In this document: one piece after another, positions 1 to 64,000 of the stretch | Layout of the letters: each line of letters begins with the position of its first letter | Numbering within the stretch: position 1 is the first letter of the stretch | DNA from: a bacterium | Lineage (GTDB): Bacteria > Electryoneota > JAOADG01 | NCBI GenBank assembly: GCA_026417415.1 | Contig: JAOADG010000008.1 | Location: 62,001 to 126,000, forward strand | Reading direction: 5' to 3' | DNA length: 64,000 nucleotides | Program-made: the position numbers and the translations under genes | Notes under the pieces: model-generated | The model's input: only the letters and a program-made list of their open reading frames with translations | What the model was told of the DNA's origin: nothing | Databases searched by the model: none

Positions 1-909
1 AAGGGTTACTAAGAGAGGATCACAAACCATACAGAGCAATGTAAACCAATAAAGATAAGAAGTTTGATGGTTTAAGAAATTGATAAAGTACGTTGCAACT
101 TGGTTGTAGGATGGATTCGGTGAGGAAAGTAAAGCAAATTTGCAATGATCCATCACCGCCGTCAGCTCGTTGGGATGTTTTTGAAAATTTATTTGAGAAA
201 GCGAAAATGCTTCTTCTACATTTTGATTGTAATAACAAGCAATCGCTGACCATTCCAAAAATTCTGTATCAAAATGTGTGATGTTTTCTTTTCTTAATGT
301 TATCTGGTAAGATTGTTTAAACGCTTCATAAGCCCGACTTACATTGGAAAAAGAATCACGTCGTATCAGCCAAAACCATCCTTCCAAATTTAAAAAACTG
401 CTGTTTTTGGGGGATAATTCACGTGCCATTCGGATGGTTTCAGTAGCAGCAGTCCATTGTGCATTCTGATAAAATTTTACGGCTACTTCTGCTTTGGTGT
501 ACGCAGCGATGTCATCTTTTGAAGCACCATCCTGCAGAATCCCAAGAAAATAACTTGGGTTGAACTTTTTATGAATGACGTGTGTAACCACCGAACGATA
601 ACTAAAAGAAAGGACTCGTAAAACTCCATGCAGTAAAAGAGGATGGTTTTCAAATAGTTGTGAAAGCAATTCAATCCTTTTTTCTTTTTGAATAGAATAA
701 GGAGTGAGTTGAAGGAGAGTTTTAATGATATCAATCTTTAGAGTTTCAACTTCGAATTCATTTAAAAATTTGAAACTGTAATTAAACTCTTGAATTTTGG
801 ACAAAAGTCCTATTTTTTCCCAATAATGAAGTTCATCCTTCCAAGTAGAGGCGTTTGAGAGTGTTTCTAAAAAAGAAATTGGTTGCATTGTAGTGATTGA
901 ACGATACAT
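1..909 (-). CDS. TPR-like helical protein, partial (3' end beyond left edge)
   Basis: An open frame on the minus strand runs without a stop from ATG at 909 to base 1, at least 303 codons. A TGA lies immediately upstream of that ATG; a second in-frame ATG at 888 is an alternative start, and neither has a clear Shine-Dalgarno site. The protein is hydrophilic and helix-rich, with paired-helix segments such as AQWTAATETIRMARELSPKN and VEEAFSLSQINFQKHPNELT that look like tetratricopeptide repeats. There is no signal peptide or membrane segment. Smaller frames on both strands inside it are shadows. Its function is unknown; a scaffold or adaptor role is only inference from the repeat type. Confidence 0.75.
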   Translation of the reverse strand, partial: MYRSITTMQPISFLETLSNASTWKDELHYWEKIGLLSKIQEFNYSFKFLNEFEVETLKIDIIKTLLQLTPYSIQKEKRIELLSQLFENHPLLLHGVLRVLSFSYRSVVTHVIHKKFNPSYFLGILQDGASKDDIAAYTKAEVAVKFYQNAQWTAATETIRMARELSPKNSSFLNLEGWFWLIRRDSFSNVSRAYEAFKQSYQITLRKENITHFDTEFLEWSAIACYYNQNVEEAFSLSQINFQKHPNELTAVMDHCKFALLSSPNPSYNQVATYFINFLNHQTSYLYWFTLLCMVCDPLLVTL

Positions 910-1146
910 TCAAATGTAATCAATCTACCTATTCAATGGTACATTTCAAATAAAATAAGTTGAAAATCTTTCAATAAAGAAATTGTTAATAAAATTCACT
1001 GGTTTGTTAAAATACAAGAATTCCTCTTCAGTGAAATCATGAGTCATCAACTACGCTAATTAAATCTGCTCTATTTACCATGAAATAAATTTCAAACGTA
1101 TAAACTATTTATTCATCTTAGGATTTACAGTCATTTTGATTTATTA

Positions 1147-2133
1147 GTGTTTTATCGTTTATATTCGGTACTAAATTCGAGTGAAACTTTGGAACTACTA
1201 ACTTTAACTCAACCTTTAGAAGCAGAAAAATCAATTTGGGAATGGGTCATTTTCCATTTCATTATCTTTACCCTATTAGGTTTAGATCTGGGGGTTGGTC
1301 AAAGAAAAGCCCATGTACCATCTTTTAAAGAAGCCATCTCTTGGGTCTCTCTGTATATCACTTGTGCAATCCTGTATGGTGTCTATATAGGATGGAAATG
1401 GGGAACAGAGAAAGCGATTTTATTTTATACCGGTTATTTAGTCGAATATTCCCTTTCAGTGGACAACCTTTTTGTCTTTTTGGTTCTATTCTCCTTTTTT
1501 GCAGTTCCCCCTAAATCGCGACATCGGGTTTTATTTTGGGGCATCTTAGGTGCACTTTTTTTCCGTGCAATATTTATTGCATTAGGTGCAATCATCATCA
1601 GTCGTTTTGATTGGGTTCTTTATCTTTTTGGTGCATTTCTAATATACACAGCATGGAAATTGTTACACTCCGGAGAACAAGAAATTCATCCTGATGAAAA
1701 TCCGGTAATAAACTGGGTTAAAAAACATTTCCCAGTCACAAATTTCTATGTTGAATCAAAGTTTACTACAAAGGTTGATGGAAAAACTTACCTAACTCCA
1801 TTGGCTTTAGTACTGATTTCTGTGGAAACGACGGACATTATCTTTGCTGTAGATTCAATTCCTGCAATTTTTTCTATTACCTCTGATCCATTTATTGTCT
1901 ATACCTCAAATGTATTTGCCATTCTTGGACTAAGAAGTTTGTTCTTTGTTTTGGATAAATTGTTACCTTTATTCCGTTTCCTAAAACCTGCTTTAGCAGT
2001 CATTTTAGGATTCATTGGAATCAAAATGCTAATCCATTCTTTTATAAAAATTCCCCCCATGGTGAGTTTATCTTTTGTGGTAGGGATTTTATCCATCGCA
2101 ATCCTACTTTCGGTAATTCTTAAGAAAAAGTAG
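1147..2133 (+). CDS. terC: TerC/Alx-family integral membrane protein
   Basis: A 328-residue polytopic inner-membrane protein with about eight or nine hydrophobic segments. Two family signatures carry the acidic residues thought to bind metal: SVDNLF at residues 104-109 and ETTDIIFAVDSIPA at 227-240. The family (TerC, Alx, YkoY, MeeF) is linked to tellurite resistance and, for several members, to manganese export during exoenzyme metalation or pH stress. A manganese role here is by homology only. The start used is GTG at 1147 with no good ribosome site; a TTG fourteen codons later is possible. No other ter genes are nearby. Its stop codon abuts that of the convergent gene at 2134. Confidence 0.88.
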   Translation: MFYRLYSVLNSSETLELLTLTQPLEAEKSIWEWVIFHFIIFTLLGLDLGVGQRKAHVPSFKEAISWVSLYITCAILYGVYIGWKWGTEKAILFYTGYLVEYSLSVDNLFVFLVLFSFFAVPPKSRHRVLFWGILGALFFRAIFIALGAIIISRFDWVLYLFGAFLIYTAWKLLHSGEQEIHPDENPVINWVKKHFPVTNFYVESKFTTKVDGKTYLTPLALVLISVETTDIIFAVDSIPAIFSITSDPFIVYTSNVFAILGLRSLFFVLDKLLPLFRFLKPALAVILGFIGIKMLIHSFIKIPPMVSLSFVVGILSIAILLSVILKKK

Positions 2134-3033
2134 TTACATTGGATTACGAAACCATTTTTGAAATGGAAATTGGATAATCACATTGGCAGCAAGTACCAGC
2201 AAACCACCAATGAAAACACTCATACTGATCATTTCATTAAAAAACAATACAGCGAAAAACGCTGCATACACCGGTTCAAGAGTGTAAATTAATGAGGCAG
2301 TAACAGCATCAGTATAAGGTTGAAACCGATTCATTACATACAAAGCAACAATAGACCCGAAGAACACTGTATATCCCAATCCCCAGAACAATTCTTGGCC
2401 CATTTGGATTTTTTCCACATGCGATAGTTGAATAGGAAGTAGTAGAAAAGCAAACAACCCAGTAAAAAATGCAGGAACCAAAAGCATGACCAAGGGATGG
2501 ACCTCTTTTCCAATACGGCTGGTCCAAACGATTTGAAAAGCAAATGCCACTGCACAACCAATTGTCAGAAAATCACCGATATTCCAATCCCCACCCAATT
2601 TGGGTGACATCATAAACCCTGTTCCCAAAACTGCTAAGGGAATTGCTAACAAACTAATGAGTTTAGGTTTTTCTCGAGCAATTCTTTCAGATAAAAAAGG
2701 GACGAAAATTACATACAAAGAAGTAAGAAAACCTGATTTCGATGCAGTCGTATATTCTAAACCAAATGTTTGAAGTAGAAAACCTGCAGAAAAAGATAAA
2801 ATTAATCCGATACCGTGTTTATGAAACGGGTAGTAAATAGGAATTTTCAATAACTTTAATACAACCCAAAGAATTAAAGCGGTGAAACTCATCCGCAAAC
2901 CTAAAAACAATCCTGCGGGAACTAAAGCCAAAGAAGATTTAATTACTGGAAAAGTTAGCCCCCAGATAGCAGTAGTTAGGAACAACCAAAGATTCGCTTT
3001 AGTAGGGCTAATGTTCGTAGAGTAGAGTTTCAA
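2134..3033 (-). CDS. EamA/DMT-superfamily transporter
   Basis: A 299-residue membrane protein with about ten transmembrane helices in two halves, each an EamA domain. The first half starts with FLTTAIWGLTFPVIKSS and the second contains ASLIYTLEPVYAAFFAVLFF, both typical of the drug/metabolite transporter superfamily. Such proteins export amino acids or other small metabolites at the inner membrane; the substrate cannot be read from sequence. The start is a TTG whose TTGA overlaps the panD stop codon, which suggests translational coupling with panD. It is the last gene of the leftward cluster that starts at 5405. Confidence 0.85.
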   Translation of the reverse strand: MKLYSTNISPTKANLWLFLTTAIWGLTFPVIKSSLALVPAGLFLGLRMSFTALILWVVLKLLKIPIYYPFHKHGIGLILSFSAGFLLQTFGLEYTTASKSGFLTSLYVIFVPFLSERIAREKPKLISLLAIPLAVLGTGFMMSPKLGGDWNIGDFLTIGCAVAFAFQIVWTSRIGKEVHPLVMLLVPAFFTGLFAFLLLPIQLSHVEKIQMGQELFWGLGYTVFFGSIVALYVMNRFQPYTDAVTASLIYTLEPVYAAFFAVLFFNEMISMSVFIGGLLVLAANVIIQFPFQKWFRNPM

Positions 3034-3425
3034 GGATGTACAATAGGATCTTCTGAATTAGGTGGTTCAGTTGCACAAATATCTAATATGGAATTATCAG
3101 GGGCACAAATTACAATTTTTGCTTGAATAGGCGTTTTCGACCAAGTGAAAGACATAATGATAATTTCTTCACCTTTTTTGAACAGATGTGCTGCAGCCCC
3201 ATTTAAACACACTTCACCACTACCTTCTTCGCCATAAAGCACATAGGTTTCAAGTCGGTTACCTGTGGTTACATCTGCAACCAAAACCTGTTCATGTTCC
3301 CATAAATCTGCTGCTCGGGCTAGTACAGGATCAAGGGTTATTGAACCTACATAATCAAGGTTTGCTTCTGTAACTACTGCACGATGGATTTTAGATTTTA
3401 ATAACAAACGGTAATACTGTTCCAT
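3030..3425 (-). CDS. panD: Aspartate 1-decarboxylase PanD precursor
   Basis: PanD converts L-aspartate to beta-alanine for pantothenate and coenzyme A synthesis. The 131-residue precursor shows the family hallmarks: KSKIHRAVVTEANLDYVGS with the Gly27-Ser28 pair where self-cleavage creates the pyruvoyl group, then GEEGSGEVCLNGAAAHL. It is slightly longer than the E. coli protein (126) because of a C-terminal tail of about 15 residues rich in Pro and acidic residues. ATG at 3425 follows a GAGGAA ribosome site. It lies 9 bases downstream of the FemAB-like gene and overlaps the DMT transporter by 4 bases. No panB or panC is in the window. Confidence 0.96.
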   Translation of the reverse strand: MEQYYRLLLKSKIHRAVVTEANLDYVGSITLDPVLARAADLWEHEQVLVADVTTGNRLETYVLYGEEGSGEVCLNGAAAHLFKKGEEIIIMSFTWSKTPIQAKIVICAPDNSILDICATEPPNSEDPIVHP

Positions 3426-3434
3426 AAAAATTCC

Positions 3435-4430
3435 TCATGAAAATTCATAATAATAAACATCACGCCAGCCCCCTACTGCACCAAAATTTTCTTTGAAACG
3501 GATTAATCCATAACCTGGTACACCAACAACTGTAGAAATTCCAAAATCTAACCAACGAGCGCCACGCTCCCGCGCTTTTACGATAGAAAAATGGTTTAAT
3601 GGAAGAACCGCTTTGGTATCTTGTTTGTTTCGATCGTGAGTGATGTAAAAGGTCATGGTCACTTGTGGGCTAATATCAAATATCAAAGATGCAGCAACGA
3701 CCTGCTGATGTCTATCATAAGCAAAATAGAGTTTCATCATTTCGGGAACCAATCGAGAAAGTGCACTTAAATCCCTTCTTGAATGAGCAGGGAGAACACC
3801 ATATTTTTTTCGGTTGTCAATTAACATCGGATAAAAGATATCCCAATTTTCTTCACTAAGTTCTACTTCTTTAACCACCACCCCTTGCTTTTCTGCAAAT
3901 CTTAAACCACCTAAGGTTTTGTTATCGTAAAACAACGTTGGATCTTCAAACCACAAAGGAACAATTTGAGTATAATCACGTTTGCGATATTGGAACCCCA
4001 ACATCATCATTACAAAACTCCAAACATCACTCGGTATTCGGTGATAACAAATAGGAGGAGGGGTAATTTCCAATCCCTGAAAACCTAAATTTTTTACGTG
4101 TTCTATCAGTGAGCGTAAAATTTCTTCCGCTTCATCAAATGCTACGATTTTTTTAGTCATGATGCCGCCATAACTAGCACCCGGATGAGAAACGAACCAT
4201 TTTGATGAAGTATTCTCCGAATTTTGGCGATACCTGACTGCAGCAGGAAGTACACCCCAAAGATTCCCTTTCTTTTTCAGAACCAGCGAGCAATCTTCAA
4301 ATTTTCCTTCTTCGTGGTAACTCAAAAAGCGTCGTGTTTGAAAATAGGTTCCATCATTCGCTAACTGGACTAAGCGATCCCATTCTTCGGCAAAATTCGT
4401 TGTATAAGGTTCCCATTGATAAACGCTCAT
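3435..4430 (-). CDS. FemAB/GNAT-like acyl- or aminoacyl-transferase
   Basis: A 331-residue soluble protein with the double GNAT-like layout of the FemAB/MurM and BioF2-like families. The N-terminal half carries WGVLPAAVRYR and HPGASYGGIM; the C-terminal half carries AASLIFDISPQVTMTFYITH, then ARERGARWLDFGIS and IRFKENFGA. Family members attach amino acids from aminoacyl-tRNA to peptidoglycan precursors or acylate exported polymers. The acceptor here is unknown. Start ATG 4430 directly follows the epimerase stop codon, so the two are probably co-translated, which fits sugar or cell-envelope modification. Confidence 0.75.
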   Translation of the reverse strand: MSVYQWEPYTTNFAEEWDRLVQLANDGTYFQTRRFLSYHEEGKFEDCSLVLKKKGNLWGVLPAAVRYRQNSENTSSKWFVSHPGASYGGIMTKKIVAFDEAEEILRSLIEHVKNLGFQGLEITPPPICYHRIPSDVWSFVMMMLGFQYRKRDYTQIVPLWFEDPTLFYDNKTLGGLRFAEKQGVVVKEVELSEENWDIFYPMLIDNRKKYGVLPAHSRRDLSALSRLVPEMMKLYFAYDRHQQVVAASLIFDISPQVTMTFYITHDRNKQDTKAVLPLNHFSIVKARERGARWLDFGISTVVGVPGYGLIRFKENFGAVGGWRDVYYYEFS

Positions 4431-5405
4431 TTATCTTCGCTCCGAAAGTGGTCCTAAGGCGCGGCGCGCGCGATACCAAGTTACATAGGATTGAATGCCG
4501 TTCTCTAATGATACTGTAGGTTTCCAACCAAGCAGTTGTTGTGCACGTTCAATGTTTAAAGCGATCCGTAAAACTTCACCAGGTCGAAAATCTGCGTACT
4601 GTTTTTCTACGGGTGAACCAGTCGCTTGTTTAACTGCTTCAAAAATCTCATCATCAGTGACTTCAATACCTCGACCGATGTTAATCCATTGATTGTCGCC
4701 TTTTTCAAGCGCTAATACAAATGCTTGTACAACATCACCCACATAAACATAATCTCTTGTTTTTTTGCCATCACCAAAAATGTGAGGTTGTTTGCCACTT
4801 TCCATTTGTTCTGTAAAAATAGCAACCACACCGGCTTCTCCCCATGGATTTTGCCGTGGCCCAAATACGTTGCCTAATCGTAAAGAAACGAATTGAATCG
4901 GAAATGATTGACTAAAAGCATACAAATACATATCAAATGACATTTTTGCAGCACCATAGGGTGATTCAGGTTTTGGTGCATAAGTTTCAGATACAGGGAG
5001 ATAGTGTGGATCTACTGATCCATATCCTGCACCTCCAGAAGAAGCAAATAGAAACCGCTTGACCTCACTGCGGATCGCTTGATGGAGCAATCGTACACTT
5101 GAGTCCATGTTCACATGAAAATCAAAAATAGGTTCGTTAACCGATTTACGTACATCCATTTGTGCTGCCAGGTGATAGACAACATCAACTTTGTACTGGC
5201 TGAAAACAGATAACCAATCTATTGTGTAAATATCTTCTTCAATTAAGATTGCTTGTGGGTGAACATTTTCTCGAAATCCTGTTGAAAAGTTATCTACCAC
5301 AATTACTTGATATCCAAGTGCAATCAATGCATCCACTAAATTGGAACCAATAAATCCAGCTCCCCCTGTGACAAGTATTGTTTGGTGATGGTTTCTAAGT
5401 TCCAT
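4431..5405 (-). CDS. NAD-dependent epimerase/dehydratase (UDP-glucose 4-epimerase-like, extended SDR)
   Basis: An extended short-chain dehydrogenase of 324 residues. The Rossmann motif TGGAGFIG is at residues 13-20, ASSGGAGYG near 121-129, the catalytic pair Tyr150-x3-Lys154 in SPYGAAK, and RLGNVFGPRQ downstream, as in GalE and related nucleotide-sugar epimerases. It probably interconverts or dehydrates an NDP-sugar for envelope polysaccharide; the exact sugar is not readable. The ATG is preceded by a GAGGA ribosome site and appears to open the leftward cluster that continues with the FemAB-like gene, panD and the transporter. Confidence 0.88.
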   Translation of the reverse strand: MELRNHHQTILVTGGAGFIGSNLVDALIALGYQVIVVDNFSTGFRENVHPQAILIEEDIYTIDWLSVFSQYKVDVVYHLAAQMDVRKSVNEPIFDFHVNMDSSVRLLHQAIRSEVKRFLFASSGGAGYGSVDPHYLPVSETYAPKPESPYGAAKMSFDMYLYAFSQSFPIQFVSLRLGNVFGPRQNPWGEAGVVAIFTEQMESGKQPHIFGDGKKTRDYVYVGDVVQAFVLALEKGDNQWINIGRGIEVTDDEIFEAVKQATGSPVEKQYADFRPGEVLRIALNIERAQQLLGWKPTVSLENGIQSYVTWYRARRALGPLSERR

Positions 5406-5465
5406 TTAAAATCCTCTAGAAAAAAAGATCACTCAATATACCAATGAAAGAAATAAAGAAAAAAA

Positions 5466-5490
5466 AAGCGCACTCAAACTGAGTGCGCTT
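5466..5490 (-). terminator. Rho-independent terminator of the barrel gene
   Basis: An 11-base-pair perfect hairpin (arms 5466-5476 and 5480-5490) with a 3-base loop. On the minus strand it is followed by a run of nine T residues. It sits 24 bases past the stop of the minus-strand barrel gene and insulates the epimerase cluster. Confidence 0.9.
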
Positions 5491-5513
5491 AAGAAATAAT
5501 CTCTTCTCAACCG

Positions 5514-6125
5514 TTAAAATAAATATCCAAACATTACTTGAATACCACTGGATTTAACCGTAAGACCAGATGTAGTAGTAAGATTGGTTAGTCCCATAGA
5601 GTAACGAACATCTGGTATCAAATGCCCGGGTCCAACCGGAATTGCTAACCCAGCACCGATATTTAAAGCAACTTCTGAACTATTCCAATTAGTCAGATTG
5701 TTTCCGTTTTTATCCTTTGCTTGCATCTTAATCCCTATCTCAGGACCTGCTTGGAAAAAGAACTTAGCATCATGGCCTGGGTTAATTTTGCAATCCCATT
5801 GCGCCAATGTATAGGTATAGAACGGAGCAACAACGAGATTATCAACTTTCCATTCATTACTTACACTACCTGCTTCTACTTTGGTGCCTTTCATTAAATA
5901 CAGAATTTCTGTACGAACATCCATCTTTTCGTTGATGCTGTAGTTCACAATACCACCAAAACCAAAACCTGTGCGAGTTTTATAGTCAATACCGCTAGGT
6001 GCAGGATCAACGGATACATTTGCAAGGTTTACACCAAGTTTCACACCATATCTTAAATCTGCTGCATAGGTCAATTGACTAACCATAAGAAGCGCCATTA
6101 CTAAAAGAATTGCTGTTCGTTTCAT
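5514..6125 (-). CDS. Outer-membrane beta-barrel protein (PorT/OmpA-barrel type)
   Basis: A 203-residue protein with signal peptide MKRTAILLVMALLMVSQLTYA. The mature part begins with DLRYGVKLGVNLANVSV and alternates short amphipathic beta strands, ending in SSGIQVMFGYLF with a terminal aromatic residue, the usual sign of an outer-membrane barrel of eight or so strands. The frame is open for 43 more codons upstream, but ATG 6125 is chosen because it follows AAAGGAAA and begins the signal peptide. It has its own terminator at 5466-5490. It is divergent from the chaperone cluster and shares with it the region holding a 10-base palindrome. The ligand is unknown. Confidence 0.85.
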   Translation of the reverse strand: MKRTAILLVMALLMVSQLTYAADLRYGVKLGVNLANVSVDPAPSGIDYKTRTGFGFGGIVNYSINEKMDVRTEILYLMKGTKVEAGSVSNEWKVDNLVVAPFYTYTLAQWDCKINPGHDAKFFFQAGPEIGIKMQAKDKNGNNLTNWNSSEVALNIGAGLAIPVGPGHLIPDVRYSMGLTNLTTTSGLTVKSSGIQVMFGYLF

Positions 6126-6240
6126 AGATTTTCCTTTCTTTTGTTGTTGGGTTGAAAATATACCATAATGCATATAGCAATATATACGTAAGAAAATTAG
6201 AAAAAGTTTGCTAAAAATAATTTTTAAGAAAACATTGCCA

Positions 6241-6263
6241 TTATGACATACCATATGTCATAA
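6241..6263. promoter_or_regulatory. Perfect palindrome, candidate activator-binding site
   Basis: Two 10-base arms (TTATGACATA and TATGTCATAA) are separated by CCA. The centre at 6252 lies about 142 bases upstream of the predicted sigma-54 transcription start and 127 bases upstream of the barrel gene start. That distance is typical for enhancer sites of sigma-54 activators. There is no T-tract on either side, so it is not a terminator. The cognate protein is unknown. Confidence 0.5.
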
Positions 6264-6362
6264 AGACAAACGGTAAAGGACAAAATGGCAATCAGAAAAG
6301 GTGATTGCTAATTAGGTAAACTTGATATGAATAAATTCTTTCGTATATTGTTTAAGTTTTGG

Positions 6363-6386
6363 CAAACTGGCACGCAAATTGCTAAT
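6363..6386 (+). promoter_or_regulatory. Sigma-54 (RpoN) -24/-12 promoter of the chaperone cluster
   Basis: The core CTGGCACGCAAATTGCT at 6367-6383 has GG at 6369-6370 and GC at 6381-6382, exactly 10 bases apart. It matches the published sigma-54 consensus YTGGCACG-N4-TTGCW at every defined position, and the flanking bases 6363-6366 and 6386 agree too. The predicted start of transcription is about 6394, giving an approximately 129-base leader before hsp20. Confidence 0.85.
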
Positions 6387-6392
6387 GTCTTT

Positions 6393-6522
6393 GGTGGAAC
6401 GCTTCAGGTAGGTAAGCCGAACCACCCAAGCATTCCAAAAGGGTCTTCACCTTCTACATGCGAAGGTCCTTGTTGAAGAAAACATTCGGCAAAGTGGACT
6501 TAACAGAAAGGAGGGTAAAACT
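6393..6522 (+). promoter_or_regulatory. Structured 5' leader of the hsp20 mRNA
   Basis: Two potential stem-loops are visible. The first, 6393-6426, pairs GGTGG with CCACC and inside it GCTT (6401-6404) with AAGC (6413-6416), so it would form the very 5' end of the transcript. The second pairs TCTTCA (6444-6449) with TGAAGA (6474-6479) and, inside, CCTTC (6450-6454) with GAAGG (6462-6466). A strong AAAGGAGG ribosome site follows at about 6508-6515. An mRNA-stabilising or temperature-sensing role is inference. Confidence 0.4.
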
Positions 6523-6963
6523 ATGACATTAGTACGTTGGTTTCCAAGACGTGATCTTTTAACCATTCAAAATGAGATGAATCGCTTGTTCGAAAATTTC
6601 TTTGGCAGTTCAAAATTTGATGAAGCCGAACCCATGTGGTCGCCAAGAATGGATGTAATTGAAAGCAAGGACGATTATATCGTCAAAGCGGACATCCCTG
6701 GTGTTCGTAAAGAGGATGTGAAAATTACCTTAAACGAAAATGTTCTTACCGTTCAAGGTGAACGTGCCGAAGAAGTCAAAAAGGACAGCGATACCTATCA
6801 TCTCATTGAACGTCGGGTTGGCAAGTTCAGCCGTAGTTTAACGCTACCGACCAATGTGGTGGTGGAAAAAATCAAAGCCAAATTCAATGATGGCGTTTTA
6901 ACCATCACATTGCCCAAAGCTGAAGAAGCTAAGCCACGGGAGATTTCGATTGAAAGCAACTAA
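6523..6963 (+). CDS. Small heat-shock protein, Hsp20/alpha-crystallin family
   Basis: An ATP-independent holdase of 146 residues. The N-terminal arm (RRDLLTIQNEMNRLFENFFG) is followed by an alpha-crystallin domain from about residue 38, with DDYIVKADIPGVRKEDVKI and GVLTITLPKAEE. The C-terminal ISI is the I-x-I motif that drives oligomer assembly. ATG 6523 has the AGGAGG ribosome site 7-8 bases upstream. It is the first gene behind the sigma-54 promoter and is followed by a weak hairpin at 6983-7006, which may lower read-through to fmdB, groES and groEL. Confidence 0.96.
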   Translation: MTLVRWFPRRDLLTIQNEMNRLFENFFGSSKFDEAEPMWSPRMDVIESKDDYIVKADIPGVRKEDVKITLNENVLTVQGERAEEVKKDSDTYHLIERRVGKFSRSLTLPTNVVVEKIKAKFNDGVLTITLPKAEEAKPREISIESN

Positions 6964-6982
6964 TTAACCAACGAAACGTTGT

Positions 6983-7006
6983 GGGGTGCCTTTTCTAAGG
7001 TACCCC
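6983..7006 (+). terminator. Weak terminator or attenuator between hsp20 and fmdB
   Basis: A 10-base-pair stem (GGGGTGCCTT with AAGGTACCCC, one G-U pair) has a 4-base loop and is followed by only three T residues. It probably terminates partially or protects the 3' end of an hsp20 mRNA. Confidence 0.5.
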
Positions 7007-7044
7007 TTTGGACTGTTTAAAAAACGATCTGGAGAAAAATAGGT

Positions 7045-7338
7045 ATGCCAACCTACGAATATCAGTGTGAAGTATCGGCAGAGCATCGCTATGAAAAAAT
7101 GCAAAAATTTAGCGATCCAATGGATACCCATTGTCCATTTTGCGGACAACCGGTTAGACGCATCATTTCTGGTGGTGTTGGATTGATTTTTAGCGGAAAT
7201 GGGTTTTATCAAACCGATTATAAAAATAACCATTCCAAAAATGGAAAATCTGCAACGAAAAAAGAAGAAAAATCAGAAACCAAAACTGAAAACAATTTGA
7301 ATAATGGGAATTGTGGCAGCAATTGTAGTTGCCACTAA
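7045..7338 (+). CDS. FmdB-family zinc-ribbon protein
   Basis: A 97-residue protein with the FmdB start MPTYEYQC and the later SGNGFYQTDY characteristic of this regulatory/zinc-ribbon family. The second knuckle Cys30-x2-Cys33 is present. In the first knuckle Cys8 is followed by Ser11 where Cys is expected. The tail is Lys/Asn-rich and ends with CGSNCSCH (Cys90, 94, 96, His97), which might supply replacement ligands. It lies between hsp20 and groES; FmdB genes next to groES do occur in other bacteria, but the function is not established. A GGAGA site precedes the ATG. Confidence 0.88.
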   Translation: MPTYEYQCEVSAEHRYEKMQKFSDPMDTHCPFCGQPVRRIISGGVGLIFSGNGFYQTDYKNNHSKNGKSATKKEEKSETKTENNLNNGNCGSNCSCH

Positions 7339-7376
7339 TTTTAGTTTATTAACATAAACAAGAGAAGGAGAGAAAA

Positions 7377-7679
7377 ATGAAGATCCCGTTAAAACCGATG
7401 GATGAACGAATTCTCGTTAAACCCATGGTTGAAGAAGAGAAGAAAATAGGAAGCATCATCATTCCCGACACTGCAAAAGAAAAACCGACGATTGCAGAAG
7501 TTATTGCACTCGGTGCCGACATTGAACGTGAGAACGAAAAGAAGCCCAAATTAAGTGAAGTTCTCAAAGTGGGAGATAAAGTTCTCCATTCCAAGTATGG
7601 TGGTACCGAAATCGAATGGGAAGGTGAAAAATACCTTATTCTGTCAAGGTCGGACATTTTAGCGATTATCACTAAGTAA
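7377..7679 (+). CDS. groES: Co-chaperonin GroES (Hsp10)
   Basis: The 100-residue GroES caps the GroEL folding chamber. It contains LKPMDERILVKPM at the start, the mobile loop region EEEKKIGSIIIPDTAKEKP, and GDKVLHSKYGGTEIEWEGEK. Length and order match the usual 95-100 residues. ATG follows GAAGGAG. It lies 22 bases before groEL, so the two are co-transcribed. No CIRCE or HrcA site lies upstream. Confidence 0.98.
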   Translation: MKIPLKPMDERILVKPMVEEEKKIGSIIIPDTAKEKPTIAEVIALGADIERENEKKPKLSEVLKVGDKVLHSKYGGTEIEWEGEKYLILSRSDILAIITK

Positions 7680-7686
7680 TTCATGA

Positions 7687-9333
<1,647 letters not shown>

Positions 9334-9356
9334 AAGGTACGCATCTCAGATGCTTA

Positions 9357-9379
9357 AAAGGGTGCCATTGGCACCCTTT
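9357..9379 (+). terminator. Terminator after groEL
   Basis: A perfect 10-base-pair hairpin (AAAGGGTGCC with GGCACCCTTT, loop ATT) is followed by a T-rich stretch. It lies between groEL and the convergent beta-helix gene. On the minus strand it is followed by TTTT, so it could act in both directions. Confidence 0.85.
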
Positions 9380-9495
9380 ATTCTTTTAATATTTTTAATC
9401 TCTACTTTAACCAGATTAAAAATTGTATAACCCATAACAATTTGTCAGAAAAGGTCGTAATTGTGCTAAAATAATCTTTGTAAAGTATTTTTTAA

Positions 9496-11208
9496 TTACT
9501 TTAACAATAAAACTTTTTGTGAAACTTTTGCATTGTTTCCAGTTAAAAGTAATAAATACACACCACTCCCTTGATTGGACACATCCAATTTGAAAGAATG
9601 TTTCCCGGGTGGTTGCCACTGGAAGTGTATACATTGTACTTCTCGTCCGTTGATTTCGTAAAGGGCTAATTTTATGGGTTGTGGGTATTGTAAGAAATAT
9701 TCTACGGTCAGTTTGCTGTTGAACGGGTTGGGATATACCGCATCAATTCGTATTGATGTTGGTAAGTATCTATTGTTGCCCATTTCCGATTCATTCACCT
9801 CTAACTCCGGAAACACTGGTGTAGTCCTAAACGGAATATAGGGTATCTGATCAGGCAGCGAATCCCCTTGCCCACCTGGATTACTCGCCGTTCTCGGTCC
9901 CGTCGGGTGCCCCCAGTAGTTATTAACCATCGTCGCTGTAAAAGATAATCCTAAAATAGAAGAACCTTGGTTCTGAATGAAATCATTGTTTGTGGCATTT
10001 AAATGGGATGTATTAAAACGAAGCAAGGATTCTCCTTGATTTGAACTAAAAAAATTACTATCTAAGTATGCAGTAACTCCGTTTCTAATACTTATGGCTG
10101 AACCGTATCTTGCTATATTTTCAATGAATAGATTCCGTTTGATATTAACTATTCCAGATTGAATGACCAATCCACCACCATTTAAACTACTGGTATTTAT
10201 ATATCCATTATTGAAAAATAGATTATCTGTAATTTCCCATCTTAAGTTATTCCATCCTACAAGGGTAACCCCGCCACTTTCAGTCACTATGTTTGGAGTA
10301 ACTCTGTTATTCATAATAATATTGTTCTTGAAAAACCAAGTAGTTGAAGTATCTTGACTCGTTTGTAAATATAAAGCAACTGATCCACCAGCTATATTAT
10401 TATAAAAACTGTTATTAGTTATTTTCATGAATCCGCCTCTGACACCACGAGATAGCAACGTAGCACCACCTCCATTTCCAGTCGGACATGAGTTATTTAT
10501 AAATAAACAATTACTTAATTCACCATTAAAATCGGTTGAAAACATACCACCACCCATAAACGATGCTTGGTTGTTGCTAAATATACTATTGATAACTTTT
10601 ATTGTATCTGAACCTATTGAGTACAATCCACCGCCATCACGATTAGTATGAGTATTCGCTATGCAAGAGTCAATGCGACAGTTGCTAATCTCTACTGTGG
10701 AATAGAATGTTCCAATTCCACCTCCATTCGCATAACAACGTTTAAATTTACACCATTCAATTTTGACAATAGATGAATCAGCACAAATTCCACCCCCCAT
10801 TATTCTAAATATGTTTGGATTTGTATTTATGAGTATTGGCCTTCCATATCCATTCTTAAAAGTTAATCCGTGTATTTTAACGTTTGAATGTCTTATATAT
10901 AAAATAGATCGGTACAATGTCCCTCCATTAACTACTGAATCAGGTAATAGAACGACCGTGCTATCTATATGCACACTATCATTAGAGAAAAGATGTATTC
11001 CTGATAAAGTAACTTGTTTGTTGATTATGGAAAGTTGTTCATAGTAATTCAATGGCTGAATTAGTATTGTATCATAATTAACCGCAGCATCAATTGCTTG
11101 TTGTATGGTAGGAAACTCACTCGGTACATTTAGAATATGAGTTAAACCAAAGGAATAATAACATAGTGCTACAATGATAACCAAAGACGTTTTTATCATG
11201 GAATACAT
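9496..11208 (-). CDS. Secreted parallel beta-helix protein with type IX secretion C-terminal domain
   Basis: A 570-residue exported protein. Signal segment MIKTSLVIIVALCYYSFG comes first, then FPTIQQAIDAAVNYDTILI, the entry segment of pectate-lyase-like beta-helices. Many short repeats with Asn ladders and GGG turns follow (GGGICADSS, GGGLYSIGS, GGGMFSTD), resembling polymorphic outer-membrane repeats. The last 80 or so residues form a sorting domain with YPNPFNSKLTVEY, for export by the T9SS and surface attachment. ATG 11208 is chosen because AAAGGAG precedes it. No catalytic residues for a lyase are evident, so adhesion or carbohydrate binding is as likely as enzyme activity. It lies 25 bases after the broken small gene. 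Confidence 0.85.
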   Translation of the reverse strand: MYSMIKTSLVIIVALCYYSFGLTHILNVPSEFPTIQQAIDAAVNYDTILIQPLNYYEQLSIINKQVTLSGIHLFSNDSVHIDSTVVLLPDSVVNGGTLYRSILYIRHSNVKIHGLTFKNGYGRPILINTNPNIFRIMGGGICADSSIVKIEWCKFKRCYANGGGIGTFYSTVEISNCRIDSCIANTHTNRDGGGLYSIGSDTIKVINSIFSNNQASFMGGGMFSTDFNGELSNCLFINNSCPTGNGGGATLLSRGVRGGFMKITNNSFYNNIAGGSVALYLQTSQDTSTTWFFKNNIIMNNRVTPNIVTESGGVTLVGWNNLRWEITDNLFFNNGYINTSSLNGGGLVIQSGIVNIKRNLFIENIARYGSAISIRNGVTAYLDSNFFSSNQGESLLRFNTSHLNATNNDFIQNQGSSILGLSFTATMVNNYWGHPTGPRTASNPGGQGDSLPDQIPYIPFRTTPVFPELEVNESEMGNNRYLPTSIRIDAVYPNPFNSKLTVEYFLQYPQPIKLALYEINGREVQCIHFQWQPPGKHSFKLDVSNQGSGVYLLLLTGNNAKVSQKVLLLK

Positions 11209-11233
11209 CCTATTTCTCCTTTCTACAGAACGA

Positions 11234-11595
11234 TTAAGGAATTCTTTCAACCAAAGTATATTTTGACCAAGCAGTACCCTGTTCCGAACCATCAAAGGGA
11301 ACCAATTTGAATTTTAACAATTCCTCACTAAAAAAGGGAACATGAAATATTTCTGTTGGTTCCTCTGGTACATCAATGACACGGTAATGATGAATATCGT
11401 AATCAGTTGGTCCATAACAATATGATCTTGCCCTACATCCATTTGAACCACCCTTGTTAGATAAAACAGAAGCACCAGGGTTTTGTATCCAATCAAAGTC
11501 AATCGTTCCACCAGTGAATACTTGTAAATAGGCCTCTTGACAGAAAGAAGTTGAGGTAAGTAGAACTACTACGATGAAAAAACAAGTGTTCTCAT
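11234..11595 (-). pseudogene. Small secreted protein interrupted by a one-base frameshift
   Basis: From ATG 11595 the frame reads MRTLVFS and then meets a TAG. The next frame is open from there to TAA at 11236-11234 and continues as a hydrophobic signal-like stretch IVVVLLTSTSFCQ and about 100 soluble residues (for example EAYLQVFTGGTIDFDWIQN). Adding one A to the run of six A at 11577-11582 would restore a 120-residue protein with a complete signal peptide. The second frame has no start codon of its own before the signal segment. A possible AAGGTG ribosome site precedes the ATG. It could be a real pseudogene, a sequencing or assembly indel, or slippage on the homopolymer. The family is not recognised; it probably shared a transcript with the beta-helix gene. 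Confidence 0.6.
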
Positions 11596-12019
11596 TGTTT
11601 CACACCTTACAGATTAAACTAATTTGATATTTGACATTGTGCAAGTAAAAACTCAAAGAACAGAAAAATAAACAAAGCAACAAAACTTGCACCCAACTTA
11701 GATTGTGAAAAAAAACACGATGTCAAGTGCTTTGACCCTTTTTTGAAAAATTTTACACCTTTGCCTCTCAATTTCTTATCATATTTTAAACATTTTCATG
11801 TTGCTTTATTTATAAATACTGAAAATTTCTATTTCCAATGCGATAGGAAAACTTAACTATTTGTGTTGCTAATATATTGCAATCGTAATACTATAATCTT
11901 AACTTAACCTTTGTATTCTATTCCTTTGAACAGAAATGGATGTTACTTTAATTTATCATTTTACCAAGTTTTGATATTAAATTGTAAAAAAATCGTTGTT
12001 TTACGAAGAAAGGAAATCT
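11596..12019. other. 424-base AT-rich intergenic region between divergent genes
   Basis: No gene, tRNA or clear repeat is visible. On the minus strand TTGACA at 11726-11721 with a weak ATCTAA at 11703-11698 (17-base spacer) is a possible promoter for the small secreted gene and the beta-helix gene. The right part should hold the carbonic anhydrase promoter, but I see no convincing match. Confidence 0.4.
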
Positions 12020-12616
12020 ATGGTCCACTACAACCATCCCTTAACCCAACAATCATTTGAAAATCTAATGAAGGGGAATCAACGGTTTCTGAGTAATCAG
12101 TTAATGTATCCAAATCAAACCATTGAATACCGGAATCAATTGGTAAATGGTGCAAAACCTTTTGCCACCATTCTAACATGTTCCGATTCACGTGTCCCAC
12201 CCGAATTAATTTTTGACTGCGGGTTTGGTGATCTATTTGTAATTCGGAATGCAGGAAACGTGTTGGACGATCATGCAATTGGTAGCATTGAATTCGGTGT
12301 AGATACCTTTAGGATACCCTTACTTGTAGTGATGGGTCATACGGGGTGTGCGGCGGTTCGTGCTGCAATAGAGGGTCTCCATTTTCCTGATCACAGAAAC
12401 CATATTATGCATACTTTATCCGCCGTGGCTTTAGAATATCACAACTTGCAAATCAATCACTTTGACACTGCGCTGGAATTAAACGTACGAAAAACCGTTC
12501 AATTGTTGAAACAGTGTAAACCCACTATCCAATCAGTATTTGAGAAGGGTTCATTGGGCATCTTGGGGGCAATTTACGAAATCGAAACTGGTCGAGTTCG
12601 TTTCCTTGCAGATTAA
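12020..12616 (+). CDS. can: Beta-class carbonic anhydrase
   Basis: A zinc enzyme of 198 residues interconverting carbon dioxide and bicarbonate. Ligands and the catalytic dyad are in place: Cys54 and Asp56-x-Arg58 in CSDSR, His107 and Cys110 in GHTGC, plus FVIRNAGN at about 73-80. The C-terminal half has SLGILGAIYEIETGRV. The frame is open from a TTG at 11996, but ATG 12020 follows AAAGGAAA and starts where the family does. It is convergent with the antiporter gene, 15 bases apart. It may supply bicarbonate for carboxylation or pH control. Confidence 0.95.
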   Translation: MVHYNHPLTQQSFENLMKGNQRFLSNQLMYPNQTIEYRNQLVNGAKPFATILTCSDSRVPPELIFDCGFGDLFVIRNAGNVLDDHAIGSIEFGVDTFRIPLLVVMGHTGCAAVRAAIEGLHFPDHRNHIMHTLSAVALEYHNLQINHFDTALELNVRKTVQLLKQCKPTIQSVFEKGSLGILGAIYEIETGRVRFLAD

Positions 12617-12631
12617 CTCATCAAGTTTACG

Positions 12632-14359
12632 TTACAATTCTTTGTAATACTCTAACTTTATCGTATCCCGAGCAGCTTGAACATGTTCCAATTGTTGGGA
12701 AGGTGAAAGGTTGGTCAACTTAAGAATCTTTGCCAACATCGCAATACCTGCTTCCACTTCTTCTACGATCACTAACTTTGCACCCAATTTTTTCAAATAA
12801 GGGACCTGGACCAACCGTCTAGACCGAACATAAATGGGTACTTCCGGTGCTAAACGATGAGCGGTCACAATGGCACGTTCAACGGCACGTTGATCATTGA
12901 TCATTAACACCAACGCTTTGGAAGAATGCACGTGTGCCATTTCAATCGCTTCTTCTGATGCAATATCTCCATAATAAGCAGGCATCCCTTCACGTCTTGC
13001 CTCTTTAACCAGATCGGCATTCATTTCAATAATCAAAAAGGGAAGATTTTCTTGTTTGAGTGCTTTAGCTAAAACTTTACCGCCGACACCATACCCAACA
13101 AGGATGATGTGATCTTTAATTTTCTTGTGTGTTGGTGCGGGTTCGTCAATCCCTCTTGCACCGATAATACGTTCCAACTTCTTAAGTTTACTGGCACCGA
13201 TGGCAAGATGCGGGGAAAATCGTATCAGTATTGGTGTAATTAACATGGTGATAATACCGGATGCGAGCAAGATTTGCATCTCATTTTCAGAAATAAGCCC
13301 AACGTTATTTCCCGCTTTGGCTAACACAAAACCGAACTCGCTAAACTGAGCCAATCCAAAGCCGGCTAGTACTGCAACAACTGGCGGAAAACGCATAGCA
13401 AATCCTGCAAGAATCGTAATCCAAGCTTTCCCAAAGATGATTGCAATGACAATAATCGCAATCAAGCCCCACTGTTCCAGCACGACTTCAAAATTAAACA
13501 ACATACCAAGAGAAATAAAGAAAAAACTGGTAAAAATATCTCGAATTGGCAAAATATCGGAGGTAGCCCGTTGTGCGTAATCCGTTTCAGCAATCACCAT
13601 TCCTGCTAAAAAGGCACCTAATGCCAACGAAGAACCGATTAGTGAAGTAACCCAAGCAGTTCCTATGCAGACCAACAAAACGGACAAAAGAAAAATCTCT
13701 CTGCTTTGTGTCCGATCTACTTGTTTTAGAAACATTGGAATGATCCATTTGGATACGATAAGGGTAAAACCGATCACTAAAATTGCTTTTGATAATGCCC
13801 AAACAACTGGAATTACACTAAACGTTTCGCTGGTCTGTACGAATACAGGGATTAATAACATCATTGGGATCACACAAAGATCTTGAAAAATTAATATCCC
13901 AACGATAAATTTTCCATGAGGTGTATCTATTTCTGAACGCTCGTCTAAAGCGCTTAAAACAATTGCAGTAGAAGAAAGTGCTACAATAAAACCCCATAAA
14001 AGTCCTTGACTGATGGGATAATTGGAACCGTACACCGTCACTAATAAAGTGATCAAAATTGTAAGCCCAACCTGTAAAAATCCTCCTAAAGTGACTAATT
14101 TCCCAATCCGTAATAATTTTTTAATAGAAAATTCTAACCCAATACTAAATAAAAGTAGAATGACACCAACTTCTGCAAAACCTTCAATTAACTTTTTATC
14201 ATGAACCAAAGATAACCCATAAGGTCCCGTGATGGCACCGGTAATTAGCAATATGGTGATTACTGGAAGATGCAATCTTCTGAGAATAATTGCAGCAACT
14301 ACACCAATTCCAGCAATAAGGAGAAGTTCTTGAAAAATTCGGAGGGTATTTTCTTCCAT
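12632..14359 (-). CDS. CPA2-family cation:proton antiporter with TrkA-N domain (KefB-like)
   Basis: A 575-residue inner-membrane protein. About 385 residues form 11-13 hydrophobic helices of the Na+/H+ exchanger fold, including FSIGLEFSIKKLL, LSSTAIVLSALDE and GSSLALGAFLAGMVIAET. A cytoplasmic NAD-binding TrkA-N domain follows from about residue 415 (ILVGYGVGGKVLAKAL, then YYGDIASEEAIE). This layout matches KefB/KefC and YbaL, which exchange K+ or Na+ for protons. The ion is not determined. No KefF/G ancillary gene is present. A TrkH gene is divergent nearby, suggesting a local potassium homeostasis pair. Confidence 0.92.
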   Translation of the reverse strand: MEENTLRIFQELLLIAGIGVVAAIILRRLHLPVITILLITGAITGPYGLSLVHDKKLIEGFAEVGVILLLFSIGLEFSIKKLLRIGKLVTLGGFLQVGLTILITLLVTVYGSNYPISQGLLWGFIVALSSTAIVLSALDERSEIDTPHGKFIVGILIFQDLCVIPMMLLIPVFVQTSETFSVIPVVWALSKAILVIGFTLIVSKWIIPMFLKQVDRTQSREIFLLSVLLVCIGTAWVTSLIGSSLALGAFLAGMVIAETDYAQRATSDILPIRDIFTSFFFISLGMLFNFEVVLEQWGLIAIIVIAIIFGKAWITILAGFAMRFPPVVAVLAGFGLAQFSEFGFVLAKAGNNVGLISENEMQILLASGIITMLITPILIRFSPHLAIGASKLKKLERIIGARGIDEPAPTHKKIKDHIILVGYGVGGKVLAKALKQENLPFLIIEMNADLVKEARREGMPAYYGDIASEEAIEMAHVHSSKALVLMINDQRAVERAIVTAHRLAPEVPIYVRSRRLVQVPYLKKLGAKLVIVEEVEAGIAMLAKILKLTNLSPSQQLEHVQAARDTIKLEYYKEL

Positions 14360-14444
14360 ATTCCAATATAAAAGTTCAGGATTAGAATTTCATTATTCAA
14401 ATCCACTGGATTTAAAAATCCGAAAATAACTTGTATATTTCAAT

Positions 14445-15086
14445 ATGAACAAACCAACGACAATCGTAATTGATGGAAAACCGTTTGATGTTCCAAATCA
14501 AGAGCGCATTACTGTTAAGGAAGCGATTAAAGAAATTCGTAAACAAATTGAAAACAAACGAAAAAAAGTGTTTCAAGTGGTTTTGGATGGTGAACTGTTA
14601 ACTTATGAAAATTCCAGTAAAATATTTCCTTTACCGTTGAACAGTTTTCACAACATTCAAATTTCTACTATTGATCCTTATCCCATAGCATTGGATAGCA
14701 TTTCCTATCTTTCTGAAAAGACACATCAAGTCGAAATACAACTTCAGAAGTTAAAAACGAATTTAGAAAACAACTCAACGATAGATGAGCCCGATATTCT
14801 GTTGTCCATTGGAAAAACGATGGTAACCATCCACAATGAATTAGAGGACATTCGTAGTTTAATTGGTTGGGATTTTGGGTTAATGGTGATCCACTTAGAA
14901 CCCATTTTGGATCATTGTCAAAAATGGCAGGAAATCGCTGAAATCTTTATGCTTTCAGAGCCGAGTGAACTTCTTCAGTATCGCGAGTTTATCACCGAAA
15001 CTGTACTTCCACAGTTAGCAGTATGGAACGATATCTTTAGTTCTCTGGAACATTTGATTTTTGATACCTTACAAAAACATACATAA
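14445..15086 (+). CDS. Hypothetical protein upstream of trkH
   Basis: A 213-residue soluble protein I do not recognise. Residues 1-75 look like an alpha/beta or beta-grasp-like fold (TTIVIDGKPFDV, VFQVVLDGELLTYENSS). The rest is helical, with a coiled-coil-prone stretch (SEKTHQVEIQLQKLKTNLE) and Leu-rich amphipathic helices. There is no signal peptide or membrane segment. It starts 85 bases from the divergent antiporter and ends 3 bases before trkH, so it is almost certainly co-transcribed with trkH and could be a cytoplasmic partner. That role is inference. Confidence 0.7.
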   Translation: MNKPTTIVIDGKPFDVPNQERITVKEAIKEIRKQIENKRKKVFQVVLDGELLTYENSSKIFPLPLNSFHNIQISTIDPYPIALDSISYLSEKTHQVEIQLQKLKTNLENNSTIDEPDILLSIGKTMVTIHNELEDIRSLIGWDFGLMVIHLEPILDHCQKWQEIAEIFMLSEPSELLQYREFITETVLPQLAVWNDIFSSLEHLIFDTLQKHT

Positions 15087-15089
15087 TCT

Positions 15090-16541
15090 ATGAATATCGT
15101 TTGGAAGAGTATACTCAAATACCTCGGTGCGTATTGGAGTGTATTAGGGATTGGAATGCTAATCTCTTGTGTTTGGGATTTTGTGTATGATGATGGAGGA
15201 ACAGTACCACTATTACTAATTGGCACATTTCTTACCTGTTTCGGTATTTTCTTTTACGTTTTATGCATTCGTTTTTGGCAAGTTCGATTAAGAGAAGTTT
15301 ACATTTTACTGACGACAGCAATCATTACTTCAGTAGTTTTTTGTAGTTTACCCTTTCAATTGTATGGGAGACATTTAGTTGGGGTTGACGCATGGTTTGA
15401 AGTGCTTTCTGCCATAACCTTAAATGGTCTATCCGTACTTCAAAACCCAGACATTTTACCCCATTCCTTACAATTTTGGAGGTTACTGCTTCAGTGGTTA
15501 GGGGGGTTAGGGGTTTTAACCTTAGGCATCGCAATCTTGCCACAATTGGGTGGAACTGGTTTCCAACTATTGAAAGTAGAAGCCACAAGTGGGACAGAGG
15601 ATTTAGCATCACTGCGAGCAAGACACGATGTAGGATGGGCTTTTCTTACATTAACCATTTTAACCGCTTCTGGAATAATTCTATTCGCTTTACAAGGTTT
15701 GCCAGTTTTTGACGCTATCGGGTTAACCATTAGCACCATTACTTCAGGCGGTTTACACTTGCATCCTGAAGGGATTGCCATCTACCAAGGAGTATTGTTT
15801 AAGGAAACGCTTATCGTTTATATGTTGTTATCGGCAATTTCCTCTGGATTGTTATTACAAGCATTAAAAGGGGATTTTGTTGCACCATTCCGATCTTCAA
15901 TTTTCCGATATTTTGTAGGTTATATCATTTTTTTTCATATTCTATTTTTTCTTGCTTTACCAGTCCAATGGTCTGAAATGAATTGGAGTTCCATACTATC
16001 CTATTCTATTCAACTGGTATCTGCTATTACAACCAATGGAATCCATTCCTTAGAGCCATTGGAAAAATATTCTAACTTAATTCTACTATATTTCATTATA
16101 GCCATGTGGATTGGTGGCATGGCAGGTGCGATGTCCGGTGGAATAAAATTCCATCGCATTGTTTTATTGATGAAGCAGATTCGTGCGACTTTTCACCGAA
16201 GTGTACACCCAAACGTCGTTTTGAAAGTGGAAATGGATGGGAGATTCATTACCAGTTCAACAATTTCGGATGTACTATCTTTCCTTTCTGTCGCTACCTT
16301 TTTTACCATTTTGTTGATTGTCGTATTGGTGTGGAGTGGGTTAGATTGGATTACATCCATTTCAGCAAGTGTAGCAGCATTATCTGGCGGAGGGCTGGCA
16401 TTTGGGGGACTTTCTGAAAGTGGAAGTTGTGTCAATTTGCCGCTCCATGTAAAGGTTTTATTGATGATGGGAATGGCTTTAGGAAGAGTAGAATTTTTTG
16501 CGTTTATTGCGCTGTTTTCAAGAACATTTTGGAGAAGTTAG
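15090..16541 (+). CDS. trkH: TrkH/KtrB-family potassium uptake subunit
   Basis: A 483-residue membrane protein with the four M-P-M repeats of the Trk/Ktr/HKT superfamily. The filter glycines are visible in the P-loops: TLNGLSVL, ITSGGLHLHPEG, TTNGIHSLEP and SGGGLAFGGLSESG. GGMAGAMSGGIKFHRI is the conserved stretch after the third loop. It forms the K+ pore at the inner membrane, gated in other systems by a TrkA/KtrA ring. No separate trkA/ktrA gene lies in the window; the only TrkA-N domain is in the antiporter at 12632-14359. Confidence 0.93.
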   Translation: MNIVWKSILKYLGAYWSVLGIGMLISCVWDFVYDDGGTVPLLLIGTFLTCFGIFFYVLCIRFWQVRLREVYILLTTAIITSVVFCSLPFQLYGRHLVGVDAWFEVLSAITLNGLSVLQNPDILPHSLQFWRLLLQWLGGLGVLTLGIAILPQLGGTGFQLLKVEATSGTEDLASLRARHDVGWAFLTLTILTASGIILFALQGLPVFDAIGLTISTITSGGLHLHPEGIAIYQGVLFKETLIVYMLLSAISSGLLLQALKGDFVAPFRSSIFRYFVGYIIFFHILFFLALPVQWSEMNWSSILSYSIQLVSAITTNGIHSLEPLEKYSNLILLYFIIAMWIGGMAGAMSGGIKFHRIVLLMKQIRATFHRSVHPNVVLKVEMDGRFITSSTISDVLSFLSVATFFTILLIVVLVWSGLDWITSISASVAALSGGGLAFGGLSESGSCVNLPLHVKVLLMMGMALGRVEFFAFIALFSRTFWRS

Positions 16542-16594
16542 CAACCTGTTGTTAGCACATTTTTGGTTTTCTTAACCCAATTTTCATTGATTAT

Positions 16595-17407
16595 ATGCCT
16601 GAACTCCCAGAAGTTGAATCGACGCGAAGAAAATTATTCCCTTTCATCGTCAATGTTAAAATAAAGAATGTAAAAGTTTTACATTCAACTATCTTAGACA
16701 ACATTTCAAATCATCAACTTAAAAACAAAATATGTTCTAAAAAGATAATAAATATAAAAAGAATAGGAAAAAACCTATTTTTCCAACTGGAACCAAATGG
16801 TGTTATCCATGTTCATTTGGGTATGACTGGACGTTTAATTGTAGATAAACAAAAACCCCTACATTCAAGGTTAGAAATTTCTCTAAACAATGGGGAAAAA
16901 CTTTGGTTTTCAGATGTACGTACTTTTGGAAAAGTTGCCTACTTCAATGAAATTCCATTCAAATATAGAAAGTTCGTTGATGCGCTGGACGGCGAATACT
17001 CAACTCAATGGCTTTTTCAACATTTCCAAAAAAGAAAAGTCCCAATTAAAGTCGCATTAATGGATCAACAAGGAATTGCAGGAATAGGAAACATTTATGC
17101 AAATGAAATATTGTTTTATGCAAAAGTATCGCCCTTTCAAAAAACTCATCAATTAACATACAAACAGGTTGCCAAAATTCGCCAAGGAATCAAAGTCATA
17201 TTAACCAAAGCAATTGAAGCAGAAGGTACAACTTTTTCTGACTATTACAATCCCAATGGTTTACCCGGAAATTTTCAATTTCAATTAGCAGTGTACCAAC
17301 GTGAAAAATTGCCTTGCTTTCGTTGTAAGACCCCAATCCAAAAAACCAATTTTTATCAAAGAGGAACTTATTTTTGTCCCCAATGCCAAACTCAAAAGCA
17401 AGTTTAA
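16595..17407 (+). CDS. mutM: Formamidopyrimidine-DNA glycosylase (Fpg/MutM)
   Basis: Base-excision repair enzyme removing 8-oxoguanine and cutting the abasic site. The 270-residue protein starts MPELPEVE, giving the catalytic Pro2 and Glu3 after Met removal. It also has HVHLGMTGRLIV with the conserved Lys/Arg environment, GIAGIGNIYANEILF (helix-two-turn-helix), and the C-terminal zinc finger Cys-x2-Cys...Cys-x2-Cys in PCFRCKTPI and YFCPQCQ. Its 3' end overlaps pgeF by 25 bases. MutY of the same GO repair system is encoded at 27873-29111. Confidence 0.96.
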   Translation: MPELPEVESTRRKLFPFIVNVKIKNVKVLHSTILDNISNHQLKNKICSKKIINIKRIGKNLFFQLEPNGVIHVHLGMTGRLIVDKQKPLHSRLEISLNNGEKLWFSDVRTFGKVAYFNEIPFKYRKFVDALDGEYSTQWLFQHFQKRKVPIKVALMDQQGIAGIGNIYANEILFYAKVSPFQKTHQLTYKQVAKIRQGIKVILTKAIEAEGTTFSDYYNPNGLPGNFQFQLAVYQREKLPCFRCKTPIQKTNFYQRGTYFCPQCQTQKQV

Positions 17408-18138
17408 ATTTATCAATCCATTGGAAAAATTTTATTCAAAATGATCCGATTCAAGTTGGTTTTTCCAGTATTTCTGATGGATGCATGTCCTTTTATAGAG
17501 GAAAAAAGGAACAAGTTATCCAAAATCGGGAAAGCTACTTTTCAAAATTCTACATCCAACTAAAAGATACTTGTTGGGCAAGTTTAGTTCACGGCGATCA
17601 AGTTGCTTTCGTTCAGGAAACAGATCGATCCAAAGGGGCATTAAGCAATCCAACAGCAATTTCAAAAACCGATGGAATGTGGACCACTACTAAAAATCTC
17701 ACACTCTGTACAACACATGCGGATTGTATTCCGATGTATTGCTATTCATCAGAAAATAGTGCAGTAGGGATTGCCCATTGTGGTTGGCGAAGCATCGTAA
17801 AAAAGTTACCCGAAAAGATGATACTTAAAGCAATTGAACACTTCCACTGTACCTTACCATCATTTCGTATTCTCTTAGGGGTAGGAATTTGTTCAAACTG
17901 TTTTGAAGTATCAAAAGAGATTGTTCATCTTTTTCCAGAAAATACAATTACGATTATAGACGAAAAGTATTTTGTGGATTTAAACTTGTGTATAACTCAA
18001 CAACTACAGAATGTGGGGTTAGATAATTCGCAAATCATTGTCACCAATCTTTGTTCCCGTTGCTCTTCCGAATATCCATCCTACAGACGAGACCGTGAAA
18101 AGGTTCAACCCGCAGTTGCGTGGATACGTACCTACTAA
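17383..18138 (+). CDS. pgeF: PgeF/YfiH-family purine nucleoside phosphorylase (laccase-domain protein)
   Basis: A 251-residue protein of the YfiH/DUF152 family, once called multicopper polyphenol oxidase and now known as a zinc-dependent purine nucleoside phosphorylase/adenosine deaminase or peptidoglycan-editing factor. Key metal and active-site segments are LVHGDQV, TTHADCIPMY and IAHCGWRSIV, with CSNCFEVS and CSRCSSEYPSYRRD later. ATG 17383 within the mutM end is preferred over the TTG at 17374. Its stop overlaps the stop of the convergent pdhC by 4 bases. Confidence 0.9.
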   Translation: MPNSKASLNLSIHWKNFIQNDPIQVGFSSISDGCMSFYRGKKEQVIQNRESYFSKFYIQLKDTCWASLVHGDQVAFVQETDRSKGALSNPTAISKTDGMWTTTKNLTLCTTHADCIPMYCYSSENSAVGIAHCGWRSIVKKLPEKMILKAIEHFHCTLPSFRILLGVGICSNCFEVSKEIVHLFPENTITIIDEKYFVDLNLCITQQLQNVGLDNSQIIVTNLCSRCSSEYPSYRRDREKVQPAVAWIRTY

Positions 18139-19460
18139 TCAAGAATTAGTGAAATGGGATGTTCAAGGAATTTTCTAACGATCCCCAAAAATTCTGCTCC
18201 CATAGCACCGTCTATGGCACGATGATCGGCACTTAAAGTAACGTACATCCGTTGTTCAATAGCAATTTCGCCACCACGAACCACTACTGCTTCGCGTACC
18301 CTACCAATGGCTAATATTCCCGCTTCGGGTGGATTAACAATAGCGGTAAAATGCTCAATGTCCATTTTACCTAAATTCGAAATTGTAAAGGTACTTCCAG
18401 AAAACTCTTCTATTTGTAGTTTTTTGGCAAATGCTTTATCGATTAGTTGCTTAGATTCTTCTGCAATTTGAGAAAGTGATTTTTTATCTGCATGAAAAAT
18501 GACGGGAGTAATTAAACCTTCAGGAAGTGCAACTGCGAACGCCACGTGAACATCATGATACTGTACGATAGAATTTTCACGAAACGATACATTCATTTGT
18601 GGATACTGATGTAAAGCTCGTGATACCGCACAAAGAACAAAATCGTTAATGGTTGGAACCACTGATTTTCCCAATTCTTTCCATTGTTCACGGATTTGCT
18701 CCACAGCATCCATCCGAATGTCCATCGTTAAAGTGAACATAGGGGTTTGCCACCCTTCGGCCATTCTGCGAGCAATTGCTGATCGCATTTGAGTAAGCTC
18801 TAAAATAGTCCCCTCACTACTTGTCGGTTGTTTTGGAGATTGAATTTTGGGGGGAGTAGGGGATGGAACAGAAATTGGATGTGGGGTTTGTTCTTTCATT
18901 TTAGCATAACGTTCTATATCTTCACGAATGATGCGTCCGTCTGGACCACTCCCTTTGACTTGTGTGAGATCTACCCCTAATTCTGCTGCCAAGCGCAATG
19001 CTAAGGGCGATGCCAGAATCCGTGATGATGGTTCACGAACGACAGTTTCTTTTTTATCTTTTAGAGTTAAGGGGGATATCTTTTGGACATCTTTGGGTGG
19101 TACATCAACTCCTTCTACTTTTTTGATTTCTTCGGTTTTTTTCTGTAGGTCTTTATTTTCGGTTTCAATTGATTTAGATTCTTGACGAAAAGAAGTGGGT
19201 TGAGATTCTAAGGGAACCGTTCCAACTTCTCCTAATATAGCAAGGACTTCGCCTACGGGTGCAGTACCACCGGATGGGACAAGGATTTCAAGTAAAATCC
19301 CCTCTTCAAAAGCTTCAAATTCCATTGTGGCTTTATCAGATTCGATTTCTGCCAATACATCACCGGGTTCTACCTTATCTCCGACCTTCTTTTTCCATTC
19401 AATAATTTTACCTGTGGTCATAGTGTCGGAAAGCCGAGGCATCGTCAATTTGGTAGGCAT
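18135..19460 (-). CDS. pdhC: Pyruvate dehydrogenase complex E2, dihydrolipoamide acetyltransferase
   Basis: The E2 core transfers the acetyl group from lipoate to coenzyme A. The 441 residues contain a single lipoyl domain with Lys43 in ESDKATMEFE, a Lys/Glu/Pro-rich linker, a peripheral-subunit-binding domain (ASPLALRLAAELGVDLTQV, about 150-185), a second Pro-rich linker, and the catalytic domain ending with SADHRAIDGAMGAEF where His413 and Asp417 are the catalytic pair. It is the last gene of the lut-pdh run, 15 bases after pdhB. No E3 (lpd) gene is in the window. Confidence 0.96.
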   Translation of the reverse strand: MPTKLTMPRLSDTMTTGKIIEWKKKVGDKVEPGDVLAEIESDKATMEFEAFEEGILLEILVPSGGTAPVGEVLAILGEVGTVPLESQPTSFRQESKSIETENKDLQKKTEEIKKVEGVDVPPKDVQKISPLTLKDKKETVVREPSSRILASPLALRLAAELGVDLTQVKGSGPDGRIIREDIERYAKMKEQTPHPISVPSPTPPKIQSPKQPTSSEGTILELTQMRSAIARRMAEGWQTPMFTLTMDIRMDAVEQIREQWKELGKSVVPTINDFVLCAVSRALHQYPQMNVSFRENSIVQYHDVHVAFAVALPEGLITPVIFHADKKSLSQIAEESKQLIDKAFAKKLQIEEFSGSTFTISNLGKMDIEHFTAIVNPPEAGILAIGRVREAVVVRGGEIAIEQRMYVTLSADHRAIDGAMGAEFLGIVRKFLEHPISLILD

Positions 19461-19475
19461 AAATTTTCTCCAAAG

Positions 19476-20456
19476 TTAAATGAGATACAAACTTCTTTTT
19501 ACCGATTGAATTACATCAGCAACTTGAGGTAGTGCTAGATGTTCTAAATGTTTGTTGTAAGGCATAGGAACATCTTTTCCGTTCACCTTCTCAATAGGTG
19601 CATCTAAATAATCAAAGACATTTTTTTGAATTCTATAGGAAATTTCTGAACCTACAGAAGAAAAGGGTAACGCTTCTTCAACAATCACAGCACGATTTGT
19701 TTTTTTAACAGATTCGAAAATTAAGTTTTCATCTAATGGACGTAATGTTCTTGGGTCAACGATTTCAATTGAAATTCCTTCTTTTTCCAATTCTTTAGCT
19801 GCTGCTAAAGCAGTATGAATGGCTTTTCCCCATGCAATAACGGTACAATCCGTTCCTTCACGTTTGATATCGCCCACACCAATGGGAATCGTAAACTCAC
19901 CATCGGGTACTTCACCTTTGTAACTATAAAGAACCTCTGATTCCATAAAGATGACCGTGTTATCATCGCGAATAGCACTTTTTAATAATCCTTTGAAATC
20001 TTTAGGAATTGATGGAGCGATTACTTTTAATCCGGGAAAGTGCGTAAACAAAACCTCTAACGATTGACTGTGTTGAGCTGCAAGTTGATGAGCCGCACCA
20101 TTGACACCCCGAATGGTTAAAGGCATATCAAATTGACCACCCGACATATATCGCATTTTCGCAGCATTATTAATGATTTGATCCAACGCTAAAATAGAAA
20201 AGTTAAAAGTCATCATTTCAATAATCGGTCGTAAACCCACCATTGCAGCACCCACTCCCACTCCTGTGAAACCCAATTCAGTAATCGGTGTATCAATCAC
20301 GCGCATCGGACCAAAGCGGTCTAATAAACCTTGGCTTACTTTATACGCCCCATTGTAAAATCCGACCTCTTCGCCCATTAAAAAAACATTCGGGTCCCGC
20401 TCCATTTCTTCAGCCATTGCTTGGTTGAGTGCTTCTCTAACCGTGAGTTCTGCCAT
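19476..20456 (-). CDS. pdhB: Pyruvate dehydrogenase E1 component, beta subunit
   Basis: Beta chain of the heterotetrameric thiamine-diphosphate E1. The 326 residues start MAELTVREALNQAMAEEMER and carry FLMGEEVGFYNGAYKVSQGL, the ThDP-contacting glutamate region, then RVIDTPITELGFTGVGVGAA and a C-terminal transketolase-like domain (VDPRTLRPLDENLI, VIVEEALPFSSVGSEI). The frame is open further upstream, but ATG 20456 matches the family start. It overlaps pdhA by 20 bases. This E1 type is specific for pyruvate or related 2-oxoacids; the neighbouring lactate genes favour pyruvate. Confidence 0.95.
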   Translation of the reverse strand: MAELTVREALNQAMAEEMERDPNVFLMGEEVGFYNGAYKVSQGLLDRFGPMRVIDTPITELGFTGVGVGAAMVGLRPIIEMMTFNFSILALDQIINNAAKMRYMSGGQFDMPLTIRGVNGAAHQLAAQHSQSLEVLFTHFPGLKVIAPSIPKDFKGLLKSAIRDDNTVIFMESEVLYSYKGEVPDGEFTIPIGVGDIKREGTDCTVIAWGKAIHTALAAAKELEKEGISIEIVDPRTLRPLDENLIFESVKKTNRAVIVEEALPFSSVGSEISYRIQKNVFDYLDAPIEKVNGKDVPMPYNKHLEHLALPQVADVIQSVKRSLYLI

Positions 20457-21426
20457 AGTATTCTCCAGTGTAAATATCAGTAAACAACTCAGAATCGTCA
20501 GGTTCGGGTGATGAATCCGAAAACTGAAGCGCATCAGTTACAATATTTTTCACTTCATCTTCAATTTTTTGATAATCCGATTCATCCCAAAGATGATTTT
20601 GAATAAGATAATTTTTTAAATTCAATATCGGATCGTGCTTTTTCTGTTCTTCTACATCTTCTTTGGTTCTATAATGGCCATGAATGGGATCCGACATGGA
20701 ATGGCCACGATAGCGGTAAGTGCGTGCTTCAATCAATGTGGGTAAACTCCGACCACGCGCACGTGCTACCGCTTCATTGACAGTATTGTAAACTTCAATA
20801 ACATCCATTCCATCTACATGGGAACGAGCCATATCATAAGCGTATGCTTTTTGGGATAAGTCATAAATGGAAGAAGCCCGCTCAACGGGAGTACCCATTC
20901 CGAAACGATTGTTCTCACAAATGTAGATCACAGGCAAACGCCAGATAGATGCTAAGTTCAACGATTCGTGAAATGCACCTTGGTTGATAGCCCCCTCACC
21001 AAAAAAGCAAAGAACCACATCATCACGTTTACGATATTTAATAGCCCAACCAACTCCAGTTGCTATCGGGATTTGAGCCCCTACAATCCCATTGCCACCC
21101 AAAAACTTCTTTTCTTTTGAAAATAAATGCATTGAGCCACCTTTCCCTTTAGAACATCCGGTAACTTTACCGAATAGTTCTGCCATTACTTCTCGGGCGC
21201 TCATTCCTTTTGCCAAAGCATGGCCATGATCACGATAAGCGGAAAGCACATAATCCGAATCTCTTAATGCATTAATCGCACCTACAGCCACTGCTTCTTG
21301 GCCAATATACAAATGGCAAAAACCGCCGATTTTTCCTTGTTGATAAGCTTGTGCAGTTCTTTCTTCAAAACGGCGCAATAGAACCATTTCTCTTAAAAAT
21401 TTGTAAGCGAGTTCACGCTCGATCAT
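20437..21426 (-). CDS. pdhA: Pyruvate dehydrogenase E1 component, alpha subunit
   Basis: Alpha chain of E1, binding thiamine diphosphate with the beta chain to decarboxylate pyruvate. The 329 residues include RRFEERTAQAYQQGKIGGF, LYIGQEAVAVG, YRDHGHALAKG, the ThDP motif in FFGEGAINQGAFHESLNLAS...ICENN, and the phosphorylation-loop-like YRYRGHSMSDP. ATG 21426 follows AGAGGAA; an upstream in-frame TTG at 21441 is less likely. It overlaps lutC by 14 bases, so lactate oxidation and pyruvate oxidation genes are joined in one transcript. Confidence 0.95.
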   Translation of the reverse strand: MIERELAYKFLREMVLLRRFEERTAQAYQQGKIGGFCHLYIGQEAVAVGAINALRDSDYVLSAYRDHGHALAKGMSAREVMAELFGKVTGCSKGKGGSMHLFSKEKKFLGGNGIVGAQIPIATGVGWAIKYRKRDDVVLCFFGEGAINQGAFHESLNLASIWRLPVIYICENNRFGMGTPVERASSIYDLSQKAYAYDMARSHVDGMDVIEVYNTVNEAVARARGRSLPTLIEARTYRYRGHSMSDPIHGHYRTKEDVEEQKKHDPILNLKNYLIQNHLWDESDYQKIEDEVKNIVTDALQFSDSSPEPDDSELFTDIYTGEYYGRTHG

Positions 21427-22063
21427 AGAATTCCTCTTCAAGAATCAGAAGTGATACGAATTTAGGACCGTGGACACCTGTCACCAACACTTTTTCAATA
21501 TCTGCTGTACGTGATGGACCACCAATCATGACCCATCCGCTAATCCCTTTTAACCGTAATGCGTTGAATGCATCATCCATCGTTTCATATATATTTTTAC
21601 TATTCAAAAGATAAATTACGTGTTCAGGTAACACAGCAATACTTCTGGATTGGGTAGAATCCCAATGGACCAGGATGGTTCCATTTTCCACAATTCCAGC
21701 AGTTGCAATACAAATTGAACAGTTCACTTGATCAATCAAACCATTTTCAATAAAAAAACGTTTATGCGGAAATCTTTGTTTTAAAATCGTTTCAAAGGGT
21801 TTAAGTGCTGATGAGATGGCAATAGTTTCACCTATTGGGTAAGTTCCAAAATGAGAAGACAGCGTGAAAAACAAATCATCAAAATTTTTCAAAGGGTCAT
21901 AACAATAACCACCATTACGCTCCCATTCAATTTTCATTTTGAAGAGAATCGAACCATCAGAAAACGGAACATTTTGTCTAAAAACTTCAACAAAATCAGT
22001 TTTTGAAATATGTGCTAAAGAACTTTCTATGGATGCAAGGATTCTTTCTTTATCAGCGCTCAT
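21413..22063 (-). CDS. lutC: LutC/YkgG LUD-domain lactate utilisation protein
   Basis: A 216-residue LUD-domain protein. The fold is recognised from the segment CIATAGIVENGTILVHW, typical of LutC (ATAGIAETGT), and MIGGPSRTADIEKVLVTGVH, the near-universal C-terminal motif (GPSRTADIE-x3-GVHGP). LutABC together oxidise L-lactate to pyruvate. The start overlaps lutB by 11 bases and the end overlaps pdhA by 14. Length is normal for the family. Confidence 0.92.
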   Translation of the reverse strand: MSADKERILASIESSLAHISKTDFVEVFRQNVPFSDGSILFKMKIEWERNGGYCYDPLKNFDDLFFTLSSHFGTYPIGETIAISSALKPFETILKQRFPHKRFFIENGLIDQVNCSICIATAGIVENGTILVHWDSTQSRSIAVLPEHVIYLLNSKNIYETMDDAFNALRLKGISGWVMIGGPSRTADIEKVLVTGVHGPKFVSLLILEEEFYDRA

Positions 22064-23453
22064 GGTAAGTTCTCTTTTTCCATTGTTGTCTAAAAGTCAA
22101 TGGTGCGCGTCGTAAAGGTGCGCGATAGGTTGACCACGGTTTGAACAATTTCATCATTCCAAATTTAGATGCAAACCCTAACAAATACGTCAACAATACA
22201 TAGAAAGCATTGTTGGAGAACATCCATTTCCAGATTTTGAAACCTACTTTTTCTAACCAAGGTCTTAAAGATGCTTGTTCTGCAATTCGTTGACGTAAAG
22301 TAAGCAATTGTTGAGGCAAAGGAACTTTTACAGGGCAAACATCACCGCAAGCAGTACATAAAGTTGAAGCGTAAGGTAAAAGATGAGCATTTTGAAGTCC
22401 TATTAGTTGAGGTGTGATAACAGCTCCGATAGGCCCCATATACGAATAACCATAAGCGTGGCCACCTGCTCTCCGATAGATGGGGCATACATTCAGGCAA
22501 GCACCACAGCGGATACACAAAAGCGATTCGCGAAGTTCAATATCTTTCAGCATTTTACTTCTATTGTTATCAAGTAAAATCACATGAATTTCTTTAGGTC
22601 CATCCAATTCATTCGGTTGCCTTGGTCGTGAAAGAAAGTTGGTATAGACATTAATTCGTTGTCCAGTTGCGCTTCTGGCTAACATTCGTAAAAATAGCGG
22701 TAAGTACTGCTCTTTGGCTAAGATTTTTTCAATTCCACAAAGAGCGATATGAATGTTTGGTAATGAAGTCGTCAATCTAACGTTTCCTTCGTTTTCAATA
22801 ATGACAATCTTACCGCTATCAGCACAAGCAAAATTGACCCCGGATATTCCTGCATCAGCAGTTAAAAACCGCTGACGTAAAATGGTTCTTGCCTGCTTAG
22901 TAAGTTCTTCTGGATCTTCGGTATAAGGCAATTGCAGTTTCTGGTGAAAGAGGTCTGCGATTTGTTTTCTATTTAAGTGAATGGCTGGTCCAGTAATATG
23001 AGAAGGGGGTTCATTGCGTAATTGAACAATGTATTCGCCTAAATCTGTTTCTACAACTTCGTACCCATTACTTTCTAAAAAATGATTCAAATGAATTTCT
23101 TCTGTGGTCATGGACTTGGATTTTACAATCCGTTTCGCACTTTTGGAGGAAAGTATCAAATGGATGGTCTGACAAGCAGATTGGGCATCCCAAGCATAAT
23201 GAACTTGAACACCATTTCTTACACAGTTTTCTTCAAATTGAAGAAGTAACTCATCTAAATGATCAAGGGTGTATTTTCGAATTCTATACGCAGCGTTGCG
23301 CATCTCTTCCCAATCCGAAAAATCTTGAACGGCTTGATTTCGCACCATTTGGGAATGGTGCATTGCTTTGGTAAGTGCGTTTTGCAAATCGGCATTGTCT
23401 AATGCTTCTTTGGCTACTTTAGAAAAACGATTGGGGTAAAAGTTAGCGTTCAT
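22053..23453 (-). CDS. lutB: LutB iron-sulfur LUD-domain lactate oxidation protein
   Basis: A 466-residue protein: an N-terminal LUD domain (about 50-290, with KSKSMTTEEIHLN and GISGVNFACADSGKIVI), then two 4Fe-4S clusters, CIRCGACLNVCPIYR and CTACGDVCPVKVPLP, and a C-terminal helical tail. This is the full-length LutB/YkgF architecture. It moves electrons from lactate within the LutABC complex at the cytoplasmic face. The start overlaps lutA by 4 bases (ATGA). Confidence 0.95.
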   Translation of the reverse strand: MNANFYPNRFSKVAKEALDNADLQNALTKAMHHSQMVRNQAVQDFSDWEEMRNAAYRIRKYTLDHLDELLLQFEENCVRNGVQVHYAWDAQSACQTIHLILSSKSAKRIVKSKSMTTEEIHLNHFLESNGYEVVETDLGEYIVQLRNEPPSHITGPAIHLNRKQIADLFHQKLQLPYTEDPEELTKQARTILRQRFLTADAGISGVNFACADSGKIVIIENEGNVRLTTSLPNIHIALCGIEKILAKEQYLPLFLRMLARSATGQRINVYTNFLSRPRQPNELDGPKEIHVILLDNNRSKMLKDIELRESLLCIRCGACLNVCPIYRRAGGHAYGYSYMGPIGAVITPQLIGLQNAHLLPYASTLCTACGDVCPVKVPLPQQLLTLRQRIAEQASLRPWLEKVGFKIWKWMFSNNAFYVLLTYLLGFASKFGMMKLFKPWSTYRAPLRRAPLTFRQQWKKRTYHER

Positions 23454-24175
23454 TGATAAATTAAAAGTTCAGGAGCATACCAAAATTTTAACGGCAAAAA
23501 GCGCTTTTGCGACCTTGCTTGCAAATGCATCAAACAGGACATATCCAATGATGCGATCCCATCAACCTTGTGTTGCATTGCATAATCCAGTTTGGAATCT
23601 GCCATAGATATAGAAATTTCTGGAAATTTTACCGCAAATGTTCCGCCAAAACCACAACAAGCATCAAAATCATTTGTATAAACCAGTTCAAGGTTAGGGA
23701 TTTGTTGCAATAGTGTCTCCGCAGCAGATACAATTTTTAACTCCCTTAAAGCATGACAAGAGCGGTGAAATAAAACTCTCAAAGGGGATTTGAAAGAATT
23801 CGGTAGGGTCGGATTCTGAAGAACATTTACCCAAAAGTCACAAAACTCGAATACTCGATTTTTCCATTTTACCCATTGTTGTTCTAACTCTGGTGGAAGA
23901 TGAAGTTCATGGTAATGGATTTTTATCATTGAACAGCAAGACCCTGATAAAACCACAATCGGTTCATTGGTCATCGTTAAAAGATCAATCAACGGTTTTG
24001 CCACTTCGTAAGCATCTTTTCTGTATCCAGAGTTAAATGCAGGTTGTCCACAACAAAGTGCTTTTTCTTCAAATACTACATCACAGTTGGCTTGTTTTAA
24101 CAATTGAACTGCTTTCCAAACTGAATCTGGAAAGAACTGGTCCATAAAACAGGGGACAAATAACCGTACTTTCAC
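23450..24175 (-). CDS. lutA: LutA Fe-S oxidoreductase subunit (CCG-domain protein)
   Basis: A 241-residue protein with two copies of the cysteine-rich CCG domain seen in LutA/YkgE, GlpC and heterodisulfide reductase B. CALCCGQPAFNSG-type motif (ALCCGQPAFNSGY) and SCCSMIKIHY form the first; FHRSCHALREL and DACCGFGGTFAVK the second. It acts with LutB and LutC in L-lactate oxidation. The start at 24175 lies 9 bases after the stop of the large TPR-NYN gene, which places that gene in the same transcription unit. No LutR regulator or lactate permease is nearby. Confidence 0.94.
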   Translation of the reverse strand: MKVRLFVPCFMDQFFPDSVWKAVQLLKQANCDVVFEEKALCCGQPAFNSGYRKDAYEVAKPLIDLLTMTNEPIVVLSGSCCSMIKIHYHELHLPPELEQQWVKWKNRVFEFCDFWVNVLQNPTLPNSFKSPLRVLFHRSCHALRELKIVSAAETLLQQIPNLELVYTNDFDACCGFGGTFAVKFPEISISMADSKLDYAMQHKVDGIASLDMSCLMHLQARSQKRFLPLKFWYAPELLIYQ

Positions 24176-24184
24176 TCTATTTAC

Positions 24185-27100
24185 CTATAACTGAAATACT
24201 TCCTGGATATTGTAAAAGTCAACGTTTGGAATAGAATGAAAAGATAAAGAGATACCTTCAATAAATGAAAAGAACTTAACCTGCTTTCCTTGTTGACTTA
24301 ACCATTTTGCTAACATTGAATAATCTCCATCACCATATAAGAATACCAACGTCTCAATTTGAGGATGAATGGATAAAATTTTACCAATTTCAAGATACAA
24401 TTTCAAATCTGAACTTGTAGTGGATGCGCAACTTGGGATAAGAGTAGAATAACCTAAGGATTGATAGGGGCGTATATGAAATACATACGGTTCAACATCC
24501 CAAGTGGCTAAACTGATCGGCTGACAAACCTGTGTAAATTGGGGTTCTACCCATTCTATCAGTCGTTCTGCGATCTTAAGAAATGTTGAAGGATCTTTAT
24601 CATCCCAATGAAGCCCTGACTGAGTAGATCGGTCTTTAAGTTTCGTAAATAAGTTTTCATGATCGATAACAATTACTGAGGGAGATTTTTTTTCATTGGT
24701 TAGGAACGTTGATTTTTTTAGCGATTGGATTGATTGAGGAAGGTATAGGGGAGTTATGATTTGCAATTTTTGATCACGTGTTTCAACAATTCCGATATCT
24801 TTAAGATAAATTACATCAGGGGAATTCTCATCTTCATATAACCCATTGGATAAGCGATCAAGTAATTCAAAAGCATAACGATGGGATGGTAATAAAAGCA
24901 TACCCCATTTAGAAAATAAAGTAGTATTTGCTGCAAATTGATTCCCATGTATAATCACATGAGATGCTACCATTCGTGTTTGAAAAGTTTCATGGAACTC
25001 AGTGAAAATAGATTTCAATATCTCTATTACAATCTGATAAACACCACCCGATAATTCAAAAAGAAGTTCCTTGGCGCGTTGTGAAATAGCATAAATATCG
25101 CTTGTAATTTCTTCAATAATTGTGTTTACTTGTTCTTGATTTAGAGATGGTAAATGAACAATTTGTAGTGAACGCCAAAATGGATGGGCAAACTTTCTGC
25201 GAATTTCGTATAAATCTTCAGTAGCAATAAACCAAGCAAATTCTGCACACTCTGTCAATTTTAAACAAATATCCAAAAAATGACCAATGGGTTCTGCTTG
25301 TTGCTCAGTATCCCATCCTTGTGCAAAACTTGTCAATAATACCACAATCCGTTTTTTGTGACTGAAATTGTGTTTTACCCATTTTTTAATGGTTTCAACC
25401 TTTTGATAAAGTAAATCGTAATTTTCAATTGGTTCAAAATCTTCTATCCCTAATTGGTGGCTAAATTCACGAAGCCAAGAAATGATGTTTATTAAATCCA
25501 AAGTTCCTGTTGGAGATGATAAGAATACATAGGGATGGGAAAGCGTTTTGGCTTCAGTTTGCAAATTATTTAAACATACGTCAGCACCAAATCCAGCGGG
25601 TGCTTCAAAGACCAAAACGTCTCCGGGAATGCCAGATGTGATGTGTCGTCGCGCTTTCATCAAAACTTCTGGAAATAGATCAAGCAAAGAAATATTATTG
25701 ACTGTAGGATAGGATGTTTCACGGTTTGCTGTTCGGTAGAGTTTCATGATGAAATCATAGCGTCCATCCGTAGAAAACAAGCGAATACCCAGTGGGATGG
25801 AACCATCGTCACTTTCCCATTCCACTGCAATTTCTTTTCGTAAAGGATCTTGATGGTTAGTGGCGACTAAATTGAGTTTACCAGTCCAATTAGGAATAGG
25901 AGAAACTTGCCATTCCAATTGCGGGGCTACGGGTTGTGGCAACTCAAATGCAAGGATTCCTCTTTCAGCAGAACTTTCAATAAACGCTTCTGTATCAACT
26001 TCACCTTTAGAAAGTTTTTCTAAATAAACCTGATTGACTGAAAATTGTACACTTTGGTTTCTTAAGTGGAGTATGCGAAGATACTTGTTCAATTTTTGGT
26101 TAGGAACACCTTCCATTTTTGCATATTCTAACCCTTGTTCAATATCATCAAAAAGCGAGTACTTGATGCAAAAGTCAAGGTAACTACACCAATTTTCTTG
26201 TTTAGATTTTTTTGATGCTTTGCTTTGGGCTGTAGTTAATGCACGTTTAAAAAAGGCCTCTTTAGCCAATTGAATATCCCCAGCAATCTCTGCTAAGTTT
26301 CCTAAATGATGCCAATTTGCCCAAAACCAATGATATTTTTCTGCACGCTCTTTGAAATGTTGGATCCCTTCTTGAATTAATCCTTCTTCTTGAAAGTAAG
26401 CAAAATCTTTATCCAATTGTGCAGGGGATACCAACGGATCATTAATATCTGAAAGTTCTGATCCTTTTTTACCTACTACTACTGAGGCCTCATTAATAAA
26501 ACGTTGAAGCAAGCGTTCAGTGATATCAGGGAGATTGTTTTGAATGGATAAATACAGTCCTACAGGTAGCCACTCGACTGATTCAAGCATTTCAATACGC
26601 GAAGGAACTTCATGTTCTACTTGATTTCGTAACATCAAACCCAAAACCGCAGCAACATAAGAGCGCCGATGAGTATTCCTTTCGTAAAGTTCCATTGGAC
26701 AAAGTAAATCATATGCCGCTTCCAATTGATCGGTGCGCACATAAATGCTGGCAAGGTTAATGATGGTAGCAAAATCTTGGCGTTTAGAGGCGATCACTTG
26801 TTGAAGTAAACGCTCAGGAACCGAATAATCTTTTTCAGATAGGTTTTCTTGAGATAAAATTAAAGCATAAGCGTACCATTCTTTAACACCAAGATCATCC
26901 GGGGCAAGCTCAAATGCTGAACGAAACTTTTCTACGGCATCTCCTAAATCTGTTTCTTCAAACAGAATTTGTTGTCCTTCACGAAACAATTCAAAAGCAT
27001 CTTTATCTGTTTCACGAATAGTTTTAAGTGGGCGCCACCATTCCAACCATCGTTCAAAACTATTGGATAAAAGTTGTATTCTTCTTTCTGCAATATCCTG

Positions 27101-27880
27101 AATCGTTTGGATAATTTCATTGTAATCTGAAGAAAGATCCCAATCCGCAATCCTTTTTGACTCTTCATAGGAGAATAAATCTATCCATTCCGCTTCAATT
27201 TCCCCGATTGCTATTCTACTTGCGATATCTCCCGCTAAATAATTCCTAGAAATCTCACGAAAATGATGTTTCAAGGGGTTGTTCGGAACAGTAAAAGTAT
27301 AGTTCCAGCCAAAGCGCAGATTTTTTCTTAATAAATTTCTTCGCACATCATCATCTGGTGTACTGTTCCACATTTTTTCCCACGATTTCCAAACCACATC
27401 ATCAGTTAAACGATTTAGATCGATTCCATTGGGAAGACGGTCCACATTACCTTTGAGAGAAAGCAATTTGCGCATACGCTGTTTTACTCTACTTTTTAGG
27501 CGATCCAAATCATCCCATTTAGGACTGGAAACGCTGGATAGGAGTGCTTGTTTTAATGCCCCTAATGAACGTTCGCGCCAATCTGATGAATCTGCAAGTT
27601 GGTAAGAGGTAAATGCTAATTTTTCACTCAATTCAAAAAAATTTGCATTAAAAAGTTCTATTGAAAGCCGATAAGCAATATTGGTACAATCGCTAACTGC
27701 AATTTCACGATATTGAAATGGATTCTTTTGATATTCTTCTACAGAGAGTTTTGTAGTACTAAGCTGTTCGTAGAAATTGGTTTTATCTTGGAGGGTTAAT
27801 ATTTCTATTGCTTCGGAAGATAATTGAATGATTTTTTCCATGAATTCTAAAAGAATAGATTTTGCTTGTTCGTTAGACAT
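24185..27880 (-). CDS. Large TPR / degenerate STAND-like ATPase / NYN-nuclease protein
   Basis: A 1231-residue cytoplasmic protein with no signal peptide. Residues 1-290 are helical with no family recognised. About 290-640 contains TPR-like pairs (LGDAVEKFRSAFELAPDDLG). About 650-740 is beta-rich. About 752-960 resembles a STAND/AAA core, but the P-loop position reads EAPAGFGADVC without Lys, and the Walker B position reads RIVVLLTSFAQ without Asp, so ATP hydrolysis is doubtful. A winged-helix-like stretch follows. The last 160 residues are a NYN (PIN-like) domain: VIVIDHENLF (Asp1073, Asn1076), SSDLKLYLEIGK (Asp1158), LYGDGDYSMLAKWL (Asp1184, Asp1186), so the nuclease acids are intact. ATG 27880 follows GAGG and overlaps mutY by 8 bases; ATG 27892 is an alternative. 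RNA cleavage is inferred from the family. Confidence 0.8.
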   Translation of the reverse strand: MSNEQAKSILLEFMEKIIQLSSEAIEILTLQDKTNFYEQLSTTKLSVEEYQKNPFQYREIAVSDCTNIAYRLSIELFNANFFELSEKLAFTSYQLADSSDWRERSLGALKQALLSSVSSPKWDDLDRLKSRVKQRMRKLLSLKGNVDRLPNGIDLNRLTDDVVWKSWEKMWNSTPDDDVRRNLLRKNLRFGWNYTFTVPNNPLKHHFREISRNYLAGDIASRIAIGEIEAEWIDLFSYEESKRIADWDLSSDYNEIIQTIQDIAERRIQLLSNSFERWLEWWRPLKTIRETDKDAFELFREGQQILFEETDLGDAVEKFRSAFELAPDDLGVKEWYAYALILSQENLSEKDYSVPERLLQQVIASKRQDFATIINLASIYVRTDQLEAAYDLLCPMELYERNTHRRSYVAAVLGLMLRNQVEHEVPSRIEMLESVEWLPVGLYLSIQNNLPDITERLLQRFINEASVVVGKKGSELSDINDPLVSPAQLDKDFAYFQEEGLIQEGIQHFKERAEKYHWFWANWHHLGNLAEIAGDIQLAKEAFFKRALTTAQSKASKKSKQENWCSYLDFCIKYSLFDDIEQGLEYAKMEGVPNQKLNKYLRILHLRNQSVQFSVNQVYLEKLSKGEVDTEAFIESSAERGILAFELPQPVAPQLEWQVSPIPNWTGKLNLVATNHQDPLRKEIAVEWESDDGSIPLGIRLFSTDGRYDFIMKLYRTANRETSYPTVNNISLLDLFPEVLMKARRHITSGIPGDVLVFEAPAGFGADVCLNNLQTEAKTLSHPYVFLSSPTGTLDLINIISWLREFSHQLGIEDFEPIENYDLLYQKVETIKKWVKHNFSHKKRIVVLLTSFAQGWDTEQQAEPIGHFLDICLKLTECAEFAWFIATEDLYEIRRKFAHPFWRSLQIVHLPSLNQEQVNTIIEEITSDIYAISQRAKELLFELSGGVYQIVIEILKSIFTEFHETFQTRMVASHVIIHGNQFAANTTLFSKWGMLLLPSHRYAFELLDRLSNGLYEDENSPDVIYLKDIGIVETRDQKLQIITPLYLPQSIQSLKKSTFLTNEKKSPSVIVIDHENLFTKLKDRSTQSGLHWDDKDPSTFLKIAERLIEWVEPQFTQVCQPISLATWDVEPYVFHIRPYQSLGYSTLIPSCASTTSSDLKLYLEIGKILSIHPQIETLVFLYGDGDYSMLAKWLSQQGKQVKFFSFIEGISLSFHSIPNVDFYNIQEVFQL

Positions 27881-29111
27881 TTTTATCCTCATGATGTTCT
27901 AAGTGATAACCGTTATGTTGAAGGACAAGTTTTGTAGCTTTAGGAAAAGGAAAGTTTGATAATTGGTGGATTGGAATAAATTTTAATTTTTCAGCACTGT
28001 TCGCTTTGAGTTTCCCGTTTAGACGTTTAACCTGAAATGGGTACATCAGAATCTTAAAATGAGTAAATGCATGTTTAACTGGAGCGAACGATTTGATTAC
28101 TTCCACTTGCAATCCTGTTTCTTCAAAAAATTCGCGTACGATTGCTTCTTCAGGTCGTTCGTTTTCATTTACTTTTCCACCAGGAAGCTCCCATAATCCA
28201 CCTAAAAAATCGCTTTGTTTTCGTAATCCGAATAAAACTTTTTGATTTTTTTCCAGAATACCTACAGCGACTTTCACGGTGGGAATTTTTTGCTTTTTTA
28301 GGGTGGGTGGATATTGTACTTGTGACTGATGTTGAAATGCTCGACAGGTTAGAGATACAGGGCATTCACAACAACGTGGTTTTTTGGGAATACAAACTGT
28401 TGCTCCTAATTCCATTACACTCTCTATCACCGTACACAATTGTTTCTGAAGTTCATCTTGTTGAAAAAGTGAAATTTCTTCGGCTTTATTTTTCCAAATC
28501 AGGATCACCTGTTGAAAAATATCCCTTAAAAGTTTTTGATCTCGTGAATTTGAGAAGCGAAGATTCAATAGAAACCAGCGTGAAATCACTCTGCTGATAT
28601 TTCCGTCTAAAATGGGATAAGGAATTCCAAAAGCAAAGACGGCTAAAGCGTGGGCAGTGTATAGACCAATTCCTGGTAACCGTATCAACTCGTGAATTTG
28701 GAAGGGAAATTGTTCATCCGTGTGAACTATTTTTGCACATTCATATAGCATTCTTGCACGACGATAATACCCTAAACCTTCCCAAGCTTTATAAACCGTC
28801 TGGATATCTGCATCAGCCAATGTTTTTAAGGTTGGAAATTGAGACATCCACTTCAAATAAAATGGAATAACAGTGGTCACTCTTGTTTGTTGCAACATTA
28901 TCTCGCTAACCAAAACTCGATAGGGAGTACGATTCATTCTCCAAGGTAAGTTCCGTTTATGGCTATCAAACCATTGATACAAAATTTCCATCTTTGGAAT
29001 AAAAGGAATGAGTGAATCAAACTCAGGACGATTTGTGTGGTCGTTTTCTTTGGTTAATTGTTTGTTCGTTTTTTGGATCTGTGTATTTTTTGTTGTTGGT
29101 TTTCTATACAT
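27873..29111 (-). CDS. mutY: A/G-specific adenine glycosylase MutY
   Basis: It removes adenine mispaired with 8-oxoguanine. The protein is up to 412 residues: RTPYRVLVSEIMLQQTRV with the catalytic Glu, LPGIGLYTAHALAVFAFG (helix-hairpin-helix) with the Asp in PILDGNISRV, the 4Fe-4S cysteines C-x6-C-x2-C-x5-C in CIPKKPRCCECPVSLTC, and a C-terminal NUDIX-like domain with GGKVNENERPEEAIVREFFE that recognises 8-oxoG. The complete Nudix box is unusual, since in most MutY it is degenerate. The start is uncertain: ATG 29111 is one base from the divergent gene start, while ATG 28991 (MEILYQWFDSHKRNLPW) is nearer the family start. It heads the leftward run with the TPR-NYN gene. Confidence 0.94.
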   Translation of the reverse strand: MYRKPTTKNTQIQKTNKQLTKENDHTNRPEFDSLIPFIPKMEILYQWFDSHKRNLPWRMNRTPYRVLVSEIMLQQTRVTTVIPFYLKWMSQFPTLKTLADADIQTVYKAWEGLGYYRRARMLYECAKIVHTDEQFPFQIHELIRLPGIGLYTAHALAVFAFGIPYPILDGNISRVISRWFLLNLRFSNSRDQKLLRDIFQQVILIWKNKAEEISLFQQDELQKQLCTVIESVMELGATVCIPKKPRCCECPVSLTCRAFQHQSQVQYPPTLKKQKIPTVKVAVGILEKNQKVLFGLRKQSDFLGGLWELPGGKVNENERPEEAIVREFFEETGLQVEVIKSFAPVKHAFTHFKILMYPFQVKRLNGKLKANSAEKLKFIPIHQLSNFPFPKATKLVLQHNGYHLEHHEDKNV

Positions 29112-29112
29112 A

Positions 29113-30027
29113 ATGACTGCTTTAGTAAAAAATTCAATCACATTATTAGATGGTGCACTTGGAACCGAATTAGAACGTAGAGGTTGTTCTCTTCCTATAC
29201 CTCTCTGGTCGGCATATGCTCTTATGGAACATACGGATCTGGTTGTAAAAATCCATCAAGATTATGTTCAAGCAGGTTGTGATGTTTTAACAGCAGCAAC
29301 CTTTCGTACCGCACCCTATACCTTCAAAAAAGTAGGTTTATCATTGCATAAGGCAGAATATTATACCAATCTTGCTATTCAATTGGCACGTACTGCCACG
29401 AAATTAACTCAAAGAACCGTGAAAGTTGCTGGTTCGGTAGCACCGCTTGAAGATTGTTATCAACCCGAACGAACACCTTCAAACCACACGCTGTTTATTG
29501 AACACCAGCATCACATTGAAAATTTGGTGAAAAGCGGTTGCGATGTCATTCTTATTGAAACTATGCCAACTGTACGTGAGGCAATTATTGCCACGCGGAT
29601 TGCATTACAATACAATTTGCCAGTGTGGGTTTCTTTGCAAACGAATAAAGATGGTACTGCTTTTTATGATCAATGTTCACCGAATGAATTGTTACAGTTA
29701 TGTATATTGCCAATTCAACCTGAAGTTATCTCACTGAATTGTTCATCTATTGTTGCACAATTTCAAATGTTATTAAAGTTATCGCAACTCCCTTTCAAAT
29801 CTTTTTTTGGTTGTTATCCGAATGTAGGAAAATTTGATTCAAATTCTCAATGGTCATTTCAATATCAATTCAATATTTACGATTTTATTGATCAATTTGC
29901 TAAAACAGTCGCTTTAATTCCAAAATTGAAAATGATAGGAGGTTGTTGTGGTACAACCCCTGAGCATATATCCTATTTGAGAGATGCAATTGATCGAAAA
30001 GAAATTCGCGAAATTATTGTTGAGTAA
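29113..30027 (+). CDS. Homocysteine S-methyltransferase family protein
   Basis: A 304-residue TIM-barrel methyltransferase. N-terminal LLDGALGTELERRG, VLTAATFRTAPYTF, DVILIETMPTVREAI and the zinc cysteines in SLNCS and GGCCGTTPEHI are the signatures of the MmuM/BHMT family, which moves a methyl group from S-methylmethionine or betaine to homocysteine. The donor cannot be told from sequence. The frame is open upstream to 29008, but ATG 29113 is where homology starts. It is divergent from mutY with start codons one base apart and convergent with nadA, with a 14-base overlap. Confidence 0.87.
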   Translation: MTALVKNSITLLDGALGTELERRGCSLPIPLWSAYALMEHTDLVVKIHQDYVQAGCDVLTAATFRTAPYTFKKVGLSLHKAEYYTNLAIQLARTATKLTQRTVKVAGSVAPLEDCYQPERTPSNHTLFIEHQHHIENLVKSGCDVILIETMPTVREAIIATRIALQYNLPVWVSLQTNKDGTAFYDQCSPNELLQLCILPIQPEVISLNCSSIVAQFQMLLKLSQLPFKSFFGCYPNVGKFDSNSQWSFQYQFNIYDFIDQFAKTVALIPKLKMIGGCCGTTPEHISYLRDAIDRKEIREIIVE

Positions 30028-31150
30028 TTTCAATCATTTTTTGTAAAGCCAGTTTTGCATTTTTTTTCACGTCATCTTTCACAAGAATACGATTTTCTAC
30101 TTTTCCATCAACCAATTTCTCAAGAATAACTGCTAAATCCAATGGGTCAATACGTGTCATAGTGGCACAATTACAAGTAGTAAATGCCAAGTTTGAGATT
30201 TTTAATACATTTTGGAAACGTTTTTGTAATCTTCCAACCAAATGATGCTCAGTTCCGATTGCCCATTTGGAATTGGGTTCTTCGCGTGCTGCTCGTTCAA
30301 TCCGTTTGATAATGTAATCCGTTGATCCAAATTCGTCTGATTTTTGAACTACTTCAAAAGAACATTCTGGGTGAACTAAAATGCGCACATCAGGATACTT
30401 CTTCCTGAAAAAATCCACATGTGTAGGTAAAAATCGTTGGTGAACAGAACAATATCCATTCCATAAGACAATTTTACTATTTAGCAGTTGGGATTTTGTC
30501 AACCCACCATTGGGTTGAAAAGGATCCCAAACGGCCATTTCATTAAGCGGAACTCCTAATGCAAATGCGATATTTCTACCTAAATGTTGATCAGGAAGAA
30601 ACAATATGCGATGATTTTGTTCCCATCCCCATTGCAAAGCCAGCTTAGCATTGGAGGATGTACAAACAGTACCACCATGTTCACCGCAAAATGCTTTAAT
30701 TTCTGCAGAAGAGTTCATATAAGTGATTGGGACGGGTGCTTCACCTGTAATCTCACTGATTAGGCGAAAAGCGCGTTTCACTTGCGAAAAAGTAGCCATA
30801 TCAGCCATACTACAACCCGCTGATAAGTCAGGTAAGATCACAATTTGTGAGTCATTGGTTAAAATATCAGCGGTTTCAGCCATAAAATGTACACCACAAA
30901 ACACAATAAATTCTGCAGTTGTTTCTTCTGCTGCATACACTGATAGTCCATAACTATCGCCAGTTTTATCTGCAAATTGGATTACTTCATCGCGTTGATA
31001 GTGGTGTCCAAGAATTCTGAGAGAAGTTCCAAGTTTGTCTTTAGCAATACGAATGCGTTCAAGAAGCTCCTCATTCGTTTCTTCTAAGCTGATTGGCTTC
31101 CAGAGTTCTTCTTCATATCGGGCTGTAATTTCCATAGAAATCAACTTCAT
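30014..31150 (-). CDS. nadA: Quinolinate synthase NadA
   Basis: A 4Fe-4S enzyme that condenses iminoaspartate with dihydroxyacetone phosphate to quinolinate for NAD synthesis. The 378 residues include LGHHYQRDEVIQFAD, the cluster cysteines in LSAGCSMADMA, GGTVCTSSNA and FTTCNCATMTRID, and VHPECSFEVV. ATG 31150 has no strong ribosome site; ATG 31135 five codons later is possible. Its 3' end overlaps the convergent methyltransferase gene by 14 bases. No nadB or nadC is in the window. Confidence 0.96.
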   Translation of the reverse strand: MKLISMEITARYEEELWKPISLEETNEELLERIRIAKDKLGTSLRILGHHYQRDEVIQFADKTGDSYGLSVYAAEETTAEFIVFCGVHFMAETADILTNDSQIVILPDLSAGCSMADMATFSQVKRAFRLISEITGEAPVPITYMNSSAEIKAFCGEHGGTVCTSSNAKLALQWGWEQNHRILFLPDQHLGRNIAFALGVPLNEMAVWDPFQPNGGLTKSQLLNSKIVLWNGYCSVHQRFLPTHVDFFRKKYPDVRILVHPECSFEVVQKSDEFGSTDYIIKRIERAAREEPNSKWAIGTEHHLVGRLQKRFQNVLKISNLAFTTCNCATMTRIDPLDLAVILEKLVDGKVENRILVKDDVKKNAKLALQKMIEITQQ

Positions 31151-31257
31151 TAAGTTTTACATAATACGACAATAACAAATTTCTTTTTTACATCCAACAA
31201 ATTCTGACTAAATTCGTATATACCTACTTGTAGTCAAAACAAAGGAAAGGAGAAAAA

Positions 31258-31848
31258 ATGCCTTACGAATTACCGCCGCTTCCATATCCTTACAACGCAT
31301 TGGAACCACATATTGATGAACAAACCATGCGATTGCACCATGATTTGCATCATAAAGCTTATGTGGATGGATTGAATAACGCTGAAGGTAAATTACAAGA
31401 AGCTAGAGAAAAAGGCGATTACGCTTTGGTGAAACACTGGTCGCGAGAATTGGCATTTCATGGTTCAGGGCACTTTATGCACTGTATTTTTTGGGAAAAC
31501 ATGAAGCCAAATGGTGGTGGAGAACCAAATGGTGCGATCGCAGAGCAAATTCAAAAAGATTTTGGGAATTTTGATACGTTTAAAAAACATTTTTCTGCTG
31601 CTGCAATTCAAGTAGAAGGAAGTGGTTGGGCTGTTTTAGCATGGGAACCACAAGCACAGAAATTAACTATTTTACAATCTGAAAAACACCAGAACCTTAC
31701 TCAGTGGGGAGTTACTCCATTATTGGTGATAGATGTTTGGGAACATGCTTACTATTTAAAATACCAAAACAAACGTGCTGCATACGTTGAAGCTTGGTGG
31801 AATGTTGTCAATTGGGATGATGTTAACAAAAGATTTACTAAAAAGTAG
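31258..31848 (+). CDS. sod: Iron/manganese superoxide dismutase
   Basis: A 196-residue cytoplasmic enzyme dismuting superoxide. Metal ligands fit: His27 in RLHHDLHH, His75 in GHFMHCIFW, Asp159 and His163 in DVWEHAYYLKYQNKR. Gly/Gln positions that discriminate iron from manganese (AAAIQVEGSGWAVLAW) are not decisive, so metal choice is open. Strong AAAGGAG ribosome site and its own terminator at 31871-31893 mark a single-gene unit. It neighbours nadA, whose Fe-S cluster is superoxide-sensitive, which may be coincidence. Confidence 0.96.
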   Translation: MPYELPPLPYPYNALEPHIDEQTMRLHHDLHHKAYVDGLNNAEGKLQEAREKGDYALVKHWSRELAFHGSGHFMHCIFWENMKPNGGGEPNGAIAEQIQKDFGNFDTFKKHFSAAAIQVEGSGWAVLAWEPQAQKLTILQSEKHQNLTQWGVTPLLVIDVWEHAYYLKYQNKRAAYVEAWWNVVNWDDVNKRFTKK

Positions 31849-31870
31849 TTAGTGTAGCATGGTAGTTATT

Positions 31871-31893
31871 AAGGGTGCTGTAAAAGCACCCTT
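31871..31893 (+). terminator. Terminator after superoxide dismutase
   Basis: A 9-base-pair stem (AAGGGTGCT with AGCACCCTT), 5-base loop, followed by T residues and a further T-rich tract. It lies 22 bases past the sod stop codon. Confidence 0.92.
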
Positions 31894-32037
31894 TTTTTTA
31901 TTTTGGGCAATAATTTGTTGGAAGTTTTTCATTCATTGATTAAAATACTAGTGATAAAGGTCATCTTTGATTCGTGATAATGCACATTGCTATCTCAAAA
32001 CGATACTGGTACCTTATAAAAAAAATAGGGAGGACGT

Positions 32038-33102
32038 ATGAAATTCACTGTGAAGTCAAACGTTATTGTGTTTTTGTTTCTAATGATCGGATTGTTGTCC
32101 AGCAACGCTTCTGCAAACGTTACTATTAATCTTATGAATTTTTTTGATAACAATCCCGATATTATTTACGTTGCTGATTTAGATTTACTGCAATCAGGGA
32201 ATGCCCCATTGCTGTTCCGCATCTCAATTATCCCAGATGCTCCAATTGTTCAACCACGGTTAAGAATTTCACTTTTTGACGGTTCACAAACTTTGGTTGC
32301 CCGTGGCTTCTTAAATTATCCTGGAACGTTGAATGCAGGACAATCTTGGACAATTACAAACTTGGATATTTCCACACGGAATTACTCTGCAAATTGGGAT
32401 GTAATGGACAATGTGAATCGTTTTCAATCCCAAATCTTACGAACTGGAATGATACCTATAGATGTTTACACATTTGTTTTTGAGGTTGGCACTGGACCGA
32501 ATGAAAATTTCCAAGTCATTCCTACATCCGCACAACGAACTATCCGTGTCCGTGGAATGGGGTATGTTCAACTTCGGTATCCCCCGAATGATCCAAGTGG
32601 AGCAAATCCTCTCCCTACAAACGTACCATTTTTTGTTTGGCAATCCAGTTTAGATAGTTGCAGATTACAAATAGCAGAACTTCATCCCAATGAATCCCCT
32701 TCAAGTGCTATTGAAGGAAGAAGATTAATAGACCAAACAGTTCATGGAAATAGTTTCCAATATCCATCTTTCGGGAATATTTCGCTATTACCTGGAAGAA
32801 CCTATGTTTGGCGTGTAATAGGAGTTGTTAACACTTCAAGAGGTTATGTTTTAGTACCATCCGAAGTCAATGTATTCAGAATAGCTAACCAAATTTCACC
32901 ATCAGTGAATCAATTGATGATTGCACTAAGTCAACTGCTGAGTGGTGGCAATTGGACTTCCATTTTACAAATGGTTCAAGCTGGACAATTGGATGGGTAT
33001 GCATTGATGAATAATCAACCCATCACTGCTCAAACCATTTTTGATCTCATTGGGCAAATCAATGCTGGCGAAGCAAGTATTCGTAGCGTTCGTGTAGAAT
33101 AA
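32038..33102 (+). CDS. Hypothetical secreted protein upstream of the FecR gene
   Basis: A 354-residue exported protein of unknown family. The signal peptide spans about residues 1-26 (VIVFLFLMIGLLSSNASA). The mature part looks like two beta-sandwich domains; the second begins near RYPPNDPSGANPLPTNVPFF and carries PGRTYVWRVIG, as in fibronectin-III-like folds. A helical tail (NQLMIALSQLLSGG, QMVQAGQLDGYAL) ends with IRSVRVE. A strong GGGAGGA ribosome site precedes the ATG. It is 17 bases before the FecR gene, so it belongs to the same operon as the barrel protein and probably the cyclase. A role as periplasmic or surface partner is inference. Confidence 0.75.
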   Translation: MKFTVKSNVIVFLFLMIGLLSSNASANVTINLMNFFDNNPDIIYVADLDLLQSGNAPLLFRISIIPDAPIVQPRLRISLFDGSQTLVARGFLNYPGTLNAGQSWTITNLDISTRNYSANWDVMDNVNRFQSQILRTGMIPIDVYTFVFEVGTGPNENFQVIPTSAQRTIRVRGMGYVQLRYPPNDPSGANPLPTNVPFFVWQSSLDSCRLQIAELHPNESPSSAIEGRRLIDQTVHGNSFQYPSFGNISLLPGRTYVWRVIGVVNTSRGYVLVPSEVNVFRIANQISPSVNQLMIALSQLLSGGNWTSILQMVQAGQLDGYALMNNQPITAQTIFDLIGQINAGEASIRSVRVE

Positions 33103-33119
33103 GGGAAGGAGAACATATT

Positions 33120-33788
33120 ATGAAAAAATTGGCTATCGTTTTATTACTACTATACCTAATTTTTGTGACTACCGTATTTGGAGCCAACAATATCGCAATT
33201 ACTTACAAAGTAAAAGGCAATGTAGAATTGTATCGTGCTGGTTCAAAAACACCAGAAGTACTTGCTCCTTCCGTTCATTTAAATGATGGTGATAGAATAA
33301 AAACCTCAGCGGATGGTTATGCCTTCATTATTTTTATTCATGATAAATCTCAAGTGAAAATCCGCGAAAATAGCGATTTAACATTATCGGTTCAAAAAGA
33401 AGGTGCAAGTGTAAAACAACAAATCAATCTGGATATTGGAAAAGTTTGGACTCAAGTGAGCAAAAGCGGTGGTAATGTTAGAATTGCTACTCCTACGTCT
33501 GTAGCTTCTGTTAAAGGAACCACTTGGTGGACCATTCTTGATGAAAAAGGAGATACGTATGTGATTGGAATTGAAGGTTTGGTGGAATTATACAATAGGA
33601 TTACTGGTCAATCGGTTACTGTAGGCAGTGGACAAACAGGTAGATCGAACCAATCCGGAGTCACTGTATCACAGACGACAGGAAGCATCCCAAATTCAGA
33701 AGGAACAGGACAGATCAATCGTATCGTGGTTCCGTTCCGTGATTCAGAAGGAAACGAAAGAAATCTGATTATAGAAGTTGAAGAGTAA
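33120..33788 (+). CDS. FecR-domain secreted protein
   Basis: A 222-residue protein with signal peptide MKKLAIVLLLLYLIFVTTVFG and a FecR domain at about 25-155. DGDRIKTSADGYAFIIF and KIRENSDLTL are the central strands, and ATPTSVASVKGTTWWTI is the typical end of the domain. Unlike the FecR of iron uptake it lacks the cytoplasmic anti-sigma segment and transmembrane helix, so it acts outside the cytoplasm. A low-complexity Gly/Ser/Thr stretch precedes a short C-terminal strand pair. FecR-only proteins next to CHASE2 cyclases recur in several phyla, suggesting a shared sensing pathway. Confidence 0.85.
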   Translation: MKKLAIVLLLLYLIFVTTVFGANNIAITYKVKGNVELYRAGSKTPEVLAPSVHLNDGDRIKTSADGYAFIIFIHDKSQVKIRENSDLTLSVQKEGASVKQQINLDIGKVWTQVSKSGGNVRIATPTSVASVKGTTWWTILDEKGDTYVIGIEGLVELYNRITGQSVTVGSGQTGRSNQSGVTVSQTTGSIPNSEGTGQINRIVVPFRDSEGNERNLIIEVEE

Positions 33789-33806
33789 AAATTTACAGGT
33801 AAACCA

Positions 33807-33875
33807 ATGATTACGGTTATACCCAAATTACAAGATGTGAGCTTTCTCGCATTCAGTCAAAGAGGTAGAGTATGA
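33807..33875 (+). CDS. Possible 22-residue leader peptide coupled to the barrel gene
   Basis: A short frame reads MITVIPKLQDVSFLAFSQRG and two more residues. It has a weak AGGT ribosome site and its TGA overlaps the ATG of the next gene as ATGA, the classic termination-reinitiation layout. The barrel gene also has its own GAGGT site, so coupling is not required. It could be chance. Confidence 0.3.
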   Translation: MITVIPKLQDVSFLAFSQRGRV

Positions 33876-36259
33876 AAAGAGAATTTATTTTATTTCTAAT
33901 AATAATGGTAGCAACATCTTCCAGTTTGTCGCAGGTGGGTCCTGCTATCGAACATACTCCTATCGCGGTAACAACTGCAGGTCAACCTTTAAGAATTACT
34001 ATGCAAACCATGTACTCTTCAAGCGATGTATCCAGAGCGGTTGTTGCTTATCGAGTGATTGGGGAAGCAAGTTATCATGAAATTGAACTGGTAGGTTCAG
34101 GAAATACTTTTGTTGGTGAAATTCCTGCTTCCGCAATAAAGGATGCAGGTTTAGAGTACTTTCTGTTTATTGTAAAAAAGGATGGAACGAAAGATGTTTT
34201 TCCACCTTCGCTTAGAGATATCCCAGAAAATCCATTTAGAGTTACAGTTCGTGCTGCTGGCGGTGCAAGTGGTGTGTATTTTGAACTGGTTGCACCTGAC
34301 GCGATGGACGTGTTAGATGTTAATGAAATCAATGTGATTTCCATTGCAGTAATTGGAGGAGAATTAGACGTTGCGACGGCTAGGTTGGTGTTGAATGGTT
34401 CTTCAGTGACAAGGTTCGCAAATGTTACACCGGAATTGGTGTCATTTATTGCGAAAGGACTTAAAGTTGGAAACAATACAATTTCTTTGAGTGGAAAAAC
34501 CAAAAAGGGTGCAGATATCACGCCCCTCCAAGTAACGATTAAAGCAGCCAGAACGGAAATATCTGGGAAAGAATTAAAACGATTCAATTTTCAAGCAGAT
34601 GCTTGGACGGAAACGCGGTTAGAACAACTGGATAACAGCAACTTTGGTGGGAAAAAAGAGACAGAATGGTATCAAAGAGAAAATGTACAATTTCGCGGAC
34701 GTTATGGATCTATGGATTTTGGTGGCAGATTTTATGTAACTAATGAAGAAAAACGATATGAACAACCACGTAATCGTTACCAAATATGGTTAAGAACCAA
34801 ATGGTTAAAGTTAGGTTTTGGTGACAATTCCCCGTATTATACGCCCCTAACTTTATCTGGAAAAAGAGTTCGTGGTCTTGAACTTGGTTTACATGGTTCG
34901 GGAGCCCATTTAGAAATTGTTACAGGATATACCGACCGTGCGATTGAGTATTATTCTAACCCACCTCGTATGGCTTTTGCGAAAGAGTTAACCGCAATTC
35001 GAAACTGGTACGGTTCAGAATTTGGAACTCGAGGTGGATTTACTCTAATGAAAGTTCGTGACAATCGTTTTAGTATCAACAAAGATACCGCAAAAACATT
35101 TGGGATTACACCTATTGAAAATTTGGTGTTAAGTAACGATTGGCAATTCAGTTTTGATAATCAGAGAATATTATTGAATGCTGAAGTAGCGTGGTCACTT
35201 TACAATCGTGACATTGGTCCAGGTTCTGTGGATAAAGATTCATTAAAGAAACTACCCGGTGCGCCGGATGCACCGATTGATCCGAAGGACTATGAAAAAT
35301 ATATCGTCATCAATGATAATTTAGTGCCGCTTGATCCAAGTAAAAGCACAAATCTTGCTTATTTCACTGAGTTACGTTTGAATTATTTTAACAATCTTTT
35401 TCAATTCAAATATCGCTACACAGGACCAGCATTCACTTCATTGGGTAGCCCGTTTGTGATTTCAGATGATAAGGGATTTACAATTAGCGATCGTATTCGA
35501 TTGTTAGACAACCGACTATATTTGACTTTAGGGTATGAGACAGCTCAAAACAATTTGGACGACAATAGTGCTACTGGAACTGTAAAAACAGGTTCATTCA
35601 ATTTTGATCTCGGTTACTATCCAACGAATGTTTCTATGCCCGACATAACGATTTCATATCGAGGTGGCGAGAGAAAGAATGATATTACGGATACAACTGC
35701 TGGTTTGGATAATCGTGTGAAGGAAAGCATGACTTCTACCTCAGTTTATCTCGGAAAAAATTTTGAATGGGCGGGTTACAGTCATAGCACTACTTTTTTA
35801 ATGAATTCGTTTAGTAAAAAAGACAAATATTCTCGTGTAAATGGCAGTCCTTATGGTGCTAAATCTTCTTTAATGAGTTTATCTTTTCAAACTGCTTGGG
35901 ATCAAACTTTGAAAACCACATTGTCCTATAGCAATCTTAAATCTGAAACACCTTCAAGACCACCTTCAACCGCTACATTTGTCAATAAATCAACAACTTA
36001 TAGTACGGTAGGACTTCGGGGTGATAAATCTTTTGCAATGAACAAATTGCAAACCTTTTTAGGTCTTGCTTACCAGAGCGCGAGTGGTTTACAGAAGTTT
36101 AGTAAGACGACAATAACGATGGGGAGTGCTTACTATTTCCCAGCAAATTTTGTAGTGCGGCTTCAAGCGGATGTGGCGAATAGTTCAGTAGATGTTCAAG
36201 GACAGAATAAATCTACTAGTGAAACATTTGCATTCTTTAGATTGGAAAAGAAATTTTAA
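33872..36259 (+). CDS. Large outer-membrane beta-barrel protein with periplasmic beta-sandwich domain
   Basis: A 795-residue exported protein: signal peptide MKREFILFLIIMVATSSSLS, then immunoglobulin-like segments (about 25-225, with YRVIGEASYHEIEL and TARLVLNGSSVTRF), then from about 240 to the end some 20 or more amphipathic strands such as YGSMDFGGRFYVTN and FRLEKKF with a terminal Phe. This matches an outer-membrane porin or assembly-type barrel. The substrate is unknown. It is transcribed with the secreted protein and the FecR-domain protein and ends at a terminator (36286-36310). Confidence 0.75.
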   Translation: MKREFILFLIIMVATSSSLSQVGPAIEHTPIAVTTAGQPLRITMQTMYSSSDVSRAVVAYRVIGEASYHEIELVGSGNTFVGEIPASAIKDAGLEYFLFIVKKDGTKDVFPPSLRDIPENPFRVTVRAAGGASGVYFELVAPDAMDVLDVNEINVISIAVIGGELDVATARLVLNGSSVTRFANVTPELVSFIAKGLKVGNNTISLSGKTKKGADITPLQVTIKAARTEISGKELKRFNFQADAWTETRLEQLDNSNFGGKKETEWYQRENVQFRGRYGSMDFGGRFYVTNEEKRYEQPRNRYQIWLRTKWLKLGFGDNSPYYTPLTLSGKRVRGLELGLHGSGAHLEIVTGYTDRAIEYYSNPPRMAFAKELTAIRNWYGSEFGTRGGFTLMKVRDNRFSINKDTAKTFGITPIENLVLSNDWQFSFDNQRILLNAEVAWSLYNRDIGPGSVDKDSLKKLPGAPDAPIDPKDYEKYIVINDNLVPLDPSKSTNLAYFTELRLNYFNNLFQFKYRYTGPAFTSLGSPFVISDDKGFTISDRIRLLDNRLYLTLGYETAQNNLDDNSATGTVKTGSFNFDLGYYPTNVSMPDITISYRGGERKNDITDTTAGLDNRVKESMTSTSVYLGKNFEWAGYSHSTTFLMNSFSKKDKYSRVNGSPYGAKSSLMSLSFQTAWDQTLKTTLSYSNLKSETPSRPPSTATFVNKSTTYSTVGLRGDKSFAMNKLQTFLGLAYQSASGLQKFSKTTITMGSAYYFPANFVVRLQADVANSSVDVQGQNKSTSETFAFFRLEKKF

Positions 36260-36285
36260 AGAAAAGCATACAATCTGTTAGTAGG

Positions 36286-36310
36286 AAGGGGTTTCTTTTT
36301 GAAACCCCTT
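36286..36310 (+). terminator. Terminator between barrel and cyclase genes
   Basis: A 10-base-pair stem (AAGGGGTTTC with GAAACCCCTT) with a T5 loop, followed by TTT and an AT-rich stretch. It separates the secreted/FecR/barrel genes from the cyclase, though read-through is possible since the cyclase starts only 17 bases later. Confidence 0.85.
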
Positions 36311-36326
36311 TTTATATTTTGAATGT

Positions 36327-38501
36327 ATGGCGAAAAAAAGACGCTCCAAATTTTTTGGTTTGTTAACGGTTTTGGTAACCTTTTTCATAGCACTTATCGT
36401 TTCAAACATTAGTGCGATTATACCGGCATTTCATTTATTGGATGTTCTGGAGAAAAAATCTTATGATTTTCGATTTAAATGGCGTGGAAAAGTAAAAACC
36501 GAAGATATTCCTATCGTTATTGTAGCCGCTGATGATCATAGTGAAATTGCACTCAACAAACGGTTTCCCTATTCAAGAGATTTATGGGCTAAAGTGATTG
36601 ACCATCTCAACGCTGCTGGTGCTAAATGGATAGTATTTGATATTCAGTTTGCTACTCCAGGAGATAGCTTAGAAGATACAGAATTGGCCAATGCGATTAA
36701 GCGTGCAAAAAATGTGTTACTCGCGGGCGAATTAATCTATGAGAATCAAACCGTATTTCAAGAAACTACAATTTTGGAAGCACCCCCGGAGCAAAGATTT
36801 TTAGAAACAGGAGCACCCTGGTCAATTGTCAATTTACAAGAAGATATGGATAAAGTCGTGCGTGCTTACCCGGCTTATGTACCAGCGGCTAATGGAAAAA
36901 TTTACTTACCACTTGCAGTACGTGCTGCTACATTGTATAAAAAGATAGAGGCGACACCTGATCAGATTTTTATTAAAAATGAAAAATTTCAAATTGGAAA
37001 TTTTGAAATTTATACTAAAAATGATAATCAATTTTTTATTAACTACTTTGGACCGACACGATCGTTTCCCATTTACAGTGTAGCACAAGTATTGGATGTT
37101 GCAGAGTTTGATTTAGTTGAAGGTGAAGATTCGGACTGGATGGAATTATTTCTCACACCACCAGAAACACTGGACTCTTCGCTATCCGCACTTGTAAAAG
37201 AAAATCCATTTCGGGATAAAATCGTTTTAATCGGAAACACGATGCCCGCCTTTCACGATATAAAGGCAACACCCTTTGATGGTTATGAAGAAAATTTGCC
37301 TTTAATGTCAGGAGTGGAAGTCCATGCACATGCGTTAGGAACTTTGCTAAAAGGAGAATATTTACGATATCCAGTTTGGTGGATTGAGTTAGTCGCTTGG
37401 TTTATGTTGGCATTATTGGTATGGTGGTTCACCGAAAATTACCATATCTGGATTTCATCACTTGTTTTGTTCGTTACGGGTTTAGTGATTGTAGCTGCAA
37501 CAACAATGCTATTTGTACAATTTAGATATGTTTTTTCAATGATCACACCAATGGTAGTTGTTGGAAGCAGTTTTACATCTTCAACCGTATTAAGAATACT
37601 TCGTGAACAAAAAGAAAAAGCTGAAATTAAAAGTATGTTTGGTCGCTATGTTCCTAAAAAGGTCGTCGGTGAGCTTATAGCAAATCCTCAACTGTTGAGA
37701 TTAGGCGGAGAAAAATGCAATCTTACCATTCTTTTTTCTGATATTGCCGGATTTACAAGCATCAGTGAAAAATTGTCACCTGAAGAATTGGTTAGTTTGC
37801 TGAATGAATATTTAACTGCGATGACCCGAATTATTTTAGAAGAGGATGGTATTATTGATAAATATGAAGGTGATCTGATCATGGCAGAGTTTGGTGCGCC
37901 GGTCCATTACAAAGATCACGCCATTCGTGCATGTCGTGCTGCAATTAAAATGCAAGAAAAACTTGCAACGATGAGAAAAGAATGGGCAACCACAAACAAA
38001 CCCATTTTATATTCAAGAGTTGGAATTAACACAGGTGATGTCATTGTTGGAAATATGGGTTCTGAAGATGTGTTTGATTATACGGTTATGGGAGATGCAG
38101 TCAATCTTGCATCTCGACTGGAAAGTGTGAATAAACTTTACAAAACCAACATTCTATGTAGCGGTCAAACAGTTCAGCAGTTAGACACACAATTTCATCT
38201 AAGATTTTTAGATCGGGTACGTGTTGTAGGAAAAACACAATACGTCGAGATTTATGAAGTCATTGGTCTCTCAAATGTACCATTGCCTGAAAGCAAAAAG
38301 AAAGCAATTGAATTTTTTGCAAAAGGACGAATCCATTATGAAAAGTTTGAATATGATGCTGCAAGAATGATGTTTATGCAAGCATTGGCATCCGACCCAG
38401 AAGATGGACCTTCAAAAGTTTTTCTTAAACGTTGCCAAGAATATCTCTTAACACCTCCACCAAAAGATTGGGATGGTGTGTATGTGATTACTGAAAAATG
38501 A
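36327..38501 (+). CDS. CHASE2-domain adenylate/guanylate cyclase
   Basis: A 724-residue membrane receptor. An N-terminal membrane anchor (about 9-35) precedes an extracytoplasmic CHASE2 sensor (about 40-345, with DFRFKWRGK, DIPIVIVAADDHSE and VFDIQFATPGDS). Three membrane helices follow at about 350-420. A class III cyclase domain lies at about 460-640: FSDIAGFTSIS with the metal Asp, IIDKYEGDLIMAEFGAP with the substrate-specifying Lys region, and YTVMGDAVNLASRLE. The Lys/Asp pattern favours cAMP over cGMP. A TPR-like tail ends the protein. It overlaps lpxL by 4 bases. The upstream FecR and barrel genes probably belong to the same sensory circuit. Confidence 0.9.
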   Translation: MAKKRRSKFFGLLTVLVTFFIALIVSNISAIIPAFHLLDVLEKKSYDFRFKWRGKVKTEDIPIVIVAADDHSEIALNKRFPYSRDLWAKVIDHLNAAGAKWIVFDIQFATPGDSLEDTELANAIKRAKNVLLAGELIYENQTVFQETTILEAPPEQRFLETGAPWSIVNLQEDMDKVVRAYPAYVPAANGKIYLPLAVRAATLYKKIEATPDQIFIKNEKFQIGNFEIYTKNDNQFFINYFGPTRSFPIYSVAQVLDVAEFDLVEGEDSDWMELFLTPPETLDSSLSALVKENPFRDKIVLIGNTMPAFHDIKATPFDGYEENLPLMSGVEVHAHALGTLLKGEYLRYPVWWIELVAWFMLALLVWWFTENYHIWISSLVLFVTGLVIVAATTMLFVQFRYVFSMITPMVVVGSSFTSSTVLRILREQKEKAEIKSMFGRYVPKKVVGELIANPQLLRLGGEKCNLTILFSDIAGFTSISEKLSPEELVSLLNEYLTAMTRIILEEDGIIDKYEGDLIMAEFGAPVHYKDHAIRACRAAIKMQEKLATMRKEWATTNKPILYSRVGINTGDVIVGNMGSEDVFDYTVMGDAVNLASRLESVNKLYKTNILCSGQTVQQLDTQFHLRFLDRVRVVGKTQYVEIYEVIGLSNVPLPESKKKAIEFFAKGRIHYEKFEYDAARMMFMQALASDPEDGPSKVFLKRCQEYLLTPPPKDWDGVYVITEK

Positions 38502-39418
38502 TTCGATTGTTGCGTCAAAAAGTAGAGTATTTGATTATTCGTATTTTGGAATGGTTGCTTCGTATAGTTCCACTTTCTTTCGCAAGATTAATCGGTTCTG
38601 GATTAGGTAGCACACTTAACGTATTTAGAATTCGAAAACAAGTGATGTTAGAAAACCTAAGAAATGCTTATCCAGAGCTTTCTGAACGTGAAATTGAAAA
38701 GATAGCAAATGGAGTTTACAGATCATTTGGAATGACGTTTGCTGAATTTGCAAGATTACCTCTTTTTACAAAAGAAAATTTGGATCAATATGTAACTTTT
38801 CATCATTGGGAAGTAATGGAACAAGCCATTGCTGAAGGTAAAGGAGTGGTCGCAATTGCTGGTCATTTAGGAAATTGGGAATGGATGGGTGCGGCTACTG
38901 CATTGCGCGGTGCGCCGATGGCTTACATTGTAACAACACAAAACAATCCATACATTGAAAAGCGGATGGATGAACTCCGCGAAAGTTGTGGTGTGGAAAT
39001 CATCAAACGAAAAGACGCTGCGAAAGGGGTTCTACGAGCATTAAGAAACGGTAAAGTTGTAGCAATATTAATTGATCAAGATGCACATCAAGAGGGGGTA
39101 TTTGTTCCGTTTTTTAATCGTTTGGCATCAGCACCTAAAGGAGCAATGGTGTTTGCGTTACGTACCGGTTCACCTGTAATCTATGCTGAGGGTGTGAGAA
39201 AAGGAAATCATTTTTCAATTACATTTGAACGTATATCTTTGGACGGGCTGCCAACCGAATTAGATGATGCAATCAAAGAAGGAATGGAACGTTGTACCAA
39301 ACGGTTAGAAGAATCCATTCGTTTATATCCAGAACAATGGTTGTGGTTACATCGGAGATGGAAAACCAAACCTCCAAAATTAATTGAGGAAAATGGAAGA
39401 GTTAACCATAGAAATTAG
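38498..39418 (+). CDS. lpxL: LpxL/HtrB-family lysophospholipid acyltransferase
   Basis: A 306-residue inner-membrane-associated acyltransferase that adds a secondary acyl chain to lipid A in related bacteria. The catalytic motif H-x4-E is in IAGHLGNWEW. Further family segments are LIDQDAHQEGVFVPFFN, KGAMVFALRTGSPVI, and YPEQWLWLHRRWKT near the end. The N-terminal hydrophobic helix (LRIVPLSFARLIGSGLG) anchors it. Start ATG overlaps the cyclase stop (ATGA). Its presence points to an LPS-bearing outer membrane. Confidence 0.9.
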   Translation: MIRLLRQKVEYLIIRILEWLLRIVPLSFARLIGSGLGSTLNVFRIRKQVMLENLRNAYPELSEREIEKIANGVYRSFGMTFAEFARLPLFTKENLDQYVTFHHWEVMEQAIAEGKGVVAIAGHLGNWEWMGAATALRGAPMAYIVTTQNNPYIEKRMDELRESCGVEIIKRKDAAKGVLRALRNGKVVAILIDQDAHQEGVFVPFFNRLASAPKGAMVFALRTGSPVIYAEGVRKGNHFSITFERISLDGLPTELDDAIKEGMERCTKRLEESIRLYPEQWLWLHRRWKTKPPKLIEENGRVNHRN

Positions 39419-40496
39419 AGAACATATTTTATCAATTAGTGCTCGAATTGAAGAGTTGAATCAATTGTTGGTTCAACCAGAAATCCTTTCTGATTCAAAA
39501 AAACTTAAAGAATATTCAAAAGAAAGGGTCCGACTACAGCCCATCGTAGAAAAATATTTTCAAATCGTTGAACTTGAAAAACAGTTGAATGATGCAATCC
39601 AACTTTTTACTGAAGAAAATGACCCAGAGTTAAAGGATTTAGCATTGCAAGAACAAGAAAGGATTAGGAATGAATTAAAACGTCTTTGGGATGAATTAAA
39701 ACCCTTGTTAGCACCACCGGATATGGATGATGATAGAGATGCCATTTTAGAAATACGTGCTGGTACTGGTGGTGAAGAAGCTGCACTCTTTGCTGCAGAT
39801 TTGCTTAGAATGTATCAGAGATACTGTGAAAGAAAAAGATTCAAATGGGAACCATTATCCATTTCAGAAAGTGGAGTAGGCGGAATAAAAGAAGCGATTG
39901 TTGCTATTTCAGGTGAATCAGTATATGGTACACTAAAATACGAATCAGGTGTTCATCGTGTTCAACGTGTTCCCATAACAGAGGCCTCTGGTCGGATTCA
40001 TACTTCTGCTGCTAGTGTAGCGGTACTTCCTCAAGCTGAAGAAATTGATATTGTAATAGACGAAAAAGATTTAAGAATTGATACCTATCGATCAAGTGGT
40101 GCAGGTGGTCAACATGTGAATATGACCGATTCGGCAGTGCGAATTACACACATTCCTACAGACATTGTTGTTACTTGTAGTGATGAACGTTCACAAATCA
40201 AGAATCGTGCAAGGGCGATGCAGATATTGAGAACCAAACTGTATGATCGTGCCTTACAAGAAAAACATGCCAAAACAGCCGCTGCTAGAAAAGAAATGGT
40301 CTCTACAGGTGATCGTTCAGCCAAAATCCGTACCTATAATTTTCCTCAAAATCGAATTACTGATCATCGTATAAATCTTACAGTTTACAACCTAAGTGAC
40401 TTTTTGGATGGTGACTTGGATGAAATGATTGCTGCTTTGTCCCTTGCAGATCGTTCTGAACGGTTAGCTCAAGTTGTAAAAGCCACAAATTCGTGA
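39393..40496 (+). CDS. prfA: Peptide chain release factor 1
   Basis: RF1 recognises UAA and UAG stops and triggers peptide release. The 367 residues include the codon-reading PxT motif as PIT in VQRVPITEASGRIHTSA (RF2 would have SPF) and the GGQ motif (Gly238-Gly239-Gln240) in SGAGGQHVNMTDSAV. ATG 39393 follows GAGGA; the TTG at 39384 is less likely. It overlaps lpxL by 26 bases and prmC by 4. Confidence 0.97.
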   Translation: MEELTIEIREHILSISARIEELNQLLVQPEILSDSKKLKEYSKERVRLQPIVEKYFQIVELEKQLNDAIQLFTEENDPELKDLALQEQERIRNELKRLWDELKPLLAPPDMDDDRDAILEIRAGTGGEEAALFAADLLRMYQRYCERKRFKWEPLSISESGVGGIKEAIVAISGESVYGTLKYESGVHRVQRVPITEASGRIHTSAASVAVLPQAEEIDIVIDEKDLRIDTYRSSGAGGQHVNMTDSAVRITHIPTDIVVTCSDERSQIKNRARAMQILRTKLYDRALQEKHAKTAAARKEMVSTGDRSAKIRTYNFPQNRITDHRINLTVYNLSDFLDGDLDEMIAALSLADRSERLAQVVKATNS

Positions 40497-41368
40497 AAAC
40501 AGTTAAAGAATTCTTAGAAGTTTCCACCGATTACCTTGCTAAAAAATTGGAGATACCCAAAACATCTGCCAGAAAAGAAATTGAACTATTGCTGGCAGCA
40601 ATTCTTCAATGCAATCGGCTACAGGTCTATTTGAGATTTGATCAACCACTTAAAAGGGATGAAATCGAACAATTCCGAACAATGTTACAACGTAGGGCTT
40701 CACATGAACCAATACAATGGATTATTGGGTCTATAGAATTTTGTGGAAACCGATTTAACATTCCAAGAAATGTTTTTATTCCTCGTCCAGAAACTGAAGA
40801 GTGGGTGGATTGGTTAATTCAATTACCTATCCAATTATTCCCTAATCAAATTCCACCTAAAAGAATTTTAGAGATTGGAGTTGGGTCAGGAGTGATTATA
40901 TGTTCTTTACTGAGAAAATGGAAAGAAGCATTTGGAATTGGAATTGATATATCTGAAGTTGCTATTCAAACTACTTTAGAAAATGCAACAGAATTGAATG
41001 TAGGCGACAGAATTCAATTGTTTCAGATTAAAGCAGGAAGTTTTCAAAGAGCAAACACAGAAAAGCCATTTGACTTAGTTGTTTCAAACCCTCCCTACAT
41101 CCGATTGAATGAATTCAATTCATTATCCAAAGAGGTTTTATTCGAACCTAAAGAAGCACTATTGGGTGGTGAGGATGGTTTAGATGCCTATCGTACCTTT
41201 CAGAAACGGTTGCCTCAATGGGCCGCTAAGGGTAGTGTATATGTATTTGAGATTGGAATCCATCAACAAGAAGGCATTCAAAAAATTTTAGAACCCATTT
41301 CCTCACAAATCTTTTTTAGAAAAGATTTATCTGGAATTCCTCGTGTAGTTTACGGAACAGTCCAATGA
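40493..41368 (+). CDS. prmC: Release factor glutamine methyltransferase PrmC (HemK)
   Basis: It methylates the Gln of the GGQ motif of RF1/RF2. The 291 residues have an N-terminal helical domain (to about 80), then a Rossmann methyltransferase: VFIPRPETEEWVDWL, ILEIGVGSGVIICSLL (SAM binding) and the catalytic NPPY in VVSNPPYIR. The GTG start overlaps the prfA stop as GTGA. The prfA-prmC pairing is classical. Confidence 0.96.
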   Translation: MKTVKEFLEVSTDYLAKKLEIPKTSARKEIELLLAAILQCNRLQVYLRFDQPLKRDEIEQFRTMLQRRASHEPIQWIIGSIEFCGNRFNIPRNVFIPRPETEEWVDWLIQLPIQLFPNQIPPKRILEIGVGSGVIICSLLRKWKEAFGIGIDISEVAIQTTLENATELNVGDRIQLFQIKAGSFQRANTEKPFDLVVSNPPYIRLNEFNSLSKEVLFEPKEALLGGEDGLDAYRTFQKRLPQWAAKGSVYVFEIGIHQQEGIQKILEPISSQIFFRKDLSGIPRVVYGTVQ

Positions 41369-43656
41369 AACTATATCAACAAATAGTGGAACTATTAGAA
41401 AACAACCCACAAGTTCCTTTTAACATTTCTGATCTTATTGAAGAATTGCAACTAAGTGAAAATCAAGCATCAAAACTTGATGAAGTGATCGAACTGCTAA
41501 TTGAAAACAGAAAAGCAATTCGGATTGCTGATCATTACCTCATGAGTTACGATACTCGAAAATGGGTTATCGGTAGGTTAAAGATAAAAGATGCGAATTA
41601 CGGATTTTTGATTCCCGCTGCGAATGAAGTTGAAGATTTTTATGTCCCTTCCTATGCTTTTCACAATGCACATCATGATGATCGTGTTTTAGCACTTATT
41701 CATCAATACAGTTTTGGAAGGATGGAAGCTGAAATCGTTCGTGTGTTGGAAAAATCCAAACGTGCGGTTACAGGGATGTTTATTGGAAGTTCATCCAGCG
41801 GTTTTGTGGTACCAGATAAATTACCGGGTGTTAAAAGAATTCTAATCGCATCAGGTCATACTTTTGATGCAAAAGATAAACAAATGGTGGAAGTAGAACT
41901 TTTTCCCAATCAACAGTTAATGGAAACCATGCGTGGAAAAATTGTTGGTGTATTAGGATATCCCGGAAATTTAGCAACAGAAAGAGCCACTCTACTTCGT
42001 ATGCATGGTTTTCCAATACGTTTTTCAAATTCTGTTGAGCAGTATGTGAATGCGATTAATCCAGAACTTCAAGAAGCAGATGATTTGTATCGTAAAGATT
42101 ACACACATTTGACTACGTGTACCATAGACCCTGTAGATGCAAAAGATTTTGATGATGCGCTTTCTTTAGAACCGGTAGAAGATGGTTGGTTGGCTGCAGT
42201 GCATATTGCGGACGTGAGTCATTATGTACCTGTGGGTACTACATTAGATGAAGAAGCACGTGAACGCGCAACATCGGTCTATTTGCCGCAAGGGGTTTTA
42301 CCAATGTTACCTGAAAGATTATCAGGGGATTTGTGTAGTTTAAGACCAAATGAAAAAAGGCGTGCATTATCCGTTTTTTTTCAGTTTGATCAAAACGGAA
42401 AGTTGATTCAAAAGTGGATTGAAAGAACGTGGATATGTTCAAAATTTCGATTTCATTATGAACAAGTTCAAGCAATCTATGATCTGTACGATGAAAACAA
42501 TGATGAGGATACTTATTGGAAGGAAAACATTCAAGCATATGTGGTAGGTTCATGGGAATACCGTTTGGTTGGGTTAAGATGGTTTGCCAGATTATTTCGT
42601 AAAGAGAGATTGTCCAAAGGGGGTATAGAATTTGAATCAACAGAAGTGGAAATTGATTTAGATAAGGAAGGTAAACCGAAATCAATCAAACCAAAAGAGC
42701 ATTTTGAAAGTCATCATGTCATTGAAGAATGGATGCTATTAGCAAATCGTACCGTGACGGAAAGTTTTCATTCAATAACCAAACGGAAGTACCCTTTTAT
42801 CTATCGTGTACATGAAGAACCAGATGAAGAAAAATTAGAAGAGTTCTTACTTATCGCATCCGATTTAGGGTATCCTTGGACGGGCGGAAATCCTAAAAAT
42901 TCTCGCGATTTTCAACGATATATCCAAAAGTTAAAAACAGTTCCAGAAGCACCGATCTTGATGGATTTAGCAATTCGGAGTATGATGCGAGCACATTATT
43001 CTACGGTAAATGTTGGACATTTTGGTTTAGGATTTGATCATTATACGCATTTTACAAGTCCAATTAGGCGGTATCCTGATTTAATCGTACACCGTTTAGT
43101 GATTCAACACATTCTTGAGAAAAAGAAAATCACAAATCGAAAAGCTTGGACTGATACTTTAAGAAACTTAGCAAAGCATTGTTCAGAAAGAGAAGAAGCT
43201 GCAACCCAAGCAGAAAGAGATGGAATTCGTTGGAAACAAGTAGAGTATTACAGTACTAGGATAGGAAAAGAATTTGATGCGATCATTGTTGCAATCCAAC
43301 CAAGAGGTATGTTTATTGAATTGATTGATACGCTAACAAGTACCTTTTTACCTTGTTCCGATTTATCTTCAGAAGAATTTGCGTTTGATCCAAAAAAGCA
43401 CGTCTTAAAAGGTAGAAAAAGTGGAACAATCTATAAACTCGGTGATCGTATCCGTGTGATGATCCTTAAAGCGGACGAAAAAACGCATAAATTGACGGTC
43501 ACATTGACCGCTAAACTCACACCAATAAAAAATCAGAAAGAAGCTGCTACTCGCACTAAAAAGAAGAAAGAAACTCAATCACTAAAGTTAAAGTCAAAAG
43601 TACGTTCAAAAACTAAGAAAATTACAAGAAAGCGAGATCGTAGAAAACGAAAATAA
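41365..43656 (+). CDS. rnr: Ribonuclease R (RNB-family 3'-5' exoribonuclease)
   Basis: A 763-residue processive exoribonuclease. In order: an N-terminal helical/winged-helix region, cold-shock domains, the RNB catalytic domain starting TIDPVDAKDFDDALSLE with four metal-binding Asp, HYTHFTSPIRRYPDLIVHRL as the family signature, and an S1 domain (about 620-700). A Lys/Arg-rich tail of about 60 residues, like the one that helps E. coli RNase R unwind RNA, ends the protein. ATG overlaps the prmC stop. Confidence 0.95.
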   Translation: MKLYQQIVELLENNPQVPFNISDLIEELQLSENQASKLDEVIELLIENRKAIRIADHYLMSYDTRKWVIGRLKIKDANYGFLIPAANEVEDFYVPSYAFHNAHHDDRVLALIHQYSFGRMEAEIVRVLEKSKRAVTGMFIGSSSSGFVVPDKLPGVKRILIASGHTFDAKDKQMVEVELFPNQQLMETMRGKIVGVLGYPGNLATERATLLRMHGFPIRFSNSVEQYVNAINPELQEADDLYRKDYTHLTTCTIDPVDAKDFDDALSLEPVEDGWLAAVHIADVSHYVPVGTTLDEEARERATSVYLPQGVLPMLPERLSGDLCSLRPNEKRRALSVFFQFDQNGKLIQKWIERTWICSKFRFHYEQVQAIYDLYDENNDEDTYWKENIQAYVVGSWEYRLVGLRWFARLFRKERLSKGGIEFESTEVEIDLDKEGKPKSIKPKEHFESHHVIEEWMLLANRTVTESFHSITKRKYPFIYRVHEEPDEEKLEEFLLIASDLGYPWTGGNPKNSRDFQRYIQKLKTVPEAPILMDLAIRSMMRAHYSTVNVGHFGLGFDHYTHFTSPIRRYPDLIVHRLVIQHILEKKKITNRKAWTDTLRNLAKHCSEREEAATQAERDGIRWKQVEYYSTRIGKEFDAIIVAIQPRGMFIELIDTLTSTFLPCSDLSSEEFAFDPKKHVLKGRKSGTIYKLGDRIRVMILKADEKTHKLTVTLTAKLTPIKNQKEAATRTKKKKETQSLKLKSKVRSKTKKITRKRDRRKRK

Positions 43657-43671
43657 TCAAGGTACAATCAT

Positions 43672-44829
43672 TTGGAAAAACCAACATTTGAATTTATAGT
43701 TAAAAATCAAATTGGCCCTCGTGTAGGAAAAATTCGTACAGCCCACGGAACCATTCAAACACCTTGCTTTTGGCCTGTTGGAACGGTGGGGGCAGTAAAG
43801 CTATTAAAACCATCCGATTTAATACAAACCAAAGCACAAGGAATGTTAGCCAACACCTACCATTTGATGGTCGGTGTAGGTGAAGAAATCGTTCAACAGA
43901 ATCGTGGCTTACACAATTGGAGTGGTTGGAAAAAACCATTATTGACAGACAGTGGTGGTTACCAAGTCATGTCACTGGCACAACAACGAACTCTTTCTGA
44001 AGAAGGTGTAGTATTTCGATCGCATAGAAATGGTGAAAAGTTCATGCTAAGACCTGAGGATTCGATAAGAATTCAACGAAGTATAGGTGCAGATCTATGT
44101 TTTATGTTGGATGTATGTCCATCTTTTGGTGAACCATTAGAAACCGTGAAAGATGCTATGGAAAGAACATCACGTTGGGCAAAACGAAATTATCAAGCGT
44201 TTCAAAGTATAGAGCCAAAATACGGATTTGAACAATCTCTATGGCCGGTTATTCAGGGTGGAACGGATGTTCAATTGAGAAAACAATCCACACAAGAACT
44301 ATTCCAATGGACTACTTTGGGATTTGCGATAGGTGGACTTGCCGTGGGTGAACCAAAAGAACTGATGTGGGAAGCAGTGGTAGCAGTGAATGAAACTTTA
44401 CCAATGGAGGTACCGAAACATTTGTTAGGTGTGGGAACACCAGATGATTTACTAACTGCCATTGGATTAGGGGTAGATTCATTTGATTGTGTTCTTCCTA
44501 CAAGGAATGCGCGGCATGGAGTTGCTTTTACAAGTCATGGCATCGTTCGAGTAAAGAATGAAAGATACAAAGAGGACCATGAACCTTTAGATCCTAATTG
44601 TAATTGTGAATGCTGTCGTACAATTTCAAAATCATTTCTAAGACATTTATATTTTGCATCAGAGCCTACAGCTGCTCATTGGTTAACAATTCATAACGTA
44701 TATTATTATTCAAATTTACTTGAACAGTGTCGGTTTCATATTCAAAGTGGTACATTCGTAAAGTTTTGTGAAACTACTCGTGAACAATGGAACCAACAAC
44801 AAGAATTAACAGATAGGAGTGAACAATGA
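43672..44829 (+). CDS. tgt: tRNA-guanine transglycosylase (Tgt)
   Basis: It exchanges G34 of certain tRNAs for preQ1 in queuosine synthesis. The 385 residues contain LTDSGGYQVMS with the active-site Asp, WPVIQGGTDVQLRKQS, GGLAVGEPKE, FDCVLPTRNARHG, and the zinc site in CNCECCRTIS plus a downstream His. The start is TTG at 43672, with AAGG about 12 bases upstream; homology begins a few residues later. It is followed by yajC, the usual tgt-yajC order. Confidence 0.96.
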   Translation: MEKPTFEFIVKNQIGPRVGKIRTAHGTIQTPCFWPVGTVGAVKLLKPSDLIQTKAQGMLANTYHLMVGVGEEIVQQNRGLHNWSGWKKPLLTDSGGYQVMSLAQQRTLSEEGVVFRSHRNGEKFMLRPEDSIRIQRSIGADLCFMLDVCPSFGEPLETVKDAMERTSRWAKRNYQAFQSIEPKYGFEQSLWPVIQGGTDVQLRKQSTQELFQWTTLGFAIGGLAVGEPKELMWEAVVAVNETLPMEVPKHLLGVGTPDDLLTAIGLGVDSFDCVLPTRNARHGVAFTSHGIVRVKNERYKEDHEPLDPNCNCECCRTISKSFLRHLYFASEPTAAHWLTIHNVYYYSNLLEQCRFHIQSGTFVKFCETTREQWNQQQELTDRSEQ

Positions 44830-45176
44830 ACTACTTATGGTTATTCTTACAAACACAGGGGAATGGGACGCAACCACCACCAAGTGGACCGCTAAATTTA
44901 TTAATCAGTTTCTTTCCCATTATTGCAATTTTTCTCATCATGTACCTTTTTTTAATACGTCCACAATCTAAACGTGCTAAAGAGCACCAAAAACTTCTTG
45001 AATCGATTACCCCTGGAATGGAAGTTGTTACCAGCAGTGGAATACACGGAAGGGTGAAAGGTGTTAAAGGTAGCAACAATGAGATTTTAATTCTTGAAAT
45101 TGCTGATGGGGTGAAAATTGATGTAGATCGTGCTGCGATAAGTCGTGTGAAAACTATGGAAGGAAGGACTTCGTGA
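44826..45176 (+). CDS. yajC: Preprotein translocase subunit YajC
   Basis: A 116-residue accessory subunit of SecDF-YajC. It has an N-terminal extension with a Gln/Pro-rich linker, one transmembrane helix (about 25-45, ISFFPIIAIFLIMYLFLI) ending in RPQSKRAKEHQ, and the conserved cytoplasmic part PGMEVVTSSGIHGRVKGV. ATG overlaps the tgt stop. secD and secF are not in the window. Confidence 0.95.
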   Translation: MNYLWLFLQTQGNGTQPPPSGPLNLLISFFPIIAIFLIMYLFLIRPQSKRAKEHQKLLESITPGMEVVTSSGIHGRVKGVKGSNNEILILEIADGVKIDVDRAAISRVKTMEGRTS

Positions 45177-45688
45177 TTTTAAGAGTATTCAAGTATGGTT
45201 CTGAAGTACTAAGAAAAAAAGCAGAACCAGTAATTCAATTTGATGATGAGTTAAGAAAGTTCATCAAAGACATGAAAGAAACCATGATCCAGTACAATGG
45301 TGCAGGCCTTGCTGCGCCTCAAGTAGGTGTTCTTAAACAGTTGTTTGTGGCAGGAATACCAGAAAATTATGAAGATGAAAATAGCCCAATTCAATGGTAT
45401 GTATTTATAAATCCAAAGATTACTTATTATTCTAAAGAAGTTGAAACCATCAATGAAGGTTGTCTTTCTTTTCCCGATTTATTTTTTCCTGTTACTCGTT
45501 CTTCCCGAGTAACCGTTGAATTCCAAGATGAATTTGGTGTAAAAAATGTGATGGATGCGGAAGGGTTTTTAGCGCGAGTGATTCAGCACGAAACCGATCA
45601 TTTGAATGGTATCCTTTACATTGATAGAATTAGTCCTTTAAAACGTTCACTACTTAAAAATAAATTAAAGCGATTTCAATCAGTTTAA
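45173..45688 (+). CDS. def: Peptide deformylase
   Basis: Removes the formyl group from new proteins. The 171-residue metalloenzyme has all three motifs: GAGLAAPQVG, EGCLSFP and QHETDHLNG (HExxH), which hold the Fe2+ with the Cys of the second. The GTG start overlaps the yajC stop as GTGA. It sits directly before fmt. Confidence 0.97.
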   Translation: MILRVFKYGSEVLRKKAEPVIQFDDELRKFIKDMKETMIQYNGAGLAAPQVGVLKQLFVAGIPENYEDENSPIQWYVFINPKITYYSKEVETINEGCLSFPDLFFPVTRSSRVTVEFQDEFGVKNVMDAEGFLARVIQHETDHLNGILYIDRISPLKRSLLKNKLKRFQSV

Positions 45689-45696
45689 ATTCGTTT

Positions 45697-46653
45697 GTGA
45701 ACAATTCTACATTTTCTCCTATACGTGTTATATACTTTGGCACACCAAAGTTTGCAAGTAGTATCCTTCTCCATTTAAACAATTCACCGTTTATTCAAAT
45801 CGTTGGGGTTGTTACCGGTATTCCAAAGACGCGTGGGCGGAATGCTTCTGTACCCACTGATGTTGCAAAAGTAGCAAAACGATTAGGGTTGGATGTTTTT
45901 GAATGCGATTCGCCAAAATCTGATGTGCTGTACCATTACCTTCAAAATGCATCGGCTGATGTTGGAGTAGTTGTTGCGTGGAAAATCTTACCAGAAAGAA
46001 TCTTTACTGCTCCGAAGTTTGGAACCATTAATCTGCATGCTTCTTTACTTCCCAAGTATCGAGGCGCTGCTCCGATTCAACGAGCAATTTGGAATGGTGA
46101 AAAAGAAAGCGGTTTAACCGTATTTCTATTAAATTCAGGTATTGATTCAGGAAAAATTCTTCTACAAAAAAAATGCCCTTTATACGATACGGATACTACT
46201 GGAGATGTTCTTGAAAGGTTTATACCTATTGGTGCTGAAATGCTTGAAGAAGCAATTGTTGCACTCTACCAGAATACCATCAATCCTATTGAACAACAAG
46301 ACGATCTTGTTACTCTTGCACCAAAAATTAAACCAGAAGAGCGCCGTATTAATTGGAACCAACCTGCAATTCAAATACTAAGACAAATTCATGCTCTGTC
46401 ACCAGAACCTTGTGCATATACGGAGGTAGATCAAATACGTATTTTATTCTATCGTGTTTCTATAGCCCCTAAAGAAGAGAATTACCCTTGTGGGACTATT
46501 CTGGTGGAAAAAGGGCAAATCAAGTTCGTAACAAGTGATGGTACTTTAGTTGCGGAAAGTTTGTGTCTTGAAGGAAAGAAAAAAATGACAGGTAAAGAAT
46601 TTTATAATGGATATCGTCATTTCCACTTAAAACGTTGTCATATCTTCGTATAA
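45697..46653 (+). CDS. fmt: Methionyl-tRNA formyltransferase
   Basis: Formylates initiator Met-tRNA using 10-formyl-tetrahydrofolate. The 318 residues show YFGTPKFASSILLHL at the start, NLHASLLPKYRGAAPIQRAI with the catalytic His region, SGIDSGKILLQKKCPL, and a C-terminal OB-like domain. The GTG start at 45697 is 8 bases after def; no better start is present. Confidence 0.96.
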   Translation: MNNSTFSPIRVIYFGTPKFASSILLHLNNSPFIQIVGVVTGIPKTRGRNASVPTDVAKVAKRLGLDVFECDSPKSDVLYHYLQNASADVGVVVAWKILPERIFTAPKFGTINLHASLLPKYRGAAPIQRAIWNGEKESGLTVFLLNSGIDSGKILLQKKCPLYDTDTTGDVLERFIPIGAEMLEEAIVALYQNTINPIEQQDDLVTLAPKIKPEERRINWNQPAIQILRQIHALSPEPCAYTEVDQIRILFYRVSIAPKEENYPCGTILVEKGQIKFVTSDGTLVAESLCLEGKKKMTGKEFYNGYRHFHLKRCHIFV

Positions 46654-46702
46654 CTTACATAAAAGAATAGAACAAAGTTTTGTAAAAATTTAGGAGTAAA
46701 AA

Positions 46703-47383
46703 ATGTTTTTTGATCCTTATTATATCATTGTTTTACCTGCTGTAATTTTGGCATTTTGGGCACAACATAAAGTTCGTAAATCATTTCAATTAATGTCTGA
46801 AGTACGTAATATGGCTGGATTGACAGGCGCGCAAGTCGCGAGAAGAATTTTAGATGCCAATGGTTTGCATGATGTTGAAATTGTTCCAGAACCTGGACAT
46901 TTAACGGATCATTACGATCCGAGAACACGAACCGTTCATCTATCCGAAGTGGTTTATGGACAAAGATCATTGGCTGCTTTGGGGGTTGCCGCACATGAGT
47001 GTGGACACGCAATTCAACACAGTACAGCTTATTCTTTTTTACAATTTCGACACGCTCTTTTAGGTCCAGCGCAGTTTGGAAGCAATTTGGCAATTCCATT
47101 ATTTTTCATTGGTTTGATTTTTTCTAGTTTACATTTTCTTACCACGATTGGTATCATATTCTTTTCATTTGCTGTACTGTTTCATATTGTAACTTTACCG
47201 GTAGAGTATGATGCTTCACGGCGTGCAATGGCAATATTAGGAAATGGTGGTTATTTGTCACCTGATGAAGTAGATGGTGCTAAAAAGGTATTGGATGCTG
47301 CTGCATGGACTTATGTTGCCGGTGCGTTAATGGCTGTATTACAACTCATTCATCTATTAATTTTAAGAGAAAGAAGTGATTGA
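46703..47383 (+). CDS. YugP-like membrane zinc metallopeptidase
   Basis: A 226-residue protein of the neutral zinc metallopeptidase family (YugP type). A hydrophobic N-terminus is followed by the HExxH motif at residues 98-102 in AAHECGHAIQHS, two membrane helices (about 120-165), and VEYDASRRAMAIL, the conserved downstream segment supplying the third ligand. Its substrate is unknown. It sits between fmt and rsmB, the order seen in many Firmicutes and others. The 49-base gap before it is the largest in this operon. Confidence 0.9.
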   Translation: MFFDPYYIIVLPAVILAFWAQHKVRKSFQLMSEVRNMAGLTGAQVARRILDANGLHDVEIVPEPGHLTDHYDPRTRTVHLSEVVYGQRSLAALGVAAHECGHAIQHSTAYSFLQFRHALLGPAQFGSNLAIPLFFIGLIFSSLHFLTTIGIIFFSFAVLFHIVTLPVEYDASRRAMAILGNGGYLSPDEVDGAKKVLDAAAWTYVAGALMAVLQLIHLLILRERSD

Positions 47384-47409
47384 TAAACTTTGTACAACTG
47401 AGGGGGGCA

Positions 47410-48804
47410 ATGAAAGAGCAAGAAATGACCAAAAACAAATCTGTTAAGAAAACAGGGACAACCAAAAAAACAGAACCACCCAAACGTGCAAAAGCAAGAT
47501 ATGCTGTATTAGAAGTTTTATCGCGAATAGAAAAGAATGGTCCTCCCTTACCAGTGCGATTGAATCGAGTATTTGAGGACTTGCAACTCAATGAACAAGA
47601 CCGTGCGTTAGCAACCGAATGGTGTAATGGTGTTTTAAGACAGCGGTCGGCATTGGAAGCTTGGTTAGGTTCACTTTATCAAGGTCCGATTACAAGATTA
47701 AGACCAGAGTTTCGGTGGCATTTACTTATGGGGTTGTATGGGCTTAAATATCTTGAAAGAGTCCCTGCATATGCGGTCGTTTTTGAAGCAGTAGAAATGG
47801 CAAGAACAAAATTTGGGGAAGGGGCTGCAAGGTTAACTAATGCACTACTGAGAAGTGCACAACAATCTGAACCGCCGATTTTATCTTCAGAATCGATTGC
47901 TGACAATTTAGCTGTTGAATTTTCACATCCTGTATGGCTAGTCAAGAGATGGTTAACAACGTTCGGTGAAGAAAAAACAAGAGAATTATTACAATGGAAC
48001 CAAGCACCTTCACCATTGTGGATACGTGTCAATCGGTTGAAAATTGAACCCAACCAATTGGCGAAGTTGTTGACTGACGAGGGGATTGAAATCCAACAAT
48101 CGGATCTATTAGAAGAGTTTATTCAATTGGTCGGGCGTGTCAAGTTACGTGGGTGGAAATATCTTCTTGAAGGGTATTGTACGGTACAGGACTTAGGAAG
48201 TGGATTACCAGTGGTGATCTTAGATCCAAAGCCGGGTGAGAGAGTATTGGATTTATGTGCTGCTCCTGGTGGTAAAACCACACAAATTGCAGAAAGGATG
48301 CAGAATCAAGGAAAAATCATTGCGATTGATGTATCTGAAAAACGATTGGAATTGGTTCGTGAAGGCATCTCAAGGTTGGGTTTGGATTGTATAGAACCAT
48401 TGCTTCAAGATGGAAGAACCTACACCAGCGAAGAACTTTTTGATGCTATTTTAACTGATGTACCTTGTAGTGGAACCGGAGTAATGGCATCAAGAGCTGA
48501 TTTACGATGGAGAAGACAAGAAAGCGATATGGAGGAGTTAATCCAACTCCAAAAGGAACTCTTAGATAATGCTGCACTATTGTTAAAACCCAATGGACGT
48601 TTAGTATATTCTACTTGTTCTTTGGAACCTGATGAAAATGAGCAACAAATTAAGAATTTTTTAAATCGACATCCCGAGTTTTATTTAGAAACAGGAACAG
48701 AGAAATTATCAAATTTGAGAATAGATGAAGGAATGTGGAAAAGTTGGCCACCGATGAATCATTTTGGTGGTACTTTCATTGCAAGATTAATTAAACGTCA
48801 GTGA
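47410..48804 (+). CDS. rsmB: 16S rRNA m5C967 methyltransferase RsmB (Sun/Fmu)
   Basis: It methylates C967 of 16S rRNA using SAM. The 464 residues have an N-terminal NusB-like RNA-binding domain preceded by a basic stretch (KKTGTTKKTEPPKRAKARYAV), then a catalytic domain with VLDLCAAPGGKTTQIAERM, TDVPCSGTGVMASRADLRW and VYSTCSLEPDENEQQ, which hold the two catalytic cysteines. ATG 47410 with GAGGGGG upstream is preferred over a TTG at 47380. It overlaps the PASTA gene by 4 bases. Confidence 0.95.
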   Translation: MKEQEMTKNKSVKKTGTTKKTEPPKRAKARYAVLEVLSRIEKNGPPLPVRLNRVFEDLQLNEQDRALATEWCNGVLRQRSALEAWLGSLYQGPITRLRPEFRWHLLMGLYGLKYLERVPAYAVVFEAVEMARTKFGEGAARLTNALLRSAQQSEPPILSSESIADNLAVEFSHPVWLVKRWLTTFGEEKTRELLQWNQAPSPLWIRVNRLKIEPNQLAKLLTDEGIEIQQSDLLEEFIQLVGRVKLRGWKYLLEGYCTVQDLGSGLPVVILDPKPGERVLDLCAAPGGKTTQIAERMQNQGKIIAIDVSEKRLELVREGISRLGLDCIEPLLQDGRTYTSEELFDAILTDVPCSGTGVMASRADLRWRRQESDMEELIQLQKELLDNAALLLKPNGRLVYSTCSLEPDENEQQIKNFLNRHPEFYLETGTEKLSNLRIDEGMWKSWPPMNHFGGTFIARLIKRQ

Positions 48805-49550
48805 AACCCTTCAAGAATTTTATCGGTAAATGGGCAGCCCGTGTGATGATTATTTTTTTCACTTGGGCTGTTTTATTTTTAATCCTTGATAAAATTGTTT
48901 TACCCATTTATACACGAAAGTACCAAGAAGAAGTAATACCAAATTTTATTGGCACACCTTTTTATCAAGCACAACTGGTTGCCAAACAAACTGGTTATCA
49001 AATTGTTGAAGAGCGTAAAAGACCAGTCGTTGGCGTTCTTCCACAAACGATTGTAGATCAACGTCCACACCCAGGAACCAGGACCAAAACGGGAAGATTG
49101 ATATACGTGACCGTTTCTACTCAAGCCAAACAGACAATAGTACCTAATTTATTTGAAAAGACCCCCAGAGAAGCAGAGTTGGTATTAGAGGATGTCGGTT
49201 TAGAATTATCTACCAACTATGAGTTTGAATATTCGGAAATGACTACAGCTGGATGTATAATAAAACAAAATCCTATGGCTTTAAGTCGCGTTTTACCGGG
49301 TACGAAAGTGTCGGTTGTAATTTCGCTTGGGCCTGAAATGGGAAAAACGACTGTTCCAGATTTAATTGGCTTAACCTATGAAGAAGCAATTTTACTACTT
49401 AAGAGAAAAAATCTCAATTCAAGTGATCCATACTATAAACGTAGCATTTCCGTCGGAGAAGGTCGAGTGATAAGTCAAAAACCGAACGCCAATGAAGTTG
49501 TCAATGTAGGCACTACAGTGGAGTTAACATTATCAACAGGTGAACAATGA
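48801..49550 (+). CDS. Membrane-anchored PASTA-repeat protein without a kinase domain
   Basis: A 249-residue protein: a short basic N-terminus, one membrane helix (about 14-34, VMIIFFTWAVLFLILDKIV), and three PASTA domains (about 42-110, 112-178, 180-249) with VIPNFIGTPFYQAQL, IVPNLFEKTPREAEL and TVPDLIGLTYEEAILLL. PASTA domains bind peptidoglycan fragments in PrkC-type kinases and PBPs. Here the kinase is absent, though the gene lies between rsmB and rpe, where Bacillus has prpC-prkC-rsgA. The GTG start overlaps the rsmB stop. Confidence 0.92.
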   Translation: MKPFKNFIGKWAARVMIIFFTWAVLFLILDKIVLPIYTRKYQEEVIPNFIGTPFYQAQLVAKQTGYQIVEERKRPVVGVLPQTIVDQRPHPGTRTKTGRLIYVTVSTQAKQTIVPNLFEKTPREAELVLEDVGLELSTNYEFEYSEMTTAGCIIKQNPMALSRVLPGTKVSVVISLGPEMGKTTVPDLIGLTYEEAILLLKRKNLNSSDPYYKRSISVGEGRVISQKPNANEVVNVGTTVELTLSTGEQ

Positions 49551-50206
49551 CACCACTTCTAGCACCATCCTTACTATCTGCAGATTTTACTAAACTTGAA
49601 GATCAGATAAAACAATGTGAACAAGGTGGAGCTGACTGGATTCATTTGGATGTAATGGATGGCTGTTTTGTCCCACCGATTACTTTTGGTCCGATAATTT
49701 GTCAAGCAGTAAAGAAAGTTACTACTCTACCGATAGATGTCCATTTGATGATTATTGAACCAGAAAGACAAATTGAACCATTTGTACAAGCAGGAGCAGA
49801 TAGCGTAACCGTTCATGTGGAATCCTGCAATCATTTGCACAGAGTCATACAAACCATTCATTCTAAAAAAATCAAAGCAGGCGTCGCTCTAAACCCTGCG
49901 ACACCGCTCGCTATGATTGAACCAATTCTTTCTGAAGTGGATTTGGTGTTGGTGATGTCAGTTAATCCCGGTTGGGGTGGACAACAATATCTTTCCGTGG
50001 CTTCTGAAAAAATCAGAACATTGGCACAATGGAAAAAGGAGAAAAACTTAAAACTCTTGATTGAAGTGGACGGTGGAATTCATCAAAACAATATTCAAGA
50101 GATTGTTGGAATAGGTGCGGAAGTGATTGTGGTAGGGAATGCGGTATTTCATCATGGAAACATTCAGGAAAATTTGAATGAGCTTAGAAAACAATTCAAT
50201 AAATGA
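49547..50206 (+). CDS. rpe: Ribulose-phosphate 3-epimerase
   Basis: Interconverts ribulose-5- and xylulose-5-phosphate in the pentose phosphate and Calvin pathways. The 219-residue TIM barrel has LAPSLLSADFTKLEDQI, IHLDVMDGCFVPPITFGP with metal ligands His/Asp, VLVMSVNPGWGGQ, and LIEVDGGIHQNNI. ATG overlaps the PASTA gene stop. Its 3' end overlaps the MBL gene by 29 bases. Confidence 0.97.
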   Translation: MTPLLAPSLLSADFTKLEDQIKQCEQGGADWIHLDVMDGCFVPPITFGPIICQAVKKVTTLPIDVHLMIIEPERQIEPFVQAGADSVTVHVESCNHLHRVIQTIHSKKIKAGVALNPATPLAMIEPILSEVDLVLVMSVNPGWGGQQYLSVASEKIRTLAQWKKEKNLKLLIEVDGGIHQNNIQEIVGIGAEVIVVGNAVFHHGNIQENLNELRKQFNK

Positions 50207-50876
50207 TAAAATCCTAACGAACGATCTACTTGAGGTGGATTACCGAGAAGTAGGTCCTTTCGCAGTCAACTGTTATCTTGTGGTTGAAAAGAGTTCCAGA
50301 AATGCTTGGATGATTGATCCCGGTGCGGAAAGTGATGTTTTAATCCAGTGGATTAATTCCTCCAATGTACATTTAAATGCGATCATTCTTACCCACGGTC
50401 ACGGTGATCATATTGGTGCAGTACGAGAAATCAAAGAAAAGTTCCGATGTGAATTGTGGTGTGGTGAACACGAAGTGGAAATGTTGCTAAACCCTCTATT
50501 CAATCTTTCATCCCAATTTGGTGTTCCGATAACTACTCAACAACCCGATAGAACACTCAAACATCAAGAAATCGTAACGTTGGGAAATGTTGCATTTCAA
50601 GTACTACACGCACCGGGACATACCATAGGTGAAATTTTACTTTACACTGAAGGTCTGCTTTTTTGTGGAGACGTTCTATTTGCGGGTAGCGTAGGGAGAA
50701 CGGATTTACCCGGTGGGAATTCTCAGCAACTTTGGGAATCCATTAGAGATTGTATATTGCCTCTTAACCCTTCCACCTGGATTTTTCCCGGTCACGGGCC
50801 ATTTACAACCCTTGAAGAAGAGTTACAGTCCAATCCATTCTTGAAAAACAATGGAAAAATCTTACTTGAATGGTAA
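50178..50876 (+). CDS. MBL-fold metallohydrolase (glyoxalase II-like)
   Basis: A 232-residue cytoplasmic metallo-beta-lactamase fold enzyme. Metal ligands are in THGHGDHIGAV (HxHxDH), HAPGHTIGEI, LFCGDVLFAGSVGR and FPGHGPFT. The family includes glyoxalase II and broad thioester hydrolases; the substrate is not known. The start is ATG 50178, 29 bases inside rpe; the next possible start would remove conserved sequence. Confidence 0.9.
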   Translation: MSLENNSINDKILTNDLLEVDYREVGPFAVNCYLVVEKSSRNAWMIDPGAESDVLIQWINSSNVHLNAIILTHGHGDHIGAVREIKEKFRCELWCGEHEVEMLLNPLFNLSSQFGVPITTQQPDRTLKHQEIVTLGNVAFQVLHAPGHTIGEILLYTEGLLFCGDVLFAGSVGRTDLPGGNSQQLWESIRDCILPLNPSTWIFPGHGPFTTLEEELQSNPFLKNNGKILLEW

Positions 50877-51826
50877 ATGATCAATCAAAAGGAATTGTAA
50901 CTGAATTTTTCATGAATCTCCAATTCGATGGTGCCAGTGAATTGACCATCGAGAGTTATCGCAACGATTTACAGCAATGGGAAACTGCATTTCAGGCCAC
51001 TAACCACACCTTTTTCACTGTGGACACGTTAACCATTGAAAGCATCATGCAAAAATGGGTAACTCCTACTGAAACCAATCCTCCAATTTCTCGAAGCACG
51101 ATACAACGAAGATTGTCAGCACTTAGAAGTTTTTACAATTGGATGTTAAGAATGGGAAAATTTGATGCTAACCCCGCTGAACCTGCCACAGCCCCTCAAA
51201 GTCAAAGAAAATTACCTAAAGTGTTGTCCATTGAAGAAGTTGGGGCAATTTTAGAACTTCCAGATACTTCTACGTTGGTGGGCATTCGAGATCGTGCAAT
51301 GTTAGAGTTGTTGTACGGAACAGGTGCAAGGGTTAGCGATCTTGTCGGATTAGAAATCAATTGTGTTTTTGAAGATGAAGGGTATTTGTTGTATTATGGA
51401 AAAGGGGCTAAAGAGCGTGTTGTTCCGTTGGTTGGAAGTGCTGCAGAATGGTTACACAACTGGCTGGTCAACGGTAGAAATGAATTCGTCAATCGTTGGA
51501 AATCTAAAAGAATTGGAAGACCACCGGACTTAACCGTATTCTTAAATCAAAACGGAAATCCTTTAACCAGAGATGGCATTACAAAGATTGTAATGGCTTA
51601 TATTCTCAAGGTTTTACCGAAAGGTAGGGCATCTTTGCATACTTTTCGACATTCCTTTGCTACACATTTAATCCAAGCAGGTGTAGATTTACGTGCTGTA
51701 CAACTATTGTTAGGTCACGTTTCTATTGAAACTACCGTCATTTATACTCATTTTTCAAGGGATAAGTTAAGAGAAGTTGTAAACACTTATCATCCAAGAA
51801 GCAAACAGAATCGTCCTTTAGAATAG
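50870..51826 (+). CDS. xerC: Tyrosine recombinase XerC/XerD
   Basis: A 318-residue tyrosine recombinase that resolves chromosome dimers at dif. The N-terminal SAM-like core-binding domain (about 8-100) is followed by a catalytic domain with Arg154 (GTGARVSDLVGL), Lys178 (GKGAKERVVPL), His257 and Arg260 (HTFRHSFATHL), His283 and the nucleophile Tyr292 (GHVSIETTVIYTHF). All six are present. XerC and XerD are not separable from sequence alone. It lies within a housekeeping operon, so it is not a phage or integron integrase. Confidence 0.92.
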   Translation: MVNDQSKGIVTEFFMNLQFDGASELTIESYRNDLQQWETAFQATNHTFFTVDTLTIESIMQKWVTPTETNPPISRSTIQRRLSALRSFYNWMLRMGKFDANPAEPATAPQSQRKLPKVLSIEEVGAILELPDTSTLVGIRDRAMLELLYGTGARVSDLVGLEINCVFEDEGYLLYYGKGAKERVVPLVGSAAEWLHNWLVNGRNEFVNRWKSKRIGRPPDLTVFLNQNGNPLTRDGITKIVMAYILKVLPKGRASLHTFRHSFATHLIQAGVDLRAVQLLLGHVSIETTVIYTHFSRDKLREVVNTYHPRSKQNRPLE

Positions 51827-51837
51827 GAGCCGAAACT

Positions 51838-53649
51838 ATGGTTCAGTTTGTCAAGAACATAGGAAGTATGATTGTCATTTCAACCATCCTTTTCTTACTC
51901 ATCGGTTCAGGAAAACCTCGTTACAAAACACCAGTAGAAGTTACACAAGAACAACAAAAGCGTGATACCTTACAAGTTGTAAATCAGCAAAACATTCCAG
52001 ATCAACAAAAAACACAATCATTACAACCTCTTCCTGAAATTACTGAACAAAATTTGACAGAATCTCAAATTGAGATAGATACGATTGCAGAAGATTCCAT
52101 TGATGTTGATACCATCCCAATTCCTTTGGATTTGTTATCACGCGCAGAATCATTATCACAAAGATTAGATGAATGGATCAGCAAACCATTGGTTAGTAAA
52201 GCAACTTGGGGTATTCGCGTAGTGCGGCTGAAAGATGGAAAAGTGCTGTACGATAGAAACGGAAAATTAACTTTGAAACCCGCTTCTAATGTTAAATTAT
52301 TTACTGTCGCAGCTGCATATGAACTTTTAGGTGAAAATTATCGGTACCAAACCCTGTTTATTGCAAGTACACCTTTGGATGAAAATGGAATTTTAAATGG
52401 GAATCTTATGGTTGTAGGTACAGGTGATCCTACACAATCTACCATTTATCATGGCGAAGAAGCCAAGCAATTGTTTTATAAAATAGCAGATTCTTTAGTT
52501 GCGAAAGGGCTTAGAAGAATCAATGGACAGATTGTAATCCAAAAACAAACTTGGGCTGAAAGTGGTCCACCGCCGGGATGGATGTGGGAAGATGTAGTAG
52601 AAAGTTATGGATCTGCACCTGAATTGTTAATGTATGACGACAATTGCTATGAGATTGCAATTTCGCCAAGCACAAGATTAGGGGATTATGCAACCATTTC
52701 TATGATTGATGAAGATGAGTCATATTTAAGTGATTTTGTTGTGGAAGCGGTTACAGTTCCGTCGCAAGTTGATCAAGGTTTATCGGTATTGCCTTCGTTG
52801 CAAACAGGTGAAAGAAGAATTGTTGGAACAGTTGCCTATGCTGCGAGACAAAAACGTAAAAGGGTAGTGCGAAGAGATCCGTACACATATTGGAAAACAA
52901 GTTTAGAAAATGCTCTCAAAGCGCGTGGAGTGATCATTACTACTGGAAGTTCCAATCCTCCAAAAAGAACAAGAACCAGATCAACGAACCCAAATCCAAA
53001 ACCAAGTTCATCTGTTCAAGGATATGATACACTATTTGTACTTTATTCTCTCCCATTAAAAAAGATTTCAGATAGTATTATGAAGTTGTCCCATAATCCT
53101 TCTTCAGAAGCAGTGCTACGCACGATAGGATATGTGAAAAATTCCAAATGGAGTACAGCAGCAGGCAATGAAGTGGAAATGAAATTGTTTCAATCATGGG
53201 GGTTGGATTTAGATTACTTTGATTTGAAAGATGGAAGCGGTATATCCCATGCGAACTACGTTTCTGCATCCGTGGTGACGGATCTATTACAAAAAGTAAC
53301 AACAAAACAATGGTTTCCAGAATATTATGCCAATTTGCCTTATATTGGAGAACCTAAATCTACTTTATCAGGAAGGCGATTAATCCTTCCTGATAGCGTT
53401 GAGATACGAGCAAAGACAGGGACAATTAGAAATGTATTAACGCTTTCTGGTTACATAACTTCACCCAATGATACTCTTATCTTTTCTATTTTGTGCAATA
53501 ATTATCCTAAACGTTCTAAAAGGCAAAGTGGAAAAAATTTAGTGAAACTATCACAAAATGGAATTTTAACCGAACTTGCTTGGTTCTTAGCACCACAAGG
53601 ACCCAGAAGAAATCTTTCAACACCTGAACCATTTCCAAATATCAAATGA
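51838..53649 (+). CDS. dacB: D-alanyl-D-alanine carboxypeptidase/endopeptidase (PBP4, DacB family)
   Basis: Class C penicillin-binding protein trimming or cutting peptidoglycan cross-links in the periplasm. The 603 residues have an N-terminal hydrophobic anchor (about 7-24), a long Gln/Thr/Glu-rich linker to about residue 95, then SxxK as Ser150-Lys153 (KPASNVKLFT), VVGTGDPTQ, DGSGISHANYVSASV, and the KTG box in EIRAKTGTIRNVLTLSGY. The linker is longer than in E. coli DacB. It may be membrane-tethered rather than freely periplasmic. Confidence 0.93.
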   Translation: MVQFVKNIGSMIVISTILFLLIGSGKPRYKTPVEVTQEQQKRDTLQVVNQQNIPDQQKTQSLQPLPEITEQNLTESQIEIDTIAEDSIDVDTIPIPLDLLSRAESLSQRLDEWISKPLVSKATWGIRVVRLKDGKVLYDRNGKLTLKPASNVKLFTVAAAYELLGENYRYQTLFIASTPLDENGILNGNLMVVGTGDPTQSTIYHGEEAKQLFYKIADSLVAKGLRRINGQIVIQKQTWAESGPPPGWMWEDVVESYGSAPELLMYDDNCYEIAISPSTRLGDYATISMIDEDESYLSDFVVEAVTVPSQVDQGLSVLPSLQTGERRIVGTVAYAARQKRKRVVRRDPYTYWKTSLENALKARGVIITTGSSNPPKRTRTRSTNPNPKPSSSVQGYDTLFVLYSLPLKKISDSIMKLSHNPSSEAVLRTIGYVKNSKWSTAAGNEVEMKLFQSWGLDLDYFDLKDGSGISHANYVSASVVTDLLQKVTTKQWFPEYYANLPYIGEPKSTLSGRRLILPDSVEIRAKTGTIRNVLTLSGYITSPNDTLIFSILCNNYPKRSKRQSGKNLVKLSQNGILTELAWFLAPQGPRRNLSTPEPFPNIK

Positions 53650-53664
53650 ACATAGGAGATTTTT

Positions 53665-55356
53665 ATGCGAGCAATTGTTGAATGCGTACCCAATTACTCT
53701 GAAGGAAAAAATTCTGAAACAATACAAGCCATAAGTGATGCAATTTCATCGGTTCCTAATGTCGCTTTGTTGAATGTGGAACCTGATGCAGATTACAATC
53801 GTGTTGTGGTCACCTTTGCTGGTGAACCATTTGCTGTAGTAGAAGCTGCAATCCGTGGCCATCGCGTTGCTGCCGAACGAATTGATATGACCACCCATAA
53901 AGGCAATCACCCTAGAATGGGCGCTGCAGATGTTGTTCCATTTATTCCGATCCGAGGAATTACAATGGAAGAATGTGTCAAACTTTCTGAACTGTATGCA
54001 GAAAGAGTATGGGCTGAATTAGGGATTCCTTGCTATTTGTACGAATATGCAGCCAGAACACCAGAAAGAAAAAACCTAGCCAAGATTCGTTCAGGCGAAT
54101 ACGAAGGTTTACCAGAGAAATTAAAAGACCCTAACTGGTTACCAGACGTTGGAGATCCCATTTTTGTGCCAAAAAGTGGTGCTACAGTGACTGGTGCAAG
54201 ATTTTTCCTAATTGCTTACAATGTGAATATCAACCATACAGACGTTTCACACGCGACGGATATCGCTTATACCATACGTTCTTTAGGTAAACCTGTACTG
54301 GATGCAGAGGGAAAACAGGTAGTAGATGAAAAAGGGAAAAAGAAATTTATTCCCGGACGTTTGAAAGAAATTAAAGCAATGGGCGTTCCGTTAGAAAGAA
54401 ATGGAAGAAAGTTGACACAAGTATCCGTTAATGTGATTAATTATCGGGTTACTCCAGTGCATGTGGTTTACGATGAAGTGGTCAAAGAAGCATCAGCAAA
54501 AGGGTTAGATGTTACTGGCAGTGAAATCGTGGGTTTAATTCCACAAGAAGCATTAGTAGAAGCCGGAAAGCATTATGCAAAACAGAAAAATTTAGAGATA
54601 CAGAATGAAGATGATTTCTTGGAATTAGGTGCGACCTATTTAGGATTAAGTGATCTAAGCCCATTTATTATCGAAGAAAAGGTAATCGAAAAAATTGTAG
54701 CTCAAAAACTTTCTCTCTCTGAAAAAGCATTGACCATTCAAACCCTATCTGAGTTTTCAACCAATGTTGCTTCTGAAAGTCCTGCGCCCGGTGGTGGTTC
54801 GGTTGCGGCCAATTCTAGTGCATTAGGAGTTAGTTTATTAGAAATGGTGTGTAGTTTAACGATTGGAAAGAAAAAATTTGAAAACGTTTGGGAACAACTG
54901 TCTAAAGTGCGAACAGAGTTGGCACTCAACCGTTACGAATTATTGGCGGCAGTAGAACGCGATACCATTGCATTTAACCAAATAATGAAAGCAATGAAAC
55001 TACCAAAAACTACTGACGAAGAAAAAGCTATTCGTAAAAGTGCTTTACAAAAAGCTACTTTGAAAGCTACAGAAGTGCCTTTGAAAGTAATGCAAGTATC
55101 CTTAGAAGCTTTGAAACAAGCACCTCTAATTGCTCAACTTGGAAATCCGAATGCATTATCCGATGTAGGAGTAGGTGCAGAGATGTTGCTTTCAGGTGTA
55201 CGTGGTGCTTACTTCAATGTATTAATAAATTTATCCGGTTTAACGGAAGACCACCAAAAAACTTTTCGTGAACATTCCAAAGAAATTGCAGAACAAGCAG
55301 AACAAATCGCACAAACAACGATCAAAGAAATTGAGAACAAGTTAATGAATGGCTAA
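53665..55356 (+). CDS. ftcD: Bifunctional glutamate formimidoyltransferase / formimidoyl-THF cyclodeaminase
   Basis: A 563-residue fusion. The N-terminal formiminotransferase part (to about 300) has ECVPNYSEGKNSETIQAI, THKGNHPRMGAADVVPFIP with the catalytic His, and VSVNVINYRVTPVH. The C-terminal cyclodeaminase part (about 360-563) has APGGGSVAANSSALGVSL and NALSDVGVGAEML. Together they send the formimino group of histidine breakdown into folate. No other hut genes are nearby, so this could serve folate one-carbon supply more than histidine use. GGAG precedes the ATG. It overlaps mutL by 8 bases. Confidence 0.95.
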   Translation: MRAIVECVPNYSEGKNSETIQAISDAISSVPNVALLNVEPDADYNRVVVTFAGEPFAVVEAAIRGHRVAAERIDMTTHKGNHPRMGAADVVPFIPIRGITMEECVKLSELYAERVWAELGIPCYLYEYAARTPERKNLAKIRSGEYEGLPEKLKDPNWLPDVGDPIFVPKSGATVTGARFFLIAYNVNINHTDVSHATDIAYTIRSLGKPVLDAEGKQVVDEKGKKKFIPGRLKEIKAMGVPLERNGRKLTQVSVNVINYRVTPVHVVYDEVVKEASAKGLDVTGSEIVGLIPQEALVEAGKHYAKQKNLEIQNEDDFLELGATYLGLSDLSPFIIEEKVIEKIVAQKLSLSEKALTIQTLSEFSTNVASESPAPGGGSVAANSSALGVSLLEMVCSLTIGKKKFENVWEQLSKVRTELALNRYELLAAVERDTIAFNQIMKAMKLPKTTDEEKAIRKSALQKATLKATEVPLKVMQVSLEALKQAPLIAQLGNPNALSDVGVGAEMLLSGVRGAYFNVLINLSGLTEDHQKTFREHSKEIAEQAEQIAQTTIKEIENKLMNG

Positions 55357-57184
55357 AATACGCATATTACCTGAAACTGTTGCAAGTCGTATTGCTGCAG
55401 GTGAAGTCGTTGAAAGACCTGCATCGGTGCTAAAAGAGCTGGTAGAAAATGCATTGGATGCAGGTGCAACGAAAATAGAAATACTGATTAAAAACGCAGG
55501 AAAAAGTTTAATTCAAGTCATTGACAACGGTTGTGGGATGTCTAAAGAGGATCTGTTTCTTGCGTTTGAGAGATATGCCACTTCAAAAATAGAGCGATTT
55601 GAAGATTTAGAAGATTTATCCACATTTGGTTTTCGAGGTGAAGCACTTCCTTCCATTGCGTCAGTTTCAAAAGTAGAAGTCAAAACCCGTGTTCAAGAAA
55701 ATGACATCGGATGGTTTGTTGCATTGGAAGGAGGCAAAATTGTTCGAGTTGAGCAAGTAGTTGCTCCAATTGGTTCAAATTTTTCTGTAAAAAATCTTTT
55801 TTTTAATGTTCCTGCAAGAAGAAGATTTTTAAAAACCAATGCGACCGAAAATGGTCATTTGATCAATCGTTTCAAAAAATTTGCCTTAGGAAATCCACAT
55901 ATTGATTTTTCATTTACCGTGGATGATGATACTCTTTATTTTCTCAAATCGGGGACATTAGAAGAAAGGGTTATTCAACTCTATTCACCCAAAATTTTAA
56001 ATGATTTAATACCCATTGAATACCGTTCAGATTTTCTTTCCATATATGGTTATTTAGGGAACGAAAATTTGTTTCGCTTTCAACGTGGTGAACAACACTT
56101 ATTTTTAAACCAGCGTGTAATTCGTTCATCGTTAATAACTTCTGCAGTAATTTCAGGTCTTGGACAAATCATTGAACAGGGTAAATATCCATTCTACATC
56201 CTATTTATGGAGTTGTCACCCAAACACTTTGATGTGAACGTTCATCCTTCAAAAGAGGAAGTGAAACTGGACGATGAAGCATTGGTTCGAAAAATTGTTT
56301 CAGATGCTATTCGTGAAAGTATAAGAAGTGGAGGAATTGAAAAACCATTTCACCCTATCAGTACCGAAACAAAAAATCCGACTTTCATTCCTACACATTC
56401 CTCGCATTCAGATTTGAGTGTACAAAAAAATGTTACAGACGAATTACCAATTTTACAAAAACCGCACGGTTATATTCCCCCAAAGTACCGACCCACCGAT
56501 GAAGAGTTTGATCTGCATCAAAAAATTTTATTTCCTCTGAGTTTTACTGAAAGTAATACTGAAAAAATAGATTTTGAAAGTACAAAAAGAATCATACAAA
56601 CTATTGAATTAGAGCAAACTACTTTTTGGCAAGTTCAGGGAAAATACATTTTTGTAGCAATCCCAAGCGGCATTGCAATTGTCGATCAACATGTAGCCCA
56701 TGAAAGGATACTCTACGAACGTGCTCTTCGTTCGCTACAAGAAACAGCAGGAGAATTTCAAATTTTATTGTTTCCATTGCGTTTTCAAGCTCGTGTAGAG
56801 GATATTTTAACCGCTCAAGAGTTAAAAGAGGAGTTAAAGAAAATAGGTTTTTTAATCGAGATACCAGATAACCAAACCATTGAAATACAAGGGGTTCCTC
56901 GAGGGGTTCAATTGGAAAACGAAGAACAAACATTTTTAGAAATCCTTGATCGATATCGAAACGATTCCAACGTTCGTACTGATCAAGAAGATCGATTGGC
57001 GGCCACCTTTGCTTGCAAAGCCGCCATAAAAGCGGGAACTCCACTTAATCAATTGGAAATGAAACAATTGATGCGAGATTTACTTCAGTGCGAAATGCCG
57101 TACATTTGTCCACACGGAAGACCCATTATCATTCATCTTTCCATGGATGAGTTGGACAGAAGGTTTGGGAGAAGTGGAGGGTGA
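55349..57184 (+). CDS. mutL: DNA mismatch repair protein MutL
   Basis: A GHKL ATPase of 611 residues linking MutS to strand incision. The N-terminal motifs are IAAGEVVERPASVLKELVEN, DNGCGM, and TFGFRGEALPSIASV. The linker (about 330-410) is hydrophilic. The C-terminal domain carries the endonuclease motif as DQHVAHERILYE, which has Val where Ala is usual, together with the conserved CPHGRPIIIHLS. It is therefore likely a nicking MutL, as expected when MutH is absent. Confidence 0.97.
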   Translation: MAKIRILPETVASRIAAGEVVERPASVLKELVENALDAGATKIEILIKNAGKSLIQVIDNGCGMSKEDLFLAFERYATSKIERFEDLEDLSTFGFRGEALPSIASVSKVEVKTRVQENDIGWFVALEGGKIVRVEQVVAPIGSNFSVKNLFFNVPARRRFLKTNATENGHLINRFKKFALGNPHIDFSFTVDDDTLYFLKSGTLEERVIQLYSPKILNDLIPIEYRSDFLSIYGYLGNENLFRFQRGEQHLFLNQRVIRSSLITSAVISGLGQIIEQGKYPFYILFMELSPKHFDVNVHPSKEEVKLDDEALVRKIVSDAIRESIRSGGIEKPFHPISTETKNPTFIPTHSSHSDLSVQKNVTDELPILQKPHGYIPPKYRPTDEEFDLHQKILFPLSFTESNTEKIDFESTKRIIQTIELEQTTFWQVQGKYIFVAIPSGIAIVDQHVAHERILYERALRSLQETAGEFQILLFPLRFQARVEDILTAQELKEELKKIGFLIEIPDNQTIEIQGVPRGVQLENEEQTFLEILDRYRNDSNVRTDQEDRLAATFACKAAIKAGTPLNQLEMKQLMRDLLQCEMPYICPHGRPIIIHLSMDELDRRFGRSGG

Positions 57185-58110
57185 AATCGTTATTGTGCAT
57201 TGTGGGTCCTACTGCAGTTGGAAAAACTGCCATAGGAGTTCAAGTAGCCGAACGTCTAAACGCAGAAATTATCTCCGTTGACTCAAGACAAATCTATAAA
57301 GATTTTTGTATTGGTACTGCACAACCATCAGAGGAAGAACGATTAAGAGTAGTCCATCACTTTGTCAATATACAATCAGTGTTAGAACCTATGACTGCTG
57401 GTAGGTATGGTGAATCGGCAAGAGAAAAAATCGTTCAGTTAACCAATGATAACAAAGAAGTGATTTTGGTGGGAGGGTCAGGATTGTATTATGCTGCTAT
57501 TTTTGGAAAAATTTTTCCAAGTCCCAAAATAGATCCTAAGATTAGAAACCAACTAAGATACCGTGCTAAGCAGGAAGGTACACACATCCTTCACCAAGAA
57601 CTTGCAGCTATTGATCCTGAATCTGCAAGTAAAATCCATCCAAATGATTATCCGAGAATAGAACGTGCATTAGAAGTATTTCTTGCTACTGGAAAAAGAA
57701 TCAGCCAATTTTGGAAAGAATCAACAAATAATTCTTTTCCTTTTCAACCATACACGATAGGGCTTATGAGGCAAAGAGCCGAACTGGTCAAACGAATAGA
57801 AAAAAGAACGGAAGAACTACTCCAAAATGGTTGGATTGAAGAAGTAAAAAAATTAATGGAATTAGGTTATTCAGAAGCGATTGAAGATTTAAAATTTCAC
57901 GGATATAGGGAAATTCTACATTTTCTGGAGGGAAAACTTAGTTACAATGAAATGATTTCTGAAATTAACCGAGTTACTAGACAGTATGCAAAACGTCAAA
58001 TGACTTGGTTCCGACATAGAATGGATACATATTGGATAGAACTGAAGGAAAATGTTTCCAATTCAGAAATCGCAGATCAAATCTTACAACTTTACAATCA
58101 ATACAGGTAA
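57181..58110 (+). CDS. miaA: tRNA dimethylallyltransferase MiaA
   Basis: Adds the isopentenyl group to A37 of tRNAs reading UNN codons. The 309 residues have the P-loop GPTAVGKTAIG, ISVDSRQIYKDFCIGTAQPS, GGSGLYYAAI and HGYREILHFL. The GTG start overlaps the mutL stop as GTGA. The mutL-miaA order is common. It ends 2 bases before pyk. Confidence 0.97.
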   Translation: MKSLLCIVGPTAVGKTAIGVQVAERLNAEIISVDSRQIYKDFCIGTAQPSEEERLRVVHHFVNIQSVLEPMTAGRYGESAREKIVQLTNDNKEVILVGGSGLYYAAIFGKIFPSPKIDPKIRNQLRYRAKQEGTHILHQELAAIDPESASKIHPNDYPRIERALEVFLATGKRISQFWKESTNNSFPFQPYTIGLMRQRAELVKRIEKRTEELLQNGWIEEVKKLMELGYSEAIEDLKFHGYREILHFLEGKLSYNEMISEINRVTRQYAKRQMTWFRHRMDTYWIELKENVSNSEIADQILQLYNQYR

Positions 58111-58112
58111 AA

Positions 58113-59531
58113 ATGGAATTTACAAACCGACATGTAAAAATCGTTGCTACAGTAGGACCTGCTTGTTCTGATAAAAGTGTATTAAAACAAATGTTTGTTG
58201 CAGGAACCGATGCATTTCGATTAAATGCTTCTCATGGAAAACCAGAAGAGTTAAAAGAATGGGTAAAAAGAATTCGTCAAATCCAAGATGAACTCGGATG
58301 TTTTACAGGTATTTTATTAGATTTGCCCGGTCCTAAGCTTCGAATTGGCAAGATAGATGAAAACGGTATCGAGCTAAACAACGGGGATCTAATTCATCTT
58401 GTTCCAGAAGGCAAAAGCGGTGGTATTCCTGTAGGTGAATGGAGTTTACTTCAACAAGTACATAAAGGTGAAATGATTTTAATGGTGGATGGTAAAATCC
58501 AACTGGAAGTTTTAGATGTAAAATCGGAAAACATACAAGTCAAAGTAATCAACGGTGGAAGAATTTTTAGCAAAAAAGGTATCAATTTACCTAACACTAC
58601 GTTTGACATCCCTGATTTATTACCGCAAGATAATCAAGCATTGGATGCTGTTGCGAAGGAAGTGGATTGGGTTGCGCTTTCTTTTGTGAGGAGTGCAAAA
58701 AGTGCAGATACACTTCGTAATGCATTGGAACAACGAGATTCTCAAGCATGCATTATGGCAAAAATAGAAAGACCCGAAGCGGTCAAACAGTATGCTGAAA
58801 TTATTGAGCATTTTGATGGAATAATGATAGCCAGAGGGGATTTAGGAGTAGAAGTACGATTAGAAGAAGTACCTCAAATCCAAAAGAAATTGGTGCATGC
58901 TGCACAAATATCAGGAAAAGCCAGTATCATTGCTACCGAAATGTTGGAAAGCATGATCCATCAGTTTCGTCCAACTCGAGCAGAGGCAAATGATGTTGCA
59001 AATGCAGTGTGGCAATATACCGATGCTGTAATGTTATCAGGTGAAACAGCGATTGGACAAAATCCAGTTCATGTAATCCGTACAATGTCTAAAATCATCT
59101 TAGAAGCAGAACGGGAATTGAATACTGAAATGTTTCTAAAGAGACAAAAACCACAACTCAATACAGAGGAAGCAATTGCAAGGGCTGCTGCACTGATTGC
59201 TTTTGATCTCCAAGCCAAGGCAATTATTACACCAACATTAAGCGGGAGTACACCGAAAAGGGTTGAACGTTACCGCCCGCGTACTCCGATTCTTGCTACC
59301 AGTCCCAATCGTTCTGTACTTCAACAATTGAGTATTTTTTCTGGCATTCGGGGAGTACTTCTTCCTGAAAATGCACATCCTGTAGAAACATCATTAACAG
59401 CAGTAGCCAATCGCAATCTTGTGCATGGTGGAGATTGTGTTGTAGTTACTGGCGCTTGGCCACCCGGAAGTATTGGTACAACAAATTTCGTACAAGTTAG
59501 AACGATTCCTTTAACTAACACAAAGACATGA
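58113..59531 (+). CDS. pyk: Pyruvate kinase
   Basis: Makes ATP and pyruvate from phosphoenolpyruvate in glycolysis. The 472 residues begin KIVATVGPACSDKSVL and contain FRLNASHG, LLDLPGPKLRIGKI, the catalytic Lys in AKIERPEAVKQY, IARGDLGVEVRLEEV, MLSGETAIGQNP, and a C-terminal regulatory domain. ATG 58113 is used because homology begins there, although the frame extends 27 codons into miaA. Confidence 0.96.
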   Translation: MEFTNRHVKIVATVGPACSDKSVLKQMFVAGTDAFRLNASHGKPEELKEWVKRIRQIQDELGCFTGILLDLPGPKLRIGKIDENGIELNNGDLIHLVPEGKSGGIPVGEWSLLQQVHKGEMILMVDGKIQLEVLDVKSENIQVKVINGGRIFSKKGINLPNTTFDIPDLLPQDNQALDAVAKEVDWVALSFVRSAKSADTLRNALEQRDSQACIMAKIERPEAVKQYAEIIEHFDGIMIARGDLGVEVRLEEVPQIQKKLVHAAQISGKASIIATEMLESMIHQFRPTRAEANDVANAVWQYTDAVMLSGETAIGQNPVHVIRTMSKIILEAERELNTEMFLKRQKPQLNTEEAIARAAALIAFDLQAKAIITPTLSGSTPKRVERYRPRTPILATSPNRSVLQQLSIFSGIRGVLLPENAHPVETSLTAVANRNLVHGGDCVVVTGAWPPGSIGTTNFVQVRTIPLTNTKT

Positions 59532-60838
59532 TGAATCAAGAAACTCAATCCATTCAACCGAAATCTATTTTCCATTTCATTTTACGTTTTAAATGGCTGG
59601 TGGGTGTTTCCATTGCCTTGGCTATTTTTATCGTTTGGTACTTTATTGCCAAATCCAATATCAATCCTTCATTGGTTGCTTATTCCAAACGTGGTGAATT
59701 GAGCATTGAAATCACAGAAACCGGTGTATTAAGAGCAGTTCAATCTGCTTCTGTTGTTGCACCTAAATCGCAAGTCAATTTGCAAATTGTAAGCATAATT
59801 CCCGAAGGGACTACAGTTAAAGTAGGTGATGTGCTTATTCAATTTGATCCTACAGAGATTCAGAAAAGGATTGATGATAAAATTGCGGAATTAGAAATCG
59901 CGCGGGCTAACTTACAAAAATTTCGTTCAGAAATGATTGCCAACCAAGCGAAACAAAAGGCAGATTATGAATTGGCGGAAGCCCAATTTCAACAAGCCAA
60001 ATTGCGATTACAACAGATTGAATTCGAGGCAGAAATCAAAAAAGAAGAAGAGCGATTGGCTATGCGTCAAGCAGAAATTACCTTTGAACAAGCAAAAGAA
60101 CGGATACGAGCACAAGCCATTTCTGATTCTGCTGAATATAGAACTCTGGAACTCAAAGTAGAACAAGCACAGCGAGAATATGAAAAAGCCTTAGAAGATT
60201 TGAACAGTTTGACCATAACAGCCAAACAACCAGGTCTTGTGGTATATCAAGAAATATGGAAAGGTAGCAGTATGGGTAAAGTTCAAGTGGGGGATCAACC
60301 TTGGCGTGGTCAAGCTTTACTTGAAATTCCGGATTTAAGTGCGATGGAAGTTAAAATTGAAGTGAGCGAAGTAGATGTTGCGAAAATAGCTGTGGGAAAT
60401 CCAGCATACATTGTTTTGGATGCATTTCCCGAAACGAAGTATCCTGGAAAAGTGAAAGAGGTTTCTGTGCTTGCAAGAAAACGTGAAAACGACCAAGAAG
60501 TAAAAGTATTTGATGTGATAGTTTCAATTGATTCAACGTCAAACTTGATGAAACCGGGAATGACCACAACCGTGACCATTCTTTCACAGGTCCTAAAAGA
60601 TGTGGTTTATGTTCCTATTGATGCCATTGAAACGGATACTGCTGCATATGTGACCTACCTCGGTAAGTTTGGACCAAAAAAACAATTGGTAAAGTTAGGT
60701 CCAAGGAATGACAATTTTGTGGTTATCCAAAATGGATTATCCGAAGGAAAAAAAGTTCTATTATTTGCAAAAGGGCAACCCAAAGAAAAAGAATCTCAAG
60801 AAATCAAACCAAATCCAGAATCTCAAATCATCAGATAA
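59528..60838 (+). CDS. HlyD-family periplasmic adaptor (MacA-like)
   Basis: A 436-residue membrane fusion protein. The inner-membrane helix lies at about 20-43 (FKWLVGVSIALAIFIVWYFI). A lipoyl half-motif (VVAPKSQVNLQIVSIIPEGT), an alpha hairpin coiled coil (about 115-235), the second lipoyl half (LTITAKQPGLVVYQEIW) and a beta-barrel domain (IKVEVSEVDVAKI-like) follow. The start overlaps the pyk stop; ATG 59531 one codon later is equally possible. It forms an export set with the permease and TolC genes that follow. Confidence 0.9.
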   Translation: MMNQETQSIQPKSIFHFILRFKWLVGVSIALAIFIVWYFIAKSNINPSLVAYSKRGELSIEITETGVLRAVQSASVVAPKSQVNLQIVSIIPEGTTVKVGDVLIQFDPTEIQKRIDDKIAELEIARANLQKFRSEMIANQAKQKADYELAEAQFQQAKLRLQQIEFEAEIKKEEERLAMRQAEITFEQAKERIRAQAISDSAEYRTLELKVEQAQREYEKALEDLNSLTITAKQPGLVVYQEIWKGSSMGKVQVGDQPWRGQALLEIPDLSAMEVKIEVSEVDVAKIAVGNPAYIVLDAFPETKYPGKVKEVSVLARKRENDQEVKVFDVIVSIDSTSNLMKPGMTTTVTILSQVLKDVVYVPIDAIETDTAAYVTYLGKFGPKKQLVKLGPRNDNFVVIQNGLSEGKKVLLFAKGQPKEKESQEIKPNPESQIIR

Positions 60839-60844
60839 AAGATC

Positions 60845-62104
60845 ATGCTGCGGAAAACAGTAGTGAAATGGTCAACATTCCAACAATCGATTAAAGACAG
60901 TTTGAATTCATTTCGTTCACACCGTTTACGTACGGCTTTGACTTCATTGGGCGTAATTTTTGGAGTCGCTGCGGTAATATCTATGTTGGCAATTGCTGAA
61001 GGAGCAAAGCAAGATGCACTTCAGTCCATTGAATTGATGGGATTAAACAATATTTATATCGTAGAAAAACTGTTATCCGACCAAGAAACAAAAGAGGCAA
61101 AAAAGAAAAACCCAGAAGGTTTGAATTTGGAAGATTGTCAAGCCATTCAAGAAGTGGTCCCTCAAACAATAGGAGTCGTACCTGTAATTGCGAAACAAAC
61201 AACGGTACGAACTCAAGCAGCTACCTTAAACGGGTCTGTATTGGGAGTTACACCCGATTATTTTTTAGCAGTGAATCAACGGATATCCACTGGTAGAATT
61301 TTACATTCTTTGGATGAACAGGATGTTCAACGTGTTGCAGTGTTAGGAGCAGAAGCAGCAAGAATTCTTTTCCCGGGTGAACCTGCTGTAGGAAAATTGA
61401 TTCGAATGAATGGCAATCCTTTTCGTGTCGTAGGTGTGTTACAACGGATCGGAAGAATACAAAAAATTCCCGGGATGATTCAACGCGAATTGGACAAAGA
61501 AATTTACATTCCATTTAGTTCAATGAGTCAACGTATTCGTGGAGGGATGGATCGTGATCGCGTTCAAGCGATTGTAGTAAGAATGAACAAAGAAGCAAAC
61601 ATTCAATCTGCAGGGGATCTGATTCAATCTTTATTACAGAGAAGACATCGCGATGCAAACGATTTCAATGTTATTATTCCTGAAGAGCTATTGATCCAAA
61701 GCCAACGCACTCAACGAACTTTTACCATCGTAATGGGTGCGATCGCTGGAATTTCGTTGCTTGTAGGTGGTATTGGGATAATGAACATTATGTTAAGTTC
61801 TGTGCTTGAACGTACTCGTGAAATTGGAATCCGACGTGCTGTTGGGGCTACTAAAAAAGAGATTACCAAACAGTTTTTAACGGAAGCAACCTTGTTAAGT
61901 GGTGTAGGAGGGATAATCGGATTAGTTTTAGGGATACTGCTTGCTTTGTCAATTACCTGGATTGCGGGATGGGTGACTATAATTACGTTATGGTCTATTT
62001 TCGTTGCAATGATTGTATCAGTAGGAGTTGGGATCGGTTTCGGATATTATCCTGCAAAACAAGCTGCACAGTTGGACCCAATTGATGCACTAAGATATGA
62101 ATAA
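60845..62104 (+). CDS. MacB/FtsX-type ABC transporter permease
   Basis: A 419-residue permease: one N-terminal helix (RLRTALTSLGVIFGVAAVISM), a large periplasmic MacB core domain (about 60-275), then three helices (about 290-400) with GGIGIMNIMLSSVLERTREI and GIRRAVGATKKEI, the coupling-helix motif. It lacks the ATPase domain fused in E. coli MacB, and no separate ATPase is adjacent. It should assemble with the adaptor and TolC to move peptides, lipoproteins or drugs; the substrate is unknown. Confidence 0.9.
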   Translation: MLRKTVVKWSTFQQSIKDSLNSFRSHRLRTALTSLGVIFGVAAVISMLAIAEGAKQDALQSIELMGLNNIYIVEKLLSDQETKEAKKKNPEGLNLEDCQAIQEVVPQTIGVVPVIAKQTTVRTQAATLNGSVLGVTPDYFLAVNQRISTGRILHSLDEQDVQRVAVLGAEAARILFPGEPAVGKLIRMNGNPFRVVGVLQRIGRIQKIPGMIQRELDKEIYIPFSSMSQRIRGGMDRDRVQAIVVRMNKEANIQSAGDLIQSLLQRRHRDANDFNVIIPEELLIQSQRTQRTFTIVMGAIAGISLLVGGIGIMNIMLSSVLERTREIGIRRAVGATKKEITKQFLTEATLLSGVGGIIGLVLGILLALSITWIAGWVTIITLWSIFVAMIVSVGVGIGFGYYPAKQAAQLDPIDALRYE

Positions 62105-63551
62105 AACCAAACGAATTCTCATTTTTTCTGTCGTAGTAGTGCTATTCATTTCACAAAAAAGCATAGCACTTGTAATGAAATGGGAAGAGATCCGAACTTT
62201 AGCATATCAACGAAGTCCAGAATATCAGCAGATCATTCAATCCTATCGTTTATCTTCCATACAAAATAAGTTAGCAAGACGTGTTTATTTACCTTCAATT
62301 CGAGCAAATCTTTCAGTTCCTAAAAAAATGGAATCATTCCGTGAAGAACTTTTTTTTAACCCAAGTGATTCTACCTATTTAAGAAAATGGGTAAAAGATC
62401 GGGATGAAAGAGTATCCATGAATGCAACCATTTCGCAAGAATTACCATACGGTCCCAAATTGTTGGTGACAGCATATGAGTGGAAAAGAAAGTATTCAAT
62501 TGGCGGGAATCCATACGAAAATGAGTATGGGACTTCGTACACTACTGAATTAAGATGGAATTTATTCAATGGAAATTCAATTCCAAGAGAATTTCGGATT
62601 GCAGGGTATCAACAAAAAGAAGACCAAGCCAATTACGAAATTCAAATTCGTAACTTTGAATTGAAACTGTTAAATGAATACATCCGTTTAATTCAAGCAA
62701 AAAAACAATTTGAAATTACTGTATTGGATGGTGTACTTGCCGATTCGTTATTGCAACTTGCTACCAGAAAGTATAAAGCTGGTTTAATACCACAAACAGA
62801 TTTATTACAGGTTGAGCTTTCTTATTTAGAAAGAAAACAAGCCGTGAAAACCATTAGAAACGAGTTCGAACAACAACTTGAAAATTTTTTAAATTTTCTT
62901 GGTGTTCAGAGAAATGAACCAGTTGAATGGGATTCTACCTATTTTCCTATGTTTGATACTACCCTTGTAGATACCCTAACCATTGAAGGATTACCAGAAA
63001 TAAGGATTGCGAACTCGAAATTTTCAAAAGCCAAAATGCAAGCGGTACAAAAAAGATTTCCATTGCCTATTCAAGTAGAAGGTAGGTTGTTTCAAAATTG
63101 GGATGGTAGAGGTACAAATCGTACTTTAGCTAATGAACACTTAGCAGCTTCCAAAGGGGGTAGTATAGAACTTTCAATGACTTTGTTTGATAGAAATGAA
63201 TTCTTTTTAAGATGGGAAGAAAGTCAAATTTCGCTCCGAGAGGCAGAAAGAACTTACCGTAAATCTTTGTTAGAAACAGAACAGATGATAAAGGATGCGT
63301 ACCGAAAATTTTCAAATGCGAAAGAAAGAGTTGAAACTGCAGAAAAACAAATGCAACTTTCTAAATTACGAACAACCATTAGTGAAAAGAGGTTTGCATC
63401 TGGTACGATCTCTTCCAGAGAATTGGTGGAAGCACAGCAAGACCAGATGAGAGCCGAATTGCAGTGGCTCAATGCCTATGGTGAATGGTTGTTGGCAGGT
63501 TGGACAATTCAGTGGTTGAGAGTGCAAAGTGGCAGACATTCAGCAAATTGA
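62097..63551 (+). CDS. TolC-family outer-membrane efflux protein
   Basis: A 484-residue outer-membrane channel. The signal peptide (RILIFSVVVVLFISQKSIAL) is followed by two TolC-type repeats with long helices, such as RLSSIQNKLARRVYLPSIRA and LATRKYKAGLIPQTDLLQVE, and KRFASGTISSRELVEAQQD in the second. It overlaps the permease gene by 8 bases and the following TPR gene by 23. It gives the export set an outer-membrane exit duct. Confidence 0.9.
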   Translation: MNKTKRILIFSVVVVLFISQKSIALVMKWEEIRTLAYQRSPEYQQIIQSYRLSSIQNKLARRVYLPSIRANLSVPKKMESFREELFFNPSDSTYLRKWVKDRDERVSMNATISQELPYGPKLLVTAYEWKRKYSIGGNPYENEYGTSYTTELRWNLFNGNSIPREFRIAGYQQKEDQANYEIQIRNFELKLLNEYIRLIQAKKQFEITVLDGVLADSLLQLATRKYKAGLIPQTDLLQVELSYLERKQAVKTIRNEFEQQLENFLNFLGVQRNEPVEWDSTYFPMFDTTLVDTLTIEGLPEIRIANSKFSKAKMQAVQKRFPLPIQVEGRLFQNWDGRGTNRTLANEHLAASKGGSIELSMTLFDRNEFFLRWEESQISLREAERTYRKSLLETEQMIKDAYRKFSNAKERVETAEKQMQLSKLRTTISEKRFASGTISSRELVEAQQDQMRAELQWLNAYGEWLLAGWTIQWLRVQSGRHSAN

Positions 63552-64000
63552 TTCGTACGGAATGAAAAGAAGGCAGCGGGCTTTGAAAAAGTACCCCATG
63601 CTTTTTGCACGTGTTGCGATGGAGTACACAAAAATCGCTAAACATAAATTAGGACACAAACTATTAACGGAACTCGCAGGGCGTTTTCCTAATTACCATC
63701 CTTATTACATCGCATTAGCACACTGTTTAACCAATCTGTACCGTAAAGACGAAGCCATTCAAGTGTTAGAACAATATTTGCAACAAAATGGATTTCAAAG
63801 AAAAGTAATTGAAATGTTGGCGCGTCTTTACAACGAGGTCGGTGAGAAAAAAAAGTCAATCGGAATGTGGTTTCAAATCTTCCAAATCGATCCTTTTGAT
63901 GCTGAATGCTATAGAAAATTAGAAGATGCGATCATCCATTATTTAGAAGAGTCCAATCCTGACTTTGTCAAAGAAATTAAACCCTTGCTGATTGATGCTT
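63529..64000 (+). CDS. TPR-repeat protein, partial (3' end beyond right edge)
   Basis: An open frame continues to the right edge with no stop: 157 codons from GTG 63529, or 146 from ATG 63562 (MKRRQRALKKYPMLFARVA). TPR-like pairs are visible: YYIALAHCLTNLYRKDEAIQ, then VIEMLARLYNEVGEKKKSIG, and PFDAECYRKLEDAI. There is no signal peptide. It overlaps the tolC-like gene and is last in the visible operon. Function unknown. Confidence 0.75.
   Translation, partial: MADIQQIDSYGMKRRQRALKKYPMLFARVAMEYTKIAKHKLGHKLLTELAGRFPNYHPYYIALAHCLTNLYRKDEAIQVLEQYLQQNGFQRKVIEMLARLYNEVGEKKKSIGMWFQIFQIDPFDAECYRKLEDAIIHYLEESNPDFVKEIKPLLIDA

Follow-up and report, generated by a model that had tools for sequence, protein, structure and literature searches.

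The analysis of a 64,000-nucleotide stretch of bacterial DNA (the window) reveals an hsp20-fmdB-groES-groEL cluster behind a perfect sigma-54 promoter, and this operon probably owes its activation to sigma-54 together with an enhancer-binding protein (EBP), with a re-specified HrcA acting as its repressor. The promoter and its conservation, the enhancers, the rpoN, EBP and hrcA genes, and the overlap of the promoter with a CIRCE-type repeat are all evident in the DNA. The features of the region are the following.

6236-6248, plus strand: enhancer (UAS) 1, TGCCATTATGACA, 8/8 to TGNCA-N3-TGNCA
6256-6268, plus strand: enhancer (UAS) 2, TGTCATAAAGACA, 7/8
6278-6290, plus strand: enhancer (UAS) 3, GGACAAAATGGCA, 7/8, overlapping operator 1
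6285-6311, plus strand: putative CIRCE-type operator 1, ATGGCAATC-N9-GATTGCTAA, 14/18 to consensus CIRCE, overlapping enhancer 3
6322-6349, plus strand: housekeeping-like promoter TTGATA-16-TATATT, 10/12, directly 5' of operator 2 and not conserved in the sister genome G001
6359-6385, plus strand: putative CIRCE-type operator 2, TTGGCAAAC-TGGCACGCA-AATTGCTAA, 13/18, covering -24/-12
6368-6383, plus strand: sigma-54 promoter TGGCACGCAAATTGCT, 12/12 defined positions, expected start near 6394
6523-6963, plus strand: hsp20 (Hsp20/alpha-crystallin), 146 aa, Pfam HSP20
6982-7009 (approximate), plus strand: strong hairpin GGGGTGCCTTTTCTAAGGTACCCC after hsp20 with a short T tail, fold z -3.52 for 6956-7050
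7045-7338, plus strand: fmdB-type zinc-ribbon protein, 97 aa, Pfam
7377-7679, plus strand: groES (Cpn10), 100 aa, Pfam, the sole groES match in the genome
7702-9333, plus strand: groEL (Cpn60), 543 aa, Pfam
9357-9379, plus strand: good terminator-like hairpin 3' of groEL, the operon end

The promoter carries GG at 6369-6370 and GC at 6381-6382 with ten bases between them (within CTGGCACGCAAATTGCT, 6367-6383), and the surrounding consensus agrees at all 12 defined positions. A zero-mismatch search for TGGCACGN4TTGCW on either strand of the 64 kb returned TGGCACGCAAATTGCT as its one match, where simple arithmetic gives a chance expectation of about 0.015 perfect matches per 64-kb window. A preliminary description of the window had placed a consensus-perfect GG-N10-GC site 140 bases before hsp20, which is confirmed, the distance to the hsp20 ATG being 139 nt; it had also named the cluster as apparently the only chaperonin operon in the window, consistent with the single match of a genome-wide groES search. 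No convincing promoter was seen on the plus strand of the interval between hsp20 and groES. The hairpin between hsp20 and fmdB is possibly an attenuator or a processing site, which may reduce read-through to groESL. An RNA thermometer in the 5' leader was considered and rejected: the leader folds no better than shuffled sequences (z -1.27), so that none is claimed, and a search of RNA families, thermometers included, gave no meaningful match.

To assess conservation, hsp20 was searched in 61 genomes, and for 29 relatives (22 of the same phylum and 7 outside it) the sequence preceding the best locus was read, a site being accepted at 10/12 or better with GG and GC required. On this basis, a sigma-54 site precedes hsp20 in 19 of the 22 same-phylum relatives and in 1 of the 7 outsiders, against 1/22 and 0/7 on the complementary strand and 0/22 and 0/7 with a reversed pattern. 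Same-phylum relatives below this threshold number three, with scores of 8, 9, and 9, and two of them (L026 and L028) retain exact enhancers. In the sister genome G001, the defined positions of the promoter, GG and GC included, are kept base for base amid diverged flanks. Across 80 named hsp20 loci from many phyla, 18 score at least 10 within 300 nt, compared with 1/80 on the other strand; of these 18, L127 apparently duplicates a relative already counted, G004:C2, whose contig has an identical length, and the -12 element of L128 is poor. Those with a site include records of Coatesbacteria, Poribacteria, KSB1, Calditrichota, Gemmatimonadota, and Verrucomicrobia, and most Ignavibacteria loci have none.

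These promoters share an upstream palindrome, TGNCA-N3-TGNCA, which was counted in 39 regions picked for carrying a sigma-54-like site, namely that of the window, 22 from the 29 relatives, and 16 from the set of 80 named loci (L024, L127, L128, and loci without a site were excluded). In these selected regions, matches at 7/8 or better number 58 versus 2.3 in shuffles, and exact matches 21 versus 0.06. When spacers of 0-15 were compared, the spacer of 3 stood out with 21; the spacer of 15 gave 12, and this corresponds to about the distance between half-sites of adjacent enhancer copies, which often lie 20-23 bp apart, or two helical turns. Upstream activator sites are accordingly conserved in the relatives. 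When enhancer and promoter were searched as one joint pattern with 72-102 bases between them, 13 places in 12 of the 61 genomes matched, versus 2 for the reversed pattern; by position, 10 of these belong to hsp20, one to groES (G010), one to lon (G027), and one to a response-regulator gene (G041), and in two f2 genomes that were read, a Clp_N-type gene, taken to be clpB, stands after hsp20. Taken together, the targets of the joint pattern look like a protein-stress regulon. The promoter of the window itself is missing from the 13 because the suitably spaced copy of its enhancer starts with GGACA and not TGCCA. As far as the literature was searched, an enhancer motif common to hsp20 promoters across phyla appears to be new, and its conservation would help to trace the stress sensor, and the regulon under it, in uncultured phyla.

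The machinery for such a promoter is present, as the genome of the window (G000) encodes rpoN and five full EBPs. Nine strong sigma-54 sites were found in it versus one for the reversed pattern, and the eight outside the hsp20 promoter lack the TGNCA-N3-TGNCA enhancer. The best candidate for the activator of the hsp20 promoter, named here with more doubt than assurance, is EBP-A, a receiver-less protein made up of an AAA+ domain, its lid, and a Fis-type helix-turn-helix alone (Pfam). Matches to it at E 1e-74 or better occur in 33 of 39 same-phylum genomes and also in G039 and G046; of the seven outsiders checked, G039 alone carries the hsp20 promoter, and G046 has EBP-A without that promoter. 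A profile across wider phyla found EBP-A over nearly its whole length in Ignavibacteria-type records without the promoter and did not find it in Poribacteria or Coatesbacteria records that carry the promoter; the profile therefore fits inside the phylum and fails across phyla. A second protein, EBP-B (GAF type, C13), has counterparts in G010, G021, and G025 at 55-59% identity and was rejected as the activator, since the 7 EBP matches of G001, one of which is partial, included no counterpart. At L202:4187-5861 (G000:C3), a receiver-less EBP is followed by lptE (Pfam, lptE in G000); an lptE-like gene after EBP-A seems to be kept in most of the 30 loci read, and this pairing may tie envelope assembly to sigma-54.

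The CIRCE-type repeats escaped a strict search, in which the consensus TTAGCACTC-N9-GAGTGCTAA gave 0 matches at up to 3 mismatches in the window and in genome G000, and the preliminary description had stated that no CIRCE is present. This holds for the strict search alone, since diverged repeats occupy 6285-6311 and 6359-6385; they emerged only by way of G001, where the search at up to 3 mismatches returned exactly one site, on its hsp20 sigma-54 promoter. This operator (TTAGCAGTC-TGGCACGGC-GATTGCTAA) scores 16/18 and holds the -24 element in its spacer and the -12 element in its right arm. By CIRCE score alone (13 and 14 of 18), the operators of the window are near chance for 64 kb; the register of operator 2 scores 4-10/18 in 22 other hsp20 promoters. 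A family operator pattern, which was drawn from these very sites and is partly circular, matches at 17/18 at 74 bp 5' of operator 2 in the window and at 15/18 at 73 bp 5' of the G001 operator, and its best scores in 20 other hsp20 promoters are 10-14. Genome-wide at up to 2 mismatches, the family pattern and its reversed control give 3 versus 3 matches in G000 and 1 versus 5 in G001, these operator comparisons covering the two genomes of the window's family; both 1-mismatch sites of G000 and the single site of G001 lie in the hsp20 promoter. Putative HrcA-type operators over the -24/-12 elements and an enhancer of an hsp20-groESL operon appear to be new in the literature searched.

A gene for HrcA is encoded in the genome of the window (G000:C9:2871-3509, E 1.8e-50), as it is in 38 of 41 genomes. 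The preliminary description had by implication set HrcA control aside, which does not agree with this gene or with a promoter lying inside a diverged CIRCE-type repeat. For the alignment, 19 of 31 loci passed a motif filter (12 were dropped by it) and were aligned with the protein of G000 itself. Across the 18 aligned non-family HrcAs, the DNA-binding segment reads PVGSR ... S[PA]AT[IV]RN ... HTSAGR, and in G000 and G001 the same segment reads PVSS, ASS[SA]TIRN, and YASSGR or HTSGGR. In parallel, the half-site has moved from TTAGCACTC towards TTRGCAAWC, and the two genomes suggest that HrcA and its half-site changed together. If true, an HrcA operator over -24/-12 with matching changes in HrcA would represent a repressor and a site that were co-changed to fit another kind of promoter.

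Chaperonin genes in the phylum generally follow another rule. A CIRCE of their own at 16/18 or better lies within 260 nt of groES in 25 of 30 loci (29 relatives and the window), and a sigma-54 site lies within 260 nt of groES in 1 of 30 (G010); sigma-54 control is thus not general for groESL. Both family genomes, G000 and G001, lack a groES CIRCE within 260 nt, and in both of them, groES and groEL follow hsp20 and fmdB in the same orientation. It is because groESL sits behind hsp20-fmdB that sigma-54 would reach it in this family. The preliminary proposal that a stress activator using sigma-54 runs the main chaperones of the lineage is hence upheld in part: rpoN and the EBPs, for which a genome search had been suggested, and the conservation of the promoter and enhancers favor it, whereas HrcA control may also be at work and the extension to groESL is limited to certain genomes. 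In G001, a transposase-like frame and another gene are inserted in the hsp20-fmdB-groESL cluster; the inserted frame between hsp20 and fmdB (L201:8042-8551, G001:C7) has GGGCGTATTGCAATACGCCC-like palindrome copies nearby and, with no Pfam match, presumably resembles a REP-associated transposase. In G010, groES-groEL has its own sigma-54 site and an exact enhancer with no CIRCE (G010:C99:3134-3258, L217), and HrcA was not found in this 77% complete genome; this may be a separate, independent instance of a chaperonin under sigma-54.

Sigma-54 promoters are silent until an ATP-driven activator opens them, and their use on core chaperones would mean that an activator senses protein stress and that loss of a repressor is not the whole signal. 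From the arrangement of sites, we infer protein stress as the signal, an EBP acting at the enhancers, HrcA binding, and co-transcription of groESL. In this model, sigma-54 RNA polymerase would bind TGGCACG-N4-TTGCT (6368-6383) and start near 6394, and an EBP on the tandem palindromes at 6236-6290 would open the promoter under protein stress. Properly folded HrcA would bind the two diverged CIRCE-type operators, which are separated by 74 bp, or about seven turns of the helix, with one covering the polymerase site and the other overlapping the nearest enhancer; given these positions, HrcA would keep this promoter closed until stress inactivated the repressor. Transcription would run through hsp20 and past the hairpin into fmdB-groES-groEL, although the hairpin could stop most transcripts before groESL. 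A wider reading, which we consider plausible at a little short of an even chance, is that in several phyla hsp20, sometimes with clpB, lon, or groESL, is run by sigma-54 and an activator that reads TGNCA-N3-TGNCA, and that in the family of the window this circuit absorbed groESL and fused with a re-specified HrcA on two phased operators (at the polymerase site and the enhancer), giving a combined activator-repressor gate for the main chaperones. A chaperone promoter that is both activated and repressed would make protein-stress control testable in these bacteria.

The evidence against this combined control lies in the weak operators of the window, a family pattern that does not exceed its control, the misfit of EBP-A across phyla, and the hairpin after hsp20. 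The first two of these (scores of 13 and 14 of 18, and a pattern not above control genome-wide) could equally be expected if sigma-54 and an EBP alone controlled the operon and the CIRCE-like repeats were chance or a fading remnant, with HrcA working elsewhere or idle, especially as the -12 element and enhancer 3 fix parts of the repeats. We consider this unlikely in view of the 16/18 repeat at the homologous place in G001, the paired spacing of 73-74 bp that recurs in both family genomes, the retention of hrcA with a changed DNA-binding segment, and a groES that has no other CIRCE in this family. Less probable still is class I control, in which the housekeeping promoter at 6322-6349 and CIRCE would drive the operon and the sigma-54 site would be secondary or vestigial. 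The match of TTGATA-16-TATATT at 10/12 adjoins operator 2 in the layout seen at most of the relatives' groES CIRCEs, but its equivalent in G001 reaches 8/12 at best. By contrast, both G001 and the phylum at large keep the sigma-54 positions and the enhancers. The operon may also have two promoters, as Chlamydia hrcA does.

An ATG frame of 49 aa (6327-6476, ending CEGPC) spans the promoter, and the promoter-like string could in principle be a coincidence inside this coding frame. This is extremely improbable, being contradicted by the phylum-wide conservation of promoter and enhancers; the frame is probably not a gene, since it matches nothing in Pfam, lacks a convincing counterpart in G001, and begins 5' of the expected start site.

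The combined control by sigma-54 and HrcA has partial precedents. E. coli ibpB, Bradyrhizobium groESL3 (NifA), and Myxococcus lonD (HsfA) are reportedly single chaperone or protease genes under sigma-54. These cases use other activators, and we know of no HrcA operator on their sigma-54 promoters. The window resembles class I HrcA/CIRCE systems, the rule at groES in the phylum (25/30), in its inverted repeat with a 9-bp spacer and the presence of hrcA, and it differs from them in having diverged operators on a sigma-54 promoter before hsp20 and an altered HrcA. No description of an HrcA operator on sigma-54 -24/-12 elements was found in the literature searched, and Chlamydia hrcA is the nearest case. 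In passages of two reports on Chlamydia trachomatis, the hrcA-grpE-dnaK operon has sigma-66 and sigma-54 promoters and CIRCE in one promoter region, the sigma-54 site being described inside the -10/-35 sequence (PMC7482065, PMC8762339). The likeness is that of a heat-shock operon with sigma-54, a housekeeping promoter, and CIRCE in one region; unlike that operon, the present one is hsp20-groESL, with putative operators over -24/-12 and an enhancer, another enhancer motif, and an altered HrcA. For other phyla, passages of a scoring-matrix survey predict sigma-54 promoters ahead of chaperone genes in Planctomycetota and Bacteroidota, assign groES, groEL, and a small heat-shock protein family to the sigma-54 regulon, and call B. 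thetaiotaomicron groES sigma-54-dependent, and these passages contain no common enhancer or HrcA overlap (PMC12316311). Parts of further reports give no heat-shock chaperone target in the Desulfovibrio sigma-54 regulome (PMC4641369), describe Rhodopirellula rpoN as not regulated by heat (PMC2754498), and list a Geobacter Hsp20 gene as changed in an IHF mutant, with nothing more in the part concerned (PMC7962754).

Several other sigma-54-like sites in the genome of the window merit mention. Strong sites at L032 (G000:C1:122611) and L034 (G000:C31:24985) have GTGCAAATTTTGCAT-like palindromes upstream and, by a simple scan for start codons and ribosome sites, no protein gene just downstream; both are possible sigma-54-driven small RNAs. 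A motif scan of the collected loci for EBP genes beside hsp20, with a motif later found to be too narrow, matched two loci of this genome alone, L035 and L038. At L035 (G000:C33:60421), directly after an EBP gene, a strong sigma-54 site lies 78 nt 5' of a 91-aa protein that has a signal-like N-terminus and matches nothing in Pfam. At L038 (G000:C38:433321), a sigma-54-like site directly 3' of a PAS-type EBP gene precedes a frame with a cytochrome-like cluster downstream.

Follow-up and report, generated by a model that had tools for sequence, protein, structure and literature searches.

Within a lactate-pyruvate operon, between mutY and lutABC-pdhABC, lies a gene for a large protein that joins tetratricopeptide-like repeats, an eroded AAA+/STAND-like core and a C-terminal NYN (PIN-like) domain in which the acidic residues are intact. 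Judged from its sequence, the core of this protein, here called X, is a decayed STAND, and X is a member of a real but rare TPR-STAND-NYN family. We give an even chance to the reading that X is a chromosomally fixed, putative endoribonuclease of the NYN class, which would be gated by a partner and would process or degrade cellular mRNA, perhaps that of its own operon. What the sequences show directly is the domain order, the intact NYN acids, the loss of the Walker residues in two genera, a distant homologue whose switch is intact, and the tight packing of the gene with its neighbours.

Gene position and conserved synteny

Protein X (1231 aa) is encoded on the minus strand at positions 24188..27880 of the window, that is, of the whole 64,000-nucleotide stretch of DNA that was analysed. 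An ORF check of the window places the open reading frame at 24185-27892, with the stop codon at 24185-24187; the start is likely to be the ATG at 27880, just before which stands GAGGA, a ribosome-binding sequence. All neighbouring genes of the block are encoded on the same strand. Upstream of X, mutY (adenine glycosylase with a NUDIX domain; 27873..29141) ends with a stop codon at 27873-27875, and its last 8 nt are shared with the start of X. Downstream, lutA (CCG domain; 23450..24175) starts at 24175, leaving a gap of 9 nt, and is followed by lutB and lutC (21413..23453) and then by pdhA and pdhB (E1 alpha/beta) and pdhC (E2), which together occupy 18135..21441. The gene order on the strand of X is mutY, X, lutA, lutB, lutC, pdhA, pdhB and pdhC, and both the coordinates and the same-strand packing agree with the operon that the first-pass annotation, which named no strand, had described. 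Scans for promoters and terminators returned no more sites than in shuffled sequences. At its upstream end, the longest mutY ORF runs into a divergent homocysteine S-methyltransferase ORF (29008-29141); the true starts of both genes probably lie inside these longest ORFs, with a shared divergent promoter region.

A full-length orthologue of X, 44% identical and with the same eroded motifs, is encoded in a genome of another genus (G023). The block nadA, mutY, X, lutA, lutB, lutC, pdhA, pdhB and pdhC is collinear in the two genomes, with two exceptions: G023 has an extra ORF before pdhC, and in the window a methyltransferase gene on the opposite strand separates nadA from mutY. Both the start/stop overlap of mutY with X and the 9-nt gap between X and lutA are common to both. 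At 44%, the identity of X between the genomes is comparable with that of mutY (44%), lutA (52%) and lutC (33%), and the GC and GC3 of X resemble those of its neighbours in each genome. Conservation differs along the protein: the TPR region is the best conserved, at 59% identity, with the NYN domain at 37% and the values for NYN and core spanning 35-37%.

Domain architecture: an eroded switch and a retained NYN domain

The N-terminal region (residues 1-290; 27011..27880) is all helix in the predicted model, 49% identical in the G023 orthologue, and homologous to the corresponding part of the distant homologue G072 that is described below; its conserved motifs are RKNLRFGWNYTF and ERWLEWW. It is followed by TPR-like helical repeats (about residues 291-590; 26111..27010). 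In the window copy, the Pfam matches to TPR_CcmH_CycH (7e-7) and TPR_19 (2.8e-5), around residues 308-393, both fall under the cut-off, and TPR_19 scores above it in the G023 orthologue and in the G072 homologue. A Foldseek search with the repeat region retrieves TPR superhelices such as OGT and CTPR, so that sequence repeats and superhelical fold both identify this part as TPR. Between the TPR and the NTPase-like parts, the model has a beta-strand domain of five strands (about residues 641-735; 25676..25960), and a beta-rich stretch appears to occupy the corresponding place in G072, as far as can be read from its sequence.

The core (residues 736-915; 25136..25675) receives no Pfam match of its own from sequence models. 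Its predicted structure has alternating alpha and beta elements and a P-loop-like turn, EAPAGFG, with a pLDDT mostly of about 55-85, and matches AAA+ proteins of the ORC/Cdc6 type, with a plant NLR lower in the list; the TM-scores are modest. Where GxxxxGK[ST] is expected, residues 759-767 of X read EAPAGFG-A-D, a P-loop devoid of its Lys and Ser/Thr; at these two positions the window copy has A and D and the G023 orthologue V and N. The acid of the Walker B strand (residues 845-850) is likewise absent in both. The lysine and acid expected of an active STAND are thus missing from both genera and present in G072, whose core (residues 901-1025) aligns weakly and collinearly with that of X (hhalign E=0.007). 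The combination of an AAA+/STAND fold with eroded Walker motifs, as seen in a model of moderate confidence and in the alignment to the G072 core, is that of an inactive STAND. The following lid or winged-helix-like region (residues 916-1065; 24686..25135), with an SGG motif at 944-946, is modelled at low confidence and is collinear with TGGHP...FSTW...GIFREQDGKLSI in G072.

The NYN domain (residues 1066-1231; 24188..24685) retains Asp1073, Asn1076, Asp1158, Asp1184 and Asp1186. The window copy reaches only E=0.0072 against PF01936 (17.3 bits over residues 1153-1207, below the cut-off of 24.2). The assignment is nonetheless firm because its relatives score well above this cut-off, the G023 orthologue at 8e-13 (49.6 bits) and G072 at 4.8e-14 (53.5 bits). 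A two-sequence profile of the C-terminus aligns with eight stand-alone NYN proteins of the same phylum (hhalign 98.8%, E=1.4e-16). The best PDB match of the predicted fold is VPA0982 (2QIP; Foldseek E=1.6e-6, TMt 0.74), a PIN-like fold, and the two-sequence profile also finds this protein (7.9e-6). D1073, D1158 and D1184 are conserved in the alignments, and by alignment they correspond to D13, D118 and D143 of a CRISPR-associated NYN protein from B. fragilis, an Mn-dependent single-strand RNase whose activity is abolished by D13A (PMC11346440). X is the sole NYN-related gene detected in the window genome and in G023.

The main features read from the letters in the first-pass annotation hold up in these comparisons. 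The degenerate STAND-like core, said to have lost the P-loop Lys and the Walker B Asp, lacks both in two genera and is well supported because the G072 homologue carries the same domain order with intact motifs. The C-terminal NYN domain, said to have all its acidic residues, has kept the three Asp in X and in G023 and scores strongly in its relatives; structure prediction found both an NTPase-like (ORC/Cdc6-type) and an NYN fold.

Could the nuclease itself be on its way out? X might be mainly a scaffold or pseudoenzyme, with a TPR and a dead STAND that bind partners and an NYN domain that is left over and in decay. Conservation is indeed concentrated in residues 100-590, the STAND is already dead, and the NYN domain of the window has drifted far: it is the most diverged copy, with a tree branch of 1.84 as compared with 0.22 for the G023 orthologue (24188-24685 in the window and L002:4651-5145, respectively), and its sequence may be under relaxation. 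Against this, both genera still have all three catalytic Asp at an NYN identity of 37% and the G023 orthologue scores strongly as NYN, and we regard the scaffold reading as improbable.

A distant homologue, known systems and the question of defence

An N-terminal profile run over 386 genomes found a homologue of 1430 aa with the same domain order in another phylum (G072; E=1.4e-37). Here the ATPase motifs are all intact (P-loop GIKRVGKTS, Walker B LLFDEF, lid TGGHP), and matches to AAA_16/ATPase_2 of about 3e-5 fall just under the cut-off. The homology to X extends over both ends of the protein (blastp 6e-29 for the TPR part and 6e-20 for NYN; hhalign about 1e-22 each). The neighbours, named from reading their sequences, are pfkA, rsmI, a carbon-nitrogen hydrolase and a lytic transglycosylase, with no lut genes. 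Convergent to the NYN homologue, the same genome has a 1752-aa ORF (L088:30-5288) with tandem radical-SAM/B12-binding-like units and repeated CNDH motifs.

The TPR-STAND-NYN family is rare within the genomes searched. X is present in two of the 39 genomes searched from its phylum, both in one family, and G072 is the sole carrier among 7 genomes of its own phylum and about 350 sampled from other phyla. Matches in G143, G156, G265, G279 and G309 cover the TPR only, and the proteins of the last four, when read, are ordinary TPR proteins; searches of the phyla to which G156, G309 and G265 belong brought no further members. Scans of GTDB contigs, whether the query was X by itself or the two-sequence alignment, returned nothing; these scans are insensitive as they require exact short peptide matches. 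Outside the window, the same domain order was found in G023, in the same operon, and in G072, beside pfkA and rsmI. Pfam, NCBIfam, PADLOC and the literature searched yielded no described family of this architecture; the first-pass annotation, too, had not recognised it as a described system. The component domains are of known kinds; within the reach of these searches, their combination, and the pairing of an intact with an eroded switch, are new.

With NYN/LabA-like nucleases (PF01936; VPA0982 2QIP, the NYN domain of MARF1, the B. fragilis NYN) X shares a PIN-like fold, three Asp, and homology at the level of profile and predicted fold. Whereas the bacterial NYNs compared stand alone or have short C-terminal extensions, that of X lies at the end of a 1231-aa TPR-STAND protein. 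STAND NTPases with TPR (AP-ATPase-, MalT- and ATPase_2/AAA_16-type) resemble G072 in their AAA_16/ATPase_2-like core, intact motifs, GGHP lid and TPR in the same chain; in X, by contrast, the TPR is N-terminal and NYN C-terminal, and the window copy lacks the residues by which NTP is normally bound and hydrolysed. The inactive STANDs (iSTAND, iSTAND2, BrxB/BrxF, the PglW C-terminus and the type-4 PglZ N-terminus) are like X in having an AAA+/ORC-STAND fold with eroded Walker A and B motifs coupled to a nuclease. X differs from iSTAND modules in that it keeps lid/winged-helix-like parts, is not accompanied by partner genes of the BREX or MoxR-vWA kind, does not evolve fast when compared with its neighbours, and can be set beside a relative whose ATPase motifs are intact. 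Two further sets of matches, to Protein A in PDB searches and to Csa3/CARF in PADLOC (window copy, E 0.016-0.024), are weak and short and find no support from orthologue or fold.

The likeness to inactive STANDs raises the question of whether X is an anti-phage sensor and effector, in which the TPR and the inactive STAND would sense nucleic acid or protein of an invader and unleash the NYN RNase, as in the iSTAND-nuclease fusions of BREX (PglW, PglZ). The layout is that of a sensor, a STAND and a nuclease, inactive STAND domains have been proposed as nucleic-acid sensors (PMC8195603, PMC12839542), and PADLOC has a LabA-like NYN nuclease family whose domain G023 matches at 2.5e-6. That bare NYN domain is the sole match of note in PADLOC, where no system protein was matched. 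X is syntenic inside a metabolic operon in two genera; MoxR-vWA, PglX/PglZ and other BREX partner genes are absent near X, which has no other defence or mobile genes beside it, and MoxR-vWA and BREX partners are equally absent near the G072 homologue, which neighbours pfkA and rsmI. The base composition of X matches its neighbours and its divergence is like that of mutY and lutA. While sensing iSTANDs are fast-evolving (PMC12839542), the TPR half that would act as the sensor is the most conserved part of X (59%, as compared with 37% for the effector). Searches of plasmid and viral collections did not return X, the viral pattern scan being insensitive. The hint at defence in the first-pass annotation is therefore unsupported, and a role in immunity seems to us a poor prospect.

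Proposed function

The reading that we favour is the partner-gated RNase of cellular mRNA processing or decay. By likeness to the characterised bacterial NYN enzyme, the NYN domain would cut single-stranded RNA with Mn2+, and the TPR superhelix would bind a protein or ribonucleoprotein partner by which the nuclease is positioned or set free. In the ancestor, the STAND switch would have released the nuclease under NTP control; the dead core of X would no longer cycle NTP and would serve as a rigid platform or as a nucleic-acid-binding surface. X would be made together with the mutY-lutABC-pdh transcript and possibly act on it, its own operon being the simplest candidate target.

Stand-alone NYN genes also occur close to lut genes in another family of the phylum, a weak hint that X might act on its own operon. 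In G019 (L068:1-5272), lutA, lutB, lutC and a stand-alone NYN gene follow each other on one strand, and in G016 (L065:4538-10390) and G017 (L066:5070-12000) a stand-alone NYN is divergent from lutABC with one gene between. These lut-adjacent NYNs adjoin an ABC transporter ATPase gene, accompanied in G016 and G019 by a probable permease gene. Near lut loci of family f3, ORFs at L071:14595-16223, L072:1436-3076 and L075:12221-13795 contain masked (N) stretches, which appear in translation as runs of the letter X. A derivation of the NYN of X from a lut-adjacent NYN of another family was considered and set aside: the tree does not resolve it, and X branches outside.

In a narrower form of the partner-gated RNase, X would be a dedicated regulator of lactate and pyruvate use, its cleavage target being the mutY-lutABC-pdh mRNA or the RNA of a regulator of that operon. 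X is fixed directly before lutA in two genera, and stand-alone NYNs lie near lut in another family as well, which makes 5 of about 13 genomes with both lut and NYN, from two families; these counts are few, phylogenetically dependent and noticed post hoc. The NYN tree does not group X with the lut-adjacent NYNs, and the linkage is absent in G072. It is important to point out that operon membership need not imply regulation, and the order mutY-X-lut could be an inherited coincidence; in G072 the gene lies by pfkA. These observations leave room for the suggestion in the first-pass annotation that X might regulate the operon post-transcriptionally; dedicated control of lactate and pyruvate use is, in our view, rather unlikely.

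More speculatively, the TPR-STAND-NYN family may record how an RNase switch once gated by NTP became fixed as an RNase that needs a partner and no NTP, is made together with a lactate-to-acetyl-CoA operon and controls it. X would then be a domesticated STAND nuclease that has become a metabolic regulator, a scenario to which we attach a low probability. STAND-nuclease fusions are usually read as immune devices. If this scenario is true, the intact and the decayed switch, the latter locked into a metabolic operon by synteny, would constitute a natural experiment in which sensors become household regulators, and X offers a concrete RNase candidate for testing the roles of bacterial NYN proteins.
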